A stretch of DNA of 64,000 nucleotides from Gemmatimonadota bacterium (GTDB taxonomy: Bacteria > Gemmatimonadota > Gemmatimonadetes > Longimicrobiales > Gaopeijiaceae), in NCBI GenBank assembly GCA_029262115.1, contig JAJCZZ010000082.1, positions 62,001 through 126,000 on the forward strand, in the 5' to 3' direction. The notes below the pieces were generated by a model that was not told where the DNA came from, searched no databases, and was given only the letters and a program-made list of their open reading frames with translations. Position 1 is the first letter of the stretch, and each line of letters starts with the position of its first letter. The position numbers and the translations under genes were made by a program. Positions 1-64,000 of the stretch are shown in pieces.

Positions 1-703
1 GCGCTCGATCAAGTTCCCGAACGCGGAAGAACTGTTCTCGAATGGCCCTCACGCCGCGACTCGGGCGTTCGAAATCGGTGATCCATCGTTGAACAAGGAA
101 GTCGCCCTGGGAGTGGACATCACCGGCCACGTGCACGGCGACCGCTTTCGGGGCAGTGCGTCGGTCTTCACGACGGGCTTCCGCGACTACATCTATGAGG
201 TGGGCACCGGGGAGGTCCGGGACGGCCTGGACGTGTTCGAGTTCGTTCAGGGCGATGCCCGCTTTTCCGGCTTCGAGGTCGAAGCGTCCGTGGATGTCGT
301 GGAAAGCGACGCAGGAGCCAACGGTCCGCATCTGAGCCTCGAGGTGATGGGCGACTACGTGTCGGCCAGACTCACGGACCTCGATGAGTCACTCCCGCGG
401 ATCCCGCCCATGCGCTTCAGCGTGGGTACGAACTACCGCCAGGGGCCGCTCGTTATGCAGGGCACCGTTCGGCGCACGACCCAGCAGGACGACGTGGGGC
501 CCCTCGAAAGCCCCACACCGGGTTTCACGATGATCGACGCGTCCGCGAGCTACCGGTTCTTCACCGGATCGCTCTTCCACGACATCACGCTGGTCGCGAA
601 CAATCTGTCGAACTCGGAGGCGCGACTGCACACGTCGTTCCTCAAGGACCTCGCACCCTTACCGGGCCGTGAGATCCGCTTGGTGTACCGGATCAACTTC
701 TGA
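1..703 (+). CDS. TonB-dependent receptor, C-terminal part (5' end outside window)
   Basis: The frame is open from the first base of the window (codons in frame from base 2) to TGA at 701-703, so only the last ~233 residues are present. The visible start (residues PNAEELFSNGPHAAT) matches the late beta-barrel segment of TonB-dependent receptors, where a PxxEELYSNGPH-type motif followed by FEIGDPSL is common. Alternating amphipathic strands follow and the protein ends in RINF, a terminal aromatic residue typical of outer-membrane barrels. Its role would be energised uptake of a siderophore, metal chelate or similar ligand across the outer membrane. The ligand cannot be told because plug and N-terminus are missing. 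An internal ATG at 89 is not the start. Confidence 0.88.
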   Translation, partial: RSIKFPNAEELFSNGPHAATRAFEIGDPSLNKEVALGVDITGHVHGDRFRGSASVFTTGFRDYIYEVGTGEVRDGLDVFEFVQGDARFSGFEVEASVDVVESDAGANGPHLSLEVMGDYVSARLTDLDESLPRIPPMRFSVGTNYRQGPLVMQGTVRRTTQQDDVGPLESPTPGFTMIDASASYRFFTGSLFHDITLVANNLSNSEARLHTSFLKDLAPLPGREIRLVYRINF

Positions 704-740
704 GGTCGCGGTCGCTTTTTCTTCGACAGATCTGGACGAG

Positions 741-765
741 CCTCCCCCCCTTCCAAGGGGGGAGG
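741..765. terminator. Strong G/C hairpin between convergent genes
   Basis: A perfect 9-bp inverted repeat (CCTCCCCCC / GGGGGGAGG) with a 7-nt loop lies between the end of the TonB receptor (703) and the end of ADOP permease 1 (826). Its place between convergent genes suggests a bidirectional terminator. There is no T-run on either side, so this is inferred from position and structure only. Confidence 0.5.
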
Positions 766-825
766 ACGAAACGTTGCGGCCGAGCTCGCGGAAGGGATGG
801 TGTGCTTCCTTAGCCGCATTTGCGT

Positions 826-3471
826 TCAGTCGGATTGGAGCGCCGTGCGGGGGTCAACGCGGGCCGCCCGCAAGGCCGGCACGGCCGACGCTCCCGCGGC
901 GATCAGGAGCATGAGGGCGGTCACAGCGGCCAGAGTGAGGGGGTCGGCGGCGTCGACTTCGAACAGGAGGCTTTCGATCCAACGTGTCGTTGCCAGCGCC
1001 AGCCCCACGCCTACGAGGGTACCTGCCGCGGCCGGGGCGAGACCGGAGCGAGCGCCGACCCGGGCCAGCTCGGACGGCCGAGCGCCCAGCGCCACCCGGA
1101 TTCCGAGTTCCCTGCGCCGCCGACCGACGGAGTAGGCGATCATTCCGTAAACCCCCAACGACGCCAGGCCGACGGCAAGCGCGGCGAAACCAGCGAGGAG
1201 CGTGGCGCCGAAGCGGGTGCGTGAGCGAGCTGCGGCGACGGCTCCGACGAGGGGCTGCGGGGGCGGCACGGCCACGGAAGGGCGTGTGTCCTTCAGGGCC
1301 TCGCGGACGGCCGTGGGCCGCAGCGCGTCATCCCAGCGCCCATCGATCAGAAAAGTGACCCTCCGGAGAGGCAACTGGGTGTACGGTTGGTATGCCTCCC
1401 CCCGCGACTCGACCGTGAGTCCTTCGTTGCGCACATCACCTACCACACCGACGACTGTCAGCCACTCGGGGCGGGCGTCAGGCTCGAGGTTGGTCAGGCG
1501 CCGCCCAAGGGGATCGCGTCCCGGCCAGAGCGTGTGGGCCAGGCTCTCACTCACGACCGCGACGGCGCCGTCCGCACCGTCCGATTCCATGAAGGTTCGC
1601 CCCGCCACGAGGGGAATCTGAAGCGCCTCGAAGTAGCCGGGGGACACGGCGTTGTAGCGGGCGAGATACCGCTGCGGGCGGGGTTGAATCGGGGTCCCCT
1701 CGGCATGGACCCGCGTCCCCCACTGGCTTCCACCCAGGGGCGGGTAGGCGATGGCCGCGACAGCGGAGACGCCCGGTACCCGGTGTAGCCGACGGCGCGC
1801 TTCCGCGACGAACCCCGCGACAGAAAGCGAGTCGCCGGTCCCACCGCCGGCAGCGAGGGTTACGGGGAGGCTTCGGACCGTGCCCGGATCAAAGCCGATC
1901 GGAACCTGGTGCAGGTTGACCAGGGATCGCACCAGGAGGCCCGCACCCATCAGGAGTACCACGGCCAGCGCTACTTCCCCGCTCACCATCCCCGCGCGAA
2001 CCCTCCCCCCGCGACGATCCGCTGACGCTCGCCGCCCCGCGCCCACGGAGCCGGATGCGGCCAACTCCGCGGCGCGCAGGGCCGGCGCGAGTGTGAAGAG
2101 AACGCCCGTGGCGATCGCGACGAGGCCCGTGAATACCAGCACCCGGGGGTCGATGCCCACGGTATTCAGTCCCCCCATACCGGACGGAGCGAGCCGCACG
2201 AGGGCCTGGGCGCCCCATACGGCGACGGGCAGACCCACTCCAGCACCAGCGAGGGAAAGGATAAGGCCCTCGGTGACGGCGAGCCTGGCGACCGCGCCGC
2301 GGGTGGCGCCGAGAGCCACCCGGACACGGATGTCGTCAGCCCGGCTCGCCGCCCGAACCATCGAGAGCCCCGCCAGGTTGGTGCAGGCGATGAGGAGGAC
2401 GATGGCGGCGGTCCCGAGTAGCAGAAGCAGCGTGGGCCGGACCCGTCCAGCGAAGGCTTCGCGGAGCGGTTCGATCCGGGCGCCGCTGCGTTGGTAGCGG
2501 CCCGGAAAGCGTACCTCCAGTGTCTGGACGAGACTGGCGACGTCGGCCTCGGCTTCCAGCGCTGTTACCCCGAAGGCCATCCGACCGACGGCCAACAGCC
2601 ACGAGGATCCGCGTTCGTCGTCGGCCTCGACGGGCAACCAGAGCTGCACACCAACGGGGAAGTCGAAGTCCCGGGGCATCACCCCGGTGACCGTGTACGC
2701 CAGGCCGTCCACTCGGATGGTGCTGCCCGGTTCCACGCCGCCCGGGAAGCTGTTCGCCAGGCGGCTACCGAGGACGGCCATTCGAAGGGTCCGATCGGGC
2801 GTGGCCTCATGATAGACACGCCCTTCTCGCGGCTCGACGCCCATCACATCGAAGAAAGCGGGTGGCGTGAGCGCCGCCTCGACCCGGACGCCGACCTCCC
2901 CGACCTCGACGGTAGCGCCCCTATGGGCGTAGGGAGCGAGGTGGTCGAAGGTCGTCTGTGCCGCGGCCACGTCCGCGAGGTCCGGATAGGAGAAGTTCTG
3001 TCGCCCGCCCTCGGTACCGCTCAGTCGCCACACCTGCACGATTCGTTCGGCTTGTGAGTAGGGGAGAGGGCGGAACAGGACTGCGTCGGCTACGCTGAAG
3101 ACCGCACTGTTCGCGCCTACACCGAGGGCGAGCGTCGTGAGAGCGACCAATGTGAAGCTCGGGTCCGCGCGCAGGGAACGGACGGCCTGCCGGAAGTCTC
3201 CCGTCCATCCCCGGACCGCTGGCGCACCTGCCCTGCGAGCGGCGGCGAACCACTCCGCCGCGCCGTGCCAGGCCAGGTCGGCGAGTGTGCGCGCCCAGAG
3301 CGTGGGAAGGCCCGCCCCGCCGCCGGTGGTGTCGCCGGCGCGGGCACGGAAGGTCTGCAGCATCTCCTCCTGAACATCTCCGCGGAACCCCGGCGGGAAC
3401 GCCAGGAGCAGAATCACGCGGTACAGCGCCACCGATAGCCGGACGCCCCACCTGTCCCGCCGCGGGTTCAC
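826..3471 (-). CDS. ADOP-type orphan ABC permease 1 (MacB_PCD/FtsX)
   Basis: 881-residue permease of the duplicated orphan permease type. An N-terminal cytoplasmic segment (~1-90) precedes the first membrane helix (~105-130, LALGVGANSAVFSVADAVL), a MacB-like periplasmic core and a first FtsX block (~340-430, with RVRVALGATRG). A second helix/periplasmic unit begins near 500, and a final FtsX block (~755-881) contains RELGIRVALGARPSE and the closing RAARVDPRTAL motif. No ATPase is encoded beside it. The GTG start at 3471 overlaps the stop of the upstream PadR gene in a GTGA, so the two are translationally coupled. By family analogy it may drive efflux or an envelope mechanical step; the substrate is unknown. 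Confidence 0.88.
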   Translation of the reverse strand: MNPRRDRWGVRLSVALYRVILLLAFPPGFRGDVQEEMLQTFRARAGDTTGGGAGLPTLWARTLADLAWHGAAEWFAAARRAGAPAVRGWTGDFRQAVRSLRADPSFTLVALTTLALGVGANSAVFSVADAVLFRPLPYSQAERIVQVWRLSGTEGGRQNFSYPDLADVAAAQTTFDHLAPYAHRGATVEVGEVGVRVEAALTPPAFFDVMGVEPREGRVYHEATPDRTLRMAVLGSRLANSFPGGVEPGSTIRVDGLAYTVTGVMPRDFDFPVGVQLWLPVEADDERGSSWLLAVGRMAFGVTALEAEADVASLVQTLEVRFPGRYQRSGARIEPLREAFAGRVRPTLLLLLGTAAIVLLIACTNLAGLSMVRAASRADDIRVRVALGATRGAVARLAVTEGLILSLAGAGVGLPVAVWGAQALVRLAPSGMGGLNTVGIDPRVLVFTGLVAIATGVLFTLAPALRAAELAASGSVGAGRRASADRRGGRVRAGMVSGEVALAVVLLMGAGLLVRSLVNLHQVPIGFDPGTVRSLPVTLAAGGGTGDSLSVAGFVAEARRRLHRVPGVSAVAAIAYPPLGGSQWGTRVHAEGTPIQPRPQRYLARYNAVSPGYFEALQIPLVAGRTFMESDGADGAVAVVSESLAHTLWPGRDPLGRRLTNLEPDARPEWLTVVGVVGDVRNEGLTVESRGEAYQPYTQLPLRRVTFLIDGRWDDALRPTAVREALKDTRPSVAVPPPQPLVGAVAAARSRTRFGATLLAGFAALAVGLASLGVYGMIAYSVGRRRRELGIRVALGARPSELARVGARSGLAPAAAGTLVGVGLALATTRWIESLLFEVDAADPLTLAAVTALMLLIAAGASAVPALRAARVDPRTALQSD

Positions 3472-3833
3472 GCTCCCTCCGGATCAGCGAGCGAGCGGTC
3501 GGTGGCCATCTGGACGAGCGAGGCCATCCGGCGCGTCTCGGCGGCTGCGACACGCCGACCCAGCGCGGTTACCCGGTAGTACCGCCGCCGCTCGTCCTCC
3601 CGCTCGCTACCCGGACCTCGCTCGGTCCGCTCCACGAGTCCGCGCTTACGCATCCGCTGAAGCGCCCGATAGAGGTTTCCGGGCTCGAGCGTGACCGACC
3701 CCCCGGTCCGTGCCTCCGTGTCCTGCATGATGCCGTAGCCATGCAGCGGTTCAGGCGCGAGCGCGACAAGGATGTGGAACTCCACCCAACTCAAGGGGAG
3801 CGCGGATGTGACCGGGTCGGGCGTCTGGTTCAT
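3468..3833 (-). CDS. PadR-family transcriptional regulator 1
   Basis: 121-residue winged-helix regulator. The PadR pattern is clear: an N-terminal helix (LSWVEFHILVALAPEPLHGYGI), then EPGNLYRALQRMRKRGLVER as recognition helix and wing, then RRRYYRVTALGRR and a C-terminal dimerisation helix. It sits directly upstream of and overlaps the ADOP permease, the standard arrangement for these transporters. It most likely represses its own operon by binding the palindrome at 3885-3903 inside the promoter. The effector is unknown. ATG start at 3833, about 40 nt downstream of the predicted transcription start. Confidence 0.9.
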   Translation of the reverse strand: MNQTPDPVTSALPLSWVEFHILVALAPEPLHGYGIMQDTEARTGGSVTLEPGNLYRALQRMRKRGLVERTERGPGSEREDERRRYYRVTALGRRVAAAETRRMASLVQMATDRSLADPEGA

Positions 3834-3880
3834 CAGCCGAGGCGTGGAAGAAACGAGGCAGTGAAGGGCTTCCGGAGCTG

Positions 3881-3909
3881 TAACTATATGCCAATGGCAT
3901 ATATGTCAA
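3881..3909 (-). promoter_or_regulatory. Sigma70-like promoter with palindromic operator in the spacer (PadR1-ADOP1)
   Basis: On the minus strand there is TTGACA (3904-3909), a 17-nt spacer, then TAGTTA (3881-3886); TATAGT with a 15-nt spacer is an alternative -10. The spacer is almost filled by an 8-bp perfect inverted repeat, TATATGCC-AAT-GGCATATA (3885-3903). A repressor bound there would block polymerase. The position upstream of the PadR gene makes autorepression the obvious reading; PadR binding itself is inferred. Confidence 0.75.
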
Positions 3910-3976
3910 GAGCATGGATGTGAGGCTGCTCCAGCGGAAAGGAACAGGCCCGGTCGCCCTTCAAACTGTCTCGACG

Positions 3977-5578
3977 TCACCTGCCCTCGTCTTCCGCCTC
4001 CTTCACCAACGCCAATCCCTTCAAGGACCATACGTTCTGCGGAAAGTGTTCGAGGTCCTTTCGGAACACCGCCTCCGCTTCGCCAGCCCACCCGGCGTCC
4101 AGCAAGACCGCGCCCAGATCGTGACGCGCTGGGACGGTCCACTCGGGCGGCTCTCCGTACAGGAGTTCGTCCTCCAGACGGACGGCAGCACGGAGCGCCG
4201 CGATGGCCTGTTCGTGATCTCCGCGGGCGGCCGCCAGTCGGCCGGCGAGTACGCCCGCGGCGATCCGGAGAATGTGGTCTGCACCGTTGAACTCCAGTCG
4301 GACCCCGCCAAGCGAGTCGGTGAGTGCTCGCAGCCGCTCGAGTTCAACGTCCGCCTGCGCGGTCTCGCCCGTGGCCGTGAGGGCGCGGCCTTGCGCGTAG
4401 TGCCACATGGCCTGGGCGTACGTGAGACCGGGCGCAGGTGACGGCGTTGCCAGGATCTGGTCCCACAGGCCGAAGCGCACCCGCAGTTGGAGGTGACGCG
4501 TCGAGTAGTGCTGCAAGAACGTCATTCCCGGCGCTCCGAGGAGGTCGGACGGGATCAGCGACGCGAGTTTGTCAGCGGCCTCGACGGCCTGGCCTTGCTT
4601 ACCCGCCATGGCCGCGGCAAAGGCCATGAAATCGTAGTTGTGGGGATAGTAGCCAGCCGTGTACATCCCGGCGGCCGGACGCTGGTCCTTGATGTACGTC
4701 TCATCCGCATGGACGGCATGCTGGTTCGCCCGGATGGCGTCTTCATAGCGCCCGACCCGGATGTAGATGTGCCCGGGCATGTGGACGATGTGTCCGGCCC
4801 CGGGCATCAACCCGGCCAGGCGCTCGGCGCAGGGCACGGCGCGTTCCGGGTAGAGCTTCTCGACCGCGTGGATGAAGAAGTGGCAAGCACCGGGGTGATC
4901 CGGATCGGCGGCCTGGACCTTCTCGAGCGAGGCCAGCGCGCGCGCGATGCCCGGTTGCGGGTCTCCCGTCACCGTCCAGTAGTCCCAGGGGCGCAGGTCC
5001 ATCTGCGCCTCGCTGGCAAGGACCGCGATCTCGAGGTCGGCGGGCCAGCGGCTGGACAGGTCGGCGGTCGCACTCGCCCAGGCCGAGTCCAGCGGGGCGC
5101 GATCGTCGGACCACGTCGGAGAGTATCGGCTGGAAAGGGCCTGGATCAGCGCTCGCTCCTTCAGCGTGCTCTGGCCCGCACGGGTGCCCGCCTTCTCGAT
5201 GGCTCGCCAGGCCGCCTCCCCCGCCGCGGAGTCCATGGGCAGGTTGATGTTCGGTCCCCACGCCAGTGCCTCGCCCCAGAAGCACATCGCGCAGTCCGGG
5301 TCGAGGCGCTGAGCCTCGCGAAACGAGCGGATCGCCTCCGCGTGGTTGAATGCGTAGTAGAGGCGCAGTCCCTGGTCGAAATACGCCTGCGCCTCGGGCG
5401 TTGCCGACGTGACGGGGTAGGCGTGGTCGCCCAGGTCGTCGTAGAGCGGAGGCCGGGACGCCCCTGCGTCGCTCGGCCCCTGTCCCGCCACCGAACCGGC
5501 CAGAAGCACGAGCGCCCCGAGCTGCGCCAAGAAGCCGTGCCACCCCACCCGCCTGTATCGATCAATTCCCACACCCAT
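3977..5578 (-). CDS. Secreted tetratricopeptide-repeat protein under TetR control
   Basis: 533 residues from ATG 5578, chosen because GGAGAG lies about 6 nt upstream; an upstream in-frame TTG at 5590 is less likely. An N-terminal signal sequence (hydrophobic FLAQLGALVLLAGSVAG) is followed by helical TPR-like units, e.g. AYFDQGLRLYYAFNHAEAIRSF, a Cys-Met-Cys segment (CAMCFWGEALAWGP) and HMPGHIYIRVGRYEDAIRAN near the middle. The architecture matches a conserved but uncharacterised family of exported TPR proteins. The signal sequence points to the periplasm. A TetR gene lies divergently and an operator-like palindrome overlaps this gene's -10 box, so expression is probably repressed and induced by a small ligand. 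Biochemical role unknown. Confidence 0.75.
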   Translation of the reverse strand: MGVGIDRYRRVGWHGFLAQLGALVLLAGSVAGQGPSDAGASRPPLYDDLGDHAYPVTSATPEAQAYFDQGLRLYYAFNHAEAIRSFREAQRLDPDCAMCFWGEALAWGPNINLPMDSAAGEAAWRAIEKAGTRAGQSTLKERALIQALSSRYSPTWSDDRAPLDSAWASATADLSSRWPADLEIAVLASEAQMDLRPWDYWTVTGDPQPGIARALASLEKVQAADPDHPGACHFFIHAVEKLYPERAVPCAERLAGLMPGAGHIVHMPGHIYIRVGRYEDAIRANQHAVHADETYIKDQRPAAGMYTAGYYPHNYDFMAFAAAMAGKQGQAVEAADKLASLIPSDLLGAPGMTFLQHYSTRHLQLRVRFGLWDQILATPSPAPGLTYAQAMWHYAQGRALTATGETAQADVELERLRALTDSLGGVRLEFNGADHILRIAAGVLAGRLAAARGDHEQAIAALRAAVRLEDELLYGEPPEWTVPARHDLGAVLLDAGWAGEAEAVFRKDLEHFPQNVWSLKGLALVKEAEDEGR

Positions 5579-5608
5579 GATGCTCTCCAAGAGTTCGTTA
5601 GTTCTTAA

Positions 5609-5648
5609 ACTGACCGATCAGTATAGAATAAATACTCGACGACTACAA
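5609..5648 (-). promoter_or_regulatory. Promoter of the TPR gene with TetR-type operator over the -10 box
   Basis: Minus strand: TTGTAG (5643-5648), exactly 17 nt, then TATACT (5620-5625). Overlapping and following the -10 is ACTGA-CCGA-TCAGT (5609-5622), a short palindrome of the kind bound by TetR-family repressors. With a TetR gene divergent at 5779, repression of the TPR gene is the simplest model. Confidence 0.7.
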
Positions 5649-5703
5649 GGTGGTGGGGAGGATGCCTGATTTATCAAGTTCCGTAGCCCACAGGACCCGT
5701 TAG

Positions 5704-5729
5704 GTTTCTGTACGGATAAGTATATAAAC
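5704..5729. promoter_or_regulatory. Imperfect inverted repeat upstream of the TetR gene
   Basis: GTTTCTGTAC (5704-5713) and GTATATAAAC (5720-5729) are inverted repeats matching at 8 of 10 positions with a 6-nt spacer. The right arm contains TATAAA (5723-5728), a plausible -10 box for the TetR gene that starts at 5779. It may be an autoregulatory site, but its sequence differs from the palindrome at 5609-5622. Confidence 0.4.
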
Positions 5730-5778
5730 GAGGCCCTTCTCGCTGGGGGCCTTCGCTCGACCGCAAGGAGCTCGACAC

Positions 5779-6405
5779 GTGCCACGTGACGCCACCGCTA
5801 CTCGTGAGAAGATCATGGACGCCGCCCAGCGCGAGGTATTGAAGCGCGGCTTCGCTGGGACCTCGGTGGACGCGATCCACGAGGCGGCCGGAGTGAGTCG
5901 GGGGACGCTGTTCTACCACTTCTCTACGAAGGACGAGCTGGCTCGCGCCCTGCTGAATCGCTACGCGGAGTCCGATCGCCGGATCACGGACGAGCTGATG
6001 GAGCGAGCAGAGCGCCTCAGCACCGACCCGCTGCAGCAAGCCCTGATCTTCCTCCGCCTGCATGAAGATCTGCTCCGCGGCTACGAGCGGGAGGAGGATC
6101 CGGGCTGCCTCTTCGCCTCCTACTCGTATGAGGCCGGTCTCTTCGACGACGACACGCATCGTACGATCAGTGAGTCAATCGGCCATTGGCGGACCGCCTT
6201 GGGCGAGAAGCTCGCGGCGGCGGCCGAGCGTTATCCGCCGCGGGCGCCCGCCGACCCGGGCGCGCTCGCGGACATGGCCTACGGCCTCCTTCAAGGAGCG
6301 CTCATCCTGTCGCGGGTGCGCGGCGACGCACGCCTCATGGTCGAGCAACTCAACCAGTTCGTGGCTCTTCTCGAGGCCCTCTACGCACCCGGTCCCGGGA
6401 AGTGA
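5779..6405 (+). CDS. TetR/AcrR-family transcriptional regulator
   Basis: 208 residues. The N-terminal HTH is typical: TREKIMDAAQREVLKRGFAGTS, then DAIHEAAGVSRGTLFYHF and STKDELARALL (residues ~7-60). The remaining ~150 residues form the helical ligand-binding and dimerisation domain, which has a Cys at DPGCLF. Start is GTG 5779 with AAGGAG eight nt upstream; no good ATG precedes it. It is divergent from the TPR gene, with an operator-like palindrome over that gene's promoter and a second inverted repeat before its own, so control of both is likely. The inducing ligand is unknown. Confidence 0.92.
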   Translation: MPRDATATREKIMDAAQREVLKRGFAGTSVDAIHEAAGVSRGTLFYHFSTKDELARALLNRYAESDRRITDELMERAERLSTDPLQQALIFLRLHEDLLRGYEREEDPGCLFASYSYEAGLFDDDTHRTISESIGHWRTALGEKLAAAAERYPPRAPADPGALADMAYGLLQGALILSRVRGDARLMVEQLNQFVALLEALYAPGPGK

Positions 6406-6408
6406 GGG

Positions 6409-6555
6409 GTGCGCTCCCTCATGACCCGCGTCACCGCGAATGGCGATCAACGGTATCCACTGGCAGCGTTGGGAGGGCGGCAAGATCGTAGAGGAGCGCT
6501 ACTACCGCGACGCGCTCATGCTGGAGAAGCTCGCGGGGGGGATCCTGGAGTTCGA
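6409..6555 (+). pseudogene. Remnant of a SnoaL-like (NTF2-fold) gene, C-terminal fragment
   Basis: Just after the TetR stop, the frame containing 6440 reads INGIHWQRWEGGKIVEERYY, matching the last strands of SnoaL-like/ester-cyclase proteins (pattern ..G.H.w.w.dGKIvE....D...). The preceding residues (RVTANG) lie in another frame, so there is at least one frameshift, and the first two thirds of such a domain are missing. No usable complete reading frame remains. This is a decayed gene end rather than a functional short protein. Confidence 0.5.
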
Positions 6556-6613
6556 CGAACGGCTCCGACACGGAGGCTCCTCTCCGGTCGGTGTGATGTC
6601 GCCGTCTTCAACT

Positions 6614-7459
6614 TCAGTGAACGATGCTGACGCCCAGGGCCACACCTCTCCCTTCGCTCCGCAGCAGAGGCAGCACGTTCGCTCGCGAACGCGTTGCGGG
6701 GTCCCCGTCGCTCCGGGCGTTGAACCGACGGGTCGCCACGGCCGCCGAAAGTGCGGCGCCCACGACGTTGGTCACCGTCTCCCAGGCGGCGGAGTCCGCG
6801 TCGTCAGCCGCTGCTGTGAGGAGGAGCCCACCGTGTCCAACGAGGGTCACGAGGTTCAGGAGTCCTGGCCACTCGAATCCGTCACGCGGGTCGGTGAATT
6901 CGGTAAATGCCGCGAGGGCGACGGAGGCTATGGCCAGCCCTACGGTCTCCTCCGCGTAGGGCGACCGGGCCCGCCCGAAGCCCCCCGGTTGCCCATTGTA
7001 CGCTGGCTGAATCCGAGCGGCCTCTGCCAGCGTTATCCCGCGCGCCCTCAGCCAATCCTGGAGCCTCGAGTCGGCGGCCAGGGCCGGGACACGGACGAGA
7101 TTGTCCGTTCGCACGATCTCCTCGACGAGGGCGTCCTCCCCCGAACGCACCATCAGGTAGCCTACGGCGCACGGGGTTCCATGGGGGTCCACGAACACCG
7201 ATATCCGTGTTCCCTCCGTGACGTGGTTGTGCGGGAAGATCCCGGCTTCTCGGTACTCGGCCAGCCACCCGATCGTCTCTTCACGGGCATGCCGTTGGGC
7301 TTTGGTCAGGCCGGGTGGATTCGAAGCGGTGAGCTCGCTCAGCACGATTCCCAGGTGATCCTGAATCCGTCGCACCTCTGGATCGGACGCCTGTACGGCG
7401 CCCCAGGCGCCTACGGTGCACAGGATCAGTATGGCCACGGTTCGAAGAGTAGTGCCCAC
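6614..7459 (-). CDS. Conserved hypothetical exported protein
   Basis: 281 residues from GTG 7459, preceded by AAGGAG at 7-nt spacing. A signal sequence (VAILILCTVGAWGAVQA) suggests export. The middle part has GIFPHNHVTEGTRISVFVDPHGTPCAVGYLM, with a conserved-looking histidine pair and one cysteine, then DWLRARGITLAEAARIQPAYNG. The C-terminal third has two hydrophobic stretches (ASVALAAFTEF; LLNLVTLVGHGGLLLTA), so it may be membrane-associated. I recognise this only as a family of uncharacterised secreted proteins. It lies upstream of modC on the same strand, but after the operon end, with 93 nt between them. Confidence 0.65.
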   Translation of the reverse strand: MGTTLRTVAILILCTVGAWGAVQASDPEVRRIQDHLGIVLSELTASNPPGLTKAQRHAREETIGWLAEYREAGIFPHNHVTEGTRISVFVDPHGTPCAVGYLMVRSGEDALVEEIVRTDNLVRVPALAADSRLQDWLRARGITLAEAARIQPAYNGQPGGFGRARSPYAEETVGLAIASVALAAFTEFTDPRDGFEWPGLLNLVTLVGHGGLLLTAAADDADSAAWETVTNVVGAALSAAVATRRFNARSDGDPATRSRANVLPLLRSEGRGVALGVSIVH

Positions 7460-7552
7460 CTCTCGCTCCTTGTTCGTAGGTCTCGCGAGGAATACTGGGA
7501 ACGAAGGGGGTGCGCCGAATGTGACACCACGCCTCGGCGTCGGCCGCCAGTT

Positions 7553-8632
7553 TCACTCCCGCGCCTCCACTCCGATCTCCGTTGCCTTCACCGCGATCCA
7601 AACCTCGACGCCCGGCTCGAGTTCCAACTCCCGGCAGGCTCCCGGCGTGACCTCGACTCTCATGGGGAGCGGTGCACCGGTGAGGAGACGCACCCGCGAC
7701 CCATCGTCCTCCACGCGCTCGAGAATGGTCCGCCAGCGGTTGCGCGGGCTGCCACCAGGGCGTTCCCGGTGCACCGAGACTGCGCTGGGCCGGATGGAGA
7801 CCCGGACCGGTCCGTCGAACTCCGGATACGCGGTCGCCAAGCGTATACTACCCACATCGACCGAGCCGCCGCTCGCCACACCGTGGAAGAGATTGGTGCC
7901 CCCAACTTCCGCGGCGTACTGGCTGCCAGGCCGCATCCGAATGTCCTCGGCCGACCCCTTCTGGGTCACGCGGCCGTTCTCGATGATATGGATCACGTCC
8001 GCGAGCTCGAAGGCCTCCGCGGGGTCGTGGGTGATCAAAAGGCGGGGCCCGGGGAAAGCCGCCAGATGCTCTGCGAGGAACTCCCGCAGCTCGGAGCGGC
8101 TCCGGACGTCGAGCGCCGAGAGCGGCTCGTCCATCAGCAGGAGTCGCGGCTCCGTCGCGAGGGCGCGAGCGAGCGCTACCCGTTGAGCCTGTCCTCCCGA
8201 GATCTCCTGGGGCTTCCGCTCCTTAAAGCCGGCCATCCCGAGTCGTTGAAGCCACTCCCGCGCGCCGTCTCGTGCCTGCTCCGCCGAACTTCCCCGGCTG
8301 CGCGCGCCGAACGCGACGTTCTCGAGAATACTCAGGTGCGGAAACAGCAGGGCATCCTGGAATACGACACCGATCCGACGATTTTCCGGTGGGAGGAGGA
8401 CTCCTCGATCCGGGTCGTCCAGTACCGCGCCGGCCAATTCGATCCGGCCTGAGTCAATGGGCAACAGGCCTGCCAGCGCGGAGACGGTGGTCGACTTTCC
8501 CGCTCCGTTCGGGCCGAGCAGCCCCACCGTCTGACCGGCGGGAATCGACAGCTCGATGTCCAACGCGAAGCCATCCGGCCTGCGCACGCCGATTCGGGCC
8601 TCCAGGCCGTCGGTCACGACGACCTCCACCAC
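7553..8632 (-). CDS. modC: Molybdate ABC transporter ATP-binding protein ModC
   Basis: 359-residue ABC ATPase. Walker A GPNGAGKST is at ~40-48, the Q-loop at FQDALLFPHL, the signature ISGGQAQRVALARAL near 144-158, and Walker B LLLMDEP with the following H-loop (LLITHDPAEA). A C-terminal TOBE-type beta domain (~290-359) is the molybdate/tungstate-associated regulatory region. It couples ATP hydrolysis to uptake through ModB at the inner membrane. The GTG start at 8632 overlaps the end of modB by 19 nt. Gene order modA-modB-modC, all overlapping, supports a molybdate or tungstate rather than sulfate importer. No molybdoenzyme gene is nearby. Confidence 0.93.
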   Translation of the reverse strand: MVEVVVTDGLEARIGVRRPDGFALDIELSIPAGQTVGLLGPNGAGKSTTVSALAGLLPIDSGRIELAGAVLDDPDRGVLLPPENRRIGVVFQDALLFPHLSILENVAFGARSRGSSAEQARDGAREWLQRLGMAGFKERKPQEISGGQAQRVALARALATEPRLLLMDEPLSALDVRSRSELREFLAEHLAAFPGPRLLITHDPAEAFELADVIHIIENGRVTQKGSAEDIRMRPGSQYAAEVGGTNLFHGVASGGSVDVGSIRLATAYPEFDGPVRVSIRPSAVSVHRERPGGSPRNRWRTILERVEDDGSRVRLLTGAPLPMRVEVTPGACRELELEPGVEVWIAVKATEIGVEARE

Positions 8633-9420
8633 CGGTGGCGCAAGAGCAACAGGACGAGGAGGGATACACCGACCATGAGAAGGCTGATCGCCACCGCGGC
8701 GTCCCGATCGCTCTCCATGGCCACGAAGACGGCGAGCGGGAGGGTCTGCGTTCGGCCCTGCAGGTTACCAGCAAACGTGATGGTCGCTCCGAACTCGCCG
8801 AACGCCCGCGCCCATGTCAGGACGAGTCCGGAAACCACGGCGGGACGGATGATCGGGAGAGTCACCCGCCGGATGACTGTCCACGGGCGAGCGCCGAGCG
8901 TGCGGGCCGCCTCCTCATAGCGGCGGTCCATTCCCCGAAGCGCTCCTTCGACCGCGATGACGAGGAACGGCATCGACACGAACGTGGTGGCGAGTATCAC
9001 GCCCCACATCGAGAACGGAAGAACCAGTCCGGTCACATCGGCCAGCGGCCCGCCCACCAAACCGCGCCGGCCGAGCGCGAACAGAAGCGCCGCACCCCCC
9101 ACGACCGGGGGCAGCACCAGCGGCAGGGTTACGAGCCCGCGGAGAAGACCCCGTCCGGGGAAGCGAACCCGGGCCAGCGTCCATGCCAGGGGGATGCCGA
9201 GAAGGGCAGAGATGAGCGTGGAGGAGACCGAGGCGACCAGCGAGATCCGGAGGGCGTCGGTCACGACGTCGCGTGCGAGCAGCGCGGGCAGTTCCGCCCA
9301 GGGGGTGCGCGCGAGGAGGCCCATGAGGGGCAGCAGGAAGAGAATGGCACCCACGGCTCCGAGACCGATCCAGAGGACCGGGGGCTGCACCGGCACACGT
9401 CTTCGCGTGGGCGCGCTCAC
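8614..9420 (-). CDS. modB: Molybdate ABC transporter permease ModB
   Basis: 268 residues starting at GTG 9420, which overlaps the modA stop in a GTGA; the same frame stays open further upstream but only antisense-like, Arg-rich residues would be added. It is a BPD-type permease with about five helices. The ABC-docking EAA loop is visible as YEEAARTLGARPWTVIRRVTLPIIRP (residues ~165-190). The first helix is GLGAVGAILFLLPLMGLL and the conserved segment LGIPLAWTLARVRFPGR follows. It forms the membrane channel with ModC; the short overlaps imply fixed stoichiometry by translational coupling. Confidence 0.92.
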   Translation of the reverse strand: MSAPTRRRVPVQPPVLWIGLGAVGAILFLLPLMGLLARTPWAELPALLARDVVTDALRISLVASVSSTLISALLGIPLAWTLARVRFPGRGLLRGLVTLPLVLPPVVGGAALLFALGRRGLVGGPLADVTGLVLPFSMWGVILATTFVSMPFLVIAVEGALRGMDRRYEEAARTLGARPWTVIRRVTLPIIRPAVVSGLVLTWARAFGEFGATITFAGNLQGRTQTLPLAVFVAMESDRDAAVAISLLMVGVSLLVLLLLRHRWWRSS

Positions 9421-10232
9421 GGGGCGGCGAATCCGTGGCGAGCCAGAATCGTCTGGCCGCCGGGTGAGAGCACGAAGTCGATGAACGCGCGGGCTGCGCG
9501 GGCGTTCGGCGCCCCCCTTAGCGCCGCGATCGGATAGGCCGAGAGGACATCGTCGATCTGCGGGATGTCGACGCCGTCGACCGCCCCGTGTGCCGCGGCA
9601 ACGTCGGTTACGTACGAGATGGCGGCGTCGAGCTCCCCGAGTTCCACCTTGGTGAGGAGAGCACGCGCATCGGGCTCGTTGCTGTCCAGGGACGGCACCA
9701 CCCCCGCACGGGCGAGCACGGTGCGGGCGAGGCTGCCACACGGGACCGGCTCGGCGCACAGTCCGATCAGGAGCGCCTCGCGGCCGAAGTCGGTCAGCCC
9801 GGTCACACCGGCCGGGTTCCCCCGCGGAACGATGATCTGTAGACGGTTTCGGGCGAAGACCCTCGCCTCGCCGGAGAGTTCACCGCCGGCGGCGACACGC
9901 TCCATGCTGGCGGCGGCGGCGGCGGCGAACACATCAGCGGGCGCACCCTCGAGGATCTGAACGGCGAGCCGCGAACTGCCCGCCAGGTTCAATCGAACTG
10001 TCACATTCGGGTGGGCGGTCTCGAACGCCGACCCGATCTCGGCGAACGCGTCCGCGAGGGAGGAGGCCGCCGAGATCAGAAGGTCGCCAGCCGGCAGGTC
10101 ACGGGTAGGGGCCGAAGAGGACCTCTGAGCGGATGAGTCGGGCGGCAACTCCCCGCCCCCTTCGGCGCCGCTGCCGCATGCGGCGAAAACGGCGATGACG
10201 GCAGTGCGTAAACTCACATTCAACGTTGACAT
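9417..10232 (-). CDS. modA: Molybdate-binding periplasmic lipoprotein ModA
   Basis: 271 residues from ATG 10232. The hydrophobic leader ends in VFAAC, a plausible lipobox, so the protein is probably lipid-anchored. The mature part begins the ModA fold with LISAASSLADAFAEIGSAFE, followed by LNLAGSSRLAVQILEGAPADVF, the oxyanion-binding serine motif region, and ends with AARAFIDFVLSPGGQTILARHGF, all typical of ModA/WtpA. It delivers molybdate or tungstate to ModBC and is the first gene of the overlapping operon. The ~200 nt upstream show no obvious ModE-type palindrome. Confidence 0.92.
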   Translation of the reverse strand: MSTLNVSLRTAVIAVFAACGSGAEGGGELPPDSSAQRSSSAPTRDLPAGDLLISAASSLADAFAEIGSAFETAHPNVTVRLNLAGSSRLAVQILEGAPADVFAAAAAASMERVAAGGELSGEARVFARNRLQIIVPRGNPAGVTGLTDFGREALLIGLCAEPVPCGSLARTVLARAGVVPSLDSNEPDARALLTKVELGELDAAISYVTDVAAAHGAVDGVDIPQIDDVLSAYPIAALRGAPNARAARAFIDFVLSPGGQTILARHGFAAP

Positions 10233-10430
10233 TCGTGCCCCAGTATCACATCGGCCCGGACAGGGTGGAACGGCGGTGCCGGCAACGCCTTTCCGGAGGG
10301 AACGGGATGTATGGTTCGGGCAGGTGAGCGTCAAGTTTGACCCGGCCCCGCCTCTTCGGTTCTCCTCAGACTCACGCGCTGCCGTATCCTGTCGACGATT
10401 CGCGACTTCTGTGCTCGGAATGAGCTCCTT

Positions 10431-10702
10431 TCAGTGGAGGGCCCGGTGGAATACGAACTGCCGGGGCTTACTCAGATCCAGGTCCGGCGCGAGCAAGGCA
10501 TGACCTTCGCTTCCGCCCTTCGCGCCACCCTCCGTCAGGATCCGGACGTCATCTTCGTCGGTGAGATCCGACAGGCACCGACGATCTCGGGGCTGAGATC
10601 GAATTGCTGGAGAGGGGAGCGGACGACTATCTGAACAAGCCCATCGAGCCGGACCGGTTCCTCATGCGGGTGAAGGCCGTGCTGCGTCGGGCGGAGGGGT
10701 AG
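10431..10702 (+). pseudogene. Remnant of a GspE/PilB-type secretion ATPase joined to a receiver-domain tail
   Basis: From 10434 the frame reads [19 protein letters not shown], then [24 protein letters not shown], the Walker-B/Asp-box region of GspE/PilB ATPases. It breaks near 10590. From about 10596 to the TAG at 10700-10702, another frame encodes [20 protein letters not shown] and KAVLRRAEG, the last helix-strand-helix of a response-regulator receiver domain. Secretion ATPases with a C-terminal receiver occur, so this looks like one such gene reduced by an N-terminal loss and an internal deletion. It lacks Walker A and the phospho-acceptor Asp and cannot be functional. Confidence 0.75.
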
Positions 10703-10706
10703 ACGA

Positions 10707-11290
10707 ATGGGCCGAGATCCGAAGGAGCCGGACGGTCTCGACGAGGCGATCGCCGAAGCGGAGGGCCACGCCTATGCCGTCGAGTCGGCCTATGCGACGG
10801 CAACGGCACCGACCCGTCCGGTGTGGACGTGGCCCCTCTTCGTGGCCGCGCTTGCCGCGCTCGTGGCCGTGGGTGTCTTCAACTACCGAGAACTCGTCCG
10901 ACCGCCGGAAACGCCTCCGGAAAGGGTCATCGAGTCGGATTTACGAATGTCGACCGCCTCCGTGGTCCGGGAGATCGAAGCCCTCCGGGCGGGGCTGGGC
11001 CGACCGCCGACTTCCGAGGAGTTGTTGGCGCAGGATCTACTCGTTCCGGACGAGGACGAGTACCGGGTGGTGGGTGACGGCTACGTCTGTCCGAGTACCT
11101 CGACGACGTCTCGTGCGAGTACAAGAACCTCGATTTTCGCCTGATTCGGAGGCGGCGCTCGGGACAGGTCGTCCTGAGAGTCCGATATCCACGGAACGAC
11201 CGGATCGGTGCCGAGCTCGCTCGATACCGCGAGGACGATGGCTCCGTCACCTGGACCCGACGGCGGACGGACTTCTACCTGATCCCGTAG
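10707..11290 (+). pseudogene. Membrane-anchored hypothetical protein with a frameshift
   Basis: ATG 10707 opens a frame with one transmembrane helix (TWPLFVAALAALVAVGVFNY, ~41-60) and an outside-facing acidic region (PTSEELLAQDLLVPDEDEYRVVGDGYV). After ~11087 this frame turns into low-complexity Ser/Thr and stops at 11144, while the -1 frame continues smoothly as LSEYLDDVSCEYKNLDFRL and RRTDFYLIP to TAG 11288-11290. One missing base around 11087 explains this. Either the gene is broken or the base was lost in sequencing. Restored length would be ~194 residues. No family recognised; it sits beside the decayed GspE gene. Confidence 0.55.
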
Positions 11291-11314
11291 GGCTGATTCC
11301 GTGGACTGCGCGGC

Positions 11315-13948
11315 TCAGGAATCGTATCGGAGCGCTTCGACCGGCTGAACCGACAGAGCGCGCCGCGCCGGCACCCAACACGCGAGCGCGCCTGCAAGCG
11401 CCATCGTACCCACCAGGCCGGGGAAGAGCCACCACCGCGCCTCCGGGACGGCGAATACGAACAGATCGAGGCTGGAGATCCAGGACCCGGCTATCGCCCC
11501 GGCTATCGAGCCGCCCGATACGAGAAGCGTCGATCGACCCAGCACGGATAACAGCACCCGTCGAGGCGCCGCTCCAAGCGCAACCCGCACACCGATCTCC
11601 CGGGTACGCTGCGACACCGCAAGCGAGACGATGGAGTACACGCCGGCAAGCGACAGCAGTAGGGTAATCAGACCGATGCCGGTCAGGCCGGACGAGAGCA
11701 CGACCAGCGCCCGGCGATTCTCCGCGCCCACCTCATCGAGTCTCACGACCTCGGAGATGTTGAGGTTCGGGTCCACGTCGTAGGCCGCTCGGCGGAGCGC
11801 CCCCGCGAAGGCGGCCGGTTCACCTGCGACCTGCACGGCCACGCTCGTGAAGCGGCCGGGCCTCAAGGGGTAGTAGAGTCCCGCCCCCCCGTCCGCACCC
11901 GTTACCTCGATGAAGTCCGGCACCACGCCGACGATTTCCCTCCACGGCGCGGGGTCGGCGTCGTTCAACGTGCGGATGAATCGAACCCGACGACCCACGA
12001 TCTGCGTCGTCCCGAACCGCTCCGTCGCGAAGGCCTCGTTGGCCACGACGACCGGCGGCGCCTCGGGGCCGAAGTCGCGCTCCTCGAGAGGGCGACCGAG
12101 TCGTGGGCGGATATTGAGCGCGGCGAACAGACCGGGGGTCGCGCCCACGAGTGGTACGGCCCTGCGGTCTGGACGCTCTTCCACCTCGACGAGCTCGGGA
12201 TAGGGGCTGGTGCGCGGCAGGTTGGAAACCAACCCGACAGCCGTCGCGCCGGGCGTGGACGCGATGGACCGCTCCAACGCGGAAAGAACACGTGCCATCG
12301 AGTCAGCGACGGTCGACGCGCCCCCCGTCCGGAGATCCGTCTCGTCCAGATCCATGGCGATTCGGGCGGTCAGAACGCGTTCATCGGGAAGGTCGAACGC
12401 GGGACCCACGTAACTCCGAAGGCCCTGCGTGAAGAGGAGGGCGCTACCCAGGAGGGCGACGGAAAGCGCCACCTCCGCGGCAATCATCGCTCCACCGACA
12501 CGCCCGACCGCCAGGGACGCCCCGCGCCCGGACGATCGCAGCGACGCGGCTGGACCTTTGCGGGTCGCCCGCAGGGCCGGCAGAACACCGGTCACGCACG
12601 TGGCCAGAAGCGCGAGCAGCACCACCAGGACGCCGGTGCTCGGTGCGAGGTGCAGGTCCACCCAGAACGGGAGCTCGTCCAGGACCCGGTCGTAGAGGCG
12701 CAGGATGCCGGCGGCGGCCGCCAGTCCAAGGACTCCGGCCAGTCCCCCGATCACGAGCATCTCCAGGAAGAGTTGACCGACGATGCGTGACCGGGACGCG
12801 CCGAGCGCCGTACGGACGGCCAACTCCGACGACCGTCGGGAGGTGCGTGCCACGACGAGGTTTCCAACGTTGGCCGCGATGATGAGAAGGATGGACGTCA
12901 GCACCACCATGAAGGCGCTGATCATGACGTACATCTGCGGGCCCACGAATACGCGCGTAAGGCCCTGAACCCGAAACCTCAGGCGAGTCGCGCCACGCCC
13001 GGCGTCGGATACGCGGCTCGAGAGCTGGGAGAGTTGGCGCTCGGCCTGCTCCGGAGCGGCTCCTTCTGCGAGGATACCGACGAAGCGGCTTCCGACCGGA
13101 CGTCGTCCGTCGACCGCCCCGAGCGTCTCCTCCGCGAGGGGCATCCAGATTTCGCCCTCGGAGGGGTACTTGGCTTCGTTCGGGAGCACGCCGACCACGA
13201 CGTGAGAGGAGCCGGCCACGACGAGTGTCCCCCCCATCACCCCGGGGTCCCGCCCGAACCGACGTTCCCAGAGGCTCTCACGGATCAAGACGACCGGCTC
13301 GGTCGCGGGTTTGCCGTCGGCCACACCCAGAAGACGTCCCGCGAGGGGCTGGTATGGGAGATATCGAAAGATGCCCGGGGTCACGTAGGCACCTGAAACC
13401 CGCTCGATCTCTCCGCCGCGGTGCCTCAGATTGAAGTCCCCGCTTTCGGAGCCGGCGATATACTCCAGCGCAGGCGCGGACTCCCGGAACAGCTTGAGGC
13501 GCTCGAGATCGACGGGGGTCCGCCGACCCGTTTCCTCCGAGTACGATTCGATGTTGACCCAGCGCTCCCCATTGGGAAACGGGAGGTCGCCGTAGAGCCC
13601 CTGGTGGAAGACGCTGAAGGCGCCCGCCACGATGCCGATCCCGACGCCCAGGGCCACCACCGACGTGATGGTCATGACCGGTTGGTTGCGAACCAACCGC
13701 AGCGCCAACCGTAGCTCGACGCCCGAGACCCACCCACCCGCACCGACGGCTGCTTTCGCGCTCGAGCGTACCGCGAAGCGGAACACGAGCCATGAGCCCT
13801 CGGCCACGGTCGCCGCCCACGCGACGGCAGTGCCGTGGCGGCGGAGTCGGCGCCGGTGCAGTTCCTCGAGGTCACCGATCACGTCGTCCTGCCGGTCTTC
13901 GGGCACGACCCGAGACAGGAGCCCGGTCAGCCAGCGCGGCGCGCTCAC
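11315..13948 (-). CDS. ADOP-type orphan ABC permease 2
   Basis: 877 residues from GTG 13948, which overlaps the stop of the upstream regulator in a GTGA. The N-terminus (~1-70) is a second-type permease prefix: PRWLTGLLSRVVPEDRQDDVI, then DLEELHRRRLRRHG and a helix. The first transmembrane helix and periplasmic core start at ~95 (TSVVALGVGIGIVAGAFSVF). FtsX block 1 includes LAVRTALGASRSRI; block 2 at the C-terminus includes REIGVRVALGAAPRR and ends VPARRALSVQPVEALRYDS. No neighbouring ATPase. Same predicted role as the other ADOP units, but with a different prefix domain, so probably a separate lineage. Confidence 0.87.
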   Translation of the reverse strand: MSAPRWLTGLLSRVVPEDRQDDVIGDLEELHRRRLRRHGTAVAWAATVAEGSWLVFRFAVRSSAKAAVGAGGWVSGVELRLALRLVRNQPVMTITSVVALGVGIGIVAGAFSVFHQGLYGDLPFPNGERWVNIESYSEETGRRTPVDLERLKLFRESAPALEYIAGSESGDFNLRHRGGEIERVSGAYVTPGIFRYLPYQPLAGRLLGVADGKPATEPVVLIRESLWERRFGRDPGVMGGTLVVAGSSHVVVGVLPNEAKYPSEGEIWMPLAEETLGAVDGRRPVGSRFVGILAEGAAPEQAERQLSQLSSRVSDAGRGATRLRFRVQGLTRVFVGPQMYVMISAFMVVLTSILLIIAANVGNLVVARTSRRSSELAVRTALGASRSRIVGQLFLEMLVIGGLAGVLGLAAAAGILRLYDRVLDELPFWVDLHLAPSTGVLVVLLALLATCVTGVLPALRATRKGPAASLRSSGRGASLAVGRVGGAMIAAEVALSVALLGSALLFTQGLRSYVGPAFDLPDERVLTARIAMDLDETDLRTGGASTVADSMARVLSALERSIASTPGATAVGLVSNLPRTSPYPELVEVEERPDRRAVPLVGATPGLFAALNIRPRLGRPLEERDFGPEAPPVVVANEAFATERFGTTQIVGRRVRFIRTLNDADPAPWREIVGVVPDFIEVTGADGGAGLYYPLRPGRFTSVAVQVAGEPAAFAGALRRAAYDVDPNLNISEVVRLDEVGAENRRALVVLSSGLTGIGLITLLLSLAGVYSIVSLAVSQRTREIGVRVALGAAPRRVLLSVLGRSTLLVSGGSIAGAIAGSWISSLDLFVFAVPEARWWLFPGLVGTMALAGALACWVPARRALSVQPVEALRYDS

Positions 13949-14277
13949 GAGGCCTCGACCTCCGTGTCGAGGCCCCCCCACATCCGCTCGAGCGCCGAGC
14001 GCGATTCATGGACGGCCAAGGCTCCCTGGGGCTCGACCCGGACGTGTCGGCGGGCCTTCCCGCCTCGCTCGGCCCGCGGTTCGCCGAGCCACGTCGTGAT
14101 GTGACCCTTCTCTTCGAGCCTGCGGAGCGTCACGTAGACCGCCGAGCGCCTGACCGTGCGCCCGGTTCGGGCCGTAATGTCGTCCACGATCGAGAGCGCG
14201 TGGGCCTCCTCATGACCGAGTCGGGTGGCCGCGAGAAGCACCGTGAGCTCGAATTCCCCCAGAACCTCCCGACCCAT
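13945..14277 (-). CDS. PadR-family transcriptional regulator 2
   Basis: 110 residues from ATG 14277. This start is chosen because GGGAGGG lies a few nt upstream; an earlier in-frame start at 14340 would add 21 unlike residues. The sequence LGEFELTVLLAATRL, then TGRTVRRSAVYVTLRRLEEKGHI and RGGKARRHVRV, is PadR wing-helix structure, ending in a short MWGGL helix. It is coupled to ADOP permease 2 by a GTGA overlap and is preceded by the inverted repeat at 14290-14314, which is its likely operator. Confidence 0.88.
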   Translation of the reverse strand: MGREVLGEFELTVLLAATRLGHEEAHALSIVDDITARTGRTVRRSAVYVTLRRLEEKGHITTWLGEPRAERGGKARRHVRVEPQGALAVHESRSALERMWGGLDTEVEAS

Positions 14278-14289
14278 CGAACCCTCCCG

Positions 14290-14314
14290 GTCACAATTAA
14301 AGCAACGTTGTGAC
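14290..14314. promoter_or_regulatory. Inverted repeat before PadR2: likely operator
   Basis: GTCACAA (14290-14296) and TTGTGAC (14308-14314) form a perfect 7-bp inverted repeat with an 11-nt AT-rich spacer, ending 13 nt upstream of the PadR2 start codon. No confident -35/-10 pair can be assigned, although TTTAAT occurs in the spacer on the minus strand. Binding by PadR2 is inferred from position. Confidence 0.5.
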
Positions 14315-14347
14315 TTTAACGGATCCGGGGCGGGGGTCAAGGACGAG

Positions 14348-15547
14348 CTATCGCATCAACTCCCACGCCCCCCGAACGCCCTCCGATCCCGGGAAGATCC
14401 GGTCGGCCTGTGCAGACGTCAGATCGAAGGTGCCCGCAACGACTCCTTTGAGGACCGCGCGCGTGTCGAGCGTCGGCCTGAGGTCGCGCCCCTCATACAG
14501 TTCCCCGTCGGCCAGTCCGGGCCAGTCCGCCAGCACACGACTGGATGACACACGAGGTCCCAGCACGAAGCCGGCGCCCGCCGTGCCGTGATCCGTTCCA
14601 CCCGTTCCGTTCGGGCGGGCCGTCCGACCGAACTCGGTCATGACCACGACCGTCGTGTGCGTCCAGAAGTCTCCCATGGCCTCACGGAACGCCACGAGCC
14701 CTTCGGCCAGTTGGGCGAGCTGGCGATCCAGGGGTCCGCCGACCAGCCCTTGGTTCGCGTGGGTATCCCAGCCGCTGAACTCGACCGCGGCCACGTTCGG
14801 ACCGTCCGGACGGGCGAGGAAGCCCGCCGCCGCCCGCAGGACGGGCGTCGCCCGCCCTCCCGCGGCGTTCCTTCCCCTGCCTCCGGGCCCGCCCATCTCG
14901 CTCATCTCGTCGCCGACCATCTCACCGAGCTGGAGGCCCGCTTCGAATGGGTTGAGGAGCACAGGGTCGTGCTGATACAGCCGATGAAGGCGGTCGAGGT
15001 AGGCATCGTCGACGACCCCGAGTTGTGCCGGAGACCAGGTGGTTACCGGGTGCTCGCCGGAGAGGGAGCGCGGCAGGCCGGCCGCCACGGCGATCCCGCT
15101 CTTCCGCCCGTCCATGACCTGGAGCAGGCGGTTGAGCCATCCATCCGCTTTGCCGTTCGGATTGCCGAGCCCGGTCTCGAGGATGGCCTGGCCGTCGAAG
15201 TGGCTCCGGGTCCGATAGGGAATGGCCATGGCGTGGATGGCCAACAGTTCTCCGCGCTCCCAGAAGTCCGCCAGTGGGGCCAGGCCGGGAGCCAGTCCGA
15301 AGCCATGGTCGAGCAAAATGAGCGAGGATGGCTCGAAGGCCATCGAACCCCTCAAACGTACGTACCCAGGGTCGTCGGTCGGAACAAGCGCGGCGAGTCC
15401 GTCGAATCCACCCCGGAGAAGAACGAACATGAAGCGGCCGTCACCCGGGACGCGGGCAAAGCTCACCGACGGAAGCGCGAAGGTCGCGATACCGCCGAGG
15501 CACATGGTGTTGAGGAAGTTCCTGCGGTCCATGGTCGTTACCGCCAT
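14348..15547 (-). CDS. DUF1501-family exported protein
   Basis: 399 residues from ATG 15547; a start at ATG 15532 (DRRNFLNTM) is equally possible. The N-terminus has an Arg-Arg pair before a hydrophobic stretch (GGIATFALPSVSFA), suggesting Tat export. DUF1501 is related to the alkaline-phosphatase/sulfatase fold. Visible signatures are FVLLRGGFDGL, FSGWDTHANQ, and VVMTEFGRTARPNGTGGTDHG near residues 310-335, the last holding the conserved metal-type Asp/His. It overlaps the end of the DUF1800 gene; the two families are nearly always adjacent and are thought to act together outside the cytoplasm on an unknown substrate. Confidence 0.88.
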   Translation of the reverse strand: MAVTTMDRRNFLNTMCLGGIATFALPSVSFARVPGDGRFMFVLLRGGFDGLAALVPTDDPGYVRLRGSMAFEPSSLILLDHGFGLAPGLAPLADFWERGELLAIHAMAIPYRTRSHFDGQAILETGLGNPNGKADGWLNRLLQVMDGRKSGIAVAAGLPRSLSGEHPVTTWSPAQLGVVDDAYLDRLHRLYQHDPVLLNPFEAGLQLGEMVGDEMSEMGGPGGRGRNAAGGRATPVLRAAAGFLARPDGPNVAAVEFSGWDTHANQGLVGGPLDRQLAQLAEGLVAFREAMGDFWTHTTVVVMTEFGRTARPNGTGGTDHGTAGAGFVLGPRVSSSRVLADWPGLADGELYEGRDLRPTLDTRAVLKGVVAGTFDLTSAQADRIFPGSEGVRGAWELMR

Positions 15548-16992
15548 TGGAAGTCGGGTCCACTCAGCGCGAGCGCGAGTCGCTCGGCCGCTTCGATGCC
15601 GTCGTCCGCGAGCAGATCGGGTAGAGGCGAGCCCTCCCGCACGTCCGCCACACCCAGGAGGACCCGCGCGGGCATACGGCTCAGCGCGGGTTGGCCGGCG
15701 ATCGTGCGCGCCAGCTCCGCTCGGTTCATCAGAGCGTCGGGATCCGCCCAAACCCTTCGTAGGTCCGACCACCCGTCGGGCGCTGGGGGCGCCCACAAGG
15801 GCTGCCGAAGTTGCCGCAGGATGTTCGCGAAGGCGGCGGGAGCGTCCTGCCCGCCCAGTCCACGAGCGGCCGCCACCAGCCAGTCCTGGGGTGTCCGGAA
15901 CTTCCGTGCTTCCGGGCTCCAAGCGGCATCGAGCGTGATCAGCCTCGCAGAGACGTGTGCGAGATCTCCCTCGGACTCGAGGTAGGCGTCCGCCAGCTTC
16001 TGGACGGCATCGGCGGGCGGGTCGTCCGACACGAAGTGCCGGGCCAGCTTCGTCGCGAGGAACCGTGCGGTCGCGGGGTGGCGACAGAGGTCACGGATGA
16101 TCGCGGCGCCCTGATCCTCTCCGCCTTCCGGATACCGGCGACCGAGAACGGTGCGATCACCTGGCTCGTGCACCAACCCCACGAATTGGAAGCCCAGCGC
16201 TCCCGGCTCGGTCGCGGCCGCCGGTGTGCGATTCCGTTGTCCCACTCGGCCCGCCGCCGGCCGTCGCCTCCCGGCCCGCTCCACCGCCCGCCGGGCGCGC
16301 CCGCCCATCCGGCCGCTCTCGTCCCCTCGATCCAGCGTCCACCCGGTCAGTGCCCGTGCGACCTCCGTCACGTCGTTCTGGGTGTAGCCGCCCTCGACCC
16401 CCAATGTGTGGAGTTCCAGGAGCTCCCGCGCGTAGTTCTCGTTCAGCCCGCGCTCGCCCCGGCGACCGGCGACCGAGGAGGGCCCGAACGACTGCACGTT
16501 GTCCAGATAGATGAGCATGGCGGGGTGGCGAGCCGAGGCCAGGACCATCTCCTCGAAGCGCCCGAGGGCGTGCGGCCGGATCACCTCGCGTTCATAGAGG
16601 CCGACCAGAGGGGCGATGATTCCCTTCCCGGCAATCGACACGCACAGGTGGTTCGACCAGAACGTCACCAGACGTTCCACGAAGGGCGCTTCGGTGGCGA
16701 CCCGATGGCTCAGCGCGATCCGCTGCTCATTCTGTGTGATCCGACGCACGGATCGGCGTGCTTCCGCCTGTGCGTCGGTGTCACGCGCCCGCTGTGCGGC
16801 TCGCAGCGCACGGAAGGCCTCGCCGATTTCCGCCGAGGAGGGGGGCGTCGTTCCCGTCGGCTCCGCCGCCCTCCGCCGCGTGAGCTGCGCGGACAGCCAT
16901 CCCCGTGGATCTTCGACAGCCTGAGCCTCTCGGGGACGTGCGCCCAGCCCGAATCGGTTGAGGGCCGTCAGGGCAGCGGATGATCTCGTCAT
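15538..16992 (-). CDS. DUF1800-family protein
   Basis: 484 residues from ATG 16992, chosen because GAGGAG sits 9 nt upstream; ATG 17016 is an alternative. Typical DUF1800 signatures are LNRFGLGARP at the start, FWSNHLCVS near 120, LNENYARELLELHTLGVEGGYTQ near 190, and RALTGWTL. A basic, Gly/Arg-rich insert (GGRARRAVERAGRRRP) follows ~230. DUF1800 proteins are conserved but uncharacterised and form an operon with DUF1501, as here, with a 10-nt overlap. No signal peptide is evident in this N-terminus. Confidence 0.88.
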   Translation of the reverse strand: MTRSSAALTALNRFGLGARPREAQAVEDPRGWLSAQLTRRRAAEPTGTTPPSSAEIGEAFRALRAAQRARDTDAQAEARRSVRRITQNEQRIALSHRVATEAPFVERLVTFWSNHLCVSIAGKGIIAPLVGLYEREVIRPHALGRFEEMVLASARHPAMLIYLDNVQSFGPSSVAGRRGERGLNENYARELLELHTLGVEGGYTQNDVTEVARALTGWTLDRGDESGRMGGRARRAVERAGRRRPAAGRVGQRNRTPAAATEPGALGFQFVGLVHEPGDRTVLGRRYPEGGEDQGAAIIRDLCRHPATARFLATKLARHFVSDDPPADAVQKLADAYLESEGDLAHVSARLITLDAAWSPEARKFRTPQDWLVAAARGLGGQDAPAAFANILRQLRQPLWAPPAPDGWSDLRRVWADPDALMNRAELARTIAGQPALSRMPARVLLGVADVREGSPLPDLLADDGIEAAERLALALSGPDFQWR

Positions 16993-17048
16993 TGTCGTCG
17001 TCTCCTCGACCGGCATTACGGGTCTTCAAGATCCAGAGTCGCTGGACC

Positions 17049-17302
17049 GCCGAGTGGTTAAGTCTCCCGTCTGGCTATGGAGGGCCGGGCTGGTGTGGGA
17101 TCGTGCGCGTCCGACCGACGTGGCGGATGGGATCCTCTCGAGTGGTCGCACCGTAGAAGGGGTGGTGGCCTGGACCGGGTACGGGGTCCTCATGGCCGCC
17201 ATCGGGGTGGCCTGTGTGGTCACCGGGACCCATCACCCCACTGATATTCTTGGCGGCGCGGTCCCGGGGGCTCGCATGTTTCGGCGCCGCCGTCGCGGCT
17301 GA
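17049..17302 (+). pseudogene. C-terminal remnant of a PAP2-family phosphatase
   Basis: In the frame ending TGA 17300-17302, the residues VACVVTGTHHPTDILGGAV match the third phosphatase motif of PAP2 membrane enzymes (H-x3-D followed by a Gly-rich helix), after a hydrophobic segment (GVLMAAIGV). Motifs 1 and 2, including the KxxxxxxRP and PSGH elements, are absent, and upstream the frame runs antisense into the DUF1800 start. It is a leftover gene end of about 80 codons. Confidence 0.6.
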
Positions 17303-17317
17303 ACCTGGAGCTGCCGG

Positions 17318-18061
17318 ATGACAACCTCTGCACGACGATCGCTTCTCGGTGCCGCAGCCATTGTTGCGCTCGGCCTCCTCGGTGCGGGCCTGTCGGTCGG
17401 TCAGGGGATCATCCAGTCCCGCCGTGCGGACAGCTTCGTTACGGTGAAGGGCGTGGCCGAGCGCGATGTCGACGCGGATCTGGCTTACTGGTCCATTACC
17501 GTGTCCATCCCTTCGGAGGCCATCGGCGCCGCTCAGAGCCGGATCGATGAGTCCGTTGGACGGGTCATGGCCTTTCTCGACGACTTCGGACTCGACTCGA
17601 CCTCGGTGTCCGGCCAAGGCACACAGGTTACCGACAGGGCCACGCAGTACACGGGTCGCCAGATCGGCGATCAGGATCGTTTCGTCGTATCGCACACGCT
17701 CCTCGTTCGGTCGAGCGATGTCGAGACCGTGCATGCGGCGTCCCAGCAGGTCGGTCGTCTCCTCCAGGTGGGCGTGCCGCTGTCGTCCGCCAACGGCTAC
17801 GGCTACTCCAGGCCCACATACTCCTTTACCGGCCTGAACGAGATCAAGCCGACCATGATCGCCGAGGCGACGGCCAGCGCTCGACTGGCAGCGCAGCAGT
17901 TCGCCGACGACTCGGGGAGCGGGATTGGCGGGATCCGCCGGGCGAACCAGGGCGTCTTCGTGATCATGGCGCGTGACCGGGCGCCCGGCGTCGACGAGGC
18001 GGCGCAGCGCTTCAAGACCGTTCGCGTGGTGAGCACGATCGAGTATCACCTGCAGCGGTAG
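17318..18061 (+). CDS. SIMPL (DUF541) domain exported protein
   Basis: 247 residues, ATG 17318 with CTGGAG 7 nt upstream. An N-terminal membrane anchor or signal (GAAAIVALGLLGAGLSVGQGI) precedes a SIMPL/DUF541 domain: FVTVKGVAERDVDADLA opens the first strand and YSFTGLNEIKPTMIAEATASARLAAQQF is the conserved middle helix region. It ends IEYHLQR. Members such as E. coli YggE are periplasmic oligomers tied to oxidative-stress tolerance; that role is borrowed from the family. It stands alone, 28 nt before the amidohydrolase, so the two may be co-transcribed. Confidence 0.87.
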   Translation: MTTSARRSLLGAAAIVALGLLGAGLSVGQGIIQSRRADSFVTVKGVAERDVDADLAYWSITVSIPSEAIGAAQSRIDESVGRVMAFLDDFGLDSTSVSGQGTQVTDRATQYTGRQIGDQDRFVVSHTLLVRSSDVETVHAASQQVGRLLQVGVPLSSANGYGYSRPTYSFTGLNEIKPTMIAEATASARLAAQQFADDSGSGIGGIRRANQGVFVIMARDRAPGVDEAAQRFKTVRVVSTIEYHLQR

Positions 18062-18089
18062 GTTCCTCGCGCTGACACGTCCTTACAGT

Positions 18090-19514
18090 ATGACGATCCG
18101 ACACAGACTGGCTCGCCCGCCCTTCCGACGATTCTCGGTGGTCCTGCTGCCGCTCATGTTCCAGGCCGCGTGCCTGACGGGCCCCGACGATCGGGTGGCC
18201 GCGGGCATCCTTGTCCTGGCAGGCGCCACGCTCATCGACGGCACGGGAGACCCACCCCGGACCGCTTCGGTCGTCGTCGAGGAGGGGCGCATTACCTGGG
18301 TGGGTCCGCCGAGCGACGCGGAGGTGCCTGAGGGCGCCTCCGTTGTCGATCTGAGGGGGCGCTGGCTCCTGCCCGGCTTCATCGACGTCCACGCTCACAT
18401 GCCGCTCACGCGGGACGACCAGGCCGACGCGCTCGGAACGCTGCTCGCCTTTGGAGTGACCACCGCGCGTACGCCTGCCGCTGGAACGCCGGAGGCAGGT
18501 GTCCGGCTCCGCGAGCGGCTGGCGTCCGGCGAGGTCGTCGGGCCGCGCGTCCTGTCGGCCGGCTGGCTGATCAACAGCGTCGGAAGCGGCTTCGGCACCG
18601 AGGTCGGGAGCGTCGCGGAGGTTCGAGCCGTCGTTCGGGCGCAGATCCGGGACGGTGTCGATTACGTGAAGCTGTACGTGGGGCTCCGGCCCGAGCTGGT
18701 CGAAGCCGCCGTCGACGAGGCGCACGCGGGCGGGGTCGAAGTGATTGGACACCTGGGCCGCACGACATGGGCGGAAGCGGCAGGTCTCGGCATCGACCAC
18801 CTGACGCACAGCGCGATCTTCGGTCTGGCACACAGCTTGGTTCCGCCGGGCGAGCGAGAGGAGTTCCGGAACTTCTTTTCTCCGAATAGCGCCTTCGATC
18901 CGGCTTTGTTCGGTCGCTGGCGGGACGTTGTTGACCTCTCGGGTGAGACCACAGGCACGTTGATCTCGACGCTGGAGTCTCGCGGCGTGTCGGTCGACCC
19001 CAACCTCGTTCTGGCGGAGGCGGTCCTCTTCGGTGACGAGCCCGCCGTGCTCACTCGTCTCGAACCGCGGTACGCCCGGGCGGGCCAGCGCGCGGCATGG
19101 GGTGTTCCGCACCCGTACTCGGCCACATGGACGGCCAGCGAGTATGCTCAGGCGAAGGCGTCTTTTCCGCACTTTCTCGAAGCGGTGCGCAGACTACACG
19201 ATGGCGGTGTGCTCCTTGCCGCCGGAAGCGACCTCGAGAATCCGTGGATGACACCGGGCGTGTCTTTTCACCGGGAGTTGCAGCTTCTCGTCCAGGCCGG
19301 CATCTCACCGATGGATGTCCTGGAGATCGCAACACGGCAGGGCGCCGAGGCGCTGGGACTCGGGGGCGTGACGGGCACGGTCGCCGTCGGCCGGGACGCC
19401 GATTTCGTCGTGCTCACGGCCGATCCGTTGGCGGATATCTCGAACACGCGGTCGATCGAGCACGTCGTGCTCAGGGGCCGGATGCTGGAGCCGAGCGAGT
19501 TGGTCGGGCGCTGA
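18090..19514 (+). CDS. Amidohydrolase-family lipoprotein (imidazolonepropionase-like)
   Basis: 474 residues. The leader ends LMFQAAC, a likely lipobox, so the enzyme is probably lipid-anchored. The amidohydrolase barrel is complete by motif: LIDGTGDPP and LLPGFIDVHAHMPL (first metal His pair, ~90), DYVKLYV (bridging Lys, ~190), VIGHLGR, IDHLTHSA, and AAGSDLENPW (metal Asp, ~380), closing with GTVAVGRDADFVVL. It should hydrolyse a C-N bond such as an amide or dipeptide-like substrate; the actual substrate cannot be read from sequence. It follows the SIMPL gene closely. Confidence 0.88.
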   Translation: MTIRHRLARPPFRRFSVVLLPLMFQAACLTGPDDRVAAGILVLAGATLIDGTGDPPRTASVVVEEGRITWVGPPSDAEVPEGASVVDLRGRWLLPGFIDVHAHMPLTRDDQADALGTLLAFGVTTARTPAAGTPEAGVRLRERLASGEVVGPRVLSAGWLINSVGSGFGTEVGSVAEVRAVVRAQIRDGVDYVKLYVGLRPELVEAAVDEAHAGGVEVIGHLGRTTWAEAAGLGIDHLTHSAIFGLAHSLVPPGEREEFRNFFSPNSAFDPALFGRWRDVVDLSGETTGTLISTLESRGVSVDPNLVLAEAVLFGDEPAVLTRLEPRYARAGQRAAWGVPHPYSATWTASEYAQAKASFPHFLEAVRRLHDGGVLLAAGSDLENPWMTPGVSFHRELQLLVQAGISPMDVLEIATRQGAEALGLGGVTGTVAVGRDADFVVLTADPLADISNTRSIEHVVLRGRMLEPSELVGR

Positions 19515-19535
19515 GTGGTCTGATCTGTGGGAGTG

Positions 19536-19557
19536 GCACGCCACACGACGGGCGTGC
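19536..19557. terminator. Hairpin between convergent amidohydrolase and ADOP3 genes
   Basis: GCACGCC (19536-19542) and GGCGTGC (19551-19557) make a 7-bp stem with an 8-nt loop in the 55-nt gap between two convergent genes. No T-run follows on either strand. A terminator role rests on position. Confidence 0.42.
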
Positions 19558-19569
19558 TACGCGTCCGCC

Positions 19570-22185
19570 CTACCCCGCGCCCAGAGCTCGTCGGATCGGT
19601 TCACGAATCAACCGTAGGGCAGGGCCGAGGGCCGCCGCTCCGGTTCCGCACAGCACGAGAAGGAGCGCTACGACGGGCCACACGGGGTCGACACCCGCTC
19701 CCGTGATTGTCCCCGCCAACCATCTTTGGGCCCCCCATCCAACCGCAGCGCCGAACGCTCCCCCGAGCAGTGCCGGCCGCGCGACGCTCCCGAGCACCCA
19801 GGCGACCGTGCGGCCTGCGGTCGATCCCAATGCTCTTCGTATCCCGACCTCGCGCTGACGGCGGCTCACCCACCACGCCAGCACTGCGTACGTCCCCATC
19901 AGCGTCATCAGCAATGCGGTGAAGGCGAGCGTTCCCATGATCCGGGCGAGCAAGCGGGGGCGGGCCACAGAGTCGCGGAGGAGCGCGGTCAGCGGAGTGA
20001 CCCGGTCGACCACGATCTCGGGGGAGGCGCCTCGGAGGGCGTCGGGAAGGGCTTGGATTACTCCTGGCACATCGGCCGAGGCACTCCGCAGGACCACGGT
20101 GGCGTAGTACGCAGGAAACTGCGCATAGGGCACCCAGACCGCGGGGGTCGGCCGGCCGAGGTAGCCTTCGTGCGTGATGTCCCCGACGACCCCGACGACC
20201 CGGTGATCAGGGGCGCCCGGCTCCACGGAATTCCTGTCGTTCCCCAGACGGAGGGTTCGACCGATCGGGTCTGACCCCCAGAGTTCGTCCGCGAGCCGCT
20301 GGGAGACGATCGCAACGGGCTCCCCGGAGCCGTCGTCTGCTCCGTTGAAGGTACGCCCCGCCAGCAGTGGAATTCCCAGAGCTTTGTAGAGGTCCGACGA
20401 AGCCGCATTGAATACGGCAACGATCGGGGCCGAGACATCCAACTGGGATTCGCCAGCAACAGCGTATTCAATGCGAGCACCCGACACCGGTGTCCGTAGC
20501 GTTACCGCGGCATACTCGACGTTCGGGAGGGCCTGAATGCGCTCCAGTACCGAGGAGACCACCGCCCGGCGTGCGTCGCGTTCAGAGAACACGTCCGACG
20601 GGAACGATAGCAATGCCGTGACCACGCCCTCGTTCCGGAATCCTGGGTCGGTGGCTGTCAGGCGCAGGAATATTGAGGTGGCGCCCAGTGCCGTGGAGAG
20701 GAGAGCAACGGCCACCGCCACCTGAGATCCGACGAAGAGAGACCGTGTCGGTCCATCCCCCCGAGCCGTTCCGACGGCACGCCGGCCGCTCGCGCCCATC
20801 CACCACATCACCGTTGGAGTGGTGAGCGTGGCGAGGAGGAGGGCGTAGGACAGTGGCAACATGATTACGTACATGCCGATGCCAGGCGCGGCGTGGGTGA
20901 GTTCAGGCATCTCCGATCTGGCGAGCTCGAGTAGTGGTACGTACAGGGCCCATGCGATCGGAAACATGATCGTCAGCGCCAACGCAGCGGTCACTGTGCC
21001 TTCCGTTACCAACTGCCGGAGCACCCGGTCCGGCGTCGCACCCAGGCGCAGTCTGGTTGCCAGCTCGTAGGAACGAGCGCGGTGTCGGAGGACGGCCAGG
21101 TGCAAACAGGTCGACAGCCCGATCAACAAGAGGATCACGACGCCCCCGACCAATAACCAGGACACGGTCGCGGTTGCCGGCGGAAGGACCAACTGCACGA
21201 ACGGAGTAGGCGCGGGCGACAGACCCGGGTCCCGTCCAGGGTAGGCTGTGCGGAGACGCTCTCCGATGGCGGGAGCAGCGGCGACGATGGCCTCGAACGA
21301 ACTTTGTGGAGCGTAGCGGGCTACTCCGATGAGGTCGAAGTTGAGGGGGTCCTGGTAGGACTCGAGACGCCCCGCGCTTACCCAGATATCGGCGCCGGAG
21401 GGGAAGTTGAAGCCCGGCTTCATGACGCCGATGACCGCGTGAGGTTCACCGCCGATCTCGATGTCCTGGCCAAGACGAGAGGCGTCGGCACCGAGGCGCT
21501 CGACCCAGAACCGATTTGAGACAACTGCCTGCGCGATCGCTCCGGGGATATCGTCCTCGGGTGTGAACGCCCGGCCGAGGAGAGGGGAGACTCCGAGTAC
21601 ATCGAACAGGTTGGCCGTCACTTCCGCCCCTCCGACCCGGAACCGGGTCCCGCTGTCGTCCCGAACGGAAACCAGGGCGGGGTCGTACCCGGCCACCCCC
21701 GCCAACCCCGGATCGCTCTCGCCCCACACGTGGAGGTCGGGAAGCGAGACGGGTAGGTACCGTCCGTCCGGAGTGCGCTGACGCAGTGCGACAAGCCCGG
21801 CCGGGTCGTGGAACGGTAAATCGAGCGAGACGATCGGCAGCGTGGCCAGGCCGATCCCGATAGAGGAGCCTACCGTCGCCCCGAGGGCGCCGATCAAGAG
21901 GGCGGTGTGAAAGGGCTGCCCCACAAGCCGACGGAGCGCGTACCGTACGTCCGTGACTAAAGCTTCTACTCTGCTGATGCCGTCCACTTCGCGAACCTCC
22001 TCCTTGAAGCGATCCACTCCCCCGAAAACCAGCCTCGCCCTCCGCTTCGCCTCCGCTACGTCGACCCCGGTCCGTATCAGCTTCTCCGTCTCCATCTCCA
22101 GGTGGAATCGGATCTCATTGTCCAGATCCTCCCGATGCCGGGACCGCTGGATCAGCGTGCGGCACCGGGTGAGCCACCTCCTCAA
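19570..22185 (-). CDS. ADOP-type orphan ABC permease 3
   Basis: 871 residues. The apparent start is TTG 22185, preceded by GGGAGAGG. The permease prefix domain is clear: DLDNEIRFHLEMETEKLIRTG, then ARLVFGGVDRFKEEVREVDG (~20-70). A first helix (LLIGALGATVGSSIGIG) opens the MacB-like core. FtsX block 1 has YELATRLRLGATPDRVLRQL; the C-terminal block has REVGIRRALGSTAGRTVAWV. The usual closing RxDPxxALR motif is altered, ending LRLIREPIRRALGAG. No ATPase nearby. It follows its PadR regulator by 21 nt. Confidence 0.86.
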   Translation of the reverse strand: MRRWLTRCRTLIQRSRHREDLDNEIRFHLEMETEKLIRTGVDVAEAKRRARLVFGGVDRFKEEVREVDGISRVEALVTDVRYALRRLVGQPFHTALLIGALGATVGSSIGIGLATLPIVSLDLPFHDPAGLVALRQRTPDGRYLPVSLPDLHVWGESDPGLAGVAGYDPALVSVRDDSGTRFRVGGAEVTANLFDVLGVSPLLGRAFTPEDDIPGAIAQAVVSNRFWVERLGADASRLGQDIEIGGEPHAVIGVMKPGFNFPSGADIWVSAGRLESYQDPLNFDLIGVARYAPQSSFEAIVAAAPAIGERLRTAYPGRDPGLSPAPTPFVQLVLPPATATVSWLLVGGVVILLLIGLSTCLHLAVLRHRARSYELATRLRLGATPDRVLRQLVTEGTVTAALALTIMFPIAWALYVPLLELARSEMPELTHAAPGIGMYVIMLPLSYALLLATLTTPTVMWWMGASGRRAVGTARGDGPTRSLFVGSQVAVAVALLSTALGATSIFLRLTATDPGFRNEGVVTALLSFPSDVFSERDARRAVVSSVLERIQALPNVEYAAVTLRTPVSGARIEYAVAGESQLDVSAPIVAVFNAASSDLYKALGIPLLAGRTFNGADDGSGEPVAIVSQRLADELWGSDPIGRTLRLGNDRNSVEPGAPDHRVVGVVGDITHEGYLGRPTPAVWVPYAQFPAYYATVVLRSASADVPGVIQALPDALRGASPEIVVDRVTPLTALLRDSVARPRLLARIMGTLAFTALLMTLMGTYAVLAWWVSRRQREVGIRRALGSTAGRTVAWVLGSVARPALLGGAFGAAVGWGAQRWLAGTITGAGVDPVWPVVALLLVLCGTGAAALGPALRLIREPIRRALGAG

Positions 22186-22206
22186 GGGGCCCTCTCCCGG
22201 GCACAG

Positions 22207-22536
22207 CTAGCCATTGGCGAGGACCAACTCGACCGCGCCCTGGAATCGCCTCCAGGTGGTCCGTTCGACGGCGAGATGGTCGCGACCCAACTCAGTCAGT
22301 TCGTAGAACTTGGCTCGCCGCCCATTGTCTGACCGTCCCCAGGAGGAATTCAGGAGGCCCGACTGCTCCATGCGGTGAAGCGCCGGATAGAGCGAGCCCT
22401 GGTTCACCTTGAGTGTGTTCTGGGACACGGCCTGGATGCGCTCGCTGATGCCCCATCCGTGCATCCGGCCCTGCCGGAGGGTCTGGAGGATCAGGAGGTT
22501 CAGCGTGCCATGGAGTACATCAGTGGGGTCGGTCAT
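22207..22536 (-). CDS. PadR-family transcriptional regulator 3
   Basis: 109 residues, ATG 22536 with GAGAGGAGAG just upstream. It is a canonical ADOP-linked PadR: VLHGTLNLLILQTLRQGRMHGWGI, then VNQGSLYPALHRMEQSGLLNSSW and RRAKFYELTELG, ending in an amphipathic helix. The 5' leader is very short and I see no palindrome comparable to those before PadR1 or PadR4. It most likely represses the following permease. Confidence 0.9.
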   Translation of the reverse strand: MTDPTDVLHGTLNLLILQTLRQGRMHGWGISERIQAVSQNTLKVNQGSLYPALHRMEQSGLLNSSWGRSDNGRRAKFYELTELGRDHLAVERTTWRRFQGAVELVLANG

Positions 22537-22587
22537 CTCTCCTCTCGTATTTCGACAAGAAAATGCTTCATGAGGGCTCCACGCACA

Positions 22588-22619
22588 ACGCCCCCGCCGC
22601 CGAAAGGCGACAGGGGCGT
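22588..22619 (-). terminator. Hairpin downstream of the SOD-like gene
   Basis: ACGCCCC (22588-22594) pairs with GGGGCGT (22613-22619), and an inner CGCC-GAAA-GGCG (22598-22609) with a stable GNRA-type loop lies between them. It stands between the end of the SOD-like gene (22678) and the PadR3 start (22536). No immediate T-run; terminator function is inferred. Confidence 0.45.
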
Positions 22620-22677
22620 GCCCGATTAGGGTCGAGGCTCGTCCGCTTTTCAGCGAAACGGGCCTCCCATCATGTCC

Positions 22678-23145
22678 TTACCGCTGCAGCAGCAGGTTTC
22701 CGCATCCGACGATCGTACCCATGGCCGAACTGGACTGGTGGATGTTCACGTAGTACTGGCCCGATTCGGACAGCACGGCGTCGAGGCGAGCGGTCTCCGT
22801 CGCGTCGTTGTCGGTCCCGGGGCGAAGGGCCGCGTACGCGCTTCCTGACCCGACGACGCCGCCACCGGATCCGCAGCGACCCTCGTGGATGTGCCAAGGA
22901 TGGACTCCGCCAGCCGCACCCCGGTTGAGGGTGGTTCTGATGACGGTTTGCGAGCCCTCGATCCATGCGGTGGCGGAACCGCCGTGTCCGTCGAACACGA
23001 GCGACTCGATGTTTGCCGTCCAGCGGGGCGCGTCATTGTCCATTCCGCCCGGGCTCATGGTCTCCATCTCGGACCCACCGGATGAGCAAGCAGCCAGGGT
23101 CGCCGTTGCGGCGAGAAGCGAGAAGGTGCGGGAAAAAGACATCAT
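22678..23145 (-). CDS. Small SOD-like/CHRD-like lipoprotein
   Basis: 155 residues from ATG 23145 (GGAG six nt upstream; TTG 23148 and ATG 23142 are adjacent alternatives). The leader ends TLAAC, a good lipobox, followed by a Gly/Ser/Met-rich linker. The domain has HPWHIHEGRCG and ends YYVNIHQSSSAMGTIVGCGNL, recalling the copper-site His-x-His, the disulfide cysteines and the last His strand of Cu/Zn superoxide dismutase. The long zinc loop is missing. A CHRD-type fold is the other possibility. It is divergent from the repeat protein at 23361. Enzymatic activity is doubtful. Confidence 0.7.
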   Translation of the reverse strand: MMSFSRTFSLLAATATLAACSSGGSEMETMSPGGMDNDAPRWTANIESLVFDGHGGSATAWIEGSQTVIRTTLNRGAAGGVHPWHIHEGRCGSGGGVVGSGSAYAALRPGTDNDATETARLDAVLSESGQYYVNIHQSSSAMGTIVGCGNLLLQR

Positions 23146-23360
23146 CAATCACTCCGATCTGTTGGTTGTGTCCAACTCTGGTCCAGGCTGGATTGGCGTG
23201 GGAAAGGGCCTCTCCCGGCGCTGGCTACATCCTCCTGAGCATGCAAGGAGTGGACCGGCGCTCCGGTGAAAGTCACGCCCCGCAGGCGGCCTGATGGAGA
23301 TTGTTGATCCGCGGGGCAACGCGTGCCTATCGTGGAGGTAGACCCCGACTGGAGCCTTCC

Positions 23361-24656
23361 GTGAACCGACGCCACGACCCCACCCCGACCGATGACGCGG
23401 GGAGTCTCTCCGCCATCGTCGTCGGCGGCACGCTCTCTCTCCTGGCCACTGCCGCGGCGATCGTCGTGTTCGCGCGCCCGCCGGAACCGGTGGTCACAGT
23501 ACCGATCGGCGAGTTCGGGTCCCACGGCGATGGACTGGCGGAGCTGCGAATCTTCCCATCTCCGCCACCCGAGGCCGGCGCCGATCGCATCTGGGGCGGG
23601 GTGATCCTGACGGACGGCCGGGTGGCGAGCGGGTACCTCCGCTGGAACGACCGGGAGGCGAGTTGGGCGGATCTGCTTCCAGCGACGGCGCCTGGCGGGC
23701 GCGCACTCGCCGGGGTACGGTTCGGCCATCTGACGCGGCTGGAGCGGCGGGGTGCCGATGGCGCGATGGCCGTCTTCAAGGACGGGAGGTCGCGCCTTCT
23801 CACACCGGGTGGTCGTGTCGCGCGCGCCCTCCCCGGGGGCGGCGCCCCCACGGTGACCGTCGAGAACGGACTCGGCGAGACTTCGACCTACGAGTGGCGC
23901 GAGATCGACCGCATACACTTCTCCCAGGACTCACGAGAGGTGGCACCCGTCGCCGAGCGAATCCACGGCACGGTGACGGTCGCGAATGGACGGACGTTTT
24001 CCGGCTACGTCCTCTGGAATGGCCAGGAAGGCGTTCTGTCCGATCGCGCGGGCGACGAGATCCCAGGCGACGGCGGCTCGGTTCCCTTCGCGGACGTGGT
24101 GGAGATCCGGCGGTCGGCTCCCGACCGGGTGGCCATCGAGGGTCGAGATGGGGCGCGGTTGGAGCGGACTGTCGAGGCTCTCCGGGTCGGACTCGGCGAG
24201 ATCACGGTCGCGGACCCCGCACTCGGCTCGGTGGCCGTCCCGTGGTCGGAGTTCAGAAGCCTCCGACTGGGCCCCGCAGACGTCCCGACCGACTACCACG
24301 CATTCGATGGCGGACGCGACCTGGTCGGCACGGTACGGACGAAGGACGGCCGTACGTTCCGGGGCCGGGTCGCGTGGGACGCCGACGAGCGCCGTACGAC
24401 CTCCTCGCTGGACGGAATGGACGGCAGAATCCGCTACTCGGTCGAGTTCGGCCTCATCCGATCCATCGAGTCGCACCGTCAGGGGGCGCGAGTCACCCTG
24501 CGCGATGGTCGCCGGCTGTACTTGGCGGGCACGAACGACGTGAACTGGGCCAACCGGGGCATTCGTGTCGAGGATCCATCCGGACCGGTGGTGATCTCCT
24601 GGCGCTCGTTCGAGCGGCTCGACTTCAACGAGATCGACGCACCGCCTGGAGGGTGA
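23361..24656 (+). CDS. Exported or membrane-anchored protein with three similar ~105-residue beta repeats
   Basis: 431 residues from GTG 23361 (TGGAG upstream). An N-terminal helix (SLSAIVVGGTLSLLATAAAIVVFA) anchors or exports it. The rest divides into three units, each opening with a similar strand pattern: GGVILTDGRVASGYLRWN, GTVTVANGRTFSGYVLWN and GTVRTKDGRTFRGRVAWD. Each later has a charged VxFxxLxRLE/VEIRR/IRSIE strand and ends in a Trp-Arg/Ser-(E)-Phe/Ile-x-x-(L/I) motif (YEWREIDRIHF, VPWSEFRSLRL, ISWRSFERLDF). Internal triplication is visible by eye. I do not recognise the family. It is divergent from the SOD-like gene. Confidence 0.7.
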   Translation: MNRRHDPTPTDDAGSLSAIVVGGTLSLLATAAAIVVFARPPEPVVTVPIGEFGSHGDGLAELRIFPSPPPEAGADRIWGGVILTDGRVASGYLRWNDREASWADLLPATAPGGRALAGVRFGHLTRLERRGADGAMAVFKDGRSRLLTPGGRVARALPGGGAPTVTVENGLGETSTYEWREIDRIHFSQDSREVAPVAERIHGTVTVANGRTFSGYVLWNGQEGVLSDRAGDEIPGDGGSVPFADVVEIRRSAPDRVAIEGRDGARLERTVEALRVGLGEITVADPALGSVAVPWSEFRSLRLGPADVPTDYHAFDGGRDLVGTVRTKDGRTFRGRVAWDADERRTTSSLDGMDGRIRYSVEFGLIRSIESHRQGARVTLRDGRRLYLAGTNDVNWANRGIRVEDPSGPVVISWRSFERLDFNEIDAPPGG

Positions 24657-24738
24657 GGCGATCGGAGGGAGGAGGCGCTGCGAGGCTCATCGCCGGGTGA
24701 CAGCGGATGAGCGCCGTTCGGGTGTCGCCTCATGGAGT

Positions 24739-26037
24739 TCAGTCGGTCGGCAGGCGCAGGACTCGGATCGTCGGGACGTCGAACTCGTCCAATTCCGTTA
24801 CGGCAATCAGCCCATTCGGGCCGAAGGCGTCGGGAATGCGGAGCCCGTCCGCTGGGAGCGTGCCGAGGTACCGGCGGTCCGCCGTGATCACGTCGGTCGG
24901 ACCGTCTTCACCGGGTACTCCCGAGCTGCGCTGAACCCAGATGCGGCCCTCCGAATCCACCCCCAGGGCTTCGATCACGGGGATCTCCGGGTAGAAGACC
25001 ATGTTTTCGATCTGATCCTCCATCATGCGCTGCATCGCGTCCGGATCGATCCCGCCGCCACCGCTGCCGCCGATCGTGATCAGCCGAGCCCCGCGTGACT
25101 CCGCAGCCTGCGCGAGTCGCCGATCACGTTCGATCCGTTGGAGCCGTTCATCGACCACCGTCGGCGGGACCGGCCGTTCCAGGCGGCCCAGGACGCTCCC
25201 GTCTTCGGGATCGACGATCTTGATCGCGTACGACGACGTGTCCGCCACCAGTATCCGGCCGTCGGGTAGCACCCCGAGCGAGAGGGATGGCTCGAACGCC
25301 TGGATCCGCGACATCCGCATGGTCATCCGACCACCGCTCGAGCCCGACCCCGTCACCTCGGATTCCCCTCCCTCGGGTGGCTCCGGCGGATCCCATGCGG
25401 AGAAGAAGTCCCTCCCCGGCGTCTCGGCGTTCAAGCTGTACATGTGGACGGGCCGCCCCTCGGGAGCCGAGATGGACGTCCGGCCCCCGCTGGGACCCCG
25501 AGCCAGGTTGATGCGGAGGCCGGCGGTGGAGACCAACCCGCCGCTCGGGTGGGCGTGAATCCCGTTGACCGGGAGGCCCTCCTCGGCCAGATCGACCGCC
25601 ACGTTGTCCAGCCATTCGCCGTCGGGGCCGAAGCGAACGAAGCCGCGGTGCCCGGCGTCGGGGACGACGAGGTGGCCAGAACTCGACATCGCCATCGCCA
25701 TCGGGTTGTTGAGTTCGCCCGGACCCTCTCCGGGGCCCGCAACCGTCCCCGCGAATTCTCCGGTTGGCGAGACACGGGTGATGGTCTTCGCCTGGCTGTC
25801 GAGGATGTAGAGAGTCCCTTCCGAGTCGAAGACGATGTCCGCGACGCTGCCGAACGTCGCCCATTCCGGCGCGTCGAAGCCTCCGACCGAGTACAGCTCC
25901 TGCGGGGCCCACTGAAGCGGGCGGTCGGGTGCGTCCAGTCCGGCGGTTGGGGGGCCCGGAGCCGAGTCGGCCCCGCCGCAGGCCCCGGCCCACAGCATTG
26001 AAAGGAGGGAAGCGGCGCGCGGGTAGGGGTGCCTCAT
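24739..26037 (-). CDS. Six-bladed beta-propeller (NHL-like) lipoprotein
   Basis: 432 residues from ATG 26037, with GGAGG 7 nt upstream. The leader ends WAGAC, a lipobox. Propeller blades repeat an F/I-D-x-x-G-x-L/I-Y-I-x-D pattern: ADIVFDSEGTLYILDSQAKTI, GHLVVPDAGHRGFVRFGPDGEWL, LGVLPDGRILVADTSSYAIKIV and ALGVDSEGRIWVQRSSG. An Arg/Gly/Met-rich insert (~195-225) breaks the middle. Such propellers bind or scaffold rather than catalyse; the partner is unknown. The histidine kinase gene lies 77 nt upstream on the same strand and could be co-transcribed. Confidence 0.8.
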   Translation of the reverse strand: MRHPYPRAASLLSMLWAGACGGADSAPGPPTAGLDAPDRPLQWAPQELYSVGGFDAPEWATFGSVADIVFDSEGTLYILDSQAKTITRVSPTGEFAGTVAGPGEGPGELNNPMAMAMSSSGHLVVPDAGHRGFVRFGPDGEWLDNVAVDLAEEGLPVNGIHAHPSGGLVSTAGLRINLARGPSGGRTSISAPEGRPVHMYSLNAETPGRDFFSAWDPPEPPEGGESEVTGSGSSGGRMTMRMSRIQAFEPSLSLGVLPDGRILVADTSSYAIKIVDPEDGSVLGRLERPVPPTVVDERLQRIERDRRLAQAAESRGARLITIGGSGGGGIDPDAMQRMMEDQIENMVFYPEIPVIEALGVDSEGRIWVQRSSGVPGEDGPTDVITADRRYLGTLPADGLRIPDAFGPNGLIAVTELDEFDVPTIRVLRLPTD

Positions 26038-26114
26038 CGTCCAACCTCCGGATGGAGAACAGTTGGACATCTTGGATGCGGCGCACACCCATCGGGTTGT
26101 CCGCCGAATTCGGC

Positions 26115-27290
26115 TCAGCTCGCGTCCACCAGGGGCAGGTCCGGCACGCGCAAACGGAAGTTGGCGCCTGGGCGGTCGTCCTCGTTGTGGACGGTCAGGT
26201 CCCCTCCGTGCGCCCGGATGAAGCGAGAGGCGATCGAGAGTCCGAGGCCGAGACCACCGGTCTGGCCCCTCGTCCAGAACGTCGAGAACATGTCGTCGAT
26301 GTGTTCCGCGGTCACGACGGGACCGTCGTCGTGAATGTCCACCACCAGTTCGTCCCCCTCCTTCCGAAGCGAGAGGGAGACCTGGGAGCCTTGCGGACTG
26401 AAGCGCAGCCCGTTGCTGCACACGTTGTTGAGAGCCTGCGACAGCCTGTCGAAGTCGACGGAGACCGGGGCGTCGGGGTCATCCACGTCGATGATGAGGT
26501 CGACGCCGAGCTGCCGAGCCTCGGGGTCGAGCACACTCCGGACGAGTGCCACGAGCTCACCCAACGTCCCTTGAGTGGGTCGGAGCTCGATCTCACCCGA
26601 TTCGGACTGGGCGAACTCCATCAGGTCCTCGATCAGGCGCAGGAGTCGGTTGTGCGTGCCCTGCATCCGGTGGATGACGTCCAGTTGCTCGTCGCTCATG
26701 GGGCCGTGAACCCCCATCTCGAGCAGCTCCGCGTAGCCCATGCTCGCCCCCAGCGGTGTGCGCAGATCGTGGGACAACATGGCCAGGACGTCTTTGCGAG
26801 CTCGAGCCGCCGCTTCGGCGCGGGATCGGGCCTCCCTCGCTTCCGCGAGGCGAACCGCGGTCACGATCGCGTGGTGCCGGTCGGTCTCGTCGAGGCCCAT
26901 GACCACGAGGTTCCCAGTCAGCAGTTCGGCCTTCTGAGGGCGGGCGCTCTCCCAACGCACATACCGGGTCTCACCGCCGCGGCCGTCGACGGCGATATCG
27001 ATCGGTGTTCCGAGGGCCTGACCGAGCTCCTCGAACGAGGTAACCGCATCCGAGGGGGATGCCCACGCGAGGGGTAGCCGACCCCATGTGGTGCCTTCGA
27101 GCTGGTCGGCCGACATGCCCAGAATCCGCTCGGCCGCCGAGTTGGCATACAGGATGACGCCGTCCGCGTCCAACTCGAGGACGGCAACAGGTACATTGGC
27201 CAGGAAGAACCGGTAGCGGGCCTCCGACAACTCGAGTTGCTGGAGGGCTCGGGGCGTCCACCCCACGTCATCGTCTGAACCCTCCGGCAT
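26115..27290 (-). CDS. PAS-domain soluble sensor histidine kinase
   Basis: 391 residues from ATG 27290 (GGGAG upstream; TTG 27293 possible). A PAS domain (~20-135, VLELDADGVILYANSAAERILG) is followed by a coiled-coil linker (EAREARSRAEAAARARKD), the HisKA H-box MLSHDLRTPLG with phospho-acceptor His ~174, and the HATPase: NNVCSNGLRFSP (N box), DIHDDGPVV (G1), GGLGLGLSIASRFI (G2). No transmembrane helix is predicted, so it senses a cytoplasmic signal. No response regulator lies next to it, so it is an orphan kinase here. It is followed on the same strand by the propeller lipoprotein. Confidence 0.92.
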   Translation of the reverse strand: MPEGSDDDVGWTPRALQQLELSEARYRFFLANVPVAVLELDADGVILYANSAAERILGMSADQLEGTTWGRLPLAWASPSDAVTSFEELGQALGTPIDIAVDGRGGETRYVRWESARPQKAELLTGNLVVMGLDETDRHHAIVTAVRLAEAREARSRAEAAARARKDVLAMLSHDLRTPLGASMGYAELLEMGVHGPMSDEQLDVIHRMQGTHNRLLRLIEDLMEFAQSESGEIELRPTQGTLGELVALVRSVLDPEARQLGVDLIIDVDDPDAPVSVDFDRLSQALNNVCSNGLRFSPQGSQVSLSLRKEGDELVVDIHDDGPVVTAEHIDDMFSTFWTRGQTGGLGLGLSIASRFIRAHGGDLTVHNEDDRPGANFRLRVPDLPLVDAS

Positions 27291-27445
27291 CAATGCACTC
27301 CCGACCAGCTGTCCAGGTCCGATACTCGGCCAGAGTGATCTTCAGAGCGCAGTCGGGGCAGCATTTCCGATGCTATCCCTCCACGCCGAACGGCGCCACC
27401 AGTGGGCCATCGGTCAACCAACGCTCCCCCGCATGGCGAGCCTGT

Positions 27446-27475
27446 CGCCAGCTGGGGGGATTTTTTGGGCTGGCG
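27446..27475. other. Inverted repeat in the 292-nt gap before the kinase gene
   Basis: CGCCAGC (27446-27452) and GCTGGCG (27469-27475) flank a 16-nt loop containing G6 and T6 runs. It lies between the aspartyl protease end (27583) and the kinase start (27290). It could be the protease terminator. The rest of 27291-27582 shows no gene; the kinase promoter should lie here, but I see no clear -35/-10 pair. Confidence 0.3.
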
Positions 27476-27582
27476 GCGGCGGGAACTCTGGAGTCCGGGT
27501 TGCATCTAGATTTGGCCGACGTGGTATGATTCGCTTCTACGCATCGCCTGCGCCGCCAATGTTTTCGAGTGTGCGAATTCCC

Positions 27583-28686
27583 TCAGGGCGAGAGAACATC
27601 CTCGATACCAGCATGCCCGAGCGAGGCCCCCGGATGCGACTGCCGTGCCCGAACCATTCGGTCCGACCGAACAGGCTCCGAACCGGCCCAAGGGCCGCAC
27701 AGGCTCACCCTCGGTGCACCGGTCCGGTCCCGCGCGGACCCTCTGGAATAGGCGGTTCGCGCCCCGCCGCTCCGTTCGGCCGAGGGCCTGACGTCCAGGT
27801 CCTGATTTTTCACGTGCAGAAGGCGTGCCAACCCGCGAGATCGATCCAAGGTCACGACCATTCCATCCATGGCGCCGTGGCCCAGGAGACCTGGGCCGAC
27901 CGCGTCTCGGACCAGCGGCTGACGGAACGTCAGCGCCCCCAGGTCGAGATCACTCGCCAAGCGACCCGCCCTGATGGGATACGGTCCGTCCAGCCGTACC
28001 CGCGTGCCCACCCGGCGAGGCGTCCCGTGGAACGAGAACGTATCGAAGTCCGGCAGCGCGAGTTCACCAGAGAACCCTGTGTCCAGGAGCAAATCGAACG
28101 TCCGTCCCTCTGCGCTGGCAATCAGAGTGGGTCGGCTGCCACGGCTCATCGGGACGACGCCGGGGTCCTCGGGGTTGAGCGGCGTGTCAGTCACGATCAC
28201 CCGGTCCGCGGAGAAGTTGTAGGTCAGAACCAGTCCCTCGAAGACCGAGTAGCCCAGCACGCCGTCCAGGGGCGTCCCGATCGCCTTCGAGATGCCCCCG
28301 ACGTCGCGCACCTGGATCGGAATCCGGCCGGTCGCGCGGAAATCACCGACGGCGACTGCGTGCAGGCCGCGATTTCCGACATACGCCATCCGCATGGAGC
28401 CCAAACCGAGGCTCAGTGGCTCACGAACGCGGAGCTGTCGCGCCAACCGGGGCGACAGAAGGGTCCGGGGGGCCCCCGTATCCAGGAGCATCTTGAACGG
28501 GCCGACCCCGTTGAGGAGCACGTCGGCCACGAAATATCCGCCACACTTCGTTGTCGGTAGCATCACGTGGTCCGCCGACACCCGTGCGTCCACAAGAGGA
28601 TTCGGCAGCGCCGCGGCGGCCACGGCGCCGAGAGCGACCAGCGCCCACGACCCCCCGAATCGCGCGCCGCGCCAGGCTTCGGCCAT
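27583..28686 (-). CDS. Exported two-lobed aspartyl protease (retropepsin/pepsin-like)
   Basis: 367 residues if started at ATG 28686, which gives a clean signal sequence (GSWALVALGAVAAAALPNP); ATG 28812 is an upstream alternative with Pro/Arg-rich leader. Two Asp-Thr-Gly active-site motifs are present, KMLLDTGAPRTLLS (~65) and DLLLDTGFSGELALP (~190), each in a psi-x-D-T-G-x-x-x-x-phi context, so one chain supplies both lobes. LDGVLGYSVFEGL and GPGLLGHGAMDGMVV are the matching hydrophobic-hydrophobic-Gly elements. The last ~60 residues are low-complexity and Arg-rich. Substrate unknown; periplasmic or surface location is inferred. Confidence 0.8.
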   Translation of the reverse strand: MAEAWRGARFGGSWALVALGAVAAAALPNPLVDARVSADHVMLPTTKCGGYFVADVLLNGVGPFKMLLDTGAPRTLLSPRLARQLRVREPLSLGLGSMRMAYVGNRGLHAVAVGDFRATGRIPIQVRDVGGISKAIGTPLDGVLGYSVFEGLVLTYNFSADRVIVTDTPLNPEDPGVVPMSRGSRPTLIASAEGRTFDLLLDTGFSGELALPDFDTFSFHGTPRRVGTRVRLDGPYPIRAGRLASDLDLGALTFRQPLVRDAVGPGLLGHGAMDGMVVTLDRSRGLARLLHVKNQDLDVRPSAERSGGARTAYSRGSARDRTGAPRVSLCGPWAGSEPVRSDRMVRARQSHPGASLGHAGIEDVLSP

Positions 28687-28921
28687 CAGCCGGCGGTGGG
28701 CCGGCGGGTCCGGTTGACGCGGGGCGAACCTGTCCAACGGGGTCTCCTTCGCTGCTGGCGATGGTCGAACCGCAAAGAGGCACCGGTTCGGTTCGAAGTC
28801 GGACTCGGTCATACACGAAAGCGTTGCAGGGGGTCGTTCGTGGGTGGACGGGTTCGGTTCTCCTCCGCCATGTTCGGGGGCCCTCCCATCGATCACTCTC
28901 CGCCTTGTCAGCTCTCCGAGC

Positions 28922-30115
28922 GTGGCGGGCGGACCCGACCCGGATCGTTCCGTTCCCCTTCGGATCGCCCTCCTCGCTGAGTACTACCGACCTCGACTGG
29001 GCGGGGTCGAGGTATTCCTGTCCGACCTGGCTCGGCAACTGAGCGACCGGGGAAATGACGTTCATGTCCTGACGACCACCCCGGCCTCGGCGGTCGAGCA
29101 GGGCGAGCGAGTGCCCACGGTCGACGAGGAAGCGCCGGGAGGGGAGTCGGTGACACGCGTTCCGTCCTGGCGACTGCCGGCGGTCGGTGTGCCGTTCTCT
29201 CCGTATCTGCCCGGTCGCTTCGGGCGGGCCCTCGCCTCCATCGCTCCCGACGTGGTGCACGTCCACGCGTCCATTGGCTCGGCGGGTGCACTGTCGGGGG
29301 GCTGGGCCGCCCACCGGCTCGGACTCCCGGTCGTGGTGACCATCCACTCCCGACTGGGTGCCCATGCCTGGGTTCACCGCCTGGCGCACGGCCTGACCGG
29401 ATGGGCGAAGTGGCCCCACGTCCTGGCCGGGCCCAGCAACTACGTCGCGGGCGATGTCGCGCGCACCGTGGGGAGGCCGGTTTCGGTGCTCCCGAACGGC
29501 GTGGACGTCTCCTGGTGGCGGGACGGGCCGCCCTGTCTCGAGGTGGGAGAGAGCCCGCCGGACACGCTACGGCTCGTCGCGGTACAACGCCTCAAGGGGC
29601 GGAAGCGGGGGGCCGCGCTTTTGTCCGTGGTACGCGCCGTTCAGGACCGCCTCCCGCCCGGTCGGCGGGTTGCGCTGACGATGGTGGGGGACGGGCCGCG
29701 CCGCCGGGCTCTCGAGAAGCGGGCCAGGGAGCTGGACATCGACGTGACGTTCGCAGGCGCGGTGAGCCGGGCAGGCGTGAGAGCGACTCTGGCGGCGGCC
29801 CATGTCTTCGTGTTGCCGTGCCGCGAGGAGGCGTTCGGCATCGCGGCTGCGGAGGCCCGCGCGGTGGGGTTGCCCGTTGTGGCCTACCGAACCGGTGCGC
29901 TGTTCGATCTCGTACCCGATGGACGGGCGGGCATTCTCGTGCGCGGTGACGGCGAGATGGGAACGGCTCTGATCCGTATGGCGACGGAGCGCGGACTTCT
30001 CCAGCGGCTCTCACGGGAGAGTCGCGGTCTCGCCCCGCCCTTCGATTGGCCGGACGTCGCAGCGTGTCATGAGGATGCGTACCGGCGCGCGATCTCGCTG
30101 GCGGGCTCCGGGTGA
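28922..30115 (+). CDS. Glycosyltransferase family 4 (GT-B)
   Basis: 397 residues from GTG 28922; GTG 28844 is an in-frame alternative, neither with a clear ribosome site. N-terminal Rossmann half: IALLAEYYRPRLGGVEVFLSDLARQL with the Gly-Gly donor loop. C-terminal half: SVLPNGVDVSWW, LVAVQRLKGRKRG, TMVGDGPRR and the EX7E region CREEAFGIAAAEARAVGLPVVAYR, the nucleotide-sugar binding signature. It transfers a sugar, with retention, onto a lipid- or glycan-linked acceptor at the cytoplasmic membrane face. Its stop overlaps the next gene's GTG start, so the pair forms one unit in the surface-polysaccharide cluster. Confidence 0.9.
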   Translation: MAGGPDPDRSVPLRIALLAEYYRPRLGGVEVFLSDLARQLSDRGNDVHVLTTTPASAVEQGERVPTVDEEAPGGESVTRVPSWRLPAVGVPFSPYLPGRFGRALASIAPDVVHVHASIGSAGALSGGWAAHRLGLPVVVTIHSRLGAHAWVHRLAHGLTGWAKWPHVLAGPSNYVAGDVARTVGRPVSVLPNGVDVSWWRDGPPCLEVGESPPDTLRLVAVQRLKGRKRGAALLSVVRAVQDRLPPGRRVALTMVGDGPRRRALEKRARELDIDVTFAGAVSRAGVRATLAAAHVFVLPCREEAFGIAAAEARAVGLPVVAYRTGALFDLVPDGRAGILVRGDGEMGTALIRMATERGLLQRLSRESRGLAPPFDWPDVAACHEDAYRRAISLAGSG

Positions 30116-31557
30116 GCGGTCGAAGGGCCGGGTGGGCCATGGCCGTGTGGCTGTTGACCGTCCTCTGTATCTGGTCGATCGGCCTGCTGCGGTACCCGCT
30201 CGACCCCGACTACACGTCCGGCGAACTGCTCGACCACGTGAACGCGTGGCAGAGTGGAGAAGCCCTCTATCCGATCGTCGGGACGGCGCCGGGCGAATCG
30301 CTGCGGGTGCTCAACTACCCGCCCTTCCTGTTCGCAGCGGTTCGGGGGCTGGCCTCGATCACCTCCGATCCTCTCGCAGCCGGGCGCCTGCTCAACGGCG
30401 TCGCCGTCGTGCTACTCCTGCTCGTTCTCGGGGCGTGTCTGCGCGCCCGCGGACACACGCTTCCGGCGGTGGCGGGCGGCGTGGGGCTTCTCGGTGCCAG
30501 CCTTCCCTTCGTTTACTCGGCCGGTCAGTTCCACATCGAGGGCTGGGCGGTTCTCGGCACGGTGTCGGGCGTCGCGCTCCTCGATCGAAGCGGCCCATCG
30601 GACGGTCGCCGCGCGACCGGTGCGCCGCACTCTGCCGTCACGGCTGTATGCGCCGGCTTGTTGCTGGGAGCCGCCTGCCTGGTCAAGCAGACGCAGGTGG
30701 TTCCAGCCGTGGTCGTTCTTGCATGGAGCGTGGCGTATTTCCCGCGTTGGCGAGCCACGGTGATCGGATTCGGGGTCGCGGGAGTGGTGGGCTGCGCCGC
30801 CATCACCTGGGGATGGGGCGTGGAGGCCTGGCGGCACCTGGTCACGTACACGGTGGGCACCTACTCCGTGGAGAACCTGCTCCGGCAATTCGGCAGCTTC
30901 GTGCTCCCGTGGGCCCTACTTCTGGCGATGGCTTGGCGGAAGGGCTGGGCCGGCGGACCCACTCTACGGAGAGACGTGTTCTGGTGGTACTGGTGCGGGG
31001 CGCTCGTGTGGACGCTGTCGGCCGGTCGTGACGGCGCGTCGTTCGGGTACTTCCTCGATCTGCACGTGGCGACCGCCGTCTGGGTGGGCCCGTCCTTGTT
31101 CGGCGGGGCCGTCGATGGGGCGGCCCCCGCCGTGCCCTGGGCGCCGAGGTGGCTGCGTACGACCCAGGTGATCGGGGCGACGCTCCTCGTGGCGGTCGCC
31201 GTGGGTGCGAATCTGGGTCGACTCGAAGCGCGCCGGACCCTTCTACCACGCGTATGTGCCGCTCTTCCGGCGACTGGGCCCGTACTCGTCGAAGAGGCGG
31301 GGGTGGCAGCCGCGTGTGGTCGAAGGGCGGCGCTCCACCCGTTCATCATGACGTCGCTGGCCCGCAGGGGGCTGTGGGATTCATCGGAGGTCGAGACGGC
31401 GGTCGCTCGCGGTGACTTCGGCGTAGCCGTGTTGGCGAACGATCCTGCAGCCGAGTCGGCGGCGGCGAGGGACCGATGGACAGCCCCCCTACGCCGAGCC
31501 TTTATCGGGGGCGAAGTGACCGCGCTAGGAGCCGACTGGTGGATCGTGCGATGGTGA
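30112..31557 (+). CDS. Polytopic GT-C-like membrane glycosyltransferase
   Basis: 481 residues from GTG 30112, overlapping the GT4 stop (GTGA). About ten hydrophobic helices are visible, starting AVWLLTVLCIWSIGLL. The first outside loop has DPDYTSGELLDHVNAW, an Asp-Tyr arrangement like the catalytic-loop aspartate of GT-C enzymes, then VLNYPPFLFAAVRG and a helix with LGAACLVKQTQVV. These resemble the ArnT/DUF2029-type architecture using polyprenyl-phosphate sugars on the periplasmic side. The last ~100 residues are a soluble domain. Its 3' end overlaps the convergent deacetylase gene by 33 nt. Donor and acceptor are unknown. Confidence 0.75.
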   Translation: MSGRRAGWAMAVWLLTVLCIWSIGLLRYPLDPDYTSGELLDHVNAWQSGEALYPIVGTAPGESLRVLNYPPFLFAAVRGLASITSDPLAAGRLLNGVAVVLLLLVLGACLRARGHTLPAVAGGVGLLGASLPFVYSAGQFHIEGWAVLGTVSGVALLDRSGPSDGRRATGAPHSAVTAVCAGLLLGAACLVKQTQVVPAVVVLAWSVAYFPRWRATVIGFGVAGVVGCAAITWGWGVEAWRHLVTYTVGTYSVENLLRQFGSFVLPWALLLAMAWRKGWAGGPTLRRDVFWWYWCGALVWTLSAGRDGASFGYFLDLHVATAVWVGPSLFGGAVDGAAPAVPWAPRWLRTTQVIGATLLVAVAVGANLGRLEARRTLLPRVCAALPATGPVLVEEAGVAAACGRRAALHPFIMTSLARRGLWDSSEVETAVARGDFGVAVLANDPAAESAAARDRWTAPLRRAFIGGEVTALGADWWIVRW

Positions 31558-32295
31558 GCCCGAGCGTCCCTCCGCGAGTGACCCGATGGGCACAAAGTCG
31601 GCCCCTTCGTCGGCGAGAAGGCGAATCACCTCCGCCAGCGCGGTCAGAGCACCCGGGCCGGTTCCGGCCCGACAGTCCCAGCGGAGGTCGGTGGCCCGTA
31701 GGTCGACGAACTCCCAGGGGTGTACGAACAGCACCACGGGGGACCGAAGGCTCCGCACGAGCGGGTCACGAATCGGTCGGGGTAGCCGAATCCAGGACGA
31801 CGAGATCGAGGCGGGCACTCTCGTGAGCTCCGATGGTGCGGACGGTGTCCAGTGGCTCGGCTTGTACTTTCCCCGCGAACTGTCGACACGGTACCCGCGA
31901 GCCGCCAGCATCGGTAGGAAGCGGTCCGGGAAACGCAAGAAAGGCGCGCGAAACGAGGTGACCGTGGCAAAGTCACGAAGGAGGCGGGTCGACTCCTCGA
32001 TTTCGGCCTCCGCCTCGCCCACGTCCATGTCGGGAAACGCCTTGTGCGTCATACCGTGGCAGCCCAATTCGTGGCCGGCGGAGACGAGGTGCTCCACGAA
32101 GCGGGGAGCGTGGCGGGCTGCGTCTCCCGTGGTGAAGAACGTGGCAGTGACACCGGTCCGCTCGAAGAGGTCGAGGAGCAGGGGGGCCGCTTCGTCCATC
32201 CCCCTCCACCCCCACAGGTAGGGCGGGCAGTCGGGCTCCGCGTCCACCGTGATGCACACGGTACGAGGGGTCGGCCCGGTCAACGGAGAGCCCAC
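31525..32295 (-). CDS. Polysaccharide deacetylase (NodB-like)
   Basis: 256 residues from GTG 32295, which overlaps the end of the GT32-like gene; TTG 32286 is an alternative. NodB-homology motifs: TVDAEPD (motif 1 with catalytic Asp-x-Glu variation), GHELGCHGMTHKAF (motif 2, metal H-x3-5-H), SFRAPFLRFP (motif 3, R-x-P), VVLFVHPWEF (motif 5, leucine/His). It removes N- or O-acetyl groups from a polysaccharide; no signal peptide is seen, so it may act on precursors. It is grouped with GT32-like and Wzi-like genes on the minus strand. Confidence 0.88.
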   Translation of the reverse strand: MGSPLTGPTPRTVCITVDAEPDCPPYLWGWRGMDEAAPLLLDLFERTGVTATFFTTGDAARHAPRFVEHLVSAGHELGCHGMTHKAFPDMDVGEAEAEIEESTRLLRDFATVTSFRAPFLRFPDRFLPMLAARGYRVDSSRGKYKPSHWTPSAPSELTRVPASISSSWIRLPRPIRDPLVRSLRSPVVLFVHPWEFVDLRATDLRWDCRAGTGPGALTALAEVIRLLADEGADFVPIGSLAEGRSGSPSHDPPVGS

Positions 32296-33002
32296 AGGAG
32301 TGCGGCGACCAGAGCCGTCGCGAGTGCCGACAGGAGGACCGGGTGCCGTGAGATGAACAGGAACACATGGGTGTCCCACCCCGCCCAGGTGTTGCCCTCC
32401 AGGTGTGCCACGAGCGCCTCGTCGGGGCTTCCGTGCCCGTACTCCGGTCGTGTCAGGAGACGCACGTCACCGCCCACCCGCCTCAGGGCGCCGGTGAGGT
32501 GGAGGGGTCCGGTTCCGGCCATGCAGCGAAAGTGCCTCGGCACCCAGGGTTGGTGCCACCGGCGGCGGGAGCGCGGGAGGGTGTCGAGCGCGTGTCGGAT
32601 GATCGGGTGGCCCGGCACGGCCATGACCAGGTCGGCCGCCACGCCGAGCGGATCGGTCGGGGCGAGGACGATGTCGTTTCGGTCGAGCACCCGGTCGAAC
32701 GCCTCAGGCGGGCCCACACGCGCCACATCGACATCGGCGTAGATCCCCCCGAACACGTGCAGCACCAGGTAGCGACCCGCGTCCGACTTCTGTACGGCGT
32801 ACGGATACCAGTGATAGAGCTCCAACAGGTCGGGCCGATGCCCGGTGAAGAGCGCGCTGAGGCTGTCGTCGTCCCACAGCCGGTACTCCCATTCGGCGCC
32901 GACGTCCTGCCAGGTCAGCGTGGCCTCGGCCAGGTGGGGCGGCGGCGCGGGAGCACCGTCTCCCGTGGAGATCCACATCTGATGCACGATCCGGGGAATC
33001 AC
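32280..33002 (-). CDS. GT32-like (OCH1/capsular) glycosyltransferase
   Basis: 240 residues from GTG 33002 with GAGGCG upstream. It begins IPRIVHQMWISTGDG, the hallmark N-terminus of OCH1/capsular-type sugar transferases, and contains KSDAGRYLVLHVFGGIYADVDV near 95-115, with the DxD metal/nucleotide-sugar motif. A C-terminal hydrophobic segment (HPVLLSALATALVAALLWAL) suggests membrane anchoring. It would add a hexose to a surface glycan. It overlaps the deacetylase gene. Confidence 0.88.
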   Translation of the reverse strand: MIPRIVHQMWISTGDGAPAPPPHLAEATLTWQDVGAEWEYRLWDDDSLSALFTGHRPDLLELYHWYPYAVQKSDAGRYLVLHVFGGIYADVDVARVGPPEAFDRVLDRNDIVLAPTDPLGVAADLVMAVPGHPIIRHALDTLPRSRRRWHQPWVPRHFRCMAGTGPLHLTGALRRVGGDVRLLTRPEYGHGSPDEALVAHLEGNTWAGWDTHVFLFISRHPVLLSALATALVAALLWALR

Positions 33003-33065
33003 GCCGCCTCGTTCACGCGGAGAGTCGACCTGGGCGAACGCACGCGCCTCGAGTGACGAAACACC

Positions 33066-33119
33066 TCAACGGAGCCGGAATCGTCAACGGAGCCCGAATC
33101 GTCAACGGAGCCGGAATCG
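33066..33119 (-). repeat. Three tandem 18-bp units that each encode the Wzi-like protein's last residues plus a stop
   Basis: Units at 33102-33119, 33084-33101 and 33066-33083. Read on the minus strand, unit 1 is CGATTCCGGCTCCGTTGA, giving RFRLR-stop, the real end of the Wzi-like gene. Unit 2 differs by one base (RFGLR-stop) and unit 3 is identical to unit 1. As 18 is divisible by 3, all copies stay in the gene's frame. Confidence 0.9.
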
Positions 33120-34787
33120 GACGCGTAGCTCTGTCAAGAAGTCCGTTCGATCGGCGCCGGCCGTGTAGTCGAAGTTGGCGGTGCGCTGGAGGCCGGTGCG
33201 CACGGAGAAGCCCGCACCGTGGCTCGGTGCCTCCCGGTGCCAGGACGCTAGAATCCGGACTCGCGTCTCTTCGGGGAAGTCCTCGTAGACCGACCAGCCG
33301 TCGTCTCCGGGGAACGTATTGAACAGGGGATCGCCCAGGACGTAGTAGCGGTCTCGCGACTGCCGCTCCCATGCGGCTTCCATGCGCAAGAGGTCACCAC
33401 CCGTCGATCGCAGGTCGAGGCCTCCGTAGAGTCCATCGCCGTCGGGCCCCAAAGGGTTCCCCAGGATGTCGCCCTGGTACGTCGTGCCTGACGTGAACTG
33501 GGAGTGCCGATAGAACCGATGGCCGGTGTGATGGACCTCGGCCCATCCGCCGAGTCGCCCGTCCCGCGTGAGCCGCGCGACCTCGATGCCGTACACATGG
33601 CCGACATCCTCGAGAATCCACTCGGGAAGCCGTCCGGGGTTGAGGTCGATGTCGTCGGCGACGAACTCGCCGTAGATGGACAAACCGCCGGTGTCCGGGA
33701 ACCACCAGCGGAAGTCGACACCGGCCAACTTGTTCGAGAACTGGCGCACGCCCTTCAGCACGAACAGCAGATCCTTCACCACACCGCCGAACGAGTACTC
33801 GGGTGCCCCCTCGCCCCCGAAGTGAGAGATGATGCCCAGGCCCGCCTCGAACCGTGGGTGCGGCCGTATGCTCACGTGGTAGCCGGTCAGCTTTGCGTTG
33901 GGGAAATTCTGGCCGCCTCCGAGGTCGGCCGCGAAGAGGTCGCCGGTCACTGGACCAAGCGCATCCAAGAAGCCGGGGAGCACCACCGGGCGGTCCGTCG
34001 TCAGCCGAGCCAGCCAGGGGCTACGGGCGTTTCCGGACATGATGAGGCTCCCGCGCCGGCTCTGGCCCCACACCACGTCGGCTCGGCCCACGGTCACGGC
34101 CAAGGACCTCACGGGAATGCGGACGTACGCCTCCTGAAGCGATACGCTCTCCTCCACCTCCTCGGTGCCTGGAGCGACCCAGCTTCGCAGGCGAGGCCGA
34201 GCGTGAACCGTGGCGCGTGGTCCGAGTTGGATCGTGTGCGCGGTCTCGAGGGTTCCGTTGGCTCCGTCGAACCACGTGCGACCCTGGCGCAAGGAGCCGA
34301 GCGGATTGGCCCGCGCATCGATGTCGCCGAGAAAGTTGTTCGGGTAGCCGTGTGAGGGAGCGTCGAGGTACGCGGCGCGTGCTTCGATGTACGCGAGCGG
34401 TCGGCTGGGGGTCACTGCGCCCGAGTCGGCCTGGTCTGCGAGGACCGCCAGCTCGGGGGCGAAGTGCTCTTCCAGGCGGCGGATCGCGGAGACGGTCGAG
34501 GCGGCGGCGCTCGTGGCCAGAGGACTACTCAGGGCGTCGCGAAGGACCCGGGCCGCTTCCAGCCGGGACAGAGCGCCCAGTCCAGACGTAATGCGATCCG
34601 TGAGACCCGACGATGCGAGTAGCGAAAGGTCGGCGCGCACCATGTGGTCGTCGGGGCTCACGAGCGCCGATGACTGGGCGGCGGCCCCACCAGGGGCTGC
34701 CGCCGCGCATATCAGGAGTACGCTCAGTCTGGTCCGCTTGGTCCGACCAAAGCGCGTACGGAGGAGTCGTGGAAGCAAGGCGGGCAC
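33102..34787 (-). CDS. Wzi-family capsule assembly outer-membrane beta-barrel
   Basis: 561 residues from GTG 34787 (TTG 34793 possible; upstream frame is open but not protein-like). A signal sequence (SVLLICAAAAPGGAAAQ) is followed by a short helical domain (~30-110) and a beta-barrel. Wzi-type features are VGRADVVWGQSRRGSLIMSGNA and the strand repeats through FPDTGGLSIYGEFVADDID and ending RVRFRLR. Wzi attaches or organises group-1 capsule at the cell surface. The three neighbouring transferases and a deacetylase support a polysaccharide role. The stop codon lies in the 18-bp tandem repeat. Confidence 0.82.
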   Translation of the reverse strand: MPALLPRLLRTRFGRTKRTRLSVLLICAAAAPGGAAAQSSALVSPDDHMVRADLSLLASSGLTDRITSGLGALSRLEAARVLRDALSSPLATSAAASTVSAIRRLEEHFAPELAVLADQADSGAVTPSRPLAYIEARAAYLDAPSHGYPNNFLGDIDARANPLGSLRQGRTWFDGANGTLETAHTIQLGPRATVHARPRLRSWVAPGTEEVEESVSLQEAYVRIPVRSLAVTVGRADVVWGQSRRGSLIMSGNARSPWLARLTTDRPVVLPGFLDALGPVTGDLFAADLGGGQNFPNAKLTGYHVSIRPHPRFEAGLGIISHFGGEGAPEYSFGGVVKDLLFVLKGVRQFSNKLAGVDFRWWFPDTGGLSIYGEFVADDIDLNPGRLPEWILEDVGHVYGIEVARLTRDGRLGGWAEVHHTGHRFYRHSQFTSGTTYQGDILGNPLGPDGDGLYGGLDLRSTGGDLLRMEAAWERQSRDRYYVLGDPLFNTFPGDDGWSVYEDFPEETRVRILASWHREAPSHGAGFSVRTGLQRTANFDYTAGADRTDFLTELRVRFRLR

Positions 34788-34835
34788 GGTCAATTGGCTG
34801 CTGGGACGGATGGTCGAACGCGAAAACTCGCCGCG

Positions 34836-36263
34836 ATGGACCCCGCTCCGCCATACTCCCGACCCTGTGCCTGTTTTTCCTCCGAATCTCGACCCCTCTT
34901 GAGAACCCGATCCGATCTGCCGCGGAAGGTGGTACACACCAGCATGGGGTTGGTGGGGTTTTCGTTTCGCTGGCTCACCTTTCCCCAGGCGCTGGGCCTG
35001 ACGCTTGCCGCGGTGGCCCTGAACCGCTGGATCATGCCCGTCGTGACCCCGTTCCTCCTCCGGCCTGGGGAGAGCCGGCGGGGGATGGGCGGTGGTGTCG
35101 TCCTGTACCCGCTCGTGGTCACGGGCTTGGTGGTCGCGTTTCATGATCGCCTCGAGTTGGCGGCGGCCGCGTGGGGGCTCCTGGCCTTCGGGGACGGGAT
35201 GGCCTCGATCATCGGCGTGCGCGCCGGCCGCATTCCGCTGCCGTGGAATGGCGCGAAGACGTGGGGTGGATTCGCGGCGTTTACGCTATTCGGCGCCGCG
35301 GGTGCCCTCGCCCTTTGGTGGTGGGTCAGCCAGGGGCGCGGGTCCAATCCGAGCGTCGGCTCGAGCTTCTCGACGTTGCCCGTGGGGGCGCTCGTCGGCG
35401 GTTTCGTCCTCGCGGCGCTGGCCACGGCCTGGGCGGAGTCGCTTCGGGTCGGGCTCGACGACAACGTTCGGGTGGGCGTCGTAGGCGGCGTGGCGATGGC
35501 GCTGGCGGCCACCGTGTCGATTCCTGGGCTGGCCTCGCTGCCAGACCTTCTCCCGCGGTTGCTGTGGGCCGGGCCCGTGGCCGTGGGTTTGGCCCTCTTG
35601 GCCGCCCTGGTCGGCGGTGTGGGTGCCACAGGTGCGTGGATGGGCGCACTCATGGCTACGGCCGTCGGAGTGTCGCTGGGGATGGCGGGGCTGCTCCCCC
35701 TCACGGTTGTGGTGGCCCTGACCGTAGCCGTGACCCGCCTCGGGCGTCGCCGAAAGGAAGAGTTGGGTCTTGCCGAGGCGGACGGTGGGCGGCGGGGAGG
35801 CGCGCGGGTTGCCGCCAACCTGGGCGTGGCCACCCTCTGTGCGCTCTTCGCGGTTCTGGCACCGGCCTCTCCGTTCCCCGTCGCGTTCGTGGCGGCTCTG
35901 GCAACGGCGGGCTTCGATACCGCCGCGACGGAGGTGGGCCAGGCGTTCGGTCGGACCGCCTACTCCGTTCCCCGCTTTCGGCGAGTCAAGCCGGGCACTG
36001 AAGGCGCCATCTCCGTCGCAGGAACCGCGGCAGGACTCCTCGCGGCGCTGGCTGTGGCGGGCGCGGGTTGGCTGAGCGGGCTGCACGCGCTGAGCGCGAT
36101 CGGCCCGATCCTGATCGCTGCCCTGGTGGGCTCTTTGTTGGAGTCCTGGATCGCATCACGTGCACCCCGGGCCGCCGTGTCTCACAACGAGCTGCTCAAC
36201 GTCTTGAACACGGCCGTTGGTGCCGGTGTGGCGATCGCGCTCGTCTCGCTGGGGAGCGGGTGA
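34836..36263 (+). CDS. DUF92 membrane protein with N-terminal polyprenol-kinase-like half
   Basis: 475 residues if started at ATG 34836; TTG 34899 fits the family start better but has no ribosome site. The N-terminal half begins RKVVHTSMGLVGF and has FGDGMASIIGVRAGR with NGAKTWGGFAAF, resembling CTP-dependent dolichol/phytol kinases of the SEC59 type. The C-terminal half, from ~280, is DUF92: GFDTAATEVGQAFG and PGTEGAISVAGT are its signature. About twelve helices in all. Plant DUF92 (VTE6) is a phytyl-phosphate kinase, so the fusion may phosphorylate a prenol twice. Divergent from the Wzi-like gene. Confidence 0.75.
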   Translation: MDPAPPYSRPCACFSSESRPLLRTRSDLPRKVVHTSMGLVGFSFRWLTFPQALGLTLAAVALNRWIMPVVTPFLLRPGESRRGMGGGVVLYPLVVTGLVVAFHDRLELAAAAWGLLAFGDGMASIIGVRAGRIPLPWNGAKTWGGFAAFTLFGAAGALALWWWVSQGRGSNPSVGSSFSTLPVGALVGGFVLAALATAWAESLRVGLDDNVRVGVVGGVAMALAATVSIPGLASLPDLLPRLLWAGPVAVGLALLAALVGGVGATGAWMGALMATAVGVSLGMAGLLPLTVVVALTVAVTRLGRRRKEELGLAEADGGRRGGARVAANLGVATLCALFAVLAPASPFPVAFVAALATAGFDTAATEVGQAFGRTAYSVPRFRRVKPGTEGAISVAGTAAGLLAALAVAGAGWLSGLHALSAIGPILIAALVGSLLESWIASRAPRAAVSHNELLNVLNTAVGAGVAIALVSLGSG

Positions 36264-36329
36264 GCTGAGGTGGTTGGTGCCGGTGTGGCATTCGCCCTCC
36301 TCTCGCTGGGGAGTGGGTGAGCCGAGGTG
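36216..36329 (+). repeat. 57-bp tandem duplication across the DUF92 stop codon
   Basis: Copy 1 (36216-36272) encodes the last 15 residues, the TGA at 36261-36263 and three further codons. Copy 2 (36273-36329) repeats it with six base changes. 57 bp is 19 codons, so both copies are in the gene's frame and both carry the stop. Four changes are synonymous third-position changes; the other two are I to F and V to L. Confidence 0.9.
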
Positions 36330-36389
36330 GGTGCCATCCGGTGGCGTCCGCACCGTCCATTGGGGGGCGCCGGCCCGGCCACCTGCCGG

Positions 36390-37442
36390 TCAGCCGCCGG
36401 TCGTCTCGCTTTCGGTCGCCAGCGCTCCGCGCACCGCCGGGGCGACCTCGGTCCCCAGAAGTTCGATGGCCCGGAGCACCTGCTCGTGCGGCATGGGCCC
36501 CACCGTGAGCTGGATGAGAAAGCGCTGGTGCCCGAAGATCTCGTGCTGATAGAGGATCTTCTCGACGATCTGCTCCGGGCTGCCGACGAAAAGCGCACCG
36601 TGAGGTGCCGTCTCGGCGTCGAACTGACCTCGTGTGGTCGGTGGCCAGCCACGCTCCCTTCCGATCCGCGTCATGGTCTCGGCAAAGGGAGGGAACGCGA
36701 GATCGGCCGCCGCCTTCGGGTCGTCGGCAATGAAGCCGTGACTGTTGATGCTCACCGGTAGGGCCGCTGGGTCATGCCCCGCCCGACGAAGAGTTTCCCT
36801 GTAGAGCTCCACCACGGGACGGAAGCGCGCCGGTGCTCCTCCGATGATGGCCAGGGCGATCGGTAGACCCAGGCGGGCGGCGCGCACCACCGAGGTCGGG
36901 GTCCCGCCGACCGCCACCCAGACGGGGAGTGGGTTCTGCTCCGGTCGCGGATGGACAGGGCGGCCTTCGATGGCGGAGCGATGCCGTCCCCGCCACGTGA
37001 TCCGCTCGCTGTCCCGAAGCTGAAGAAGGAGCTCCAGCTTTTCAGAGAACAGCTCGTCGTAGTCGTTCAGATCCTGGCCGAACAGTGGGAACGATTCCGT
37101 GAACGACCCGCGACCGGCCATGATCTCAGCCCGCCCTCCCGAGATCAGATCGAGCGTGGCGAAGTCCTGGAAGACCCGCACCGGATCATCCGAGCTGAGC
37201 ACGGTAACCGCGCTCGTGAGCCGGATGCGTCGGGTCCGGGCGGCGGCCGCGGCGAGCACGATGGCCGGCGCGGAAACCGCGTAGTCCGCGCGATGATGCT
37301 CCCCGACGCCGTAGACGTCGAGGCCGACCCGGTCGGCCAACTCGATCTCTTCGATCAGGCGGCGTGTGCGCTCACCGGCGTCGACCTGACGGCCGTCCGC
37401 GTCCAGCGCTGTCTCCGCAAAGCTGTAGATCCCGATTTCCAT
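36390..37442 (-). CDS. LLM-class flavin-dependent oxidoreductase
   Basis: 350 residues from ATG 37442. The luciferase-like TIM barrel is complete: [10 protein letters not shown] at the start, [14 protein letters not shown] (~45-60, conserved His-His after Glu), [41 protein letters not shown] (FMN phosphate region) and [20 protein letters not shown]. It matches the FMN-linked or F420-independent LLM proteins annotated as alkanal monooxygenase-like. The substrate cannot be assigned. It is divergent from the dipeptidase gene, with 67 nt shared upstream. Confidence 0.88.
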
Positions 37443-37509
37443 GGCGGGAATAGTAGCTACTTTGCACGGCTCACCCACCCGCTCTCGAACGCTCGAGGCC
37501 CACAGCCAC

Positions 37510-38592
37510 GTGGCGCGAATTCCTGTCTTCGACGGTCACAACGACACGCTGACCCGCCTGCACGGCGAGTACGGCCCGGACCCCTCACCCTTCCTGCAGG
37601 GGAGCTCGGACGGTCATATCGATCTGCCGCGAGCGCGTGCGGGTGGCCTGGTCGGCGGCTTCTTCGCCATTTTCACGCGCTCCCCCGGATACGAGCGGAC
37701 CTTCCTCGATGTGCTGGGCAATGACAGGCAGGTCATTGCCGGGGCGTGGAGGGTCCCGTTTCCTCCGGAGCTCGTTCAGTCTGAAGCGTGGGAGCATGTT
37801 CAGACGATCATCCGCTATCTGGACTCGATCGTGGAGCAGTCCAACGGGGCGGTGGCGGTCGTGCGCAGTGCGGAGGATCTCCGTGACTCCCTCGCGTCGG
37901 GGACGCTGGCCATCATCCTCCACATCGAGGGCGCTGAGTGTATCGAGCCGGACCTCTCCAACCTCGATGTCCTCTACGACCGTGGACTCCGCTCGCTCGG
38001 ACCCGTCTGGAGTCGCCCCAACCGGTTCGGGACCGGCGTCCCGTTCGACTTCCCGGGGTCGCCCGACAAAGGCGATGGCTTGACGAAAGCGGGTAAGGAA
38101 CTCGTGCGGCGGTGCGGAGAGCTGGGCATTCTGGTCGACGTGTCTCACCTGAACGAACGGGGTTTCTGGGACGTGGCGGGCCTCAGCTTGGCTCCAATGG
38201 TGGCGACCCACTCCAACGCCCACGTTCTGTGCCCGTCCCCTCGGAACCTCACGGACCGCCAACTGGGCGCCATCGCGAGCAGCGGCGGCCTCGTGGGAGT
38301 GAACTTCCATCGAGGCTTCCTGCGCGGCGATGGCCTGGAGAACGCGGAGACGTCGTATGAAGAGATCGTGCGGCACGTGCGTTACATGGTGGACCACATG
38401 GGGGTCGAGCACGTGGCCCTGGGCTCGGACTTCGATGGGGCCACGATGCCGAACGACCTCCCCGATGTCGCCGCGCTTCCCACTCTCGTGGGCGGCCTGA
38501 GCGACGCAGGCTTCTCGGAGTCGGAGATACGACGGATGGCGCTCGACAACTGGATGAGGGTTCTCGGGGACAGCTGGAAGCGCGGATCGTGA
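37510..38592 (+). CDS. Membrane dipeptidase-like enzyme (M19 family)
   Basis: 360 residues from GTG 37510; ATG 37441 is an in-frame alternative that would overlap the oxidoreductase start. Zinc-binding motifs are complete: DGHNDTL (His/Asp), [12 protein letters not shown] (bridging Glu), [10 protein letters not shown] (His), [10 protein letters not shown] (His) and [10 protein letters not shown] (Asp). The M19 fold hydrolyses dipeptides, including D-amino acid ones. There is no signal peptide, so it is probably cytoplasmic. Its stop overlaps the next gene's start. Confidence 0.9.
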
Positions 38593-39332
38593 TGTCGGAG
38601 GCGGGCCGCCGGTTCACCGATCGGGAAGTCGCGATGATCCTGCGTCGGGCCTCGGAGATCGACGACCAGGACGGACGGAGCGAGGGAGGCGGCCTGGCGT
38701 TGAGCGATCTCCGGGACATCGCACGTGAAGTGGGGATCTCGCCTACGGCCATCGAGCGGGCGGTCGGAGATTTGGAGCGGCGCGGCCTACCGGCCTTCCT
38801 GGTCGGAGCGCCTCTCGTCCAAAAGGCCGTCTACGCCGTGGCCGGGGAGCTGGATCAGGCCGCGATCGCTCGGCTGATCGGCGTGGTCGATGAGCGGGCA
38901 TCGGGTACCGGCAGCGTGACGGAGGCGCTGGGGGCGGTCCGGTGGACCTCGTTCGATCGCTTCAGCAGCACACAGGTTTCGGTGACGCCGCAGGACGGCG
39001 CCACTCAGATCCGGGTCGTGGAGAAGTACCGCCCGCGTCTGCGCCGTGTCGTCCAACTCCTACCCGCCGCCTGGGGCGCCATGCTGGCGGCTCCGGTGCT
39101 CGCGTCGATCCAGCCGGGCCCGGCCCTCTTCGCCGGGCTTCTGGCTGGCGGCGTCGCGGTCGGGGTGGGCGCCGGGCGGCTGGCCTGGAGTGTCCTGAGT
39201 GCGCGCAGCGAACGCAGTGTGACCGCTTTGGCTCGAGAACTTGCCCGAGAGGCGGAGAACGCCGTGCCCTCGGGGGTTCAACCGGACGGGGTGGCGCGCC
39301 CGGGACCGCCCACAGACCCGCCTTTGGGGTAG
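38592..39332 (+). CDS. Conserved hypothetical two-helix membrane protein
   Basis: 246 residues from ATG 38592, overlapping the dipeptidase stop; GTG 38589 is the adjacent alternative. The N-terminal third is soluble: RRFTDREVAMILRRASEIDD and LSDLRDIAREVGISPTAIERAVGDLERR (an HTH-like or SHOCT-like helical region). Two hydrophobic segments follow in the second half (GAMLAAPVLASI; ALFAGLLAGGVAVGVGAGRLAW). The pattern is known from uncharacterised proteins in this kind of genome. Operon with the dipeptidase and the next gene. Confidence 0.7.
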   Translation: MSEAGRRFTDREVAMILRRASEIDDQDGRSEGGGLALSDLRDIAREVGISPTAIERAVGDLERRGLPAFLVGAPLVQKAVYAVAGELDQAAIARLIGVVDERASGTGSVTEALGAVRWTSFDRFSSTQVSVTPQDGATQIRVVEKYRPRLRRVVQLLPAAWGAMLAAPVLASIQPGPALFAGLLAGGVAVGVGAGRLAWSVLSARSERSVTALARELAREAENAVPSGVQPDGVARPGPPTDPPLG

Positions 39333-39344
39333 TGAACATCTACT

Positions 39345-39980
39345 ATGACCCATTCCGTCCTCTACTACGTCGCCGTCGGCCTGGCAGCCGTGAGCCTGCT
39401 GTTCGTGGTGGCGGCCGTCCGAGCCGTGCGGCGTCGCCGTTGGCTGGGCTCATTCGGGAGTGCCGGAACAGGCGCCCTCTTCCTGTCCCTTGCGGCCCTG
39501 TCGGGCGTCCTGGGCGTCTCCACCCAGGGGTACCGGGCGCTGACCCAGGAGGAAGTGGCCGCCACCATCACCACGGTCCCCACAGGGCTGGGCGCGTTCC
39601 AGGCCGTCGTCGAGTTTCCGAACGGGCGTGATACCACGCTGAACGTCCTCGGTAACCAGCTCCTCGTGGACGCCCACATCCTGAAGTGGCGGCCCTTGGC
39701 CAACGTGCTGGGCGTTCATACCTGGTACGAATTGGACCGCCTGTCGGGACGCTACACGGACGTCGAAGACGAGCGGTCATTGCCACGGACGGTCCATTCG
39801 CTCCAAGCCGACAAACCACGGGATCTCTTTGTGTTGGCACAGAGGTACACGGTCCTGGCCTTTTTGGTGGATACCGAGTACGGCTCGGCCACCTATGTGG
39901 AGGTCACGCGGCCTGCCCGATTCGAGATCCGCGTGTCCACGACCGGACTCCTGGTGCGAGAGGTCGGAACCGAACCGTAG
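39345..39980 (+). CDS. Hypothetical membrane protein
   Basis: 211 residues. Two N-terminal helices (VLYYVAVGLAAVSLLFVVAAV; GTGALFLSLAALSGVLGV) precede an extracytoplasmic beta-rich domain (~65-211) with ALTQEEVAATITTVP, VVEFPNGRDTTLNVLGNQLLVDAHILKW and a final strand ARFEIRVSTTGLLVREV. It follows the preceding gene by 12 nt and likely shares its transcript. No function recognised. Confidence 0.7.
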   Translation: MTHSVLYYVAVGLAAVSLLFVVAAVRAVRRRRWLGSFGSAGTGALFLSLAALSGVLGVSTQGYRALTQEEVAATITTVPTGLGAFQAVVEFPNGRDTTLNVLGNQLLVDAHILKWRPLANVLGVHTWYELDRLSGRYTDVEDERSLPRTVHSLQADKPRDLFVLAQRYTVLAFLVDTEYGSATYVEVTRPARFEIRVSTTGLLVREVGTEP

Positions 39981-40146
39981 GCTGCTCCACTCAACCGGGT
40001 GCGTCGACGATGCCGTCGTCTGAGCACCTCGCGGATCGCCCCGGTCCTGGGCGATGTCCCCTCGCTCGGATCGCCTGGTGGGTTCCGGGTTACCGTAGAG
40101 GTGACGATCAACCGAGGCGCTCATCCCCGATCCACCAGGAGTGACC

Positions 40147-40524
40147 GTGTCATCCAACTATCGATGGCTTGCCTTCGCGGCCGCAGTTTTCGCCTTTGCG
40201 GCGCCGATGTCCGCCCAGCAGATCGTGGCGGCTGAGCCCAGCCCCACGCCTCCAACGGCGTCTTTGTGGAGCGCCGCGTCGATCGTATCCGCGCCGGGAT
40301 TGGACCTCGCCTCGGGACCCGTACCGGTCGTGGCCGACGAGTCGACACCTGCACCCTTCACGTCGCCCGTCCCGGCGATGGGCCAGAGGCAGAGCGTCGC
40401 GCTCATGATCGTCGGTGGGGCGGGCCTCCTCGTCGGCTCCATCATCGGTGGCGACTCCGGCAAGATCATCATGGTCGGGGGCGGCGTGGCGGGCCTCATC
40501 GGGCTCTACCACTACCTGAGGTGA
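40147..40524 (+). CDS. Small exported/membrane hypothetical protein
   Basis: 125 residues from GTG 40147, preceded by AGGAG at 5 nt; GTG 40141 is an alternative. A signal sequence (WLAFAAAVFAFAAPMSAQ) is followed by a Pro/Ala/Ser-rich linker and a C-terminal pair of Gly-rich hydrophobic helices (SVALMIVGGAGLLVGSIIGGDSG; IIMVGGGVAGLIGLYHYLR). Such Gly-zipper tails are common in small envelope proteins. Its stop codon lies in a 19-bp tandem repeat. Function unknown. Confidence 0.65.
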   Translation: MSSNYRWLAFAAAVFAFAAPMSAQQIVAAEPSPTPPTASLWSAASIVSAPGLDLASGPVPVVADESTPAPFTSPVPAMGQRQSVALMIVGGAGLLVGSIIGGDSGKIIMVGGGVAGLIGLYHYLR

Positions 40525-40548
40525 CGGTCTCTACCTGAGGTGACGGTC
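40512..40548 (+). repeat. 19-bp tandem duplication across a stop codon
   Basis: CTACCTGAGGTGACGGTC occurs at 40512-40529 and 40531-40548, a 19-bp period. The first copy contains the TGA (40522-40524) of the small protein gene. Here the period is not a multiple of three, so the second copy is out of frame. Confidence 0.85.
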
Positions 40549-40600
40549 CGCCGAGTACCCCTCCGTTTCCGGTGGCCACCGTGACAGGAGCGCGACCCTC

Positions 40601-42208
40601 TCAGTCGACTGGTTTTCGCGGTTGGACGTCGAAGAATGTCAACGTGTCGTCCTGACTCATGCTGCGCTGCAGAGCCCACTCGTTGTCGAACAGGATCATG
40701 GGGTGCCCATCGGTGTCCTCCACACGCCGCCGTCCGTAGGCGCCGGCGGTTTTCTCGATGTCCTTGTCGGGTCCCTGGACCCAACGAGCGCAGTGGAAGG
40801 GCAGCGGATCGAGGCGGACGGTCACGCTGTATTCGCGCTCGAGACGGTCCACGAGCACGTCGAACTGGAGCCGGCCCACCGCTCCAACGATGGGAACGGG
40901 CCCGGTGATCGAAGGCGCGAACAGCAAGAGGATGGTCCCTTCCTCCGCGAGGTGACGGAGGCCGCGGTCGAGGTGCTTCCGGCGTAGTGCATCTTCCATG
41001 CGGATCTGTGCGAAGTGCTCCGGAGAAAAGCGGGGAACACCCGGATACTCCAAGGTGCCGTCGACCGCGACGGTGTCGCCGACCCGTAGGTTACCCCGGT
41101 CGTGCAAGCCCACGACGTCTCCGGCCACGGCCTCGGTGCCGTGCGTGCGTTCTCTCGCCATGAACTCCTGCGGCTCGGCCAGGCGGAGGCTCTTGCCGGT
41201 TCGGGATACCGTCGCCTCCGACCCGGCCTCGAAGCGCCCGGAGCAGACCCGCAAGAACGCGATCCGATCCCGGTGGCGGAGGTCCATATTCGCCTGAACC
41301 TTGAACACGAAGCCCGAGAACGGCTCGCTGACCGGGTCGATCGGCCCATTGGTGCTCTCCCGCGGCGCGGGCGGGGGGGCGGCCGCGAGGAAACGTTCGA
41401 GGAACACGTCCACGCCGAAGTTGGTGAGCGCGGAGCCGAAGTAGACGGGGCTGGCCTCGCCCCGGGCCACGGCACCCCAGTCCGGCGGCTCGGCTGCGAT
41501 GTCGAGAAGCTCGATCTCCTCGCGAAGCGTTGCGGCCGCCGTGGCACCCAGCTGCTCGTCCAGTTCGGCCGAGTCGAGGGTGAGCGAGCGGGCGGCCGGG
41601 CGGCTCTGGCCGTGGTCGTCGGTCCGCTCGTAGAGGAGGACCTGCTCGGCCGCGCGGTCGTACACGCCGATGAGCCGATCATTCTCCCGAATGGGCCAGG
41701 TGGCCACGAAGCAGCGGATGCCCAGTTCGTTCTGGACGTCGTCGAGAAGGCCGAGCGGGTCGGTACCCACCCGGTCGCACTTGTTGACGAACGTGAAGAT
41801 CGGGAGCCGCCGCCGCCGACAGACCGAAAAGAGCTTCCGGGTCTGCGTCTCCACGCCCTTTCGGTTGTCGAGCAGCATGATGGCGCTGTCCGCCGCCATC
41901 AGGGCGCGGTACGTGTCCTCCGAGAAGTCCTGGTGACCGGGGGTGTCGAGCAGGTTGATCCGAAACCCCTGGTAATCGAAGTGCAGGACGCTGGCCGTGA
42001 TCGAAATTCCGCGCTCCTGCTCCATCTCCAGCCAGTCTGACGTTGCGTGCCGAGCGGCCCGGCGGGACTTGACCGAGCCGGCCAGGTGAATCGCGCCTCC
42101 GTAGAGAAGGAGCTTCTCCGTGAGCGTCGTCTTCCCCGCGTCGGGGTGGCTGATGATCGCGAAGGTGCGGCGGCGACCGATCTCGCGTTCGAGGCTGGCG
42201 GACGTCAT
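40601..42208 (-). CDS. prfC: Peptide chain release factor 3 (RF3)
   Basis: 535 residues, full length for RF3. The GTPase domain has P-loop SHPDAGKTTLTEK (~20-32), switch I/II with ERGISITASVLHF and DTPGHQDFSEDTYRAL, and NKCDR (G4). Domains II and III follow, with RHRDRIAFLRVCSGRFEAG and FAQIRMEDALRRKHLDRGLRHLAEEG typical of PrfC. RF3 uses GTP to remove RF1/RF2 from ribosomes after peptide release. ATG 42208. Alone in its strand context, with 148 nt of unassigned sequence upstream. Confidence 0.95.
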   Translation of the reverse strand: MTSASLEREIGRRRTFAIISHPDAGKTTLTEKLLLYGGAIHLAGSVKSRRAARHATSDWLEMEQERGISITASVLHFDYQGFRINLLDTPGHQDFSEDTYRALMAADSAIMLLDNRKGVETQTRKLFSVCRRRRLPIFTFVNKCDRVGTDPLGLLDDVQNELGIRCFVATWPIRENDRLIGVYDRAAEQVLLYERTDDHGQSRPAARSLTLDSAELDEQLGATAAATLREEIELLDIAAEPPDWGAVARGEASPVYFGSALTNFGVDVFLERFLAAAPPPAPRESTNGPIDPVSEPFSGFVFKVQANMDLRHRDRIAFLRVCSGRFEAGSEATVSRTGKSLRLAEPQEFMARERTHGTEAVAGDVVGLHDRGNLRVGDTVAVDGTLEYPGVPRFSPEHFAQIRMEDALRRKHLDRGLRHLAEEGTILLLFAPSITGPVPIVGAVGRLQFDVLVDRLEREYSVTVRLDPLPFHCARWVQGPDKDIEKTAGAYGRRRVEDTDGHPMILFDNEWALQRSMSQDDTLTFFDVQPRKPVD

Positions 42209-42356
42209 GGCGTGGGTCGGGAACGCGGGGAGTTAGGGTGCAGGAAGCTCGTACGAGGCGACGCGACGTTCAGGCGCCACCGAGGGGGGAGAAACGTAAC
42301 AGCCGGACGCTGACGCACGGTCGCGCGTGGCCGCCCACCTCGTCGACTCGGAGCGG

Positions 42357-43061
42357 TCAGCCGCCCGGCTTTGGCCGCGGCCTGTCCTGGGTGAGCGGTT
42401 CGGTGCCGGGGTGGGCCGGGGGGCCTGGGCGGTCGAACCGCTGGATGCCTCCGGGGCGAATGCGACCGTCGCGAATCAGCCGCCGCAAGCGGTCGGCGGC
42501 TGCGGCGGGTGTATGACCGTCACGCATGAGGGCACGCAGCCGCGCGGGAATCTCGAGGAGCGCTTCGTCGCCCGCCCGCCGATCCATGGCATAACGCAGG
42601 ACTTCCAGCACCCGTTCCAGGGGCACCCCCGCCTCGACCAGGTCGGCCATGACCACGACGGCCATCGGGGTTCGGTCCCCCGGGGAGCCGAGCCGGCTCA
42701 GCCCGTCCTCGGATACGCCCCGACGGAGGGCGTCTGCCCCGGCCACCATCAACGCGATCGAAGCGGTGGGGCCGAGCGCCTGTCGGGCTGTCCCCAGACG
42801 GCCCGCGTACAAGGTGACGGCCGCGGCGATACGGTCCGGGGGCACCCGCTTGGCCGCCCCCTCCAGCGCCTTGTCGTAGAGGGGCTCGACGGGCAGCCCC
42901 CTCCCTGCCGCTTCGCCCGCGACCGCCTCCACCTGGGCGAACAGGTCGGGCGGAAGGGTCGCGCGGGCGCGCTCCCGTCCGCCGGTATCCTGCCCTCGCA
43001 CGCCTCCCGCCAACGCGCCCGACATCAGCACGGCCACGGCTACTCGAATCAGGCCTCGCAT
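42357..43061 (-). CDS. Exported hypothetical protein of the ECF/CBM48 operon
   Basis: 234 residues from ATG 43061, 17 nt after the CBM48 barrel-like gene. A signal sequence (GLIRVAVAVLMSGALAGGVRGQ) is followed by a helical domain: FAQVEAVAGEAAGRGLPVEPLYDKALEGAAKRV, ALRRGVSEDGLSRLG and VVVMADLVEAGVPLERVLEVLRYAMD. The tail (PGPPAHPGTEPLTQ) is Pro-rich. No family recognised. Placement suggests it is the last gene of the sigma-factor operon and works with the CBM48 proteins in the envelope. Confidence 0.65.
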   Translation of the reverse strand: MRGLIRVAVAVLMSGALAGGVRGQDTGGRERARATLPPDLFAQVEAVAGEAAGRGLPVEPLYDKALEGAAKRVPPDRIAAAVTLYAGRLGTARQALGPTASIALMVAGADALRRGVSEDGLSRLGSPGDRTPMAVVVMADLVEAGVPLERVLEVLRYAMDRRAGDEALLEIPARLRALMRDGHTPAAAADRLRRLIRDGRIRPGGIQRFDRPGPPAHPGTEPLTQDRPRPKPGG

Positions 43062-43078
43062 CGCTCCCGTTCCTCCGC

Positions 43079-44194
43079 TCACGGCACTACGAGGGTCGCG
43101 TTCGTTCGACCCCACTCGTCGGGGACGTTCCCCGGCAAGCCCTCCGGCACCACCCACTCCCCATCGATCAGAAAACCGAAATGGTACGTCCCCGGGGGAA
43201 CCGAGAGTTCCGTCGTCCACCCGCCCGACGTGCGGCGCATGGGCACGGGTTCCCAGTTCGTGAAATCGCCCAACACCGCTGCGCTTTCGGCATTGCCGCG
43301 GTCGAGACGGAAGACGACGCGCGGACCGTCCGCGCTCGGCTGCACCCGCGCCACCGGCCGGGGGGCGTTTCCCCACGTCAGCCCCTGCCAGCCGAGGACC
43401 ACTCCTCCCTGTCGACCCGGTTCGACCAGAGTCAAGGGATCGGGAGCCGTGGTGCCGCCGCCCAGCAACGCGCTCCACCGATCCCCCAAGGGGACCCGGA
43501 CGGCGAGCCCCCCGGCCCATGCGTTGCCGTCGGGCGTCTCCCACCCCTCGACTTCGCCCTGGACGATGACCCGGGCCAGCAGGCCGGTGAGCCTCAGGCC
43601 CGCTCGCCGGAACGTCCCTCCACGGGAGGAGTGGACGCCCGCGCCCGCGCTTGCCTCGACGGCACCGTCGACCACGCTCACCTCCGCGTCGACGCCGCGA
43701 CGCCACAGGTCCACGGTCCGCGTGCGCACCTCATCACCACGGCGGAGTCGCACTTCGGTCCGGCCGGCGCCGAGGCGGCCACGCAGCCTCCCTGTGACCC
43801 GGCGGTGGCTGATACGGACCATGGGGGAGACCTCCCCAGTGATGGCTTGATACGGAAAGGGTTCGGCGACCCTGAACCCGTATCCACGTGCCGCGAGGCC
43901 GACCTCGACAGGCCCGGCCGCCGCGAACCAAGCCTCGATTCCGGTGAGGCCCGTCAAGAAGTCCGCGCCACCGCCGGCCGTTTCAAAGCCCCGCGTGAGG
44001 ACCGCCCAACCACTCCTCGTGGGGCCGCCCACCTCGATGCGCACCCCCGCGGTGCCATAAACGCCCGTGGCTTCGTCGACCCCTGAGGGCGGGAACGTCC
44101 GGGCTACCCCCGCCTCCAGGGTCACCCCCTGGGCGGCCTGTCCGGTCGTGGGAGTCGGGACCACGAGGAGAGCGGCGATCACGAGACGCACCAC
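43079..44194 (-). CDS. Exported barrel-like protein with C-terminal glycogen-binding (CBM48-like) domain
   Basis: 371 residues from GTG 44194, starting 2 nt after the preceding stop. A signal sequence (LVIAALLVVPTPTTGQAAQ) precedes ~250 residues of alternating short strands (GVRIEVGGPTRSGWAV, VEVGLAARGYGFRV, LRGRLGAGRTEVRL, VIVQGEVEGWETPDG), which look like a beta-barrel or beta-sandwich. The last ~85 residues are AMPK-beta/CBM48-like: ESAAVLGDFTNWEPVPM, WTTELSVPPGTYHFGFLIDGEWVVPEG. Members bind alpha-glucans; here that would be extracytoplasmic. Operon with the sigma factor. Confidence 0.72.
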   Translation of the reverse strand: MVRLVIAALLVVPTPTTGQAAQGVTLEAGVARTFPPSGVDEATGVYGTAGVRIEVGGPTRSGWAVLTRGFETAGGGADFLTGLTGIEAWFAAAGPVEVGLAARGYGFRVAEPFPYQAITGEVSPMVRISHRRVTGRLRGRLGAGRTEVRLRRGDEVRTRTVDLWRRGVDAEVSVVDGAVEASAGAGVHSSRGGTFRRAGLRLTGLLARVIVQGEVEGWETPDGNAWAGGLAVRVPLGDRWSALLGGGTTAPDPLTLVEPGRQGGVVLGWQGLTWGNAPRPVARVQPSADGPRVVFRLDRGNAESAAVLGDFTNWEPVPMRRTSGGWTTELSVPPGTYHFGFLIDGEWVVPEGLPGNVPDEWGRTNATLVVP

Positions 44195-44195
44195 G

Positions 44196-44819
44196 TCAGG
44201 CGGCCGGAGCCGGCAAGGCCACGGCCACCACCGCGTTGCGGCTGCCGAAGCCGTCGTCCACGTACCGCTCGGCCCGTGGGTCGGTGACCCACTCACCCCC
44301 GTCGACCCGGAACATATACTCGTGCAGGCCCGGGCGGAGCGGGACCCGTCCGGTCCACACGCCGTCACCGTCGGTGTCCTCCAGCAGGTGCCGACCGTCC
44401 CACTCGTTGAAGTCGCCCGCCACCGCGACCTCCAGGGCGCCGGGCGCCTCGAGGACGAACTGAACGTAGATGATGGGCTCGGCAGCACCGTCCGCCGAGG
44501 GCTCCCCGCTCCCACGGATCCAGGGCACGGCAATGAGGGTCGCTACGGTCGCGGCCACGAGGCCCCCCGCGAGGGGCGAGATCCGCACGCTGCGGCGTGC
44601 CGTCAGCCACGCGAACCCCCGCTCGATTGGGCCGGACGCGGGCAGCGTGCGGACACGGGCCATGACCTGCTCCTCGACGAACGCCGGGGCGGGCCCAGGC
44701 GCGTCCGACCGCAGGGTGCGCGCCAGGCGTTCCCACGCTTGTGCCTCGGACCTCTCCGCCGGCGACAGGTCATCCATCGGGACATCCCCATCCAGGAATC
44801 GATCCAGTTCGTCGCTCAT
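44196..44819 (-). CDS. Anti-sigma-like single-pass protein with C-terminal CBM48-like domain
   Basis: 207 residues, ATG 44819 overlapping the sigma-factor stop (ATGA), the usual coupling of ECF and anti-sigma genes. The N-terminus (~1-70) is acidic and helical (DELDRFLDGDVPMDDLSPAERSEAQAW); the H-x3-C-x2-C zinc motif of ZAS anti-sigmas is absent. One transmembrane helix (~88-103, GGLVAATVATLIAVPWI) separates it from an outer domain similar to AMPK-beta glycogen-binding modules: VAVAGDFNEWDGRHL, TGRVPLRPGLHEYMFRVDG and EWVTDP. This topology suits a receptor that senses glucan outside and frees the sigma factor inside. That function is inferred. Confidence 0.72.
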   Translation of the reverse strand: MSDELDRFLDGDVPMDDLSPAERSEAQAWERLARTLRSDAPGPAPAFVEEQVMARVRTLPASGPIERGFAWLTARRSVRISPLAGGLVAATVATLIAVPWIRGSGEPSADGAAEPIIYVQFVLEAPGALEVAVAGDFNEWDGRHLLEDTDGDGVWTGRVPLRPGLHEYMFRVDGGEWVTDPRAERYVDDGFGSRNAVVAVALPAPAA

Positions 44820-45361
44820 CTGTATGCCTCCAGAACTTCGCGCAGGCCGTCCCGCGCTCGATGAACCCTCATCTTCAGTGCCGGCACCGAAATGTCCAGT
44901 AGATCCGCCATCTCCCCGTAGGATCGGCCTTCGACGTGCTTCATCACGAACGCCTCCCGCTGCTCCGGCGGCAGACGTTCCAGCGCGTCGTCCACCCGCC
45001 CCCTTAGCTCATTCCCGTGTGCCACGCCATCAGGACCCTCCCGGGCGTCCGCCACCGGGGCCGCAACGCGGAGCGGCACGGTCCGTTTCCGACTCCTGAG
45101 GTGGTCACGACACAGATTCGACGTGATCCGGAAGAGCCATCCCCCGACCCGGTGCGGTTCGGTCAGCGTGCGTAGCCGCTCGAAGCCTGTGATCAAGGCG
45201 CGCTGCACGAGGTCTGCCGCTTCGTCGCCGCCACCCACGACCCGGACTGCGTGAGCGTACAACACGTCCTGGTACCGCCGTACCAATACGCCGTAGGCGT
45301 CCGTGTGCCCCGCCAGGACCGCCCTGACGACGTCGACATCGGAAGGCTCGCTGGGGTCCAT
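44816..45361 (-). CDS. ECF-type RNA polymerase sigma factor
   Basis: 181 residues. Region 2 is AYGVLVRRYQDVLYAHAVRVVGG followed by DEAADLVQRALITGFERL and VGGWLFRITSNLCRDHLRSR; region 4 is DALERLPPEQREAFVMKHVEGRSYGEMADLLDISVPALKMRVHRAR. Both sigma domains are intact and there is no region 3. It starts a four-gene operon with two CBM48-domain proteins and an exported helical protein. A strong hairpin lies just upstream. Confidence 0.92.
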   Translation of the reverse strand: MDPSEPSDVDVVRAVLAGHTDAYGVLVRRYQDVLYAHAVRVVGGGDEAADLVQRALITGFERLRTLTEPHRVGGWLFRITSNLCRDHLRSRKRTVPLRVAAPVADAREGPDGVAHGNELRGRVDDALERLPPEQREAFVMKHVEGRSYGEMADLLDISVPALKMRVHRARDGLREVLEAYR

Positions 45362-45382
45362 GACTCAACGTAGGCCCGGGTG

Positions 45383-45418
45383 CTCAGGGACCGCCATCAT
45401 CGTGATGACGGCCCTGAG
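45383..45418 (-). other. Long hairpin upstream of the ECF sigma gene
   Basis: CTCAGGG (45383-45389) pairs with CCCTGAG (45412-45418); inside, CCGCCATCA (45391-45399) pairs with TGATGACGG (45403-45411) with one mismatch, leaving a 3-nt loop. It ends 22 nt before the sigma start codon and follows the lipoprotein gene end (45486). It could terminate the lipoprotein transcript or form a leader structure. No T-run follows. Confidence 0.6.
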
Positions 45419-45485
45419 ACACGTCCGCTCCGCTCCGACGCCAGGGGCTCACGCCCCCGGCGCCCGATCGGCCGCTCCACGGTGT

Positions 45486-46175
45486 TCAGGCCAGGAGCAG
45501 GCTCGAGATCACCGCCGAGCGCCACAGGAAGACGACGCCCCGGACGTTTCCGCCCTCGAGCAGAAGCACGCCCCGCTCGTGAAGCTGATGCGCGATCGCC
45601 AACAGCTTGGATTCGTGGGGCGTGGGGTCGTCCCCGAGGGCCGCCCGGGCCTGGCCGAGCAGGTCGGCGGACAGCGTCGACAACGTCCTGGCCTCTTCTT
45701 CGGTCACGCCTCCCGGCACGACCACCGCTTTGAGCGAAGTGATCAGTGCGTGCTCTGCCAGCGCTGCGGCGCGACCGAGCTCTCCTGCCTCCCAGGCGGC
45801 CTGTGCGGCCCGCTGGGCCTCGATGGCCCGTTCCAGGAAACGTAGCTGCTCCGGATCCGGAGCATCGCCGATCAGGCGGGTGGCGAGCTCCACCGCCTGG
45901 TTTCCCATCGTGAGCATGAGACGGGGACGCGCGTCTCGCTGGCGCTCCGGGCGTCCGTCCCGAACGGTGTCGGACAACGCGACGTAGGACACCAGCGAGT
46001 CCTGTGCCTGCAGGGACGTGATCCCGGCCGCCTCCACAGCGGCCTCGGCGACCGTGGCCGCCGCGAAATCAGGCTCCGGGTCGAAAGCGGTGGGTCCACC
46101 GTCCTCGCAGGCCGCCAGGGCGGCGGTGAGGACGATGGCGGCGGTCACGGTGCTACGGAAGGTCTGGCGGCTCAT
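45486..46175 (-). CDS. Helical lipoprotein of unknown function
   Basis: 229 residues from ATG 46175 with GAGGAGG upstream. The leader ends LTAALAAC, a good lipobox. The mature chain is nearly all alpha-helical: VAEAAVEAAGITSLQAQDSLV, LMLTMGNQAVELATRLIGD, AIEAQRAAQAAWEAGELGRAAALAEHALI, and HQLHERGVLLLEGGN, in a pattern recalling paired-helix repeats. No domain name fits. It precedes the ECF operon on the same strand with a 124-nt gap holding a hairpin, so it may or may not share the transcript. Confidence 0.68.
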   Translation of the reverse strand: MSRQTFRSTVTAAIVLTAALAACEDGGPTAFDPEPDFAAATVAEAAVEAAGITSLQAQDSLVSYVALSDTVRDGRPERQRDARPRLMLTMGNQAVELATRLIGDAPDPEQLRFLERAIEAQRAAQAAWEAGELGRAAALAEHALITSLKAVVVPGGVTEEEARTLSTLSADLLGQARAALGDDPTPHESKLLAIAHQLHERGVLLLEGGNVRGVVFLWRSAVISSLLLA

Positions 46176-46505
46176 TGAGGGCCTCCTCTGAAGTCGAGTA
46201 TCGTTCGTGAACGGGTGACCGGTGACGCGCGTCGATGTCCGGTTCAGGAGGCAGACGGTTGGACGGACGAAAAGGTCACAACCCGACGCCTTGTCCCGTG
46301 CGTCCGCGGCCCGTCCTTTGGGTGGATCCTCGCCGCCTTGGGATCCCTGCCCCTGGTGCGGGCCAACGTCGTCAGGAGACCGTGCCGTGCCGAACCGTCC
46401 CTGTCCCCCGCATTCCCACTCCACCGCCTGCAAACCCCTTTACAACCCTGGGACCGGACTTCAACGGGACCTCCCGCTCCCGGGCGGGGCCGCGGAGTCC
46501 ATCTG
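46176..46505. other. 330-nt divergent intergenic region
   Basis: Lies between the lipoprotein start and the lactate permease start and should carry promoters for both. The permease frame is open upstream to 46215, but those residues are Arg/Pro-rich and unlike the family. I see no further gene, no strong palindrome and no convincing -35/-10 pair. Confidence 0.4.
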
Positions 46506-48212
46506 ATGGGGGCGGGCGCCCAGGCGCTTCTGGCCCTCGGACCGATCGCCTTGGGCGGCGTCCTCCTGGTCGGCTTCCGCGTGGCGGCGAAGCGGGCCAT
46601 GCCCGCGGCCTATCTGGCGGCGGTCGTGGTTGTGCTGGCGGTGTGGCAGATGGCCCCGACCCGGGTGGCGGCCGCGTCCATCCAGGGGCTGTTCCTCACC
46701 TTCGACCTGCTCTTCATCATCTTCGGCGCGCTCGTCCTTCTCCACACGTTGGAGCGCTCGGGCGGTGTGGCGGCCATCCGCCGGAGCTTTCACGGTGTCA
46801 GCGACGACCGGCGGGTCCAGGTCGTCATCGTGGCCTGGCTCTTCGGCTCCTTCATCGAGGGCGCGGCAGGCTTCGGGACGCCCGCCGCGGTGGCGGCTCC
46901 GTTGATGGTGGCCCTGGGATTCCCCGCGGCCGCGGCGGTGATGCTGGGGATGATGATCCAGAGCACCGCCGTCACGTTCGGTGCAGTCGGGACCCCGGTG
47001 TTGGTGGGGGTCCAGGGGGGACTGGGCGGCCAGGCCTTTGCCGCCGACCTCGCCGCTGCGGGCATCGGAATGCAGGAATATCTCCGGGCCGTAACCGCGC
47101 AGGCCGTCCTTTTCCACGCCGCCGCCGGCGTCCTCATGCCCACGTGGATGGTGGTAATGATGACGCGGTTCTTCGGGGCCAACCGGTCCTGGACCGAGGG
47201 CCTTCGGGTGGTGCCGTTCACCCTTTTCGGTGGGCTGGCCTTCACGGTTCCGTACGTTCTCCTGGGCACGTTTCTCGGACCCGAGTTTCCGTCGCTGCTC
47301 GGCGCCCCGATCGGGCTGGCCGTGGTCGTGTGGGCCGCCCGCAGGGGCTTCCTGCTCCCGGCCGACAGTTGGGACTTCCCGCCCCGACCGTCCTGGCCGT
47401 CGGAGTGGGTCAGTGGCCTGGAAGAGGAGATGGCCGACGTTCCGGAAGGACGGGGCATCACAGCCGTAAAGGCGTGGGCTCCCTATGCGATTCTAGGCCT
47501 CCTCCTGGTGCTGACCCGCCTCCGATCGCTCCCCGTGGGCGGATGGCTACAGGCCGTGCGAGTTTCCTGGGACGATATCCTCGGCACGGGGATCTCCGCC
47601 TCGACCACCCCCCTCTACCTTCCGGGCTTCGTCCTTTTGGTCGTCGTGGGGATCACGGCCGTCCTCCACCGGATGGAGCTTCGCCAGGTCGGCGCGGCCG
47701 CGCGCTCGTCCGCCCGGGTCCTGGTGGGCGCAGGGGTCGTTCTGATCTTCACCGTGCCCATGGTGCGGGTCTACATCAACTCCGACGTCAATGCCGCCGG
47801 CTTCCTTTCGATGCCCCTGGCCATGGCCGATTGGGTGGCGGGAAACGTAGGGCAGGTGTGGCCGCTCTTCGCGGGCGCGACGGGCGCGTTGGGCGCGTTC
47901 ATCGCAGGCTCGAACACGGTGAGCAACCTCATGTTCTCGGCGTTCCAGTACGGAGTGGCCGAGCGGCTCGCCATGTCTACCGTCACGGTGGTTGCCCTCC
48001 AGGCGGTGGGGGCCGCGGCCGGGAACATGATCGCGATCCACAACGTGGTGGCCGCCTCGGCAACGGTGGGCCTCCTCGGGCGGGAGGGCTCCACCTTGAG
48101 GAAAACGGTCCTACCGACGCTCTACTACCTGCTCGTCATCGGTGTGCTGGGCCTCATGGCCGTGCACCTGTTCGGCGTCTCGGGCCCGCTGCTGCCGGCT
48201 GTCCCGCCCTGA
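46506..48212 (+). CDS. L-lactate permease (LctP/LldP family)
   Basis: 568 residues from ATG 46506, full family length. About 13 transmembrane helices. Family motifs: FSIEGAAGFGTP-like SFIEGAAGFGTPAAVAAPLMV (~115-135), IQSTAVTFGAVGTPVLVGV, and SNTVSNLMFSAFQYGVAERL with MIAIHNVVAASATVGLLGREG near the C-terminus. It is a proton-coupled importer of L-lactate, D-lactate or glycolate in the inner membrane. No lactate dehydrogenase or LldR regulator lies nearby, so regulation is unknown. Confidence 0.93.
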   Translation: MGAGAQALLALGPIALGGVLLVGFRVAAKRAMPAAYLAAVVVVLAVWQMAPTRVAAASIQGLFLTFDLLFIIFGALVLLHTLERSGGVAAIRRSFHGVSDDRRVQVVIVAWLFGSFIEGAAGFGTPAAVAAPLMVALGFPAAAAVMLGMMIQSTAVTFGAVGTPVLVGVQGGLGGQAFAADLAAAGIGMQEYLRAVTAQAVLFHAAAGVLMPTWMVVMMTRFFGANRSWTEGLRVVPFTLFGGLAFTVPYVLLGTFLGPEFPSLLGAPIGLAVVVWAARRGFLLPADSWDFPPRPSWPSEWVSGLEEEMADVPEGRGITAVKAWAPYAILGLLLVLTRLRSLPVGGWLQAVRVSWDDILGTGISASTTPLYLPGFVLLVVVGITAVLHRMELRQVGAAARSSARVLVGAGVVLIFTVPMVRVYINSDVNAAGFLSMPLAMADWVAGNVGQVWPLFAGATGALGAFIAGSNTVSNLMFSAFQYGVAERLAMSTVTVVALQAVGAAAGNMIAIHNVVAASATVGLLGREGSTLRKTVLPTLYYLLVIGVLGLMAVHLFGVSGPLLPAVPP

Positions 48213-48261
48213 GCCCGTCCGAGGATAGCCGCCGTTCCACATCCGACGTATCCGCCGGATC

Positions 48262-51021
48262 CTACTCTCTGCTGAGGGCGCGGGTCGGATCGACCTCGAC
48301 CGCCCGGCGCGCCACCACGGCGGTGACGAGAAGCGCGGCCACCATGAACACGATCGGTGCACTTCCGAACGTCCAGGGGTCCAGGGGCTCGACGCCGTAG
48401 AGGTGTGCCTGCAGGAGCCGAGCCCCACCGACACCGGCCGCGAGGCCGACCGCGAGGCCGGTCCCGACCATCAGCGCCGTCTCTCGTCCGAACAGCGCGT
48501 AGATGTCCGCCTTCCCCGCGCCCAGGGCCATCCGTATCCCGACCTCCTGAGCGCGGCGGTTCACCTGAATGGCAATGACTCCGGTCACACCCACCAGGGC
48601 GAGAAGTAGCCCGTACGCTCCCATGGCTGCCGCGAGTGATCCCAGGAACGCGGTATCCTGGACCCAACCGCGCACCGTGTCTTCCAGTGGCTCCATACGC
48701 ATGAGCGGCTGGGTGGGGAAGAGGTCGCTCACCGTGCGCCGGGTTTCGCCGGCCAGGGAGGAGGGTGGGACACTCGTTTTCAGGATCACCGCAATGTCTC
48801 GCGGTGGCGACCGCCCGTACGCGATCGAGGCACGGTACGGGAGGAACACCGTCACGTTCGACTCCTGCAGTGCCTGCTCCCTGAGGGCAGGCACCACGCC
48901 CACGACCGTGACCAGGTGCTGTCCCACTGCCGGGCTTCGATCCGGTCGAGTATGCGCACCATACGCGTAGAAGCGCTTACCGATCGGGTCGTCGCCGGGC
49001 CAGAAGAGCTCTGCGAACGGCTGGCTCACTACCGCAGCGGGAGTCGCCCCCGGCGACTCGTCTTCGGCGGTCAGAAGGCGGCCACGGGTCGCGGCGATGC
49101 CGAGGGCTTCGAAGTAGCCGGGAGTCACCCAGTTGGCAGCCGTTCCATGCGGACGGTCCTCCCAACTCCGGTCTTCCCACCCCTCGGGCGTCAACGGGGT
49201 CCAGCCGCCGTATCGGCCGCTGAGCGGGACATGGCGAGCCAAGGCCACCTCCGTAACTCCGGGCACAGCCGCCAGTCGCGCTTCCAGTTCGTCCAACTCC
49301 GCAAGGAGGCTCCCGGTGACGGCAAGAGGCTCCGACTGTGCCGCGTCGGAAGGGGGCCTCGCGGCGTCCGCCACCGGCGTCCAACCGTCGTCGGGAAGCT
49401 GGAACCGGGCCGCGAGCACTCCTTCCGCGCGGAACCCTACGTCCTGATGACTCAAGGCGTGCCAGCTTCGGAGGAGGATCCCGGATCCAAGCAACAGAAC
49501 GAGCGCCGAGGCGACCTGAGTCCCGACCATCACTCGTCTGGGCATCGCCTTGGAGCGAGTGAGGCCCCGACCTTGTCGCAGAGCAGCCGCGTCGAGGCGC
49601 CGCCGGTACGTGCGCCACCCGGGAAGGAGACCGGACAGCGCGAAGAGCATGCCCGCGACCGGAAGGAGAGCGGTGACGGTTCCGGGATTCAGCGCGGCGT
49701 TCTCGAGTCGGGGGATTCCGGGAGGGGCGGACGCCACCGCTGCCTGAAGACCGACCGCGCCGACGCCGAGGCCGGCCAGCGTCCCGAAAAAGACGAGCAG
49801 CGCGTTTTCTGCGGCAACTTGCCCGGCCAGGCTGAGGCCGGAAGCACCCAGCGCTTGCCTTACGTCGAACTCCTTGTCGAGCTCGGCCATCCGCCCGACC
49901 ACGAGGAGCCCCACGCTCAGGCCCGCGAGCAGGACAACCAGGCCCACGCCACCAGCGAGGAGCGGAATGCGCCGAATGGAGTCACCCAGGTGGTGCTCTC
50001 TGAGGGACAGGATGGAAGCGGCATCCGCCGCAGTGAAGCGATCCTTGAACCCGTCGTTGGTGAAGAACTCGTACGCGTTCGGTCCGAACTCCAGCCGCAC
50101 GTCCTCGAGAGAACGTCCAGGCTGGACACGTACGATCAGCGACCGGTCGTATCCCCGGCTCGGGTCACCCGGTGACGGCGGCCGCCAGAGTTCGGGCTGC
50201 GACCCCGATCCGCGGCCGTACCATCGGAAGTCCTCGTCCAGGACGCCGACGATCGTGTGGTCCTGACCATCCACGTGCAGTATTCGACCGACGATCTGGG
50301 GGTCCGACGCGAAGCGCGCCTCCCAGGTGGCGTGACTGATCACGGCTACGCCACCCGCCTCCGGTGCGTCGTCCTGTGTGAAAACTCTCCCCAGGTACGC
50401 GGTGGCACCGAGAAACAAGAGGAAGTTCGGTGCGACCACGGCAGCGTCGACCAGCTCCGCCGTACGCTCCGTGAGGAGCGTGGCGGTCGATCCTCGGCCG
50501 ATCCATGTGGTCTCGGAAACCGTCTGGCCAGAAGCCGCGAAGAGCTCGTACTGCTCCTGAGAGACCGGCCAGTAGGGGTCGAAGTCCGGCCGGGCGGTGC
50601 GCCCATCGTTGAAGACGACCGCGATGTCGTCGGCGTTCTCGTAGGGCAGAGGAGCCAGCACCACCCCGCGCACGACGGCGATCATGGCCGCAGCGCCGCC
50701 GAGGCCCAGCGAGAGGGTCAGAATCGCGACGGACGTGTAGAGGGGTCTCCGACGTAGCGCTCGGGCGGACGATCGCAGAGTTCCTCCCACCCCGGCGAGC
50801 CGCCAGACCAGCCAGGCGGACCGTTCGGAGAGTCCCGCGCTGAGAATGTCGAGTGCGGTACCCGCCCAGAAGACAACGCCGGGTCGACCGTCGAACCCTG
50901 CCGACTCGCGGGACCGAAGCGAGATCGCCTCCACGATTTCGTGGGCGAACCGACGGCGAAAATCGGTTGGGAACAGGCGGAGAAGTGCCCGAATCAGCCA
51001 CGGTAGTTCGGGTGCCGTCAC
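48262..51021 (-). CDS. ADOP-type orphan ABC permease 4
   Basis: 919 residues, the longest of the five. GTG 51021 overlaps the PadR4 stop (GTGA). N-terminal prefix: PWLIRALLRLFPTDFRRRFAHEIVEA, resembling unit 1, then the first helix at VAILTLSLGLGGAAAMIAVVRG (~95-115) and a MacB core with QLVTVVGVVPA-type strands. FtsX block 1 has KEFDVRQALGASGLSL; the last has AQEVGIRMALGAGKADIYALFGRE and ends VEVDPTRALSRE. No neighbouring ATPase. Confidence 0.87.
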   Translation of the reverse strand: MTAPELPWLIRALLRLFPTDFRRRFAHEIVEAISLRSRESAGFDGRPGVVFWAGTALDILSAGLSERSAWLVWRLAGVGGTLRSSARALRRRPLYTSVAILTLSLGLGGAAAMIAVVRGVVLAPLPYENADDIAVVFNDGRTARPDFDPYWPVSQEQYELFAASGQTVSETTWIGRGSTATLLTERTAELVDAAVVAPNFLLFLGATAYLGRVFTQDDAPEAGGVAVISHATWEARFASDPQIVGRILHVDGQDHTIVGVLDEDFRWYGRGSGSQPELWRPPSPGDPSRGYDRSLIVRVQPGRSLEDVRLEFGPNAYEFFTNDGFKDRFTAADAASILSLREHHLGDSIRRIPLLAGGVGLVVLLAGLSVGLLVVGRMAELDKEFDVRQALGASGLSLAGQVAAENALLVFFGTLAGLGVGAVGLQAAVASAPPGIPRLENAALNPGTVTALLPVAGMLFALSGLLPGWRTYRRRLDAAALRQGRGLTRSKAMPRRVMVGTQVASALVLLLGSGILLRSWHALSHQDVGFRAEGVLAARFQLPDDGWTPVADAARPPSDAAQSEPLAVTGSLLAELDELEARLAAVPGVTEVALARHVPLSGRYGGWTPLTPEGWEDRSWEDRPHGTAANWVTPGYFEALGIAATRGRLLTAEDESPGATPAAVVSQPFAELFWPGDDPIGKRFYAYGAHTRPDRSPAVGQHLVTVVGVVPALREQALQESNVTVFLPYRASIAYGRSPPRDIAVILKTSVPPSSLAGETRRTVSDLFPTQPLMRMEPLEDTVRGWVQDTAFLGSLAAAMGAYGLLLALVGVTGVIAIQVNRRAQEVGIRMALGAGKADIYALFGRETALMVGTGLAVGLAAGVGGARLLQAHLYGVEPLDPWTFGSAPIVFMVAALLVTAVVARRAVEVDPTRALSRE

Positions 51022-51362
51022 AGAAGCCCCCGCGCCCGCCCGAGGACGGCCGCGTCTTCCAGCCGCTCCAACTCTGCCCGAGCGACCTCGCGGCCGAGGG
51101 GTGTGAGGATGTAGTAGCGTCGGCGTGGATCGGAGCCTTCGAAACCGGCTGGAGGCTCAGCCAGTTCGGCTACGAAGTCGGCGTCGAGCGCGCGGGCGAG
51201 CACTCGGTAGAATGCGCCGGGTCGTGCCGGAACGGTTCCACCCGTTCGCTCTTCGATACCCTGCATCACCGCGTATCCGTGGTTCGCACCCGCGGCCAGG
51301 GACAGGAGGATCTCGAGTACGAGCGGCTTGAGCGGAAGGTGCCCTTGCACGCGATCCTGCAC
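51018..51362 (-). CDS. PadR-family transcriptional regulator 4
   Basis: 114 residues. Winged helix: LPLKPLVLEILLSLAAGANHGYAVMQGI, RPGAFYRVLARALDADFVAEL, then RRRYYILTPLGREVARAELERL. It is preceded by a palindrome at 51415-51433 and overlaps the permease start. Its likely role is repression of the two-gene unit. ATG 51362. Confidence 0.9.
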   Translation of the reverse strand: MQDRVQGHLPLKPLVLEILLSLAAGANHGYAVMQGIEERTGGTVPARPGAFYRVLARALDADFVAELAEPPAGFEGSDPRRRYYILTPLGREVARAELERLEDAAVLGRARGLL

Positions 51363-51414
51363 GCCATTCTCCTTCGCCTGTGGGGCCTGTGCCCTCGCTC
51401 CGTGACGCGCTTAC

Positions 51415-51433
51415 TATGGACATAATGTCTATA
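51415..51433 (-). promoter_or_regulatory. Palindromic operator before PadR4-ADOP4
   Basis: TATGGACAT (51415-51423), A, ATGTCTATA (51425-51433) is a 9-bp inverted repeat matching at 8 of 9 pairs. On the minus strand TAGTAA follows at a place 17 nt from TTCATC, a layout like the PadR1 promoter though with a weaker -35. The ATGT/ACAT core agrees with known PadR sites. Confidence 0.65.
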
Positions 51434-51515
51434 GATGAATGCTTGGCGACAAGGATCGTCAGGTCCACCCCTTCACGCGACGGCGGCAAGCGCGATCGGC
51501 CCCAGGCTCCCCGCG

Positions 51516-52364
51516 TCAGCTACCCGGCCGAGGGAACTGACGCCTCAGGAAGGCGTCCCACATGCCGTCCGTCATGAGGCTCCGCTGCGTCATGAGGAGA
51601 GCGGCCGACGGCGTGACCCGGTATCGCGCTTTCGGATTCTTCGTCTCGAGTGCCTTCTGGATGACCACGGCCACGTCCTCCGGGTCTCCGCCGAGCTTGT
51701 TGAGCATCCCCCCCTCGTACGCCTCCTTCGTCGAGCGTGCGACGGCGGCATTGAACGCGTCGTAGGGGCCGTCTCCAATGACGTCGTCAACACTGTCGCT
51801 CGCCGTGTCTCCGAACCTCGTCCGGATCAGGCCCGGCTGAATCAGGACCACGTCGATGCCGAAGCCCCCCACCTCGTAGCGCAGCGCGTCGGACAGGGCC
51901 TCCAACGCGTACTTGGTCGCGTGGTAAGCGCCGCCTCCCGGAAAGGTCAGGCGGCCGCCCATCGAACCGATATTTATGATCCTGCCCTGCCCGATCTCCC
52001 GCATTCCGGGGAGCACCAACTGCGTCAGGCGCATCAGTCCGAAGACGTTGGTTTCGAACTGACGGCGCAGCTGCGCCATCGTGAGTGTTTCGAGGGCACC
52101 CGACTGACTGTATCCCGCGTTGTTCACGAGGGCGTGGAGCACCCCGTGCTCGCGTCGGACCGCCTCCACGGCCGCCGTCATCGACGCCTCGTCCGTCACG
52201 TCCAAAGCCAACGTCGTGCATCCGGCTTCCCCGAGCGCGCGGAGGGACTCGGGTCGGCGCGCGGTAGCGACGACGGTCCACCCCGTGCGTTTAAGGCGGA
52301 GGGCCGTCGCTTCACCGATGCCCGAGGAGCAGCCGGTGATGAGAGCGGTGCGGGCGTTGGACAT
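51516..52364 (-). CDS. Short-chain dehydrogenase/reductase (SDR)
   Basis: 282 residues from ATG 52364. Classical SDR signatures: ITGCSSGIGEATALRLKR (NAD(P) Gly-rich loop, ~8-25), LVNNAGYSQSG, IINIGSMGG (catalytic Ser), and AYHATKYALEAL (Tyr-x3-Lys). The Arg in TARRP after strand 2 favours NADP. The substrate is unknown. Divergent from the hydrolase gene across 239 nt in which I see no gene. Confidence 0.9.
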   Translation of the reverse strand: MSNARTALITGCSSGIGEATALRLKRTGWTVVATARRPESLRALGEAGCTTLALDVTDEASMTAAVEAVRREHGVLHALVNNAGYSQSGALETLTMAQLRRQFETNVFGLMRLTQLVLPGMREIGQGRIINIGSMGGRLTFPGGGAYHATKYALEALSDALRYEVGGFGIDVVLIQPGLIRTRFGDTASDSVDDVIGDGPYDAFNAAVARSTKEAYEGGMLNKLGGDPEDVAVVIQKALETKNPKARYRVTPSAALLMTQRSLMTDGMWDAFLRRQFPRPGS

Positions 52365-52603
52365 GGCCGTCGAGTCTTCCTGGAAGGGGCGTGCGGCGCG
52401 AGAGATCGCCGTCCGGTAACGTCCATGCTCGTCGGCCCGAACGAAAGAGCCCACCGCCGTCGCCAAAGGCTCATGGCCGGCCCGACCGGCCCCGCCGGGG
52501 GAATGCGCGTTCCATCTGCCGCCTCTTCTGGACGCCCACCAGATCCGGCGCGTAGCTTGAGCACGCCCCTCCGCCCACTCCGCTTCCCCTGGAGAAATCT
52601 GCC

Positions 52604-54196
52604 ATGTCCCCCGAGGCTACCGTGCGGATCGAGCCCCCTTACTACCCCATCGTGTATGTGCGTGGCTATGCCATGACGCACGGGGAAAGGGAAGACACCT
52701 TCCATGACACCTACTACGGATTCGCTGCGACGTCTGTCGAAAAGCGTCAAGCCGCGCCTCCGGAGTACTTCGAGGCCGACGTGTTCGAGGGGCAGTTCAT
52801 CCGGTTCATGAAGCTGGATCAGTATTACGCCGATGCGTCGAATCGCGGCATCGAGCGCTTCCACGGGAACCCGAGCCGGGGCATCTGGATCTGTCGGTTC
52901 TACGACCGTGACTACTTCCAGGACAAGATCCGCTCGATCGAAGAGCATGCGAGGGATCTTCGGAGCCTGATCGTGGACCAGATCCCTGCACAGCTTCGTT
53001 CGGCGGGCGTGCAGGTCGCGGAGGACCTTTCCGACTACAAGGTGATCCTGATTGCCCATTCGATGGGCGGGCTCGTCTGCCGGACGCTGATCCAGAAGGT
53101 CCTACCGGGCGAGGGGCAGCACAGGGCGGAGGATCTGGTGCACCGGCTCGTAACCCTCGGGACGCCGCACGGTGGCATCGACCTGGGGCGCCTGCCGGAC
53201 GCGATCGAGGACGCCGTGACCAGCCTGCTCAACCCGTTCGACTCAGGGATGTTCAAGGAGAGGCGGATGCGCTCGTACCTCGAACTGGGGCGGGAGGAGA
53301 ACGGCACGCCTGTCTACGACCTCCACAGCGTGGGCGACACCTTCCCGGTGAAGCGCTGCCTCAACATCATCGGAAGCGATCATAGCTCGTACTCGGCCGC
53401 TCGCTACCTGACCGGTGGCTTCAGTGACGGTCTGGTCAAGCAGGATCGCGCATACATGGTCGGGGGGCCGAAGCCCCGACCGTCCGGCGCTCCCTACCCG
53501 GTCGAAAAGAAGGCGTTCTGGGCCAACGTCCACCGGGCGCATTCGGGGCGCCGGGGCATCGTCAACAGTTATGAGAGCTTCGAGAACATCCAGCGCTTTC
53601 TGTTCGGCAACATCATTGCGGAGGTCTGGTTGGAGACGCACGCGTCGCGGACCCCCGACGAAGAAGGCATCGAATCCTTCTTCGATCTCGAGTTCACCTT
53701 CACGATCCGAAACACGACGACCCACCTCCACCGCCGGCAACAGGATCCGTGCGAGAACGCACTTCGCCTTCGAGAGCTACCGGACCGGATCTTGCTCCAT
53801 ACGCTGTTCCTGAATTCCGCTCTGAAGACGCCGGATCAGGTCGAGGTGGCCTATTCTCACCTGGCCCTCACGCTGAGGGTGGTCGAGCACCGGAAGAAGG
53901 ACGGCTTCCTGTGGGATCGCGAGTACCCCGGCCGTGAGATCTTTTCGACGGCTCTGGAAGTCAGGGTCGGTGACGAAGATCCGGATGACCCGGGGGAGGA
54001 GGTCGGCTATCGGACGTTCGGAGGTGCAGGACAGTGGCAATCCGCCGAACGACTTCCCGACGCCCCGGAAACCGGCGCGCCGGTAGAGGGTTCGAGAAAG
54101 GTGTTCCTGATTCACCTGCCCGAGACGAAGGGCTTCCACGGAAGCCTGGTGGTACGGGCCGGAGCCTGGCCAGACCTCGCTATGGTTCAGGAGTGA
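52604..54196 (+). CDS. Lipase-like alpha/beta hydrolase
   Basis: 530 residues, ATG 52604 with GGAG 9 nt upstream. Early PPYYPIVYVRGYAMTHG resembles the oxyanion strand of lipases; the nucleophile elbow is LIAHSMGGLVCRTLI (Ser ~149), followed by VTLGTPHGGIDLGRLP and a likely acid/His region (SDGLVKQDRAYM; WANVHRAHSGRRG). The last ~170 residues form a separate beta-rich domain (FFDLEFTFTIRNTTTHLH). No signal peptide, so cytoplasmic or secreted by another route. Substrate unknown. Its end is close to the DUF5715 gene, 53 nt. Confidence 0.78.
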   Translation: MSPEATVRIEPPYYPIVYVRGYAMTHGEREDTFHDTYYGFAATSVEKRQAAPPEYFEADVFEGQFIRFMKLDQYYADASNRGIERFHGNPSRGIWICRFYDRDYFQDKIRSIEEHARDLRSLIVDQIPAQLRSAGVQVAEDLSDYKVILIAHSMGGLVCRTLIQKVLPGEGQHRAEDLVHRLVTLGTPHGGIDLGRLPDAIEDAVTSLLNPFDSGMFKERRMRSYLELGREENGTPVYDLHSVGDTFPVKRCLNIIGSDHSSYSAARYLTGGFSDGLVKQDRAYMVGGPKPRPSGAPYPVEKKAFWANVHRAHSGRRGIVNSYESFENIQRFLFGNIIAEVWLETHASRTPDEEGIESFFDLEFTFTIRNTTTHLHRRQQDPCENALRLRELPDRILLHTLFLNSALKTPDQVEVAYSHLALTLRVVEHRKKDGFLWDREYPGREIFSTALEVRVGDEDPDDPGEEVGYRTFGGAGQWQSAERLPDAPETGAPVEGSRKVFLIHLPETKGFHGSLVVRAGAWPDLAMVQE

Positions 54197-54249
54197 CCCG
54201 TTCGGTCCCCCGACCTATCCACCTGCCATCTCCCCAGCCGGTTCGAATC

Positions 54250-55092
54250 GTGCGCCCTTCTCTTGTAGGCCTCTGCCTTACCCTCTCCGTCGCGCTGGCT
54301 GCCTGCGGTCCCAGTGAAGCCGACCTTCTGCAACGTGAGCGGGAGGTCCAGGCGCGCACCGTGGCCGCCTTCGAGCGCGTCATGCCGCGCGTGCTGGGCG
54401 TGGCGAACGCGATCGAAGATGCACTCGCGCCCGTCGCCTTCCTCACCACCCGCGAAGAGGGCGCATTGCGGCGCTACTTGAATGCGGCCCAACTCGAGTC
54501 CGCCGAGAAGATGGGTGGTGGGGTCGTGTCGGACTCGGCCGAGGCGGATGCTCTGGTGGAGGCAGGTGCGATGGTGCAACTGCAGGACTCAACGACGTGG
54601 TGGGTCCTACAGCCCATGGGGTACAGCATGCCTGTTGTGACGCCCGATACACACACTCTCCTCGAGGAGATCGGTCGCCGCTTCCACGCCCGTCTCGACT
54701 CGCTCGGCGTCCCACCGCTTCGCTTCGAGGTCAGCTCGGGGCTGCGCACGGCCGCGACGCAGGCCGCCCTGCGCCGGCGCAACGCCAACGCGACCAGGGG
54801 GACCAGCACGCACGAGTACGGAACCACTGTGGACGTCTCCTATAGCGCGTTCTCCGCTCCGGCGGAGCCGCTCGTCCTGATGACCGGCGACGACGCATGG
54901 CTTCAGGCGCCCGTCCATGGCCTGAGCTCCTTCGCGGTCGACGCGGCGGCCGCCCGGAAGTCCCGTGAGCTCCAGGCGATTCTCGGAAGGGTCCTCAGGG
55001 AGATGCAGGACGAGGGCGCCGTCATGGTGACACTCGAGCGGGGTCAGCCGGTCTTCCACATGACAGTCGCGGCCGAGTTGGCCGACCGCTGA
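54250..55092 (+). CDS. DUF5715-family lipoprotein (DD-peptidase-like fold)
   Basis: 280 residues from GTG 54250; an earlier GTG at 54193 overlaps the preceding stop but adds a Pro-rich leader. The signal ends LSVALAAC (lipobox). A long helical part (~30-150) precedes FEVSSGLRTAATQAALRRRN and GTSTHEYGTTVDVSYS, the His/Asp pattern seen in VanY/Hedgehog-type DD-peptidases. A late QPVFHMTV may give the third ligand. It probably acts on or binds peptidoglycan from the periplasmic face; this rests on fold similarity. Confidence 0.72.
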   Translation: MRPSLVGLCLTLSVALAACGPSEADLLQREREVQARTVAAFERVMPRVLGVANAIEDALAPVAFLTTREEGALRRYLNAAQLESAEKMGGGVVSDSAEADALVEAGAMVQLQDSTTWWVLQPMGYSMPVVTPDTHTLLEEIGRRFHARLDSLGVPPLRFEVSSGLRTAATQAALRRRNANATRGTSTHEYGTTVDVSYSAFSAPAEPLVLMTGDDAWLQAPVHGLSSFAVDAAAARKSRELQAILGRVLREMQDEGAVMVTLERGQPVFHMTVAAELADR

Positions 55093-55248
55093 CTTCGGAC
55101 CGTCCCACCCGGGTCGTCGTCGCCCCCATCGTCATCACGGGCGAAGCGACGGGCCCGCCGGAGGCGTCCTCGTGGGCGCACTTCGAACCGCCGACGGATC
55201 GCGACGCCCATCTCCGCGTTCATTCACGACCCCTCCCCTTGCGCGTTT

Positions 55249-55272
55249 AGGGAAGTGCCGGCACGTTTCCCT
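55249..55272. promoter_or_regulatory. Near-palindrome before PadR5
   Basis: AGGGAA (55249-55254), GTGCCGGCAC (55255-55264, a perfect 10-bp palindrome), GT, TTCCCT (55267-55272). The outer arms match but are offset by 2 nt. TTTAGGG recurs at 55281, close to the PadR5 ribosome site. It is a candidate operator for the PadR5-ADOP5 unit. No clear -10 box. Confidence 0.45.
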
Positions 55273-55289
55273 GTCTCATTTAGGGGAAG

Positions 55290-55637
55290 GTGATGACCAA
55301 GCGCGGAATCGACCTGATTCAAGGCACTCTGGAGTTCTTGATTCTCCAGACACTCTCGTCGGGCGAGCCGCGTCATGGCTTCGGCGTCCTTCGGTGGATT
55401 CGAGACGCCACCGGGGGCGCGCTCTCCATCGAAGAAGGCGCGCTCTACCCGGCCCTACACCGCATTGAGAGACGGGGGTGGGTGGAGAGCGAGTGGGGCC
55501 TGTCCGAGAAGAACCGAAAGGCCAGGTACTACACCTTGACGACGGCGGGACGGGAGCATCTCGCGCGCGAAGAGACCGGGTGGCGGGAGTACGTGCGAAC
55601 CGTGAATCGCATTATCGACTTGGCGGGGTCCGGCTGA
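55290..55637 (+). CDS. PadR-family transcriptional regulator 5
   Basis: 115 residues, start read as ATG in a GGGGAAGGTG context. ADOP-linked PadR pattern: DLIQGTLEFLILQTLSSGEPRHGFGVLRWI, then IEEGALYPALHRIERRGWVESEWG, RKARYYTLTTAGREHL and a C-terminal helix. Its stop is followed after one base by the GTG of ADOP permease 5. Confidence 0.92.
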   Translation: MMTKRGIDLIQGTLEFLILQTLSSGEPRHGFGVLRWIRDATGGALSIEEGALYPALHRIERRGWVESEWGLSEKNRKARYYTLTTAGREHLAREETGWREYVRTVNRIIDLAGSG

Positions 55638-55638
55638 C

Positions 55639-58305
55639 GTGAGCAGGCCCCGCGGCGTCCGACGCCTTCTCCGTCTCCGCGGCAGGCGGAGTTGGGCGGA
55701 GGACGAGGTGGACCTCGAGTTCCACCATCACCTGGAGTCCCGAATCGACGAATTGATCGAGGACGGACACTCGAGGGGCGAGGCCCGGAGCATCGCGGAA
55801 GCCGCATTCGGGCATCGCGTCCGTTACCACCATGCGTGTGTGATCCAACGACGACGGGAGGCGAGGATGAGGGGGATGAAAGAGTTGCTTTCAGCTGTCG
55901 GCGCGGACCTGCGCTACGCGCTCCGGGGGCTCCGGAAGAGGCCCGGTTTCGCGGCCGCCGTGGTTCTCACCCTCGGTCTCGGGATCGGTGCCAACACGGC
56001 TATTTTCACGGTGGTCGACCATCTGCTCATCCGCGACCTCCCTTTCGAAAAGCCCGACGAGCTCTATGTCATCCAGGCGTTGCGGCCGCAGGGGTTTCGA
56101 GTTCCTGAGATCCCTCTCGACGTGGCCAGGACGCTCGACGATGCCGATATCGGACCGGTGTTCCGCTCCGGACGAATGTCCATGGTCCGCGACGATGGGG
56201 CGTCACCGACCACGATAACGGTGGTCGCCATCGAGCCAGGACTATCCGCGTTTCTCGGGCTCCCCCCGGCTGTGGGACGCCCATTCAATCCCGACGATGC
56301 CGTTCCGGGCACCGGACACAGGGTGATCTTGAGTTACGGATACTGGGTAGGAACCTTTGGTCAGGATCCGGAGATCGTCGGACGCACCATTGTCCTGGAC
56401 AGCATCCCGGTCGTGGTGGCTGGAGTCATGAGCCCCGAGTTCCGATATCCGCTATTCGGTACGACCCATGTCTACTCGCCCCTGGCGTCGGATGGAACCT
56501 CTCTGGGCCGCACGCTCGACCGCCTCGCGGTCCTGACGCGCACGGATCCCGAGACAGTGGAACGCACACAGGCGGTCGGCGACGCCTTCTTGGCGGCCCT
56601 CCCCATGGAGAGGGGCGAGTCGGACTCGTGGTCGCTGTTCTGGGCGCCCCTCAACGAGCCCCGGGTCAACCCGGACGTGCGCAGGGCACTCTACCTCACG
56701 CTGGGAGCGGTCACGCTCATGCTGCTGGTCGCTCTCGTCAATGGCGTGAACCTGATGCTCGTCCGGGGCGCGGGGCGGGCGCGTGAGATCGGGGTTCGCC
56801 TTGCTCTGGGCGGCAGCCGTCGTCGGGTCGTGGCCCAGATGCTCGCCGAAAGCCTGGTGCTCGCGCTCGTGAGCGGTGTTGTCGCGCTCACCCTGGCTCT
56901 GGTGGGAGTCGAGGCTCTCTGGTCGATGGCGCCCGCCGAGCTCTCTCGGTTCGGCGCGCAGGACGTTTCTGTGGATACTCGTATTCTCTTCTTCGTCGCA
57001 CTACTTGCGACGGGTTCGGGTCTCGGATTCGGCCTGCTCCCCGCCGTCCGTGCTGTAAGCGCTGGAGACTCTACGTCCGGCGCCCGACTCAGCAGTCACT
57101 CCGCCTCCGACCGACGGCGTACCGGGAGTCGGGACCTCTTGGTGGTGATTCAAGTCGCGGCCAGCTTGACGCTTCTCTTTGGAGCCGGCCTGCTTGGCAG
57201 GAGCTTCTCGGCGTTGATCCGGCAGGATCCGGGGATGGAACCGCAGGGCCTGGTCACGATGAACATCCAGTTGTCGCGCGGTCGGTACCCCGACGCGGAG
57301 GGGCGAGCCGCGTTTCTCAGGAGCGTAACCGAACGGATTGCGGCCATCCCCGGGGTGTCCAGCCTCACCGTAGGGGGATTCGGGCTGCCGAGCAGCGGCG
57401 TCGCCTTTGCCGAGGGGCTTCATATCGAAGGGGAAGCGACCCCGGTCACCGAGGCGACGCTGATACTCCCCTATGCTTCGGGTGACCGCACTCTACTCGC
57501 GACACTCGGCACCCGCCTCATCGCCGGACGGAATTTTTCCGTCGATGACGAGGTCGCCGACCGCCGCCTACTCGTTACGGAGTCGTTTGCGAAGCGACTT
57601 GGGGTCCGATCACCGTCTGATGCGGTCGGCCTTCGATTCACGCTCGGCGAGGGGACTGCGATCAGGGAGGCCATCGGGGTCATCGAGGACGCCCGTCTCG
57701 AAGGCATGGACCCGGTGTTCGGGAAGGAGGCCTTCTTCACGTTGTATGACCAGGACGCCCCGGGGTCGAATCTTGGATTCCTGGTCCGAACGACTGGACC
57801 GTTCGAGCCGATCCGAAAGGCAATGGCTTCCGCCGTTCGCGAGGTCGACCCCGGTCAACCGATCGCGGGATTCCTTCCGGTGGAAGACCTTCTCCACGAC
57901 TCCGTATCGAAGCCTCGGTTCTTCCTGACCCTCATGGCGATATTCGCCGTATGCGCCCTGCTGCTCGCGGCGATCGGGCTCTATGGAGTGCTCTCGTATT
58001 CCGTGAGTCAGCGGATGCGCGAGATGGGGATTCGGGTTGCGTTGGGCGCCGCAGCGAGTGACGTGCGCCTCATGGTGCTGCGCCACGGTCTGGCTCTGGC
58101 GCTCGTGGGCAGCCTGGTCGGAGCTGCCACGGCCCTGGCCGCGAGCCGTGTGATGGAGAGCCTGCTGTTCGAGACGTCCCCGACCGACATCCTCGTGCTT
58201 CTGGCCACCGCGACGGTGCTTCTTTCGGCCGCGCTCATCGCGTCCTATCTGCCGGCGCGACGTGCCACTCGCGTGAATCCCGTGGAGGTGCTGCGGGCCG
58301 AGTAG
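55639..58305 (+). CDS. ADOP-type orphan ABC permease 5
   Basis: 888 residues, GTG 55639. Permease prefix: DEVDLEFHHHLESRIDELIEDGHSRGEAR (~22-50). First helix and core from ~105 (LTLGLGIGANTAIFTVVDHLL). FtsX block 1 around 360-430 (REIGVRLALGGSRRRVVAQM), second helix set from ~490 (LLVVIQVAASLTLLFGAGLLGRSF), final block with REMGIRVALGAAASDVRLMVL and ending RRATRVNPVEVLRAE. All canonical ADOP marks are present; no ATPase nearby. Confidence 0.9.
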   Translation: MSRPRGVRRLLRLRGRRSWAEDEVDLEFHHHLESRIDELIEDGHSRGEARSIAEAAFGHRVRYHHACVIQRRREARMRGMKELLSAVGADLRYALRGLRKRPGFAAAVVLTLGLGIGANTAIFTVVDHLLIRDLPFEKPDELYVIQALRPQGFRVPEIPLDVARTLDDADIGPVFRSGRMSMVRDDGASPTTITVVAIEPGLSAFLGLPPAVGRPFNPDDAVPGTGHRVILSYGYWVGTFGQDPEIVGRTIVLDSIPVVVAGVMSPEFRYPLFGTTHVYSPLASDGTSLGRTLDRLAVLTRTDPETVERTQAVGDAFLAALPMERGESDSWSLFWAPLNEPRVNPDVRRALYLTLGAVTLMLLVALVNGVNLMLVRGAGRAREIGVRLALGGSRRRVVAQMLAESLVLALVSGVVALTLALVGVEALWSMAPAELSRFGAQDVSVDTRILFFVALLATGSGLGFGLLPAVRAVSAGDSTSGARLSSHSASDRRRTGSRDLLVVIQVAASLTLLFGAGLLGRSFSALIRQDPGMEPQGLVTMNIQLSRGRYPDAEGRAAFLRSVTERIAAIPGVSSLTVGGFGLPSSGVAFAEGLHIEGEATPVTEATLILPYASGDRTLLATLGTRLIAGRNFSVDDEVADRRLLVTESFAKRLGVRSPSDAVGLRFTLGEGTAIREAIGVIEDARLEGMDPVFGKEAFFTLYDQDAPGSNLGFLVRTTGPFEPIRKAMASAVREVDPGQPIAGFLPVEDLLHDSVSKPRFFLTLMAIFAVCALLLAAIGLYGVLSYSVSQRMREMGIRVALGAAASDVRLMVLRHGLALALVGSLVGAATALAASRVMESLLFETSPTDILVLLATATVLLSAALIASYLPARRATRVNPVEVLRAE

Positions 58306-58508
58306 GAAGATGAGGGGCCCCGGAGCACAGACCCGGCGGTGTGACACTGAGGCTCCGGGGGAGCGTGGTGGGGTAGCGCGAACCTTGCGGCGGCGGCCGG
58401 TGGTCGACATCCTGAAATTTGGCGGCTATCGGGAGCGTCGCCCGGAGGGAGGCGACCGTCGAGGGCGCCGCCTTGTCCGCGGTATTGGGTTCCGGGAGGG
58501 AGCATACC

Positions 58509-58996
58509 ATGACGACGCGCTCGGTGTTGACCAAGACGTGCCCGATCCTGGCCGCGGTTGTCGGCCTTTTTCTCCTCTACTCCGCTCCCGCGTCCGGCCA
58601 GCGCTTCGACTCGATGCGGCTGTTCACGGGCGCGGACCTGGGCGTCACGTTGGAGGGTCGACCTGGCTCGATCGACGACCCCCAGGTGCACGGTGGCCTC
58701 CTGATTGGCTCCCGCGACAATCCGTTTCTGTCGTTCGTGCACGTGGCCCGGGCCGACCTCAGTTGGGGACGCGACTCCCAGGTGCCTTGACTGGGCTTCA
58801 CTTCCTTTCGCCGCGTGGCTCGGCTCGCCCGTTTCTCGCGGCGGGCTCCGACATCCGCTCACCGTTGGCGCCGGTCGTCGGAGGTGGGCTCTGGTTCGAG
58901 GGCGGACGGATTCCGTGGTACGTGGAGACGCGGCTGAACCTCTACGGGCGTGATGACCGGTCGGTCGCGCAGCTTTGGATGGGGGTGATCTGGTAG
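58509..58996 (+). pseudogene. Frameshifted small exported protein
   Basis: From ATG 58509 the frame gives a signal sequence (ILAAVVGLFLLYSAPASGQ) and GADLGVTLEGRPGSI up to SWGRDSQ, stopping at 58788-58790. The +1 frame from ~58775 continues as ALTGLHFLSPRGSARPFLAAGSDIRSPLAPVVGGGLWFEGG and ends YGRDDRSVAQLWMGVIW at 58996. Together they look like one exported beta-rich protein of ~160 residues with a single indel near 58775-58790. Whether it is biological or a sequencing error is open. Confidence 0.55.
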
Positions 58997-59125
58997 GACG
59001 GACGAGGCCAGGGCGCGGCGGCCGGGGGCCCCGGTGGTCGGTCGCGCGGAGCGGTGGTCGGTATGCGCTGAACCCTCCCGCCCCGTAGCTTCTCCGTTCG
59101 GATCCTCCACCGTTTCGGAGATACA

Positions 59126-60721
59126 ATGACGTTCGGCCCCACCTCTCGACTGCTCGTGTGCGCAAGCACCGCCGCCCTCTCGCTTCTGGCCGTCGCGCCG
59201 CTTGCGCTGGCACCTGTTCTGGGCGCCGCGCTCGACGCGCAGATACCCGACTACGACCTCCCGATCCGGGAGCACGTGTTCGACAACGGCCTCCGCCTGC
59301 TCGTGCTCCACCGTGAAGGCGACCCGCGCGTGGCGTCCAAGATCTTCACGGACTTCGGGGCCATCGTCGAGGAGCCCGGCGAGCTCGGTGCGGCGCACTA
59401 TCTCGAGCACCTGATGTTCAAGGGCACGCCGTCGCTCGGGACTACCGACTGGGAGGCCGAGCGGCCCTACATCGAGGCCATCCGCGCGACGGAGCTCGAG
59501 CTGGAGGAGGCGCTCAACGAGGCGCGCAACGACATCCGTCAGCGCGGCGTCTGGGGCGACTACCAGCATGCGGAGAGCACGCCGCGTATCGACTCCTTGC
59601 GCGCGGAGATCGCGCGGCTGGATCAGGAGGTCGCCCGGTTCCGCGACTACGGCACCACCATGCGGTGGTATCAGGCCTTTGGCGGCACCAACCTGACCGC
59701 CACCACGGAGCAGGAGTACATGAAGTTCGACATCAACCTTCCCGTGGAGCGTGTCGAGCTGTTTCTGCGCGTCGAGGCGGATCGGATGCGCAACTCCGTG
59801 TTTCGGGAGTTCGACCAGGAGAGGATGATCCTGGTGGAGCAGCGTCTGGGTGACCTCAACCGCCCGACCACGCCGTACTACGAGCAGATGGCCGGACTCG
59901 TCGGGTTGGTCCATCCGGTTTTCTGGCCGGAAGGGTACATGACCGACTTCGACGAATACTCCCGCTGGTACCAGCGAGATCTGTACGACCGGTACTTCCA
60001 GCCGAACAACACGACCCTGGTGTTCATCGGCGGCGTGACGCTCGAAGAGATGGTCCCGCTCGTCGACCGATACTTCGGGTGGATGGAACGAGTGCCGGAG
60101 CCCACGCGCGCTCGCGCCGTGGAGCCGCCGCCCGCCTCGGAGCGCCGACTGACCTATCGCTCGGACGAGCTGGCGCCGCGCGTCGAGGTGCGGCACATGA
60201 TTCCGGGCGTCGGGCATCCCGACCGGCCCCACATGGACGTGGTGGGAGACGTCTTGCGCATTCAGATCGGCCAAGCGCTCGAAGCGGCCGGCGTGCCGGG
60301 GACGGTCGATGTGAATACCCGCGTGGTGCATACGAGCAGATTCGGCATCCCCGGGTCCATCAACGTGGAAGTGGTCACGCCCGTGGAGCACCTCGGGGCC
60401 GCCGAGACGGTGGTCACTCAGATCCTCGACCGCCTCGGGTCGTCGCCCCAGACGCCTGCCGATCTCGCCCTGGCCAAGAAACGGCTGAGGACGGCGTGGT
60501 ACCGGACCGTGCGCGACCCGGACCAGCTCGCCTTCGAGATCGGTCACTTCCAGACGATGGATCGGTGGCTGACGCTGGAGTCGTACATGGCGGCGCGCGA
60601 GACCACGACGGCGGATGACCTGCGGCGTCTCTCGTCCACCTACTTCGTACCGAACAACCGGGCATGGGGGGTCGTCCGGCCTCCTGAGGATCGCCCCATC
60701 AGTCAGGAGGATGACCGATGA
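59126..60721 (+). CDS. M16 zinc metallopeptidase, catalytic member
   Basis: 531 residues. A signal sequence (LSLLAVAPLALAPVLGAAL) precedes the M16 domain. The inverted zinc motif HYLEH (His91, Glu94, His95) is present, followed after an insertion of ~100 residues by YMKFDINLPVERVELFL and ERMILVEQR, holding the likely third ligand Glu. The second half has EVRHMIPGVGHPDRPHMDVV and LAKKRLRTAWYRTVRDPDQLA. It is a periplasmic or secreted zinc peptidase. Its last codons overlap the next M16 gene (ATGA). The insertion between HxxEH and the third ligand (AIRATELELEEALNEARND) is long for the family. Confidence 0.9.
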   Translation: MTFGPTSRLLVCASTAALSLLAVAPLALAPVLGAALDAQIPDYDLPIREHVFDNGLRLLVLHREGDPRVASKIFTDFGAIVEEPGELGAAHYLEHLMFKGTPSLGTTDWEAERPYIEAIRATELELEEALNEARNDIRQRGVWGDYQHAESTPRIDSLRAEIARLDQEVARFRDYGTTMRWYQAFGGTNLTATTEQEYMKFDINLPVERVELFLRVEADRMRNSVFREFDQERMILVEQRLGDLNRPTTPYYEQMAGLVGLVHPVFWPEGYMTDFDEYSRWYQRDLYDRYFQPNNTTLVFIGGVTLEEMVPLVDRYFGWMERVPEPTRARAVEPPPASERRLTYRSDELAPRVEVRHMIPGVGHPDRPHMDVVGDVLRIQIGQALEAAGVPGTVDVNTRVVHTSRFGIPGSINVEVVTPVEHLGAAETVVTQILDRLGSSPQTPADLALAKKRLRTAWYRTVRDPDQLAFEIGHFQTMDRWLTLESYMAARETTTADDLRRLSSTYFVPNNRAWGVVRPPEDRPISQEDDR

Positions 60722-62295
60722 GGGCGTCGACGCATGACGGCTCGACCGACGAGCGACGGAACGGGCCGGCGCTCCTGCGCTCCGCGGGACTGGGGCAGGC
60801 GTTCGCTGCGTTGGCCAAGGCATTCGCTACGTTCGCCCCGGCATTCGCTGCGTTTGGGCCGGCGTCCGCCGTCTTCGCCCTGTGCCTGCTTGCCTCGACA
60901 GCCCATGTGGCTGCGCAGGTCACCACGCACCCCAGGGAGATGGGCCTCGCGGAAGCCCGCTCGCCTCGGCCGGACCCGAGCGACCATCGTGTTTCCCTGG
61001 CCAACGGGGTGGTGGCCTACGTGGCGGAGGACCGCACCGTTCCGCTCGTGACCGTGTCCGTGTTCGTCAACGCGGGGTATGCGTATGGAGAGCCTGGTGC
61101 GGCCCGGGCGCTGGTCCGTGCGTATCGGCGTGGAGGTCCGGCGGGCATGGCGCCCGAGGACTTCCAGGGCGCGCTCCGCAGGATGACCGCCGACTACCGT
61201 GTGGTGCTGGGTCCGGAGCTGGTGGAACTGACGCTCGACGTGCCCTCGGAAGACGCGGACGAAGCCATGGCGCTCCTTCACCGGATGGTGCGGGACGGCG
61301 CGGACGTGACGCAGGCGGATGTGTCTGCGGTGCGTGCGGAAGCAGGGACAGCCAGCCCCATCTCGGCGGAAGGCCCTCGATACGAGGGTTCATTGGACGG
61401 AGCCACGCGGCTCGCGCGGGCCCATCTGCTCGAGGGCTCGCGCTACGCACCCACACCCGCAGTTGCCGGGCTCGGTGGTCTGGACGTCGCAGATGCGGCC
61501 GCGTTCCACCGGCGCTTTTTCGTGAGCCGGAACCTCACGCTCGCGGTCGGGGGCGCTCTGGCGAGCGAGCGGAGCCGGAGGGCGCTACAGGCGTTCTCGG
61601 ATATCCGTCCCGGAGACCGGCGTCGCGCCTCCGTGGTGGCCGCTCCCGCCGCACCGGAGGCGCGGGTCATCCATGCGTACCCGGCTGACAAACTTCAGGG
61701 GTGGCTCGTCATGGGCACGGCCCTGCCCGTCGTTGCCCGCCAGGACGAGGCCGCACTGGAGGTCATGAACTACATCCTGGGCGGTGGCCACTTCGACACC
61801 CGCCTCTTTCAGGAGGCACGTGACAAGCGGGGGCTGACCAACGACGACTCCGGATTCCTCGAACCATCTTCGAACGGCCCTGGGACCTACACGTTTCGGA
61901 CCTACGGGCGACCGGAGGTGGTCCGGCTGCTTCTCCACCTCACGTTGAGCGAGATCGACCGCATTCGGGCGGACGGTGTGACCGAAGAGGAGCTGTTCGT
62001 GGCCAAGGGCGCCCTGGCCGACGGTGTCTTCGCTGTCCGCTACCGGGACGGGTGGACCACCGCGCGCTCGTTTGCGGAGGAGCATGCGCGCCACGGGGAC
62101 CTGTCGTGGTCGGAGACGTACCAGAGACGGGTTCGGGGCGTCGACGCGGGCGACGCCCTGCGGGCGGCGCGGACGTATCTGCACCCGGAGCGCATGACGA
62201 TCATCCTGGTCGGTCCGCTCGAGGAGATCCGTGCGGCTCCCGCCCTGGAGGGGGAGGGACCGCTGGAGCAGTATGGGAGGGTGATGGTGCGGTAG
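60718..62295 (+). CDS. M16-family protein lacking the zinc motif
   Basis: 525 residues, overlapping the catalytic M16 gene by 4 nt. The signal region is unusual: three AFAxxAK/P-type heptads precede SAVFALCLLASTAHVAAQ. The fold is M16 (VSLANGVVAYVAEDRTVPLVTVSVFVNAG, LVMGTALPVVARQDEAALEVMNYILGGGHFDTRLFQEARDKRGLTND), but the HxxEH position reads AARALVRAYRRGG, so catalysis is lost. Paired active and inactive M16 chains form a two-subunit peptidase in known cases (PqqL/MPP-like). That role is inferred here. Confidence 0.88.
   Translation: MRASTHDGSTDERRNGPALLRSAGLGQAFAALAKAFATFAPAFAAFGPASAVFALCLLASTAHVAAQVTTHPREMGLAEARSPRPDPSDHRVSLANGVVAYVAEDRTVPLVTVSVFVNAGYAYGEPGAARALVRAYRRGGPAGMAPEDFQGALRRMTADYRVVLGPELVELTLDVPSEDADEAMALLHRMVRDGADVTQADVSAVRAEAGTASPISAEGPRYEGSLDGATRLARAHLLEGSRYAPTPAVAGLGGLDVADAAAFHRRFFVSRNLTLAVGGALASERSRRALQAFSDIRPGDRRRASVVAAPAAPEARVIHAYPADKLQGWLVMGTALPVVARQDEAALEVMNYILGGGHFDTRLFQEARDKRGLTNDDSGFLEPSSNGPGTYTFRTYGRPEVVRLLLHLTLSEIDRIRADGVTEEELFVAKGALADGVFAVRYRDGWTTARSFAEEHARHGDLSWSETYQRRVRGVDAGDALRAARTYLHPERMTIILVGPLEEIRAAPALEGEGPLEQYGRVMVR
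60799..60882 (+). repeat. 21-bp imperfect tandem repeats in the M16 signal region
   Basis: Units at 60799-60819, 60820-60840, 60841-60861 and a diverged 60862-60882, each beginning GCGTTCGC or GCATTCGC-like. They encode AFAALAK, AFATFAP, AFAAFGP, ASAVFAL, lengthening the hydrophobic leader in steps of seven residues. Confidence 0.8.
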
Positions 62296-62374
62296 GGGGG
62301 GCTCGACCCCGACGGCCCGGTTCGTGCAACTCTTGAGAGGGTGGACGGATTTCCTCGCCTTCTCCTCAGACACC

Positions 62375-64000
62375 GTGCCTGTGAAGAACCGACGCCCTAG
62401 CCGCCTTCCCACGTTCGCCACCCTCGCCCTGGTCGGCCTTCTGACCGCCTGTGGTGGCGCGCCCGACGCTTCGGAGTCGGTTCGACTGATGCCCGACGAG
62501 GCTCGTCGCCTGCTGGAAACCGACCGCCCGTGGCGGGCCGCCCGGCTCATGCGAGAGTACCTCGACGAAGTTGATCGGCCCTCCGAAGCGGACCGACTCC
62601 TCGCGGCGCGGGCGGAAGCGAGATACGGCGATTGGGAGCGCGTGTCCGAGCTTCTCGACGACGACGACGCCCTTCAGCGGTCGGACACGGCTGCCCATCT
62701 GGTGGCGCGCGCTCGTGATGAGTTGGGCGACGACGCCGGCGCGATCGAGGCCTACGAGCACTTCCTCGAACGGGCCTCCGCGGCGGCGAACGAGGCCAGC
62801 CAACTGGACGTGGGCGCCGCTCGGCTGCGGCTAGCCCTGGCACGCCTGCGTGTCGGCAATGCCGACCTGGCCGATCAGGAACTGGCTCAGTTGAAGAGGG
62901 ACCTTTCAGGTGCCGACGATTGGCTCACGATCCTTCGGGCGGACGCGCTGGCACGAGCCGGCGACACGGCGGCGGTCCGCCTGTCTGTCGAGGAACAGGA
63001 GGATGGCATTCTGGGACTGCGGGCATGGAGGGCCCGCGTGGCGGCCGCACGGAATGCGGGTGACGCTCCCGGTGCGCGGGCCCTGGCGAACGAGGCACGC
63101 GACTGGGCTCGGACGGATGGCACGACGGCGGAGTTCTTCGTTGCGGCCGCTCGTGCGGCCCTCGACATGGGCGACACGCTCGACGCGCGTGCGGCGCTAC
63201 GTGCCGCGATCGATCGAGACCCCGCCGGTGCCCACGGCCGCGCCGCCGCCGCCTTGCTCGCGGAGGGTGAGATGGCGCCCGACGATCACCTCGCCATGGC
63301 CCGCGTCCTGGTCGAGCAAGGGCTCCAGGAGGATGCCCTACCCCACTTCGAGGCGTGGCTGGACGCCCGCCGAGGCGACGCCCGCGAGAGGCGGGGCGTC
63401 CGGATGGAGTATGCGAACGCGCTTCACTATGCCCAGCGCTTCGACGAGGTTGGTCCGGCCTTGGACCCGTTGGGGTCGAGTACGGAGGTGCAGTTCCTGA
63501 AGGCGCGGTCTCTCGCCACGGCGGACCGCGTCGATGAGGCCGTCGGGATCTACAAAGCCATCGCCGGCGAGCATTCGGGCTCACCGACGGCGCTGCGCGC
63601 GCTCTACCTGACCGGCGACACATACCACGACGCGGACGAGCGAGACGACGCCCGACAGTATTACGAAGAGGTCGTGCGTCGGTATCCTCGGAGCAATTTC
63701 GCCACATTGGCCTCGCTGCGGCTTGCCGGTATGTCGTTCCTGGAAGGCGACTTCGGGGCGGCACGGACGATCTGGGACAATTATCGTCGACGCTCGCCGC
63801 GCGGAGAGTACGCCGTCCAGGCCACGTACTGGTCGGGTCGCGCCCGGGAGGAACGAGGCGACTCGGTCGCGGCCGCGCGGGTCTTCCGGGACGTGCGCGA
63901 AATGGACCGGGAATCGTATTACGCGCTACGCGCGAGCGAACGGCTGGGAGAACCGTTCTGGCCCATCCCCATGGAAGAGAGTCCGCCGCCGGATGCGGCC
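62375..64000 (+). CDS. TPR-rich lipoprotein, probable N-terminal part of a lytic transglycosylase (3' end outside window)
   Basis: Open from GTG 62375 (GTG 62381 also possible) to the last base of the window, at least 540 residues with no stop. The leader ends LVGLLTAC, a lipobox. The rest is tandem helix pairs: ALHYAQRFDEVGPAL, ALYLTGDTYHDADERDDARQYYEEVVRRYPRSNFA, ATYWSGRAREERGDSVAAARVFRDV, then YYALRASERLG, which matches the end of the helical ring of Slt70-type soluble transglycosylases just before the catalytic domain. The catalytic Glu lies beyond the window, so the enzyme call is inferred. Confidence 0.65.
   Translation, partial: MPVKNRRPSRLPTFATLALVGLLTACGGAPDASESVRLMPDEARRLLETDRPWRAARLMREYLDEVDRPSEADRLLAARAEARYGDWERVSELLDDDDALQRSDTAAHLVARARDELGDDAGAIEAYEHFLERASAAANEASQLDVGAARLRLALARLRVGNADLADQELAQLKRDLSGADDWLTILRADALARAGDTAAVRLSVEEQEDGILGLRAWRARVAAARNAGDAPGARALANEARDWARTDGTTAEFFVAAARAALDMGDTLDARAALRAAIDRDPAGAHGRAAAALLAEGEMAPDDHLAMARVLVEQGLQEDALPHFEAWLDARRGDARERRGVRMEYANALHYAQRFDEVGPALDPLGSSTEVQFLKARSLATADRVDEAVGIYKAIAGEHSGSPTALRALYLTGDTYHDADERDDARQYYEEVVRRYPRSNFATLASLRLAGMSFLEGDFGAARTIWDNYRRRSPRGEYAVQATYWSGRAREERGDSVAAARVFRDVREMDRESYYALRASERLGEPFWPIPMEESPPPDAA

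Follow-up and report, generated by a model that had tools for sequence, protein, structure and literature searches.

In Gemmatimonadota, an ECF sigma factor (S), a membrane anti-sigma factor ending in a CBM48 domain (A), a barrel protein carrying a CBM48 domain of its own (B) and an exported all-helical protein (HEL, or H in gene orders) form a conserved and apparently undescribed gene set. We consider the chances about even that this set constitutes an autoregulated sigma/anti-sigma switch carrying a signal across the whole envelope and, on the best reading of the proteins, the CBM48 domains would act in this switch as sensor or contact modules.

In the window, that is, the 64 kb stretch of DNA that was analysed, gene calls place the sigma, anti-sigma, barrel and HEL genes head to tail on the minus strand (42357-45361), where a previous reading of the sequence alone had located four genes. 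The sigma gene (44816-45361, 181 aa) overlaps the anti-sigma gene (44196-44819, 207 aa) by ATGA, as had been described. The barrel gene (43079-44194, 371 aa) is adjacent to the latter, although the GTG start adopted here leaves a gap of 1 nt instead of the 2 nt first given, and the next gene is that of the exported helical protein, HEL (42357-43061, 234 aa), as expected. However, the unit is not restricted to these four genes. It extends further upstream to position 46280 and includes the gene of a lipoprotein, LIP (45486-46175, minus strand, 229 aa, lipobox LAAC), preceded by an ECF-type promoter, TGTGACC-N16-CGTCT (46253-46280, minus strand), which was recognized by comparison of 60 loci. 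The operon is surrounded by genes for peptide chain release factor 3, a lactate permease, a MacB/FtsX permease with a PadR regulator, and a membrane dipeptidase, and no carbohydrate link is evident among these neighbours. In the whole genome (5.45 Mb), which has Gemmatimonadota/Longimicrobiales assemblies as its closest named relatives, AMPK1_CBM matches are confined to the anti-sigma factor and the barrel protein. An Rfam search of the 64 kb window gave no match.

The sigma factor matches Sigma70_r2 (7.8e-15) and Sigma70_r4_2 (9.4e-17) in Pfam and scores 85.7 bits with TIGR02937 (cut-off 42.9). Regions 2 and 4 are the only sigma-70 regions of this 181-residue protein, as is typical of ECF sigma factors. 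In 8 genomes, a cut-off of E<=1e-20 gave one sigma ortholog per genome. The sigma gene is no longer part of the operon in genera g36 and g45, where each genome has exactly one close ortholog elsewhere. This lone ortholog (loci L313-L318) lies far from its anti-sigma gene and without the promoter motif, mostly adjoining a citrate-synthase-like gene.

The anti-sigma factor is predicted to comprise a cytoplasmic zinc-less anti-sigma domain (residues ~1-75), a transmembrane helix (82-101) and a periplasmic CBM48 (117-200). Its AlphaFold model has four N-terminal helices before the membrane helix, and its best fold matches are the carbohydrate-binding modules of AMPK beta. Since arginines precede the membrane helix, the N-terminus is probably inside the cell. 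Searched against the PDB, a profile of 37 sequences matches the anti-sigma domains of RseA (E 0.021) and RsiW (E 0.041) in this N-terminal part, weakly but specifically: the E-values are weak, and these were the only matches beyond carbohydrate-binding-domain proteins. A helical N-terminal domain and a gene overlapping that of its sigma factor, together with these weak RseA and RsiW matches, place the protein with the class I anti-sigma factors (ASDIs). The NCBIfam 'anti-sigma factor' profile matches 23 of the 37 family members, and Pfam finds DUF2275 in some members and zf-HC2 in one homologue. The coupling of the sigma factor to this protein, proposed in the sequence-only reading, is thus supported by both the overlapping genes and the anti-sigma-type N-terminal domain. 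The same reading remarked that the inner domain lacks the usual zinc motif. Indeed, HxxxCxxC occurs in none of the 37 homologues, yet this is ordinary: the motif is not obligatory, being absent from ~44% of ASDIs (PMC7406223), and we no longer regard its loss as a surprising feature.

Both C-terminal domains had been described as CBM48-like, and profile searches place both of them over the Pfam cut-off. That of the anti-sigma factor matches AMPK1_CBM (9.8e-10; 39.0 bits for a PF16561 cut-off of 26.8) and CBM_48 (5.8e-07), each above the Pfam gathering score, and that of the barrel protein matches AMPK1_CBM with 2.3e-11 (44.2 bits, same cut-off). AMPK1_CBM is matched by all anti-sigma homologues (37/37) and all barrel homologues (29/29). 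The possibility that these domains are merely Ig-like was rejected, as the profile and the fold of the anti-sigma domain both rank AMPK beta first. The CBM48s of the two proteins fall into two separate groups, with an identity of 32.2% in the same operon versus 31.8% between operons, which does not support a recent duplication or gene conversion. Since pairs from the same operon are no more alike than pairs from different operons, this comparison lends no support to a contact between the two domains. We also observed a DxDGDG loop resembling a calcium-binding loop within the anti-sigma CBM48 (residues ~147-154), which is present in anti-sigma factors of S-A-B-H-type operons and absent from those of the A-B-S-H type.

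Structure prediction, suggested earlier for the 207- and 371-residue proteins, gave a membrane helix with a CBM48 for the former and a barrel with a CBM48 for the latter (pLDDT 89.8). In the AlphaFold model of the 371-residue protein, the signal peptide is followed by a 14-strand beta barrel (residues 23-273) and a C-terminal CBM48 (~282-370), which bears out the strand-rich, barrel-like character first noted for this sequence. The best PDB fold matches of the barrel model are OmpG and other porins, including the cyclodextrin porin CymA, a likeness that is common to many porins. An outer-membrane barrel with an even number of strands has both termini on the periplasmic side. Because 14 is an even number, the CBM48 of the barrel protein is predicted to be periplasmic and not surface-exposed and, its C-terminus then lying on the same side as that of the anti-sigma factor, the two CBM48s would share the periplasm. 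The claim that both domains face outward thus stands as far as a location outside the cytoplasm is concerned, but not for exposure at the surface, given the 14-strand model.

Homologues were collected from 59 relatives, from genome contigs and from the whole phylum, the genes of the relatives being called with a simple codon-usage caller. The sigma, anti-sigma, barrel and HEL genes occur together in 37 non-redundant loci, as judged from gene calls and profiles, which, along with the AMPK1_CBM match in every anti-sigma and barrel homologue, speaks against a chance finding. Conservation of the gene order beyond this genome had been proposed as a check: the order S-A-B-H does recur in relatives, while A-B-S-H, S-A-H-B and S-A-H-B-H are found elsewhere with the same four genes. 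As the genes are kept together while their order shuffles, they likely work together. Some related sets have no detected barrel or sigma gene nearby, partly at contig ends. Among Gemmatimonadota genomes at least 90% complete (n=121), the anti-sigma family is present in 78, covering 44 of the 62 genera of the phylum. Two loci assigned to Myxococcales (L139) and Gammaproteobacteria (L137) are possible binning errors and were excluded as proof of spread. One genome (G126) contains four candidate copies of the system (L330-L333) that differ in gene content.

The promoter TGTGACCTTTTCGTCCGTCCAACCGTCT (46253-46280), located before LIP, is the sole match to GTGAC-N16/17-CGTC on either strand of the 64 kb window. 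With the same consensus and spacers of 14 to 20 allowed, a promoter precedes the operon or a linked lipoprotein gene in 47 of the 60 related loci (shuffled sequences: 0.4; control upstream regions: 3/505), a count obtained from sequences that are related and not independent, though many genera are covered. Since these operon upstream regions served both to recognize the motif and to count it, genes of DUF4382 lipoproteins, which often adjoin the operon, offer a more independent test. The motif was found in 16 of 28 of them (0.1 expected by shuffling) and in 2 of 30 sugar-transferase (Bac_transf) genes used as a control family. It is kept before the anti-sigma, barrel and HEL genes where the sigma gene has moved elsewhere, and in relatives it also precedes HEL inside A-B-S-H operons. 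Before most sets outside the order Longimicrobiales, it was not seen. Because the only promoter match of the window precedes LIP, the operon most likely runs LIP-S-A-B-H, with five genes. We infer that the motif is a probable target of this sigma factor and, as the same promoter precedes 47/60 operons and 16/28 DUF4382 lipoprotein genes, the system is probably autoregulated.

The genome under study contains 9 matches to the pattern, compared with 0 in a reversed control. Only the one at this operon is properly placed before a gene, and a large regulon in this genome was thus rejected; its DUF4382 gene does not have the motif. Two other occurrences were noted in other genomes: a divergent promoter pair that separates the gene of a lipoprotein from that of a polyprenyl sugar-transferase and heads an exopolysaccharide-like cluster (L241 3700-5800, G054:C74), and a motif 62 bases before the gene of a GH26-like secreted protein (L234 2578-3728, G007:C72).

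LIP homologues sit directly upstream of the sigma gene in the closest relatives, and LIP has no confident family in Pfam. The region between LIP and the sigma gene (45362-45485, minus strand) contains two strong hairpins (fold z -5.07), and five relatives (L063, L102, L103, L104 and L109) also have hairpins at this place. These hairpins may cut read-through from LIP, which would keep the sigma factor below LIP in amount. Nearly every copy of the module includes HEL. Many members have a Pro/Gly-rich tail, and a K..EG.AKG.P motif is conserved. No known family was found for HEL in Pfam and PDB searches; weak matches to T2SSF in both were judged uninformative for helical bundles and rejected.

In the mechanism that we propose, the cytoplasmic domain of the anti-sigma factor would tether the sigma factor to the inner membrane at rest, as expected from homology, and its periplasmic CBM48 would share the periplasm with the CBM48 of the 14-strand outer-membrane barrel. 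The input may be a saccharide that enters through the barrel or binds at it, or else an alteration of the barrel. The signal would be relayed via the two CBM48s, through a shared ligand or by direct contact, and the anti-sigma factor would then release the sigma factor, probably after regulated proteolysis. Free sigma factor would act at TGTGAC-N16/17-CGTC promoters, that is, at its own five-gene operon and, in relatives, also at HEL and the DUF4382 lipoprotein genes. A more specific form of this proposal, which we consider possible though less likely than not, is a phylum-wide TonB-independent cell-surface signalling in which porin and anti-sigma factor talk via their paired periplasmic CBM48s and share a sugar as ligand.

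The nature of the input is where alternative explanations diverge. Two tryptophans of AMPK, W100 and W133, stack on glucose, with which N150 forms a hydrogen bond, as seen in cyclodextrin contacts (PMC9788615). At the equivalent positions of the anti-sigma CBM48, W100 (37/37), W133 (36/37), N150 (37/37) and L146 replaced by F (37/37) are nearly invariant, whereas K126 and T148 are not conserved; the barrel CBM48 has W100 in 29/29 and W133 in 27/29 but N150 in only 9/29. The alpha-glucan ligand proposed from the sequence alone therefore agrees with four contact positions of the anti-sigma factor and not with K126, T148 and the N150 lost from most barrels. Taken together, glucan binding by CBM48 is plausible, and the conservation of sugar contacts favours sugar binding by the anti-sigma CBM48, with the caveat that related CBM48s, those of CE1 esterases, did not bind any glycan tested (PMC8040265). 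The system could then be a glycan receptor of the RsgI type, in which the anti-sigma CBM48 alone binds alpha-glucan or another oligosaccharide in the periplasm, the barrel being an uptake porin whose CBM48 retains the sugar. The nearly invariant contact positions, the resemblance of the barrel to CymA and the binding of polysaccharides by RsgI anti-sigma factors via their C-terminal CBMs (PMC4711584) are in line with this possibility. However, the contact positions that are not kept, the wide occurrence of the CymA-like fold among porins, and the lack of a glycoside hydrolase or sugar transporter gene adjoining the operon, or generally behind the promoter, speak against it, and we consider it possible though rather doubtful.

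The CBM48s may instead have become protein-protein modules, with the anti-sigma factor monitoring barrel assembly or envelope integrity in an RseA-like manner, while lipoproteins, barrel and HEL repair the envelope. The recurrent promoter targets are envelope proteins, and the nearest solved anti-sigma domains are those of RseA and RsiW. Moreover, the CBM48s of CE1 esterases, which failed to bind any glycan tested, pack against a neighbouring domain (PMC8040265). Near-invariant aromatic and Asn residues at sugar-contact positions are hard to reconcile with such a role, although W and N could be structural, and we regard this explanation as unlikely. A control of exopolysaccharide, in which the barrel would handle a polysaccharide of the cell's own making and the sigma factor would adjust its synthesis, appears highly improbable. 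A few genomes (G054, G037, G046 and G052) do have the promoter before genes of sugar transferases or polysaccharide synthesis, but the 2/30 Bac_transf genes represent scattered cases, and no strict match precedes such a gene in the genome studied here. A general regulation of exopolysaccharide genes was rejected on these grounds. The autoregulated switch spanning the envelope remains our preferred reading. Its ligand and mechanism are testable now, since the promoter motif provides a reporter and the preserved tryptophans provide point mutants.

The sequence-only reading knew of no system with this layout. In the open-access literature, we found no description of the layout, nor of CBM48 or AMPK1_CBM together with an anti-sigma factor, but the idea of a CBM-tipped membrane anti-sigma factor is known from RsgI/SigI of Clostridium thermocellum (PMC4711584). 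The likeness to RsgI includes an N-terminal sigma-binding part, one membrane passage, a C-terminal carbohydrate-binding module and an autoregulated operon. However, SigI is not an ECF sigma factor, RsgI-N is another domain, and the CBM3, PA14 or GH10 modules of RsgI lie outside a Gram-positive cell, with no outer-membrane barrel (PMC4711584). No operon protein matches an RsgI profile in the profile searches, and the sigma factor is an ECF with regions 2 and 4. In Actinobacteria, ECF52 also combines ECF signalling with a membrane helix and a carbohydrate-binding module on the outside, but does so in a single polypeptide that contains a zinc finger; its CBM is a different one, and there is no outer membrane (PMC5826349). 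RseA of the sigma-E system likewise has an anti-sigma domain without the zinc motif and a single membrane helix, and the profile matches it weakly, whereas its periplasmic part is not a CBM48 and no barrel is encoded alongside. The CBM48s of AMPK beta and GlgB share the fold and the main sugar-contact residues but are cytoplasmic, while those described here belong to envelope proteins and are not attached to an enzyme.

The FecI-FecR-FecA system likewise encodes together an ECF sigma factor, an inner-membrane anti-sigma factor with a periplasmic C-terminus and a barrel with a periplasmic domain of its own (PMC9249621). FecA is a TonB-dependent receptor with a plug and an N-terminal signalling domain (PMC9249621), whereas the 14 strands of the barrel described here start right after the signal peptide, without a plug, and the additional domain of this protein is a CBM48 at the C-terminus; the periplasmic domain of FecR is unrelated to the CBM48 of the anti-sigma factor. 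The layout across the envelope is thus best read as FecIRA-like, but with a barrel of the OmpG/CymA type. The set belongs to none of RsgI/SigI, FecIRA and ECF52, because its sigma factor is not SigI, its barrel is not TonB-dependent and its parts are separate proteins. It would represent a widespread sigma circuit of a poorly studied phylum, which joins CBM-tipped anti-sigma factors to outer-membrane-to-sigma signalling without TonB.
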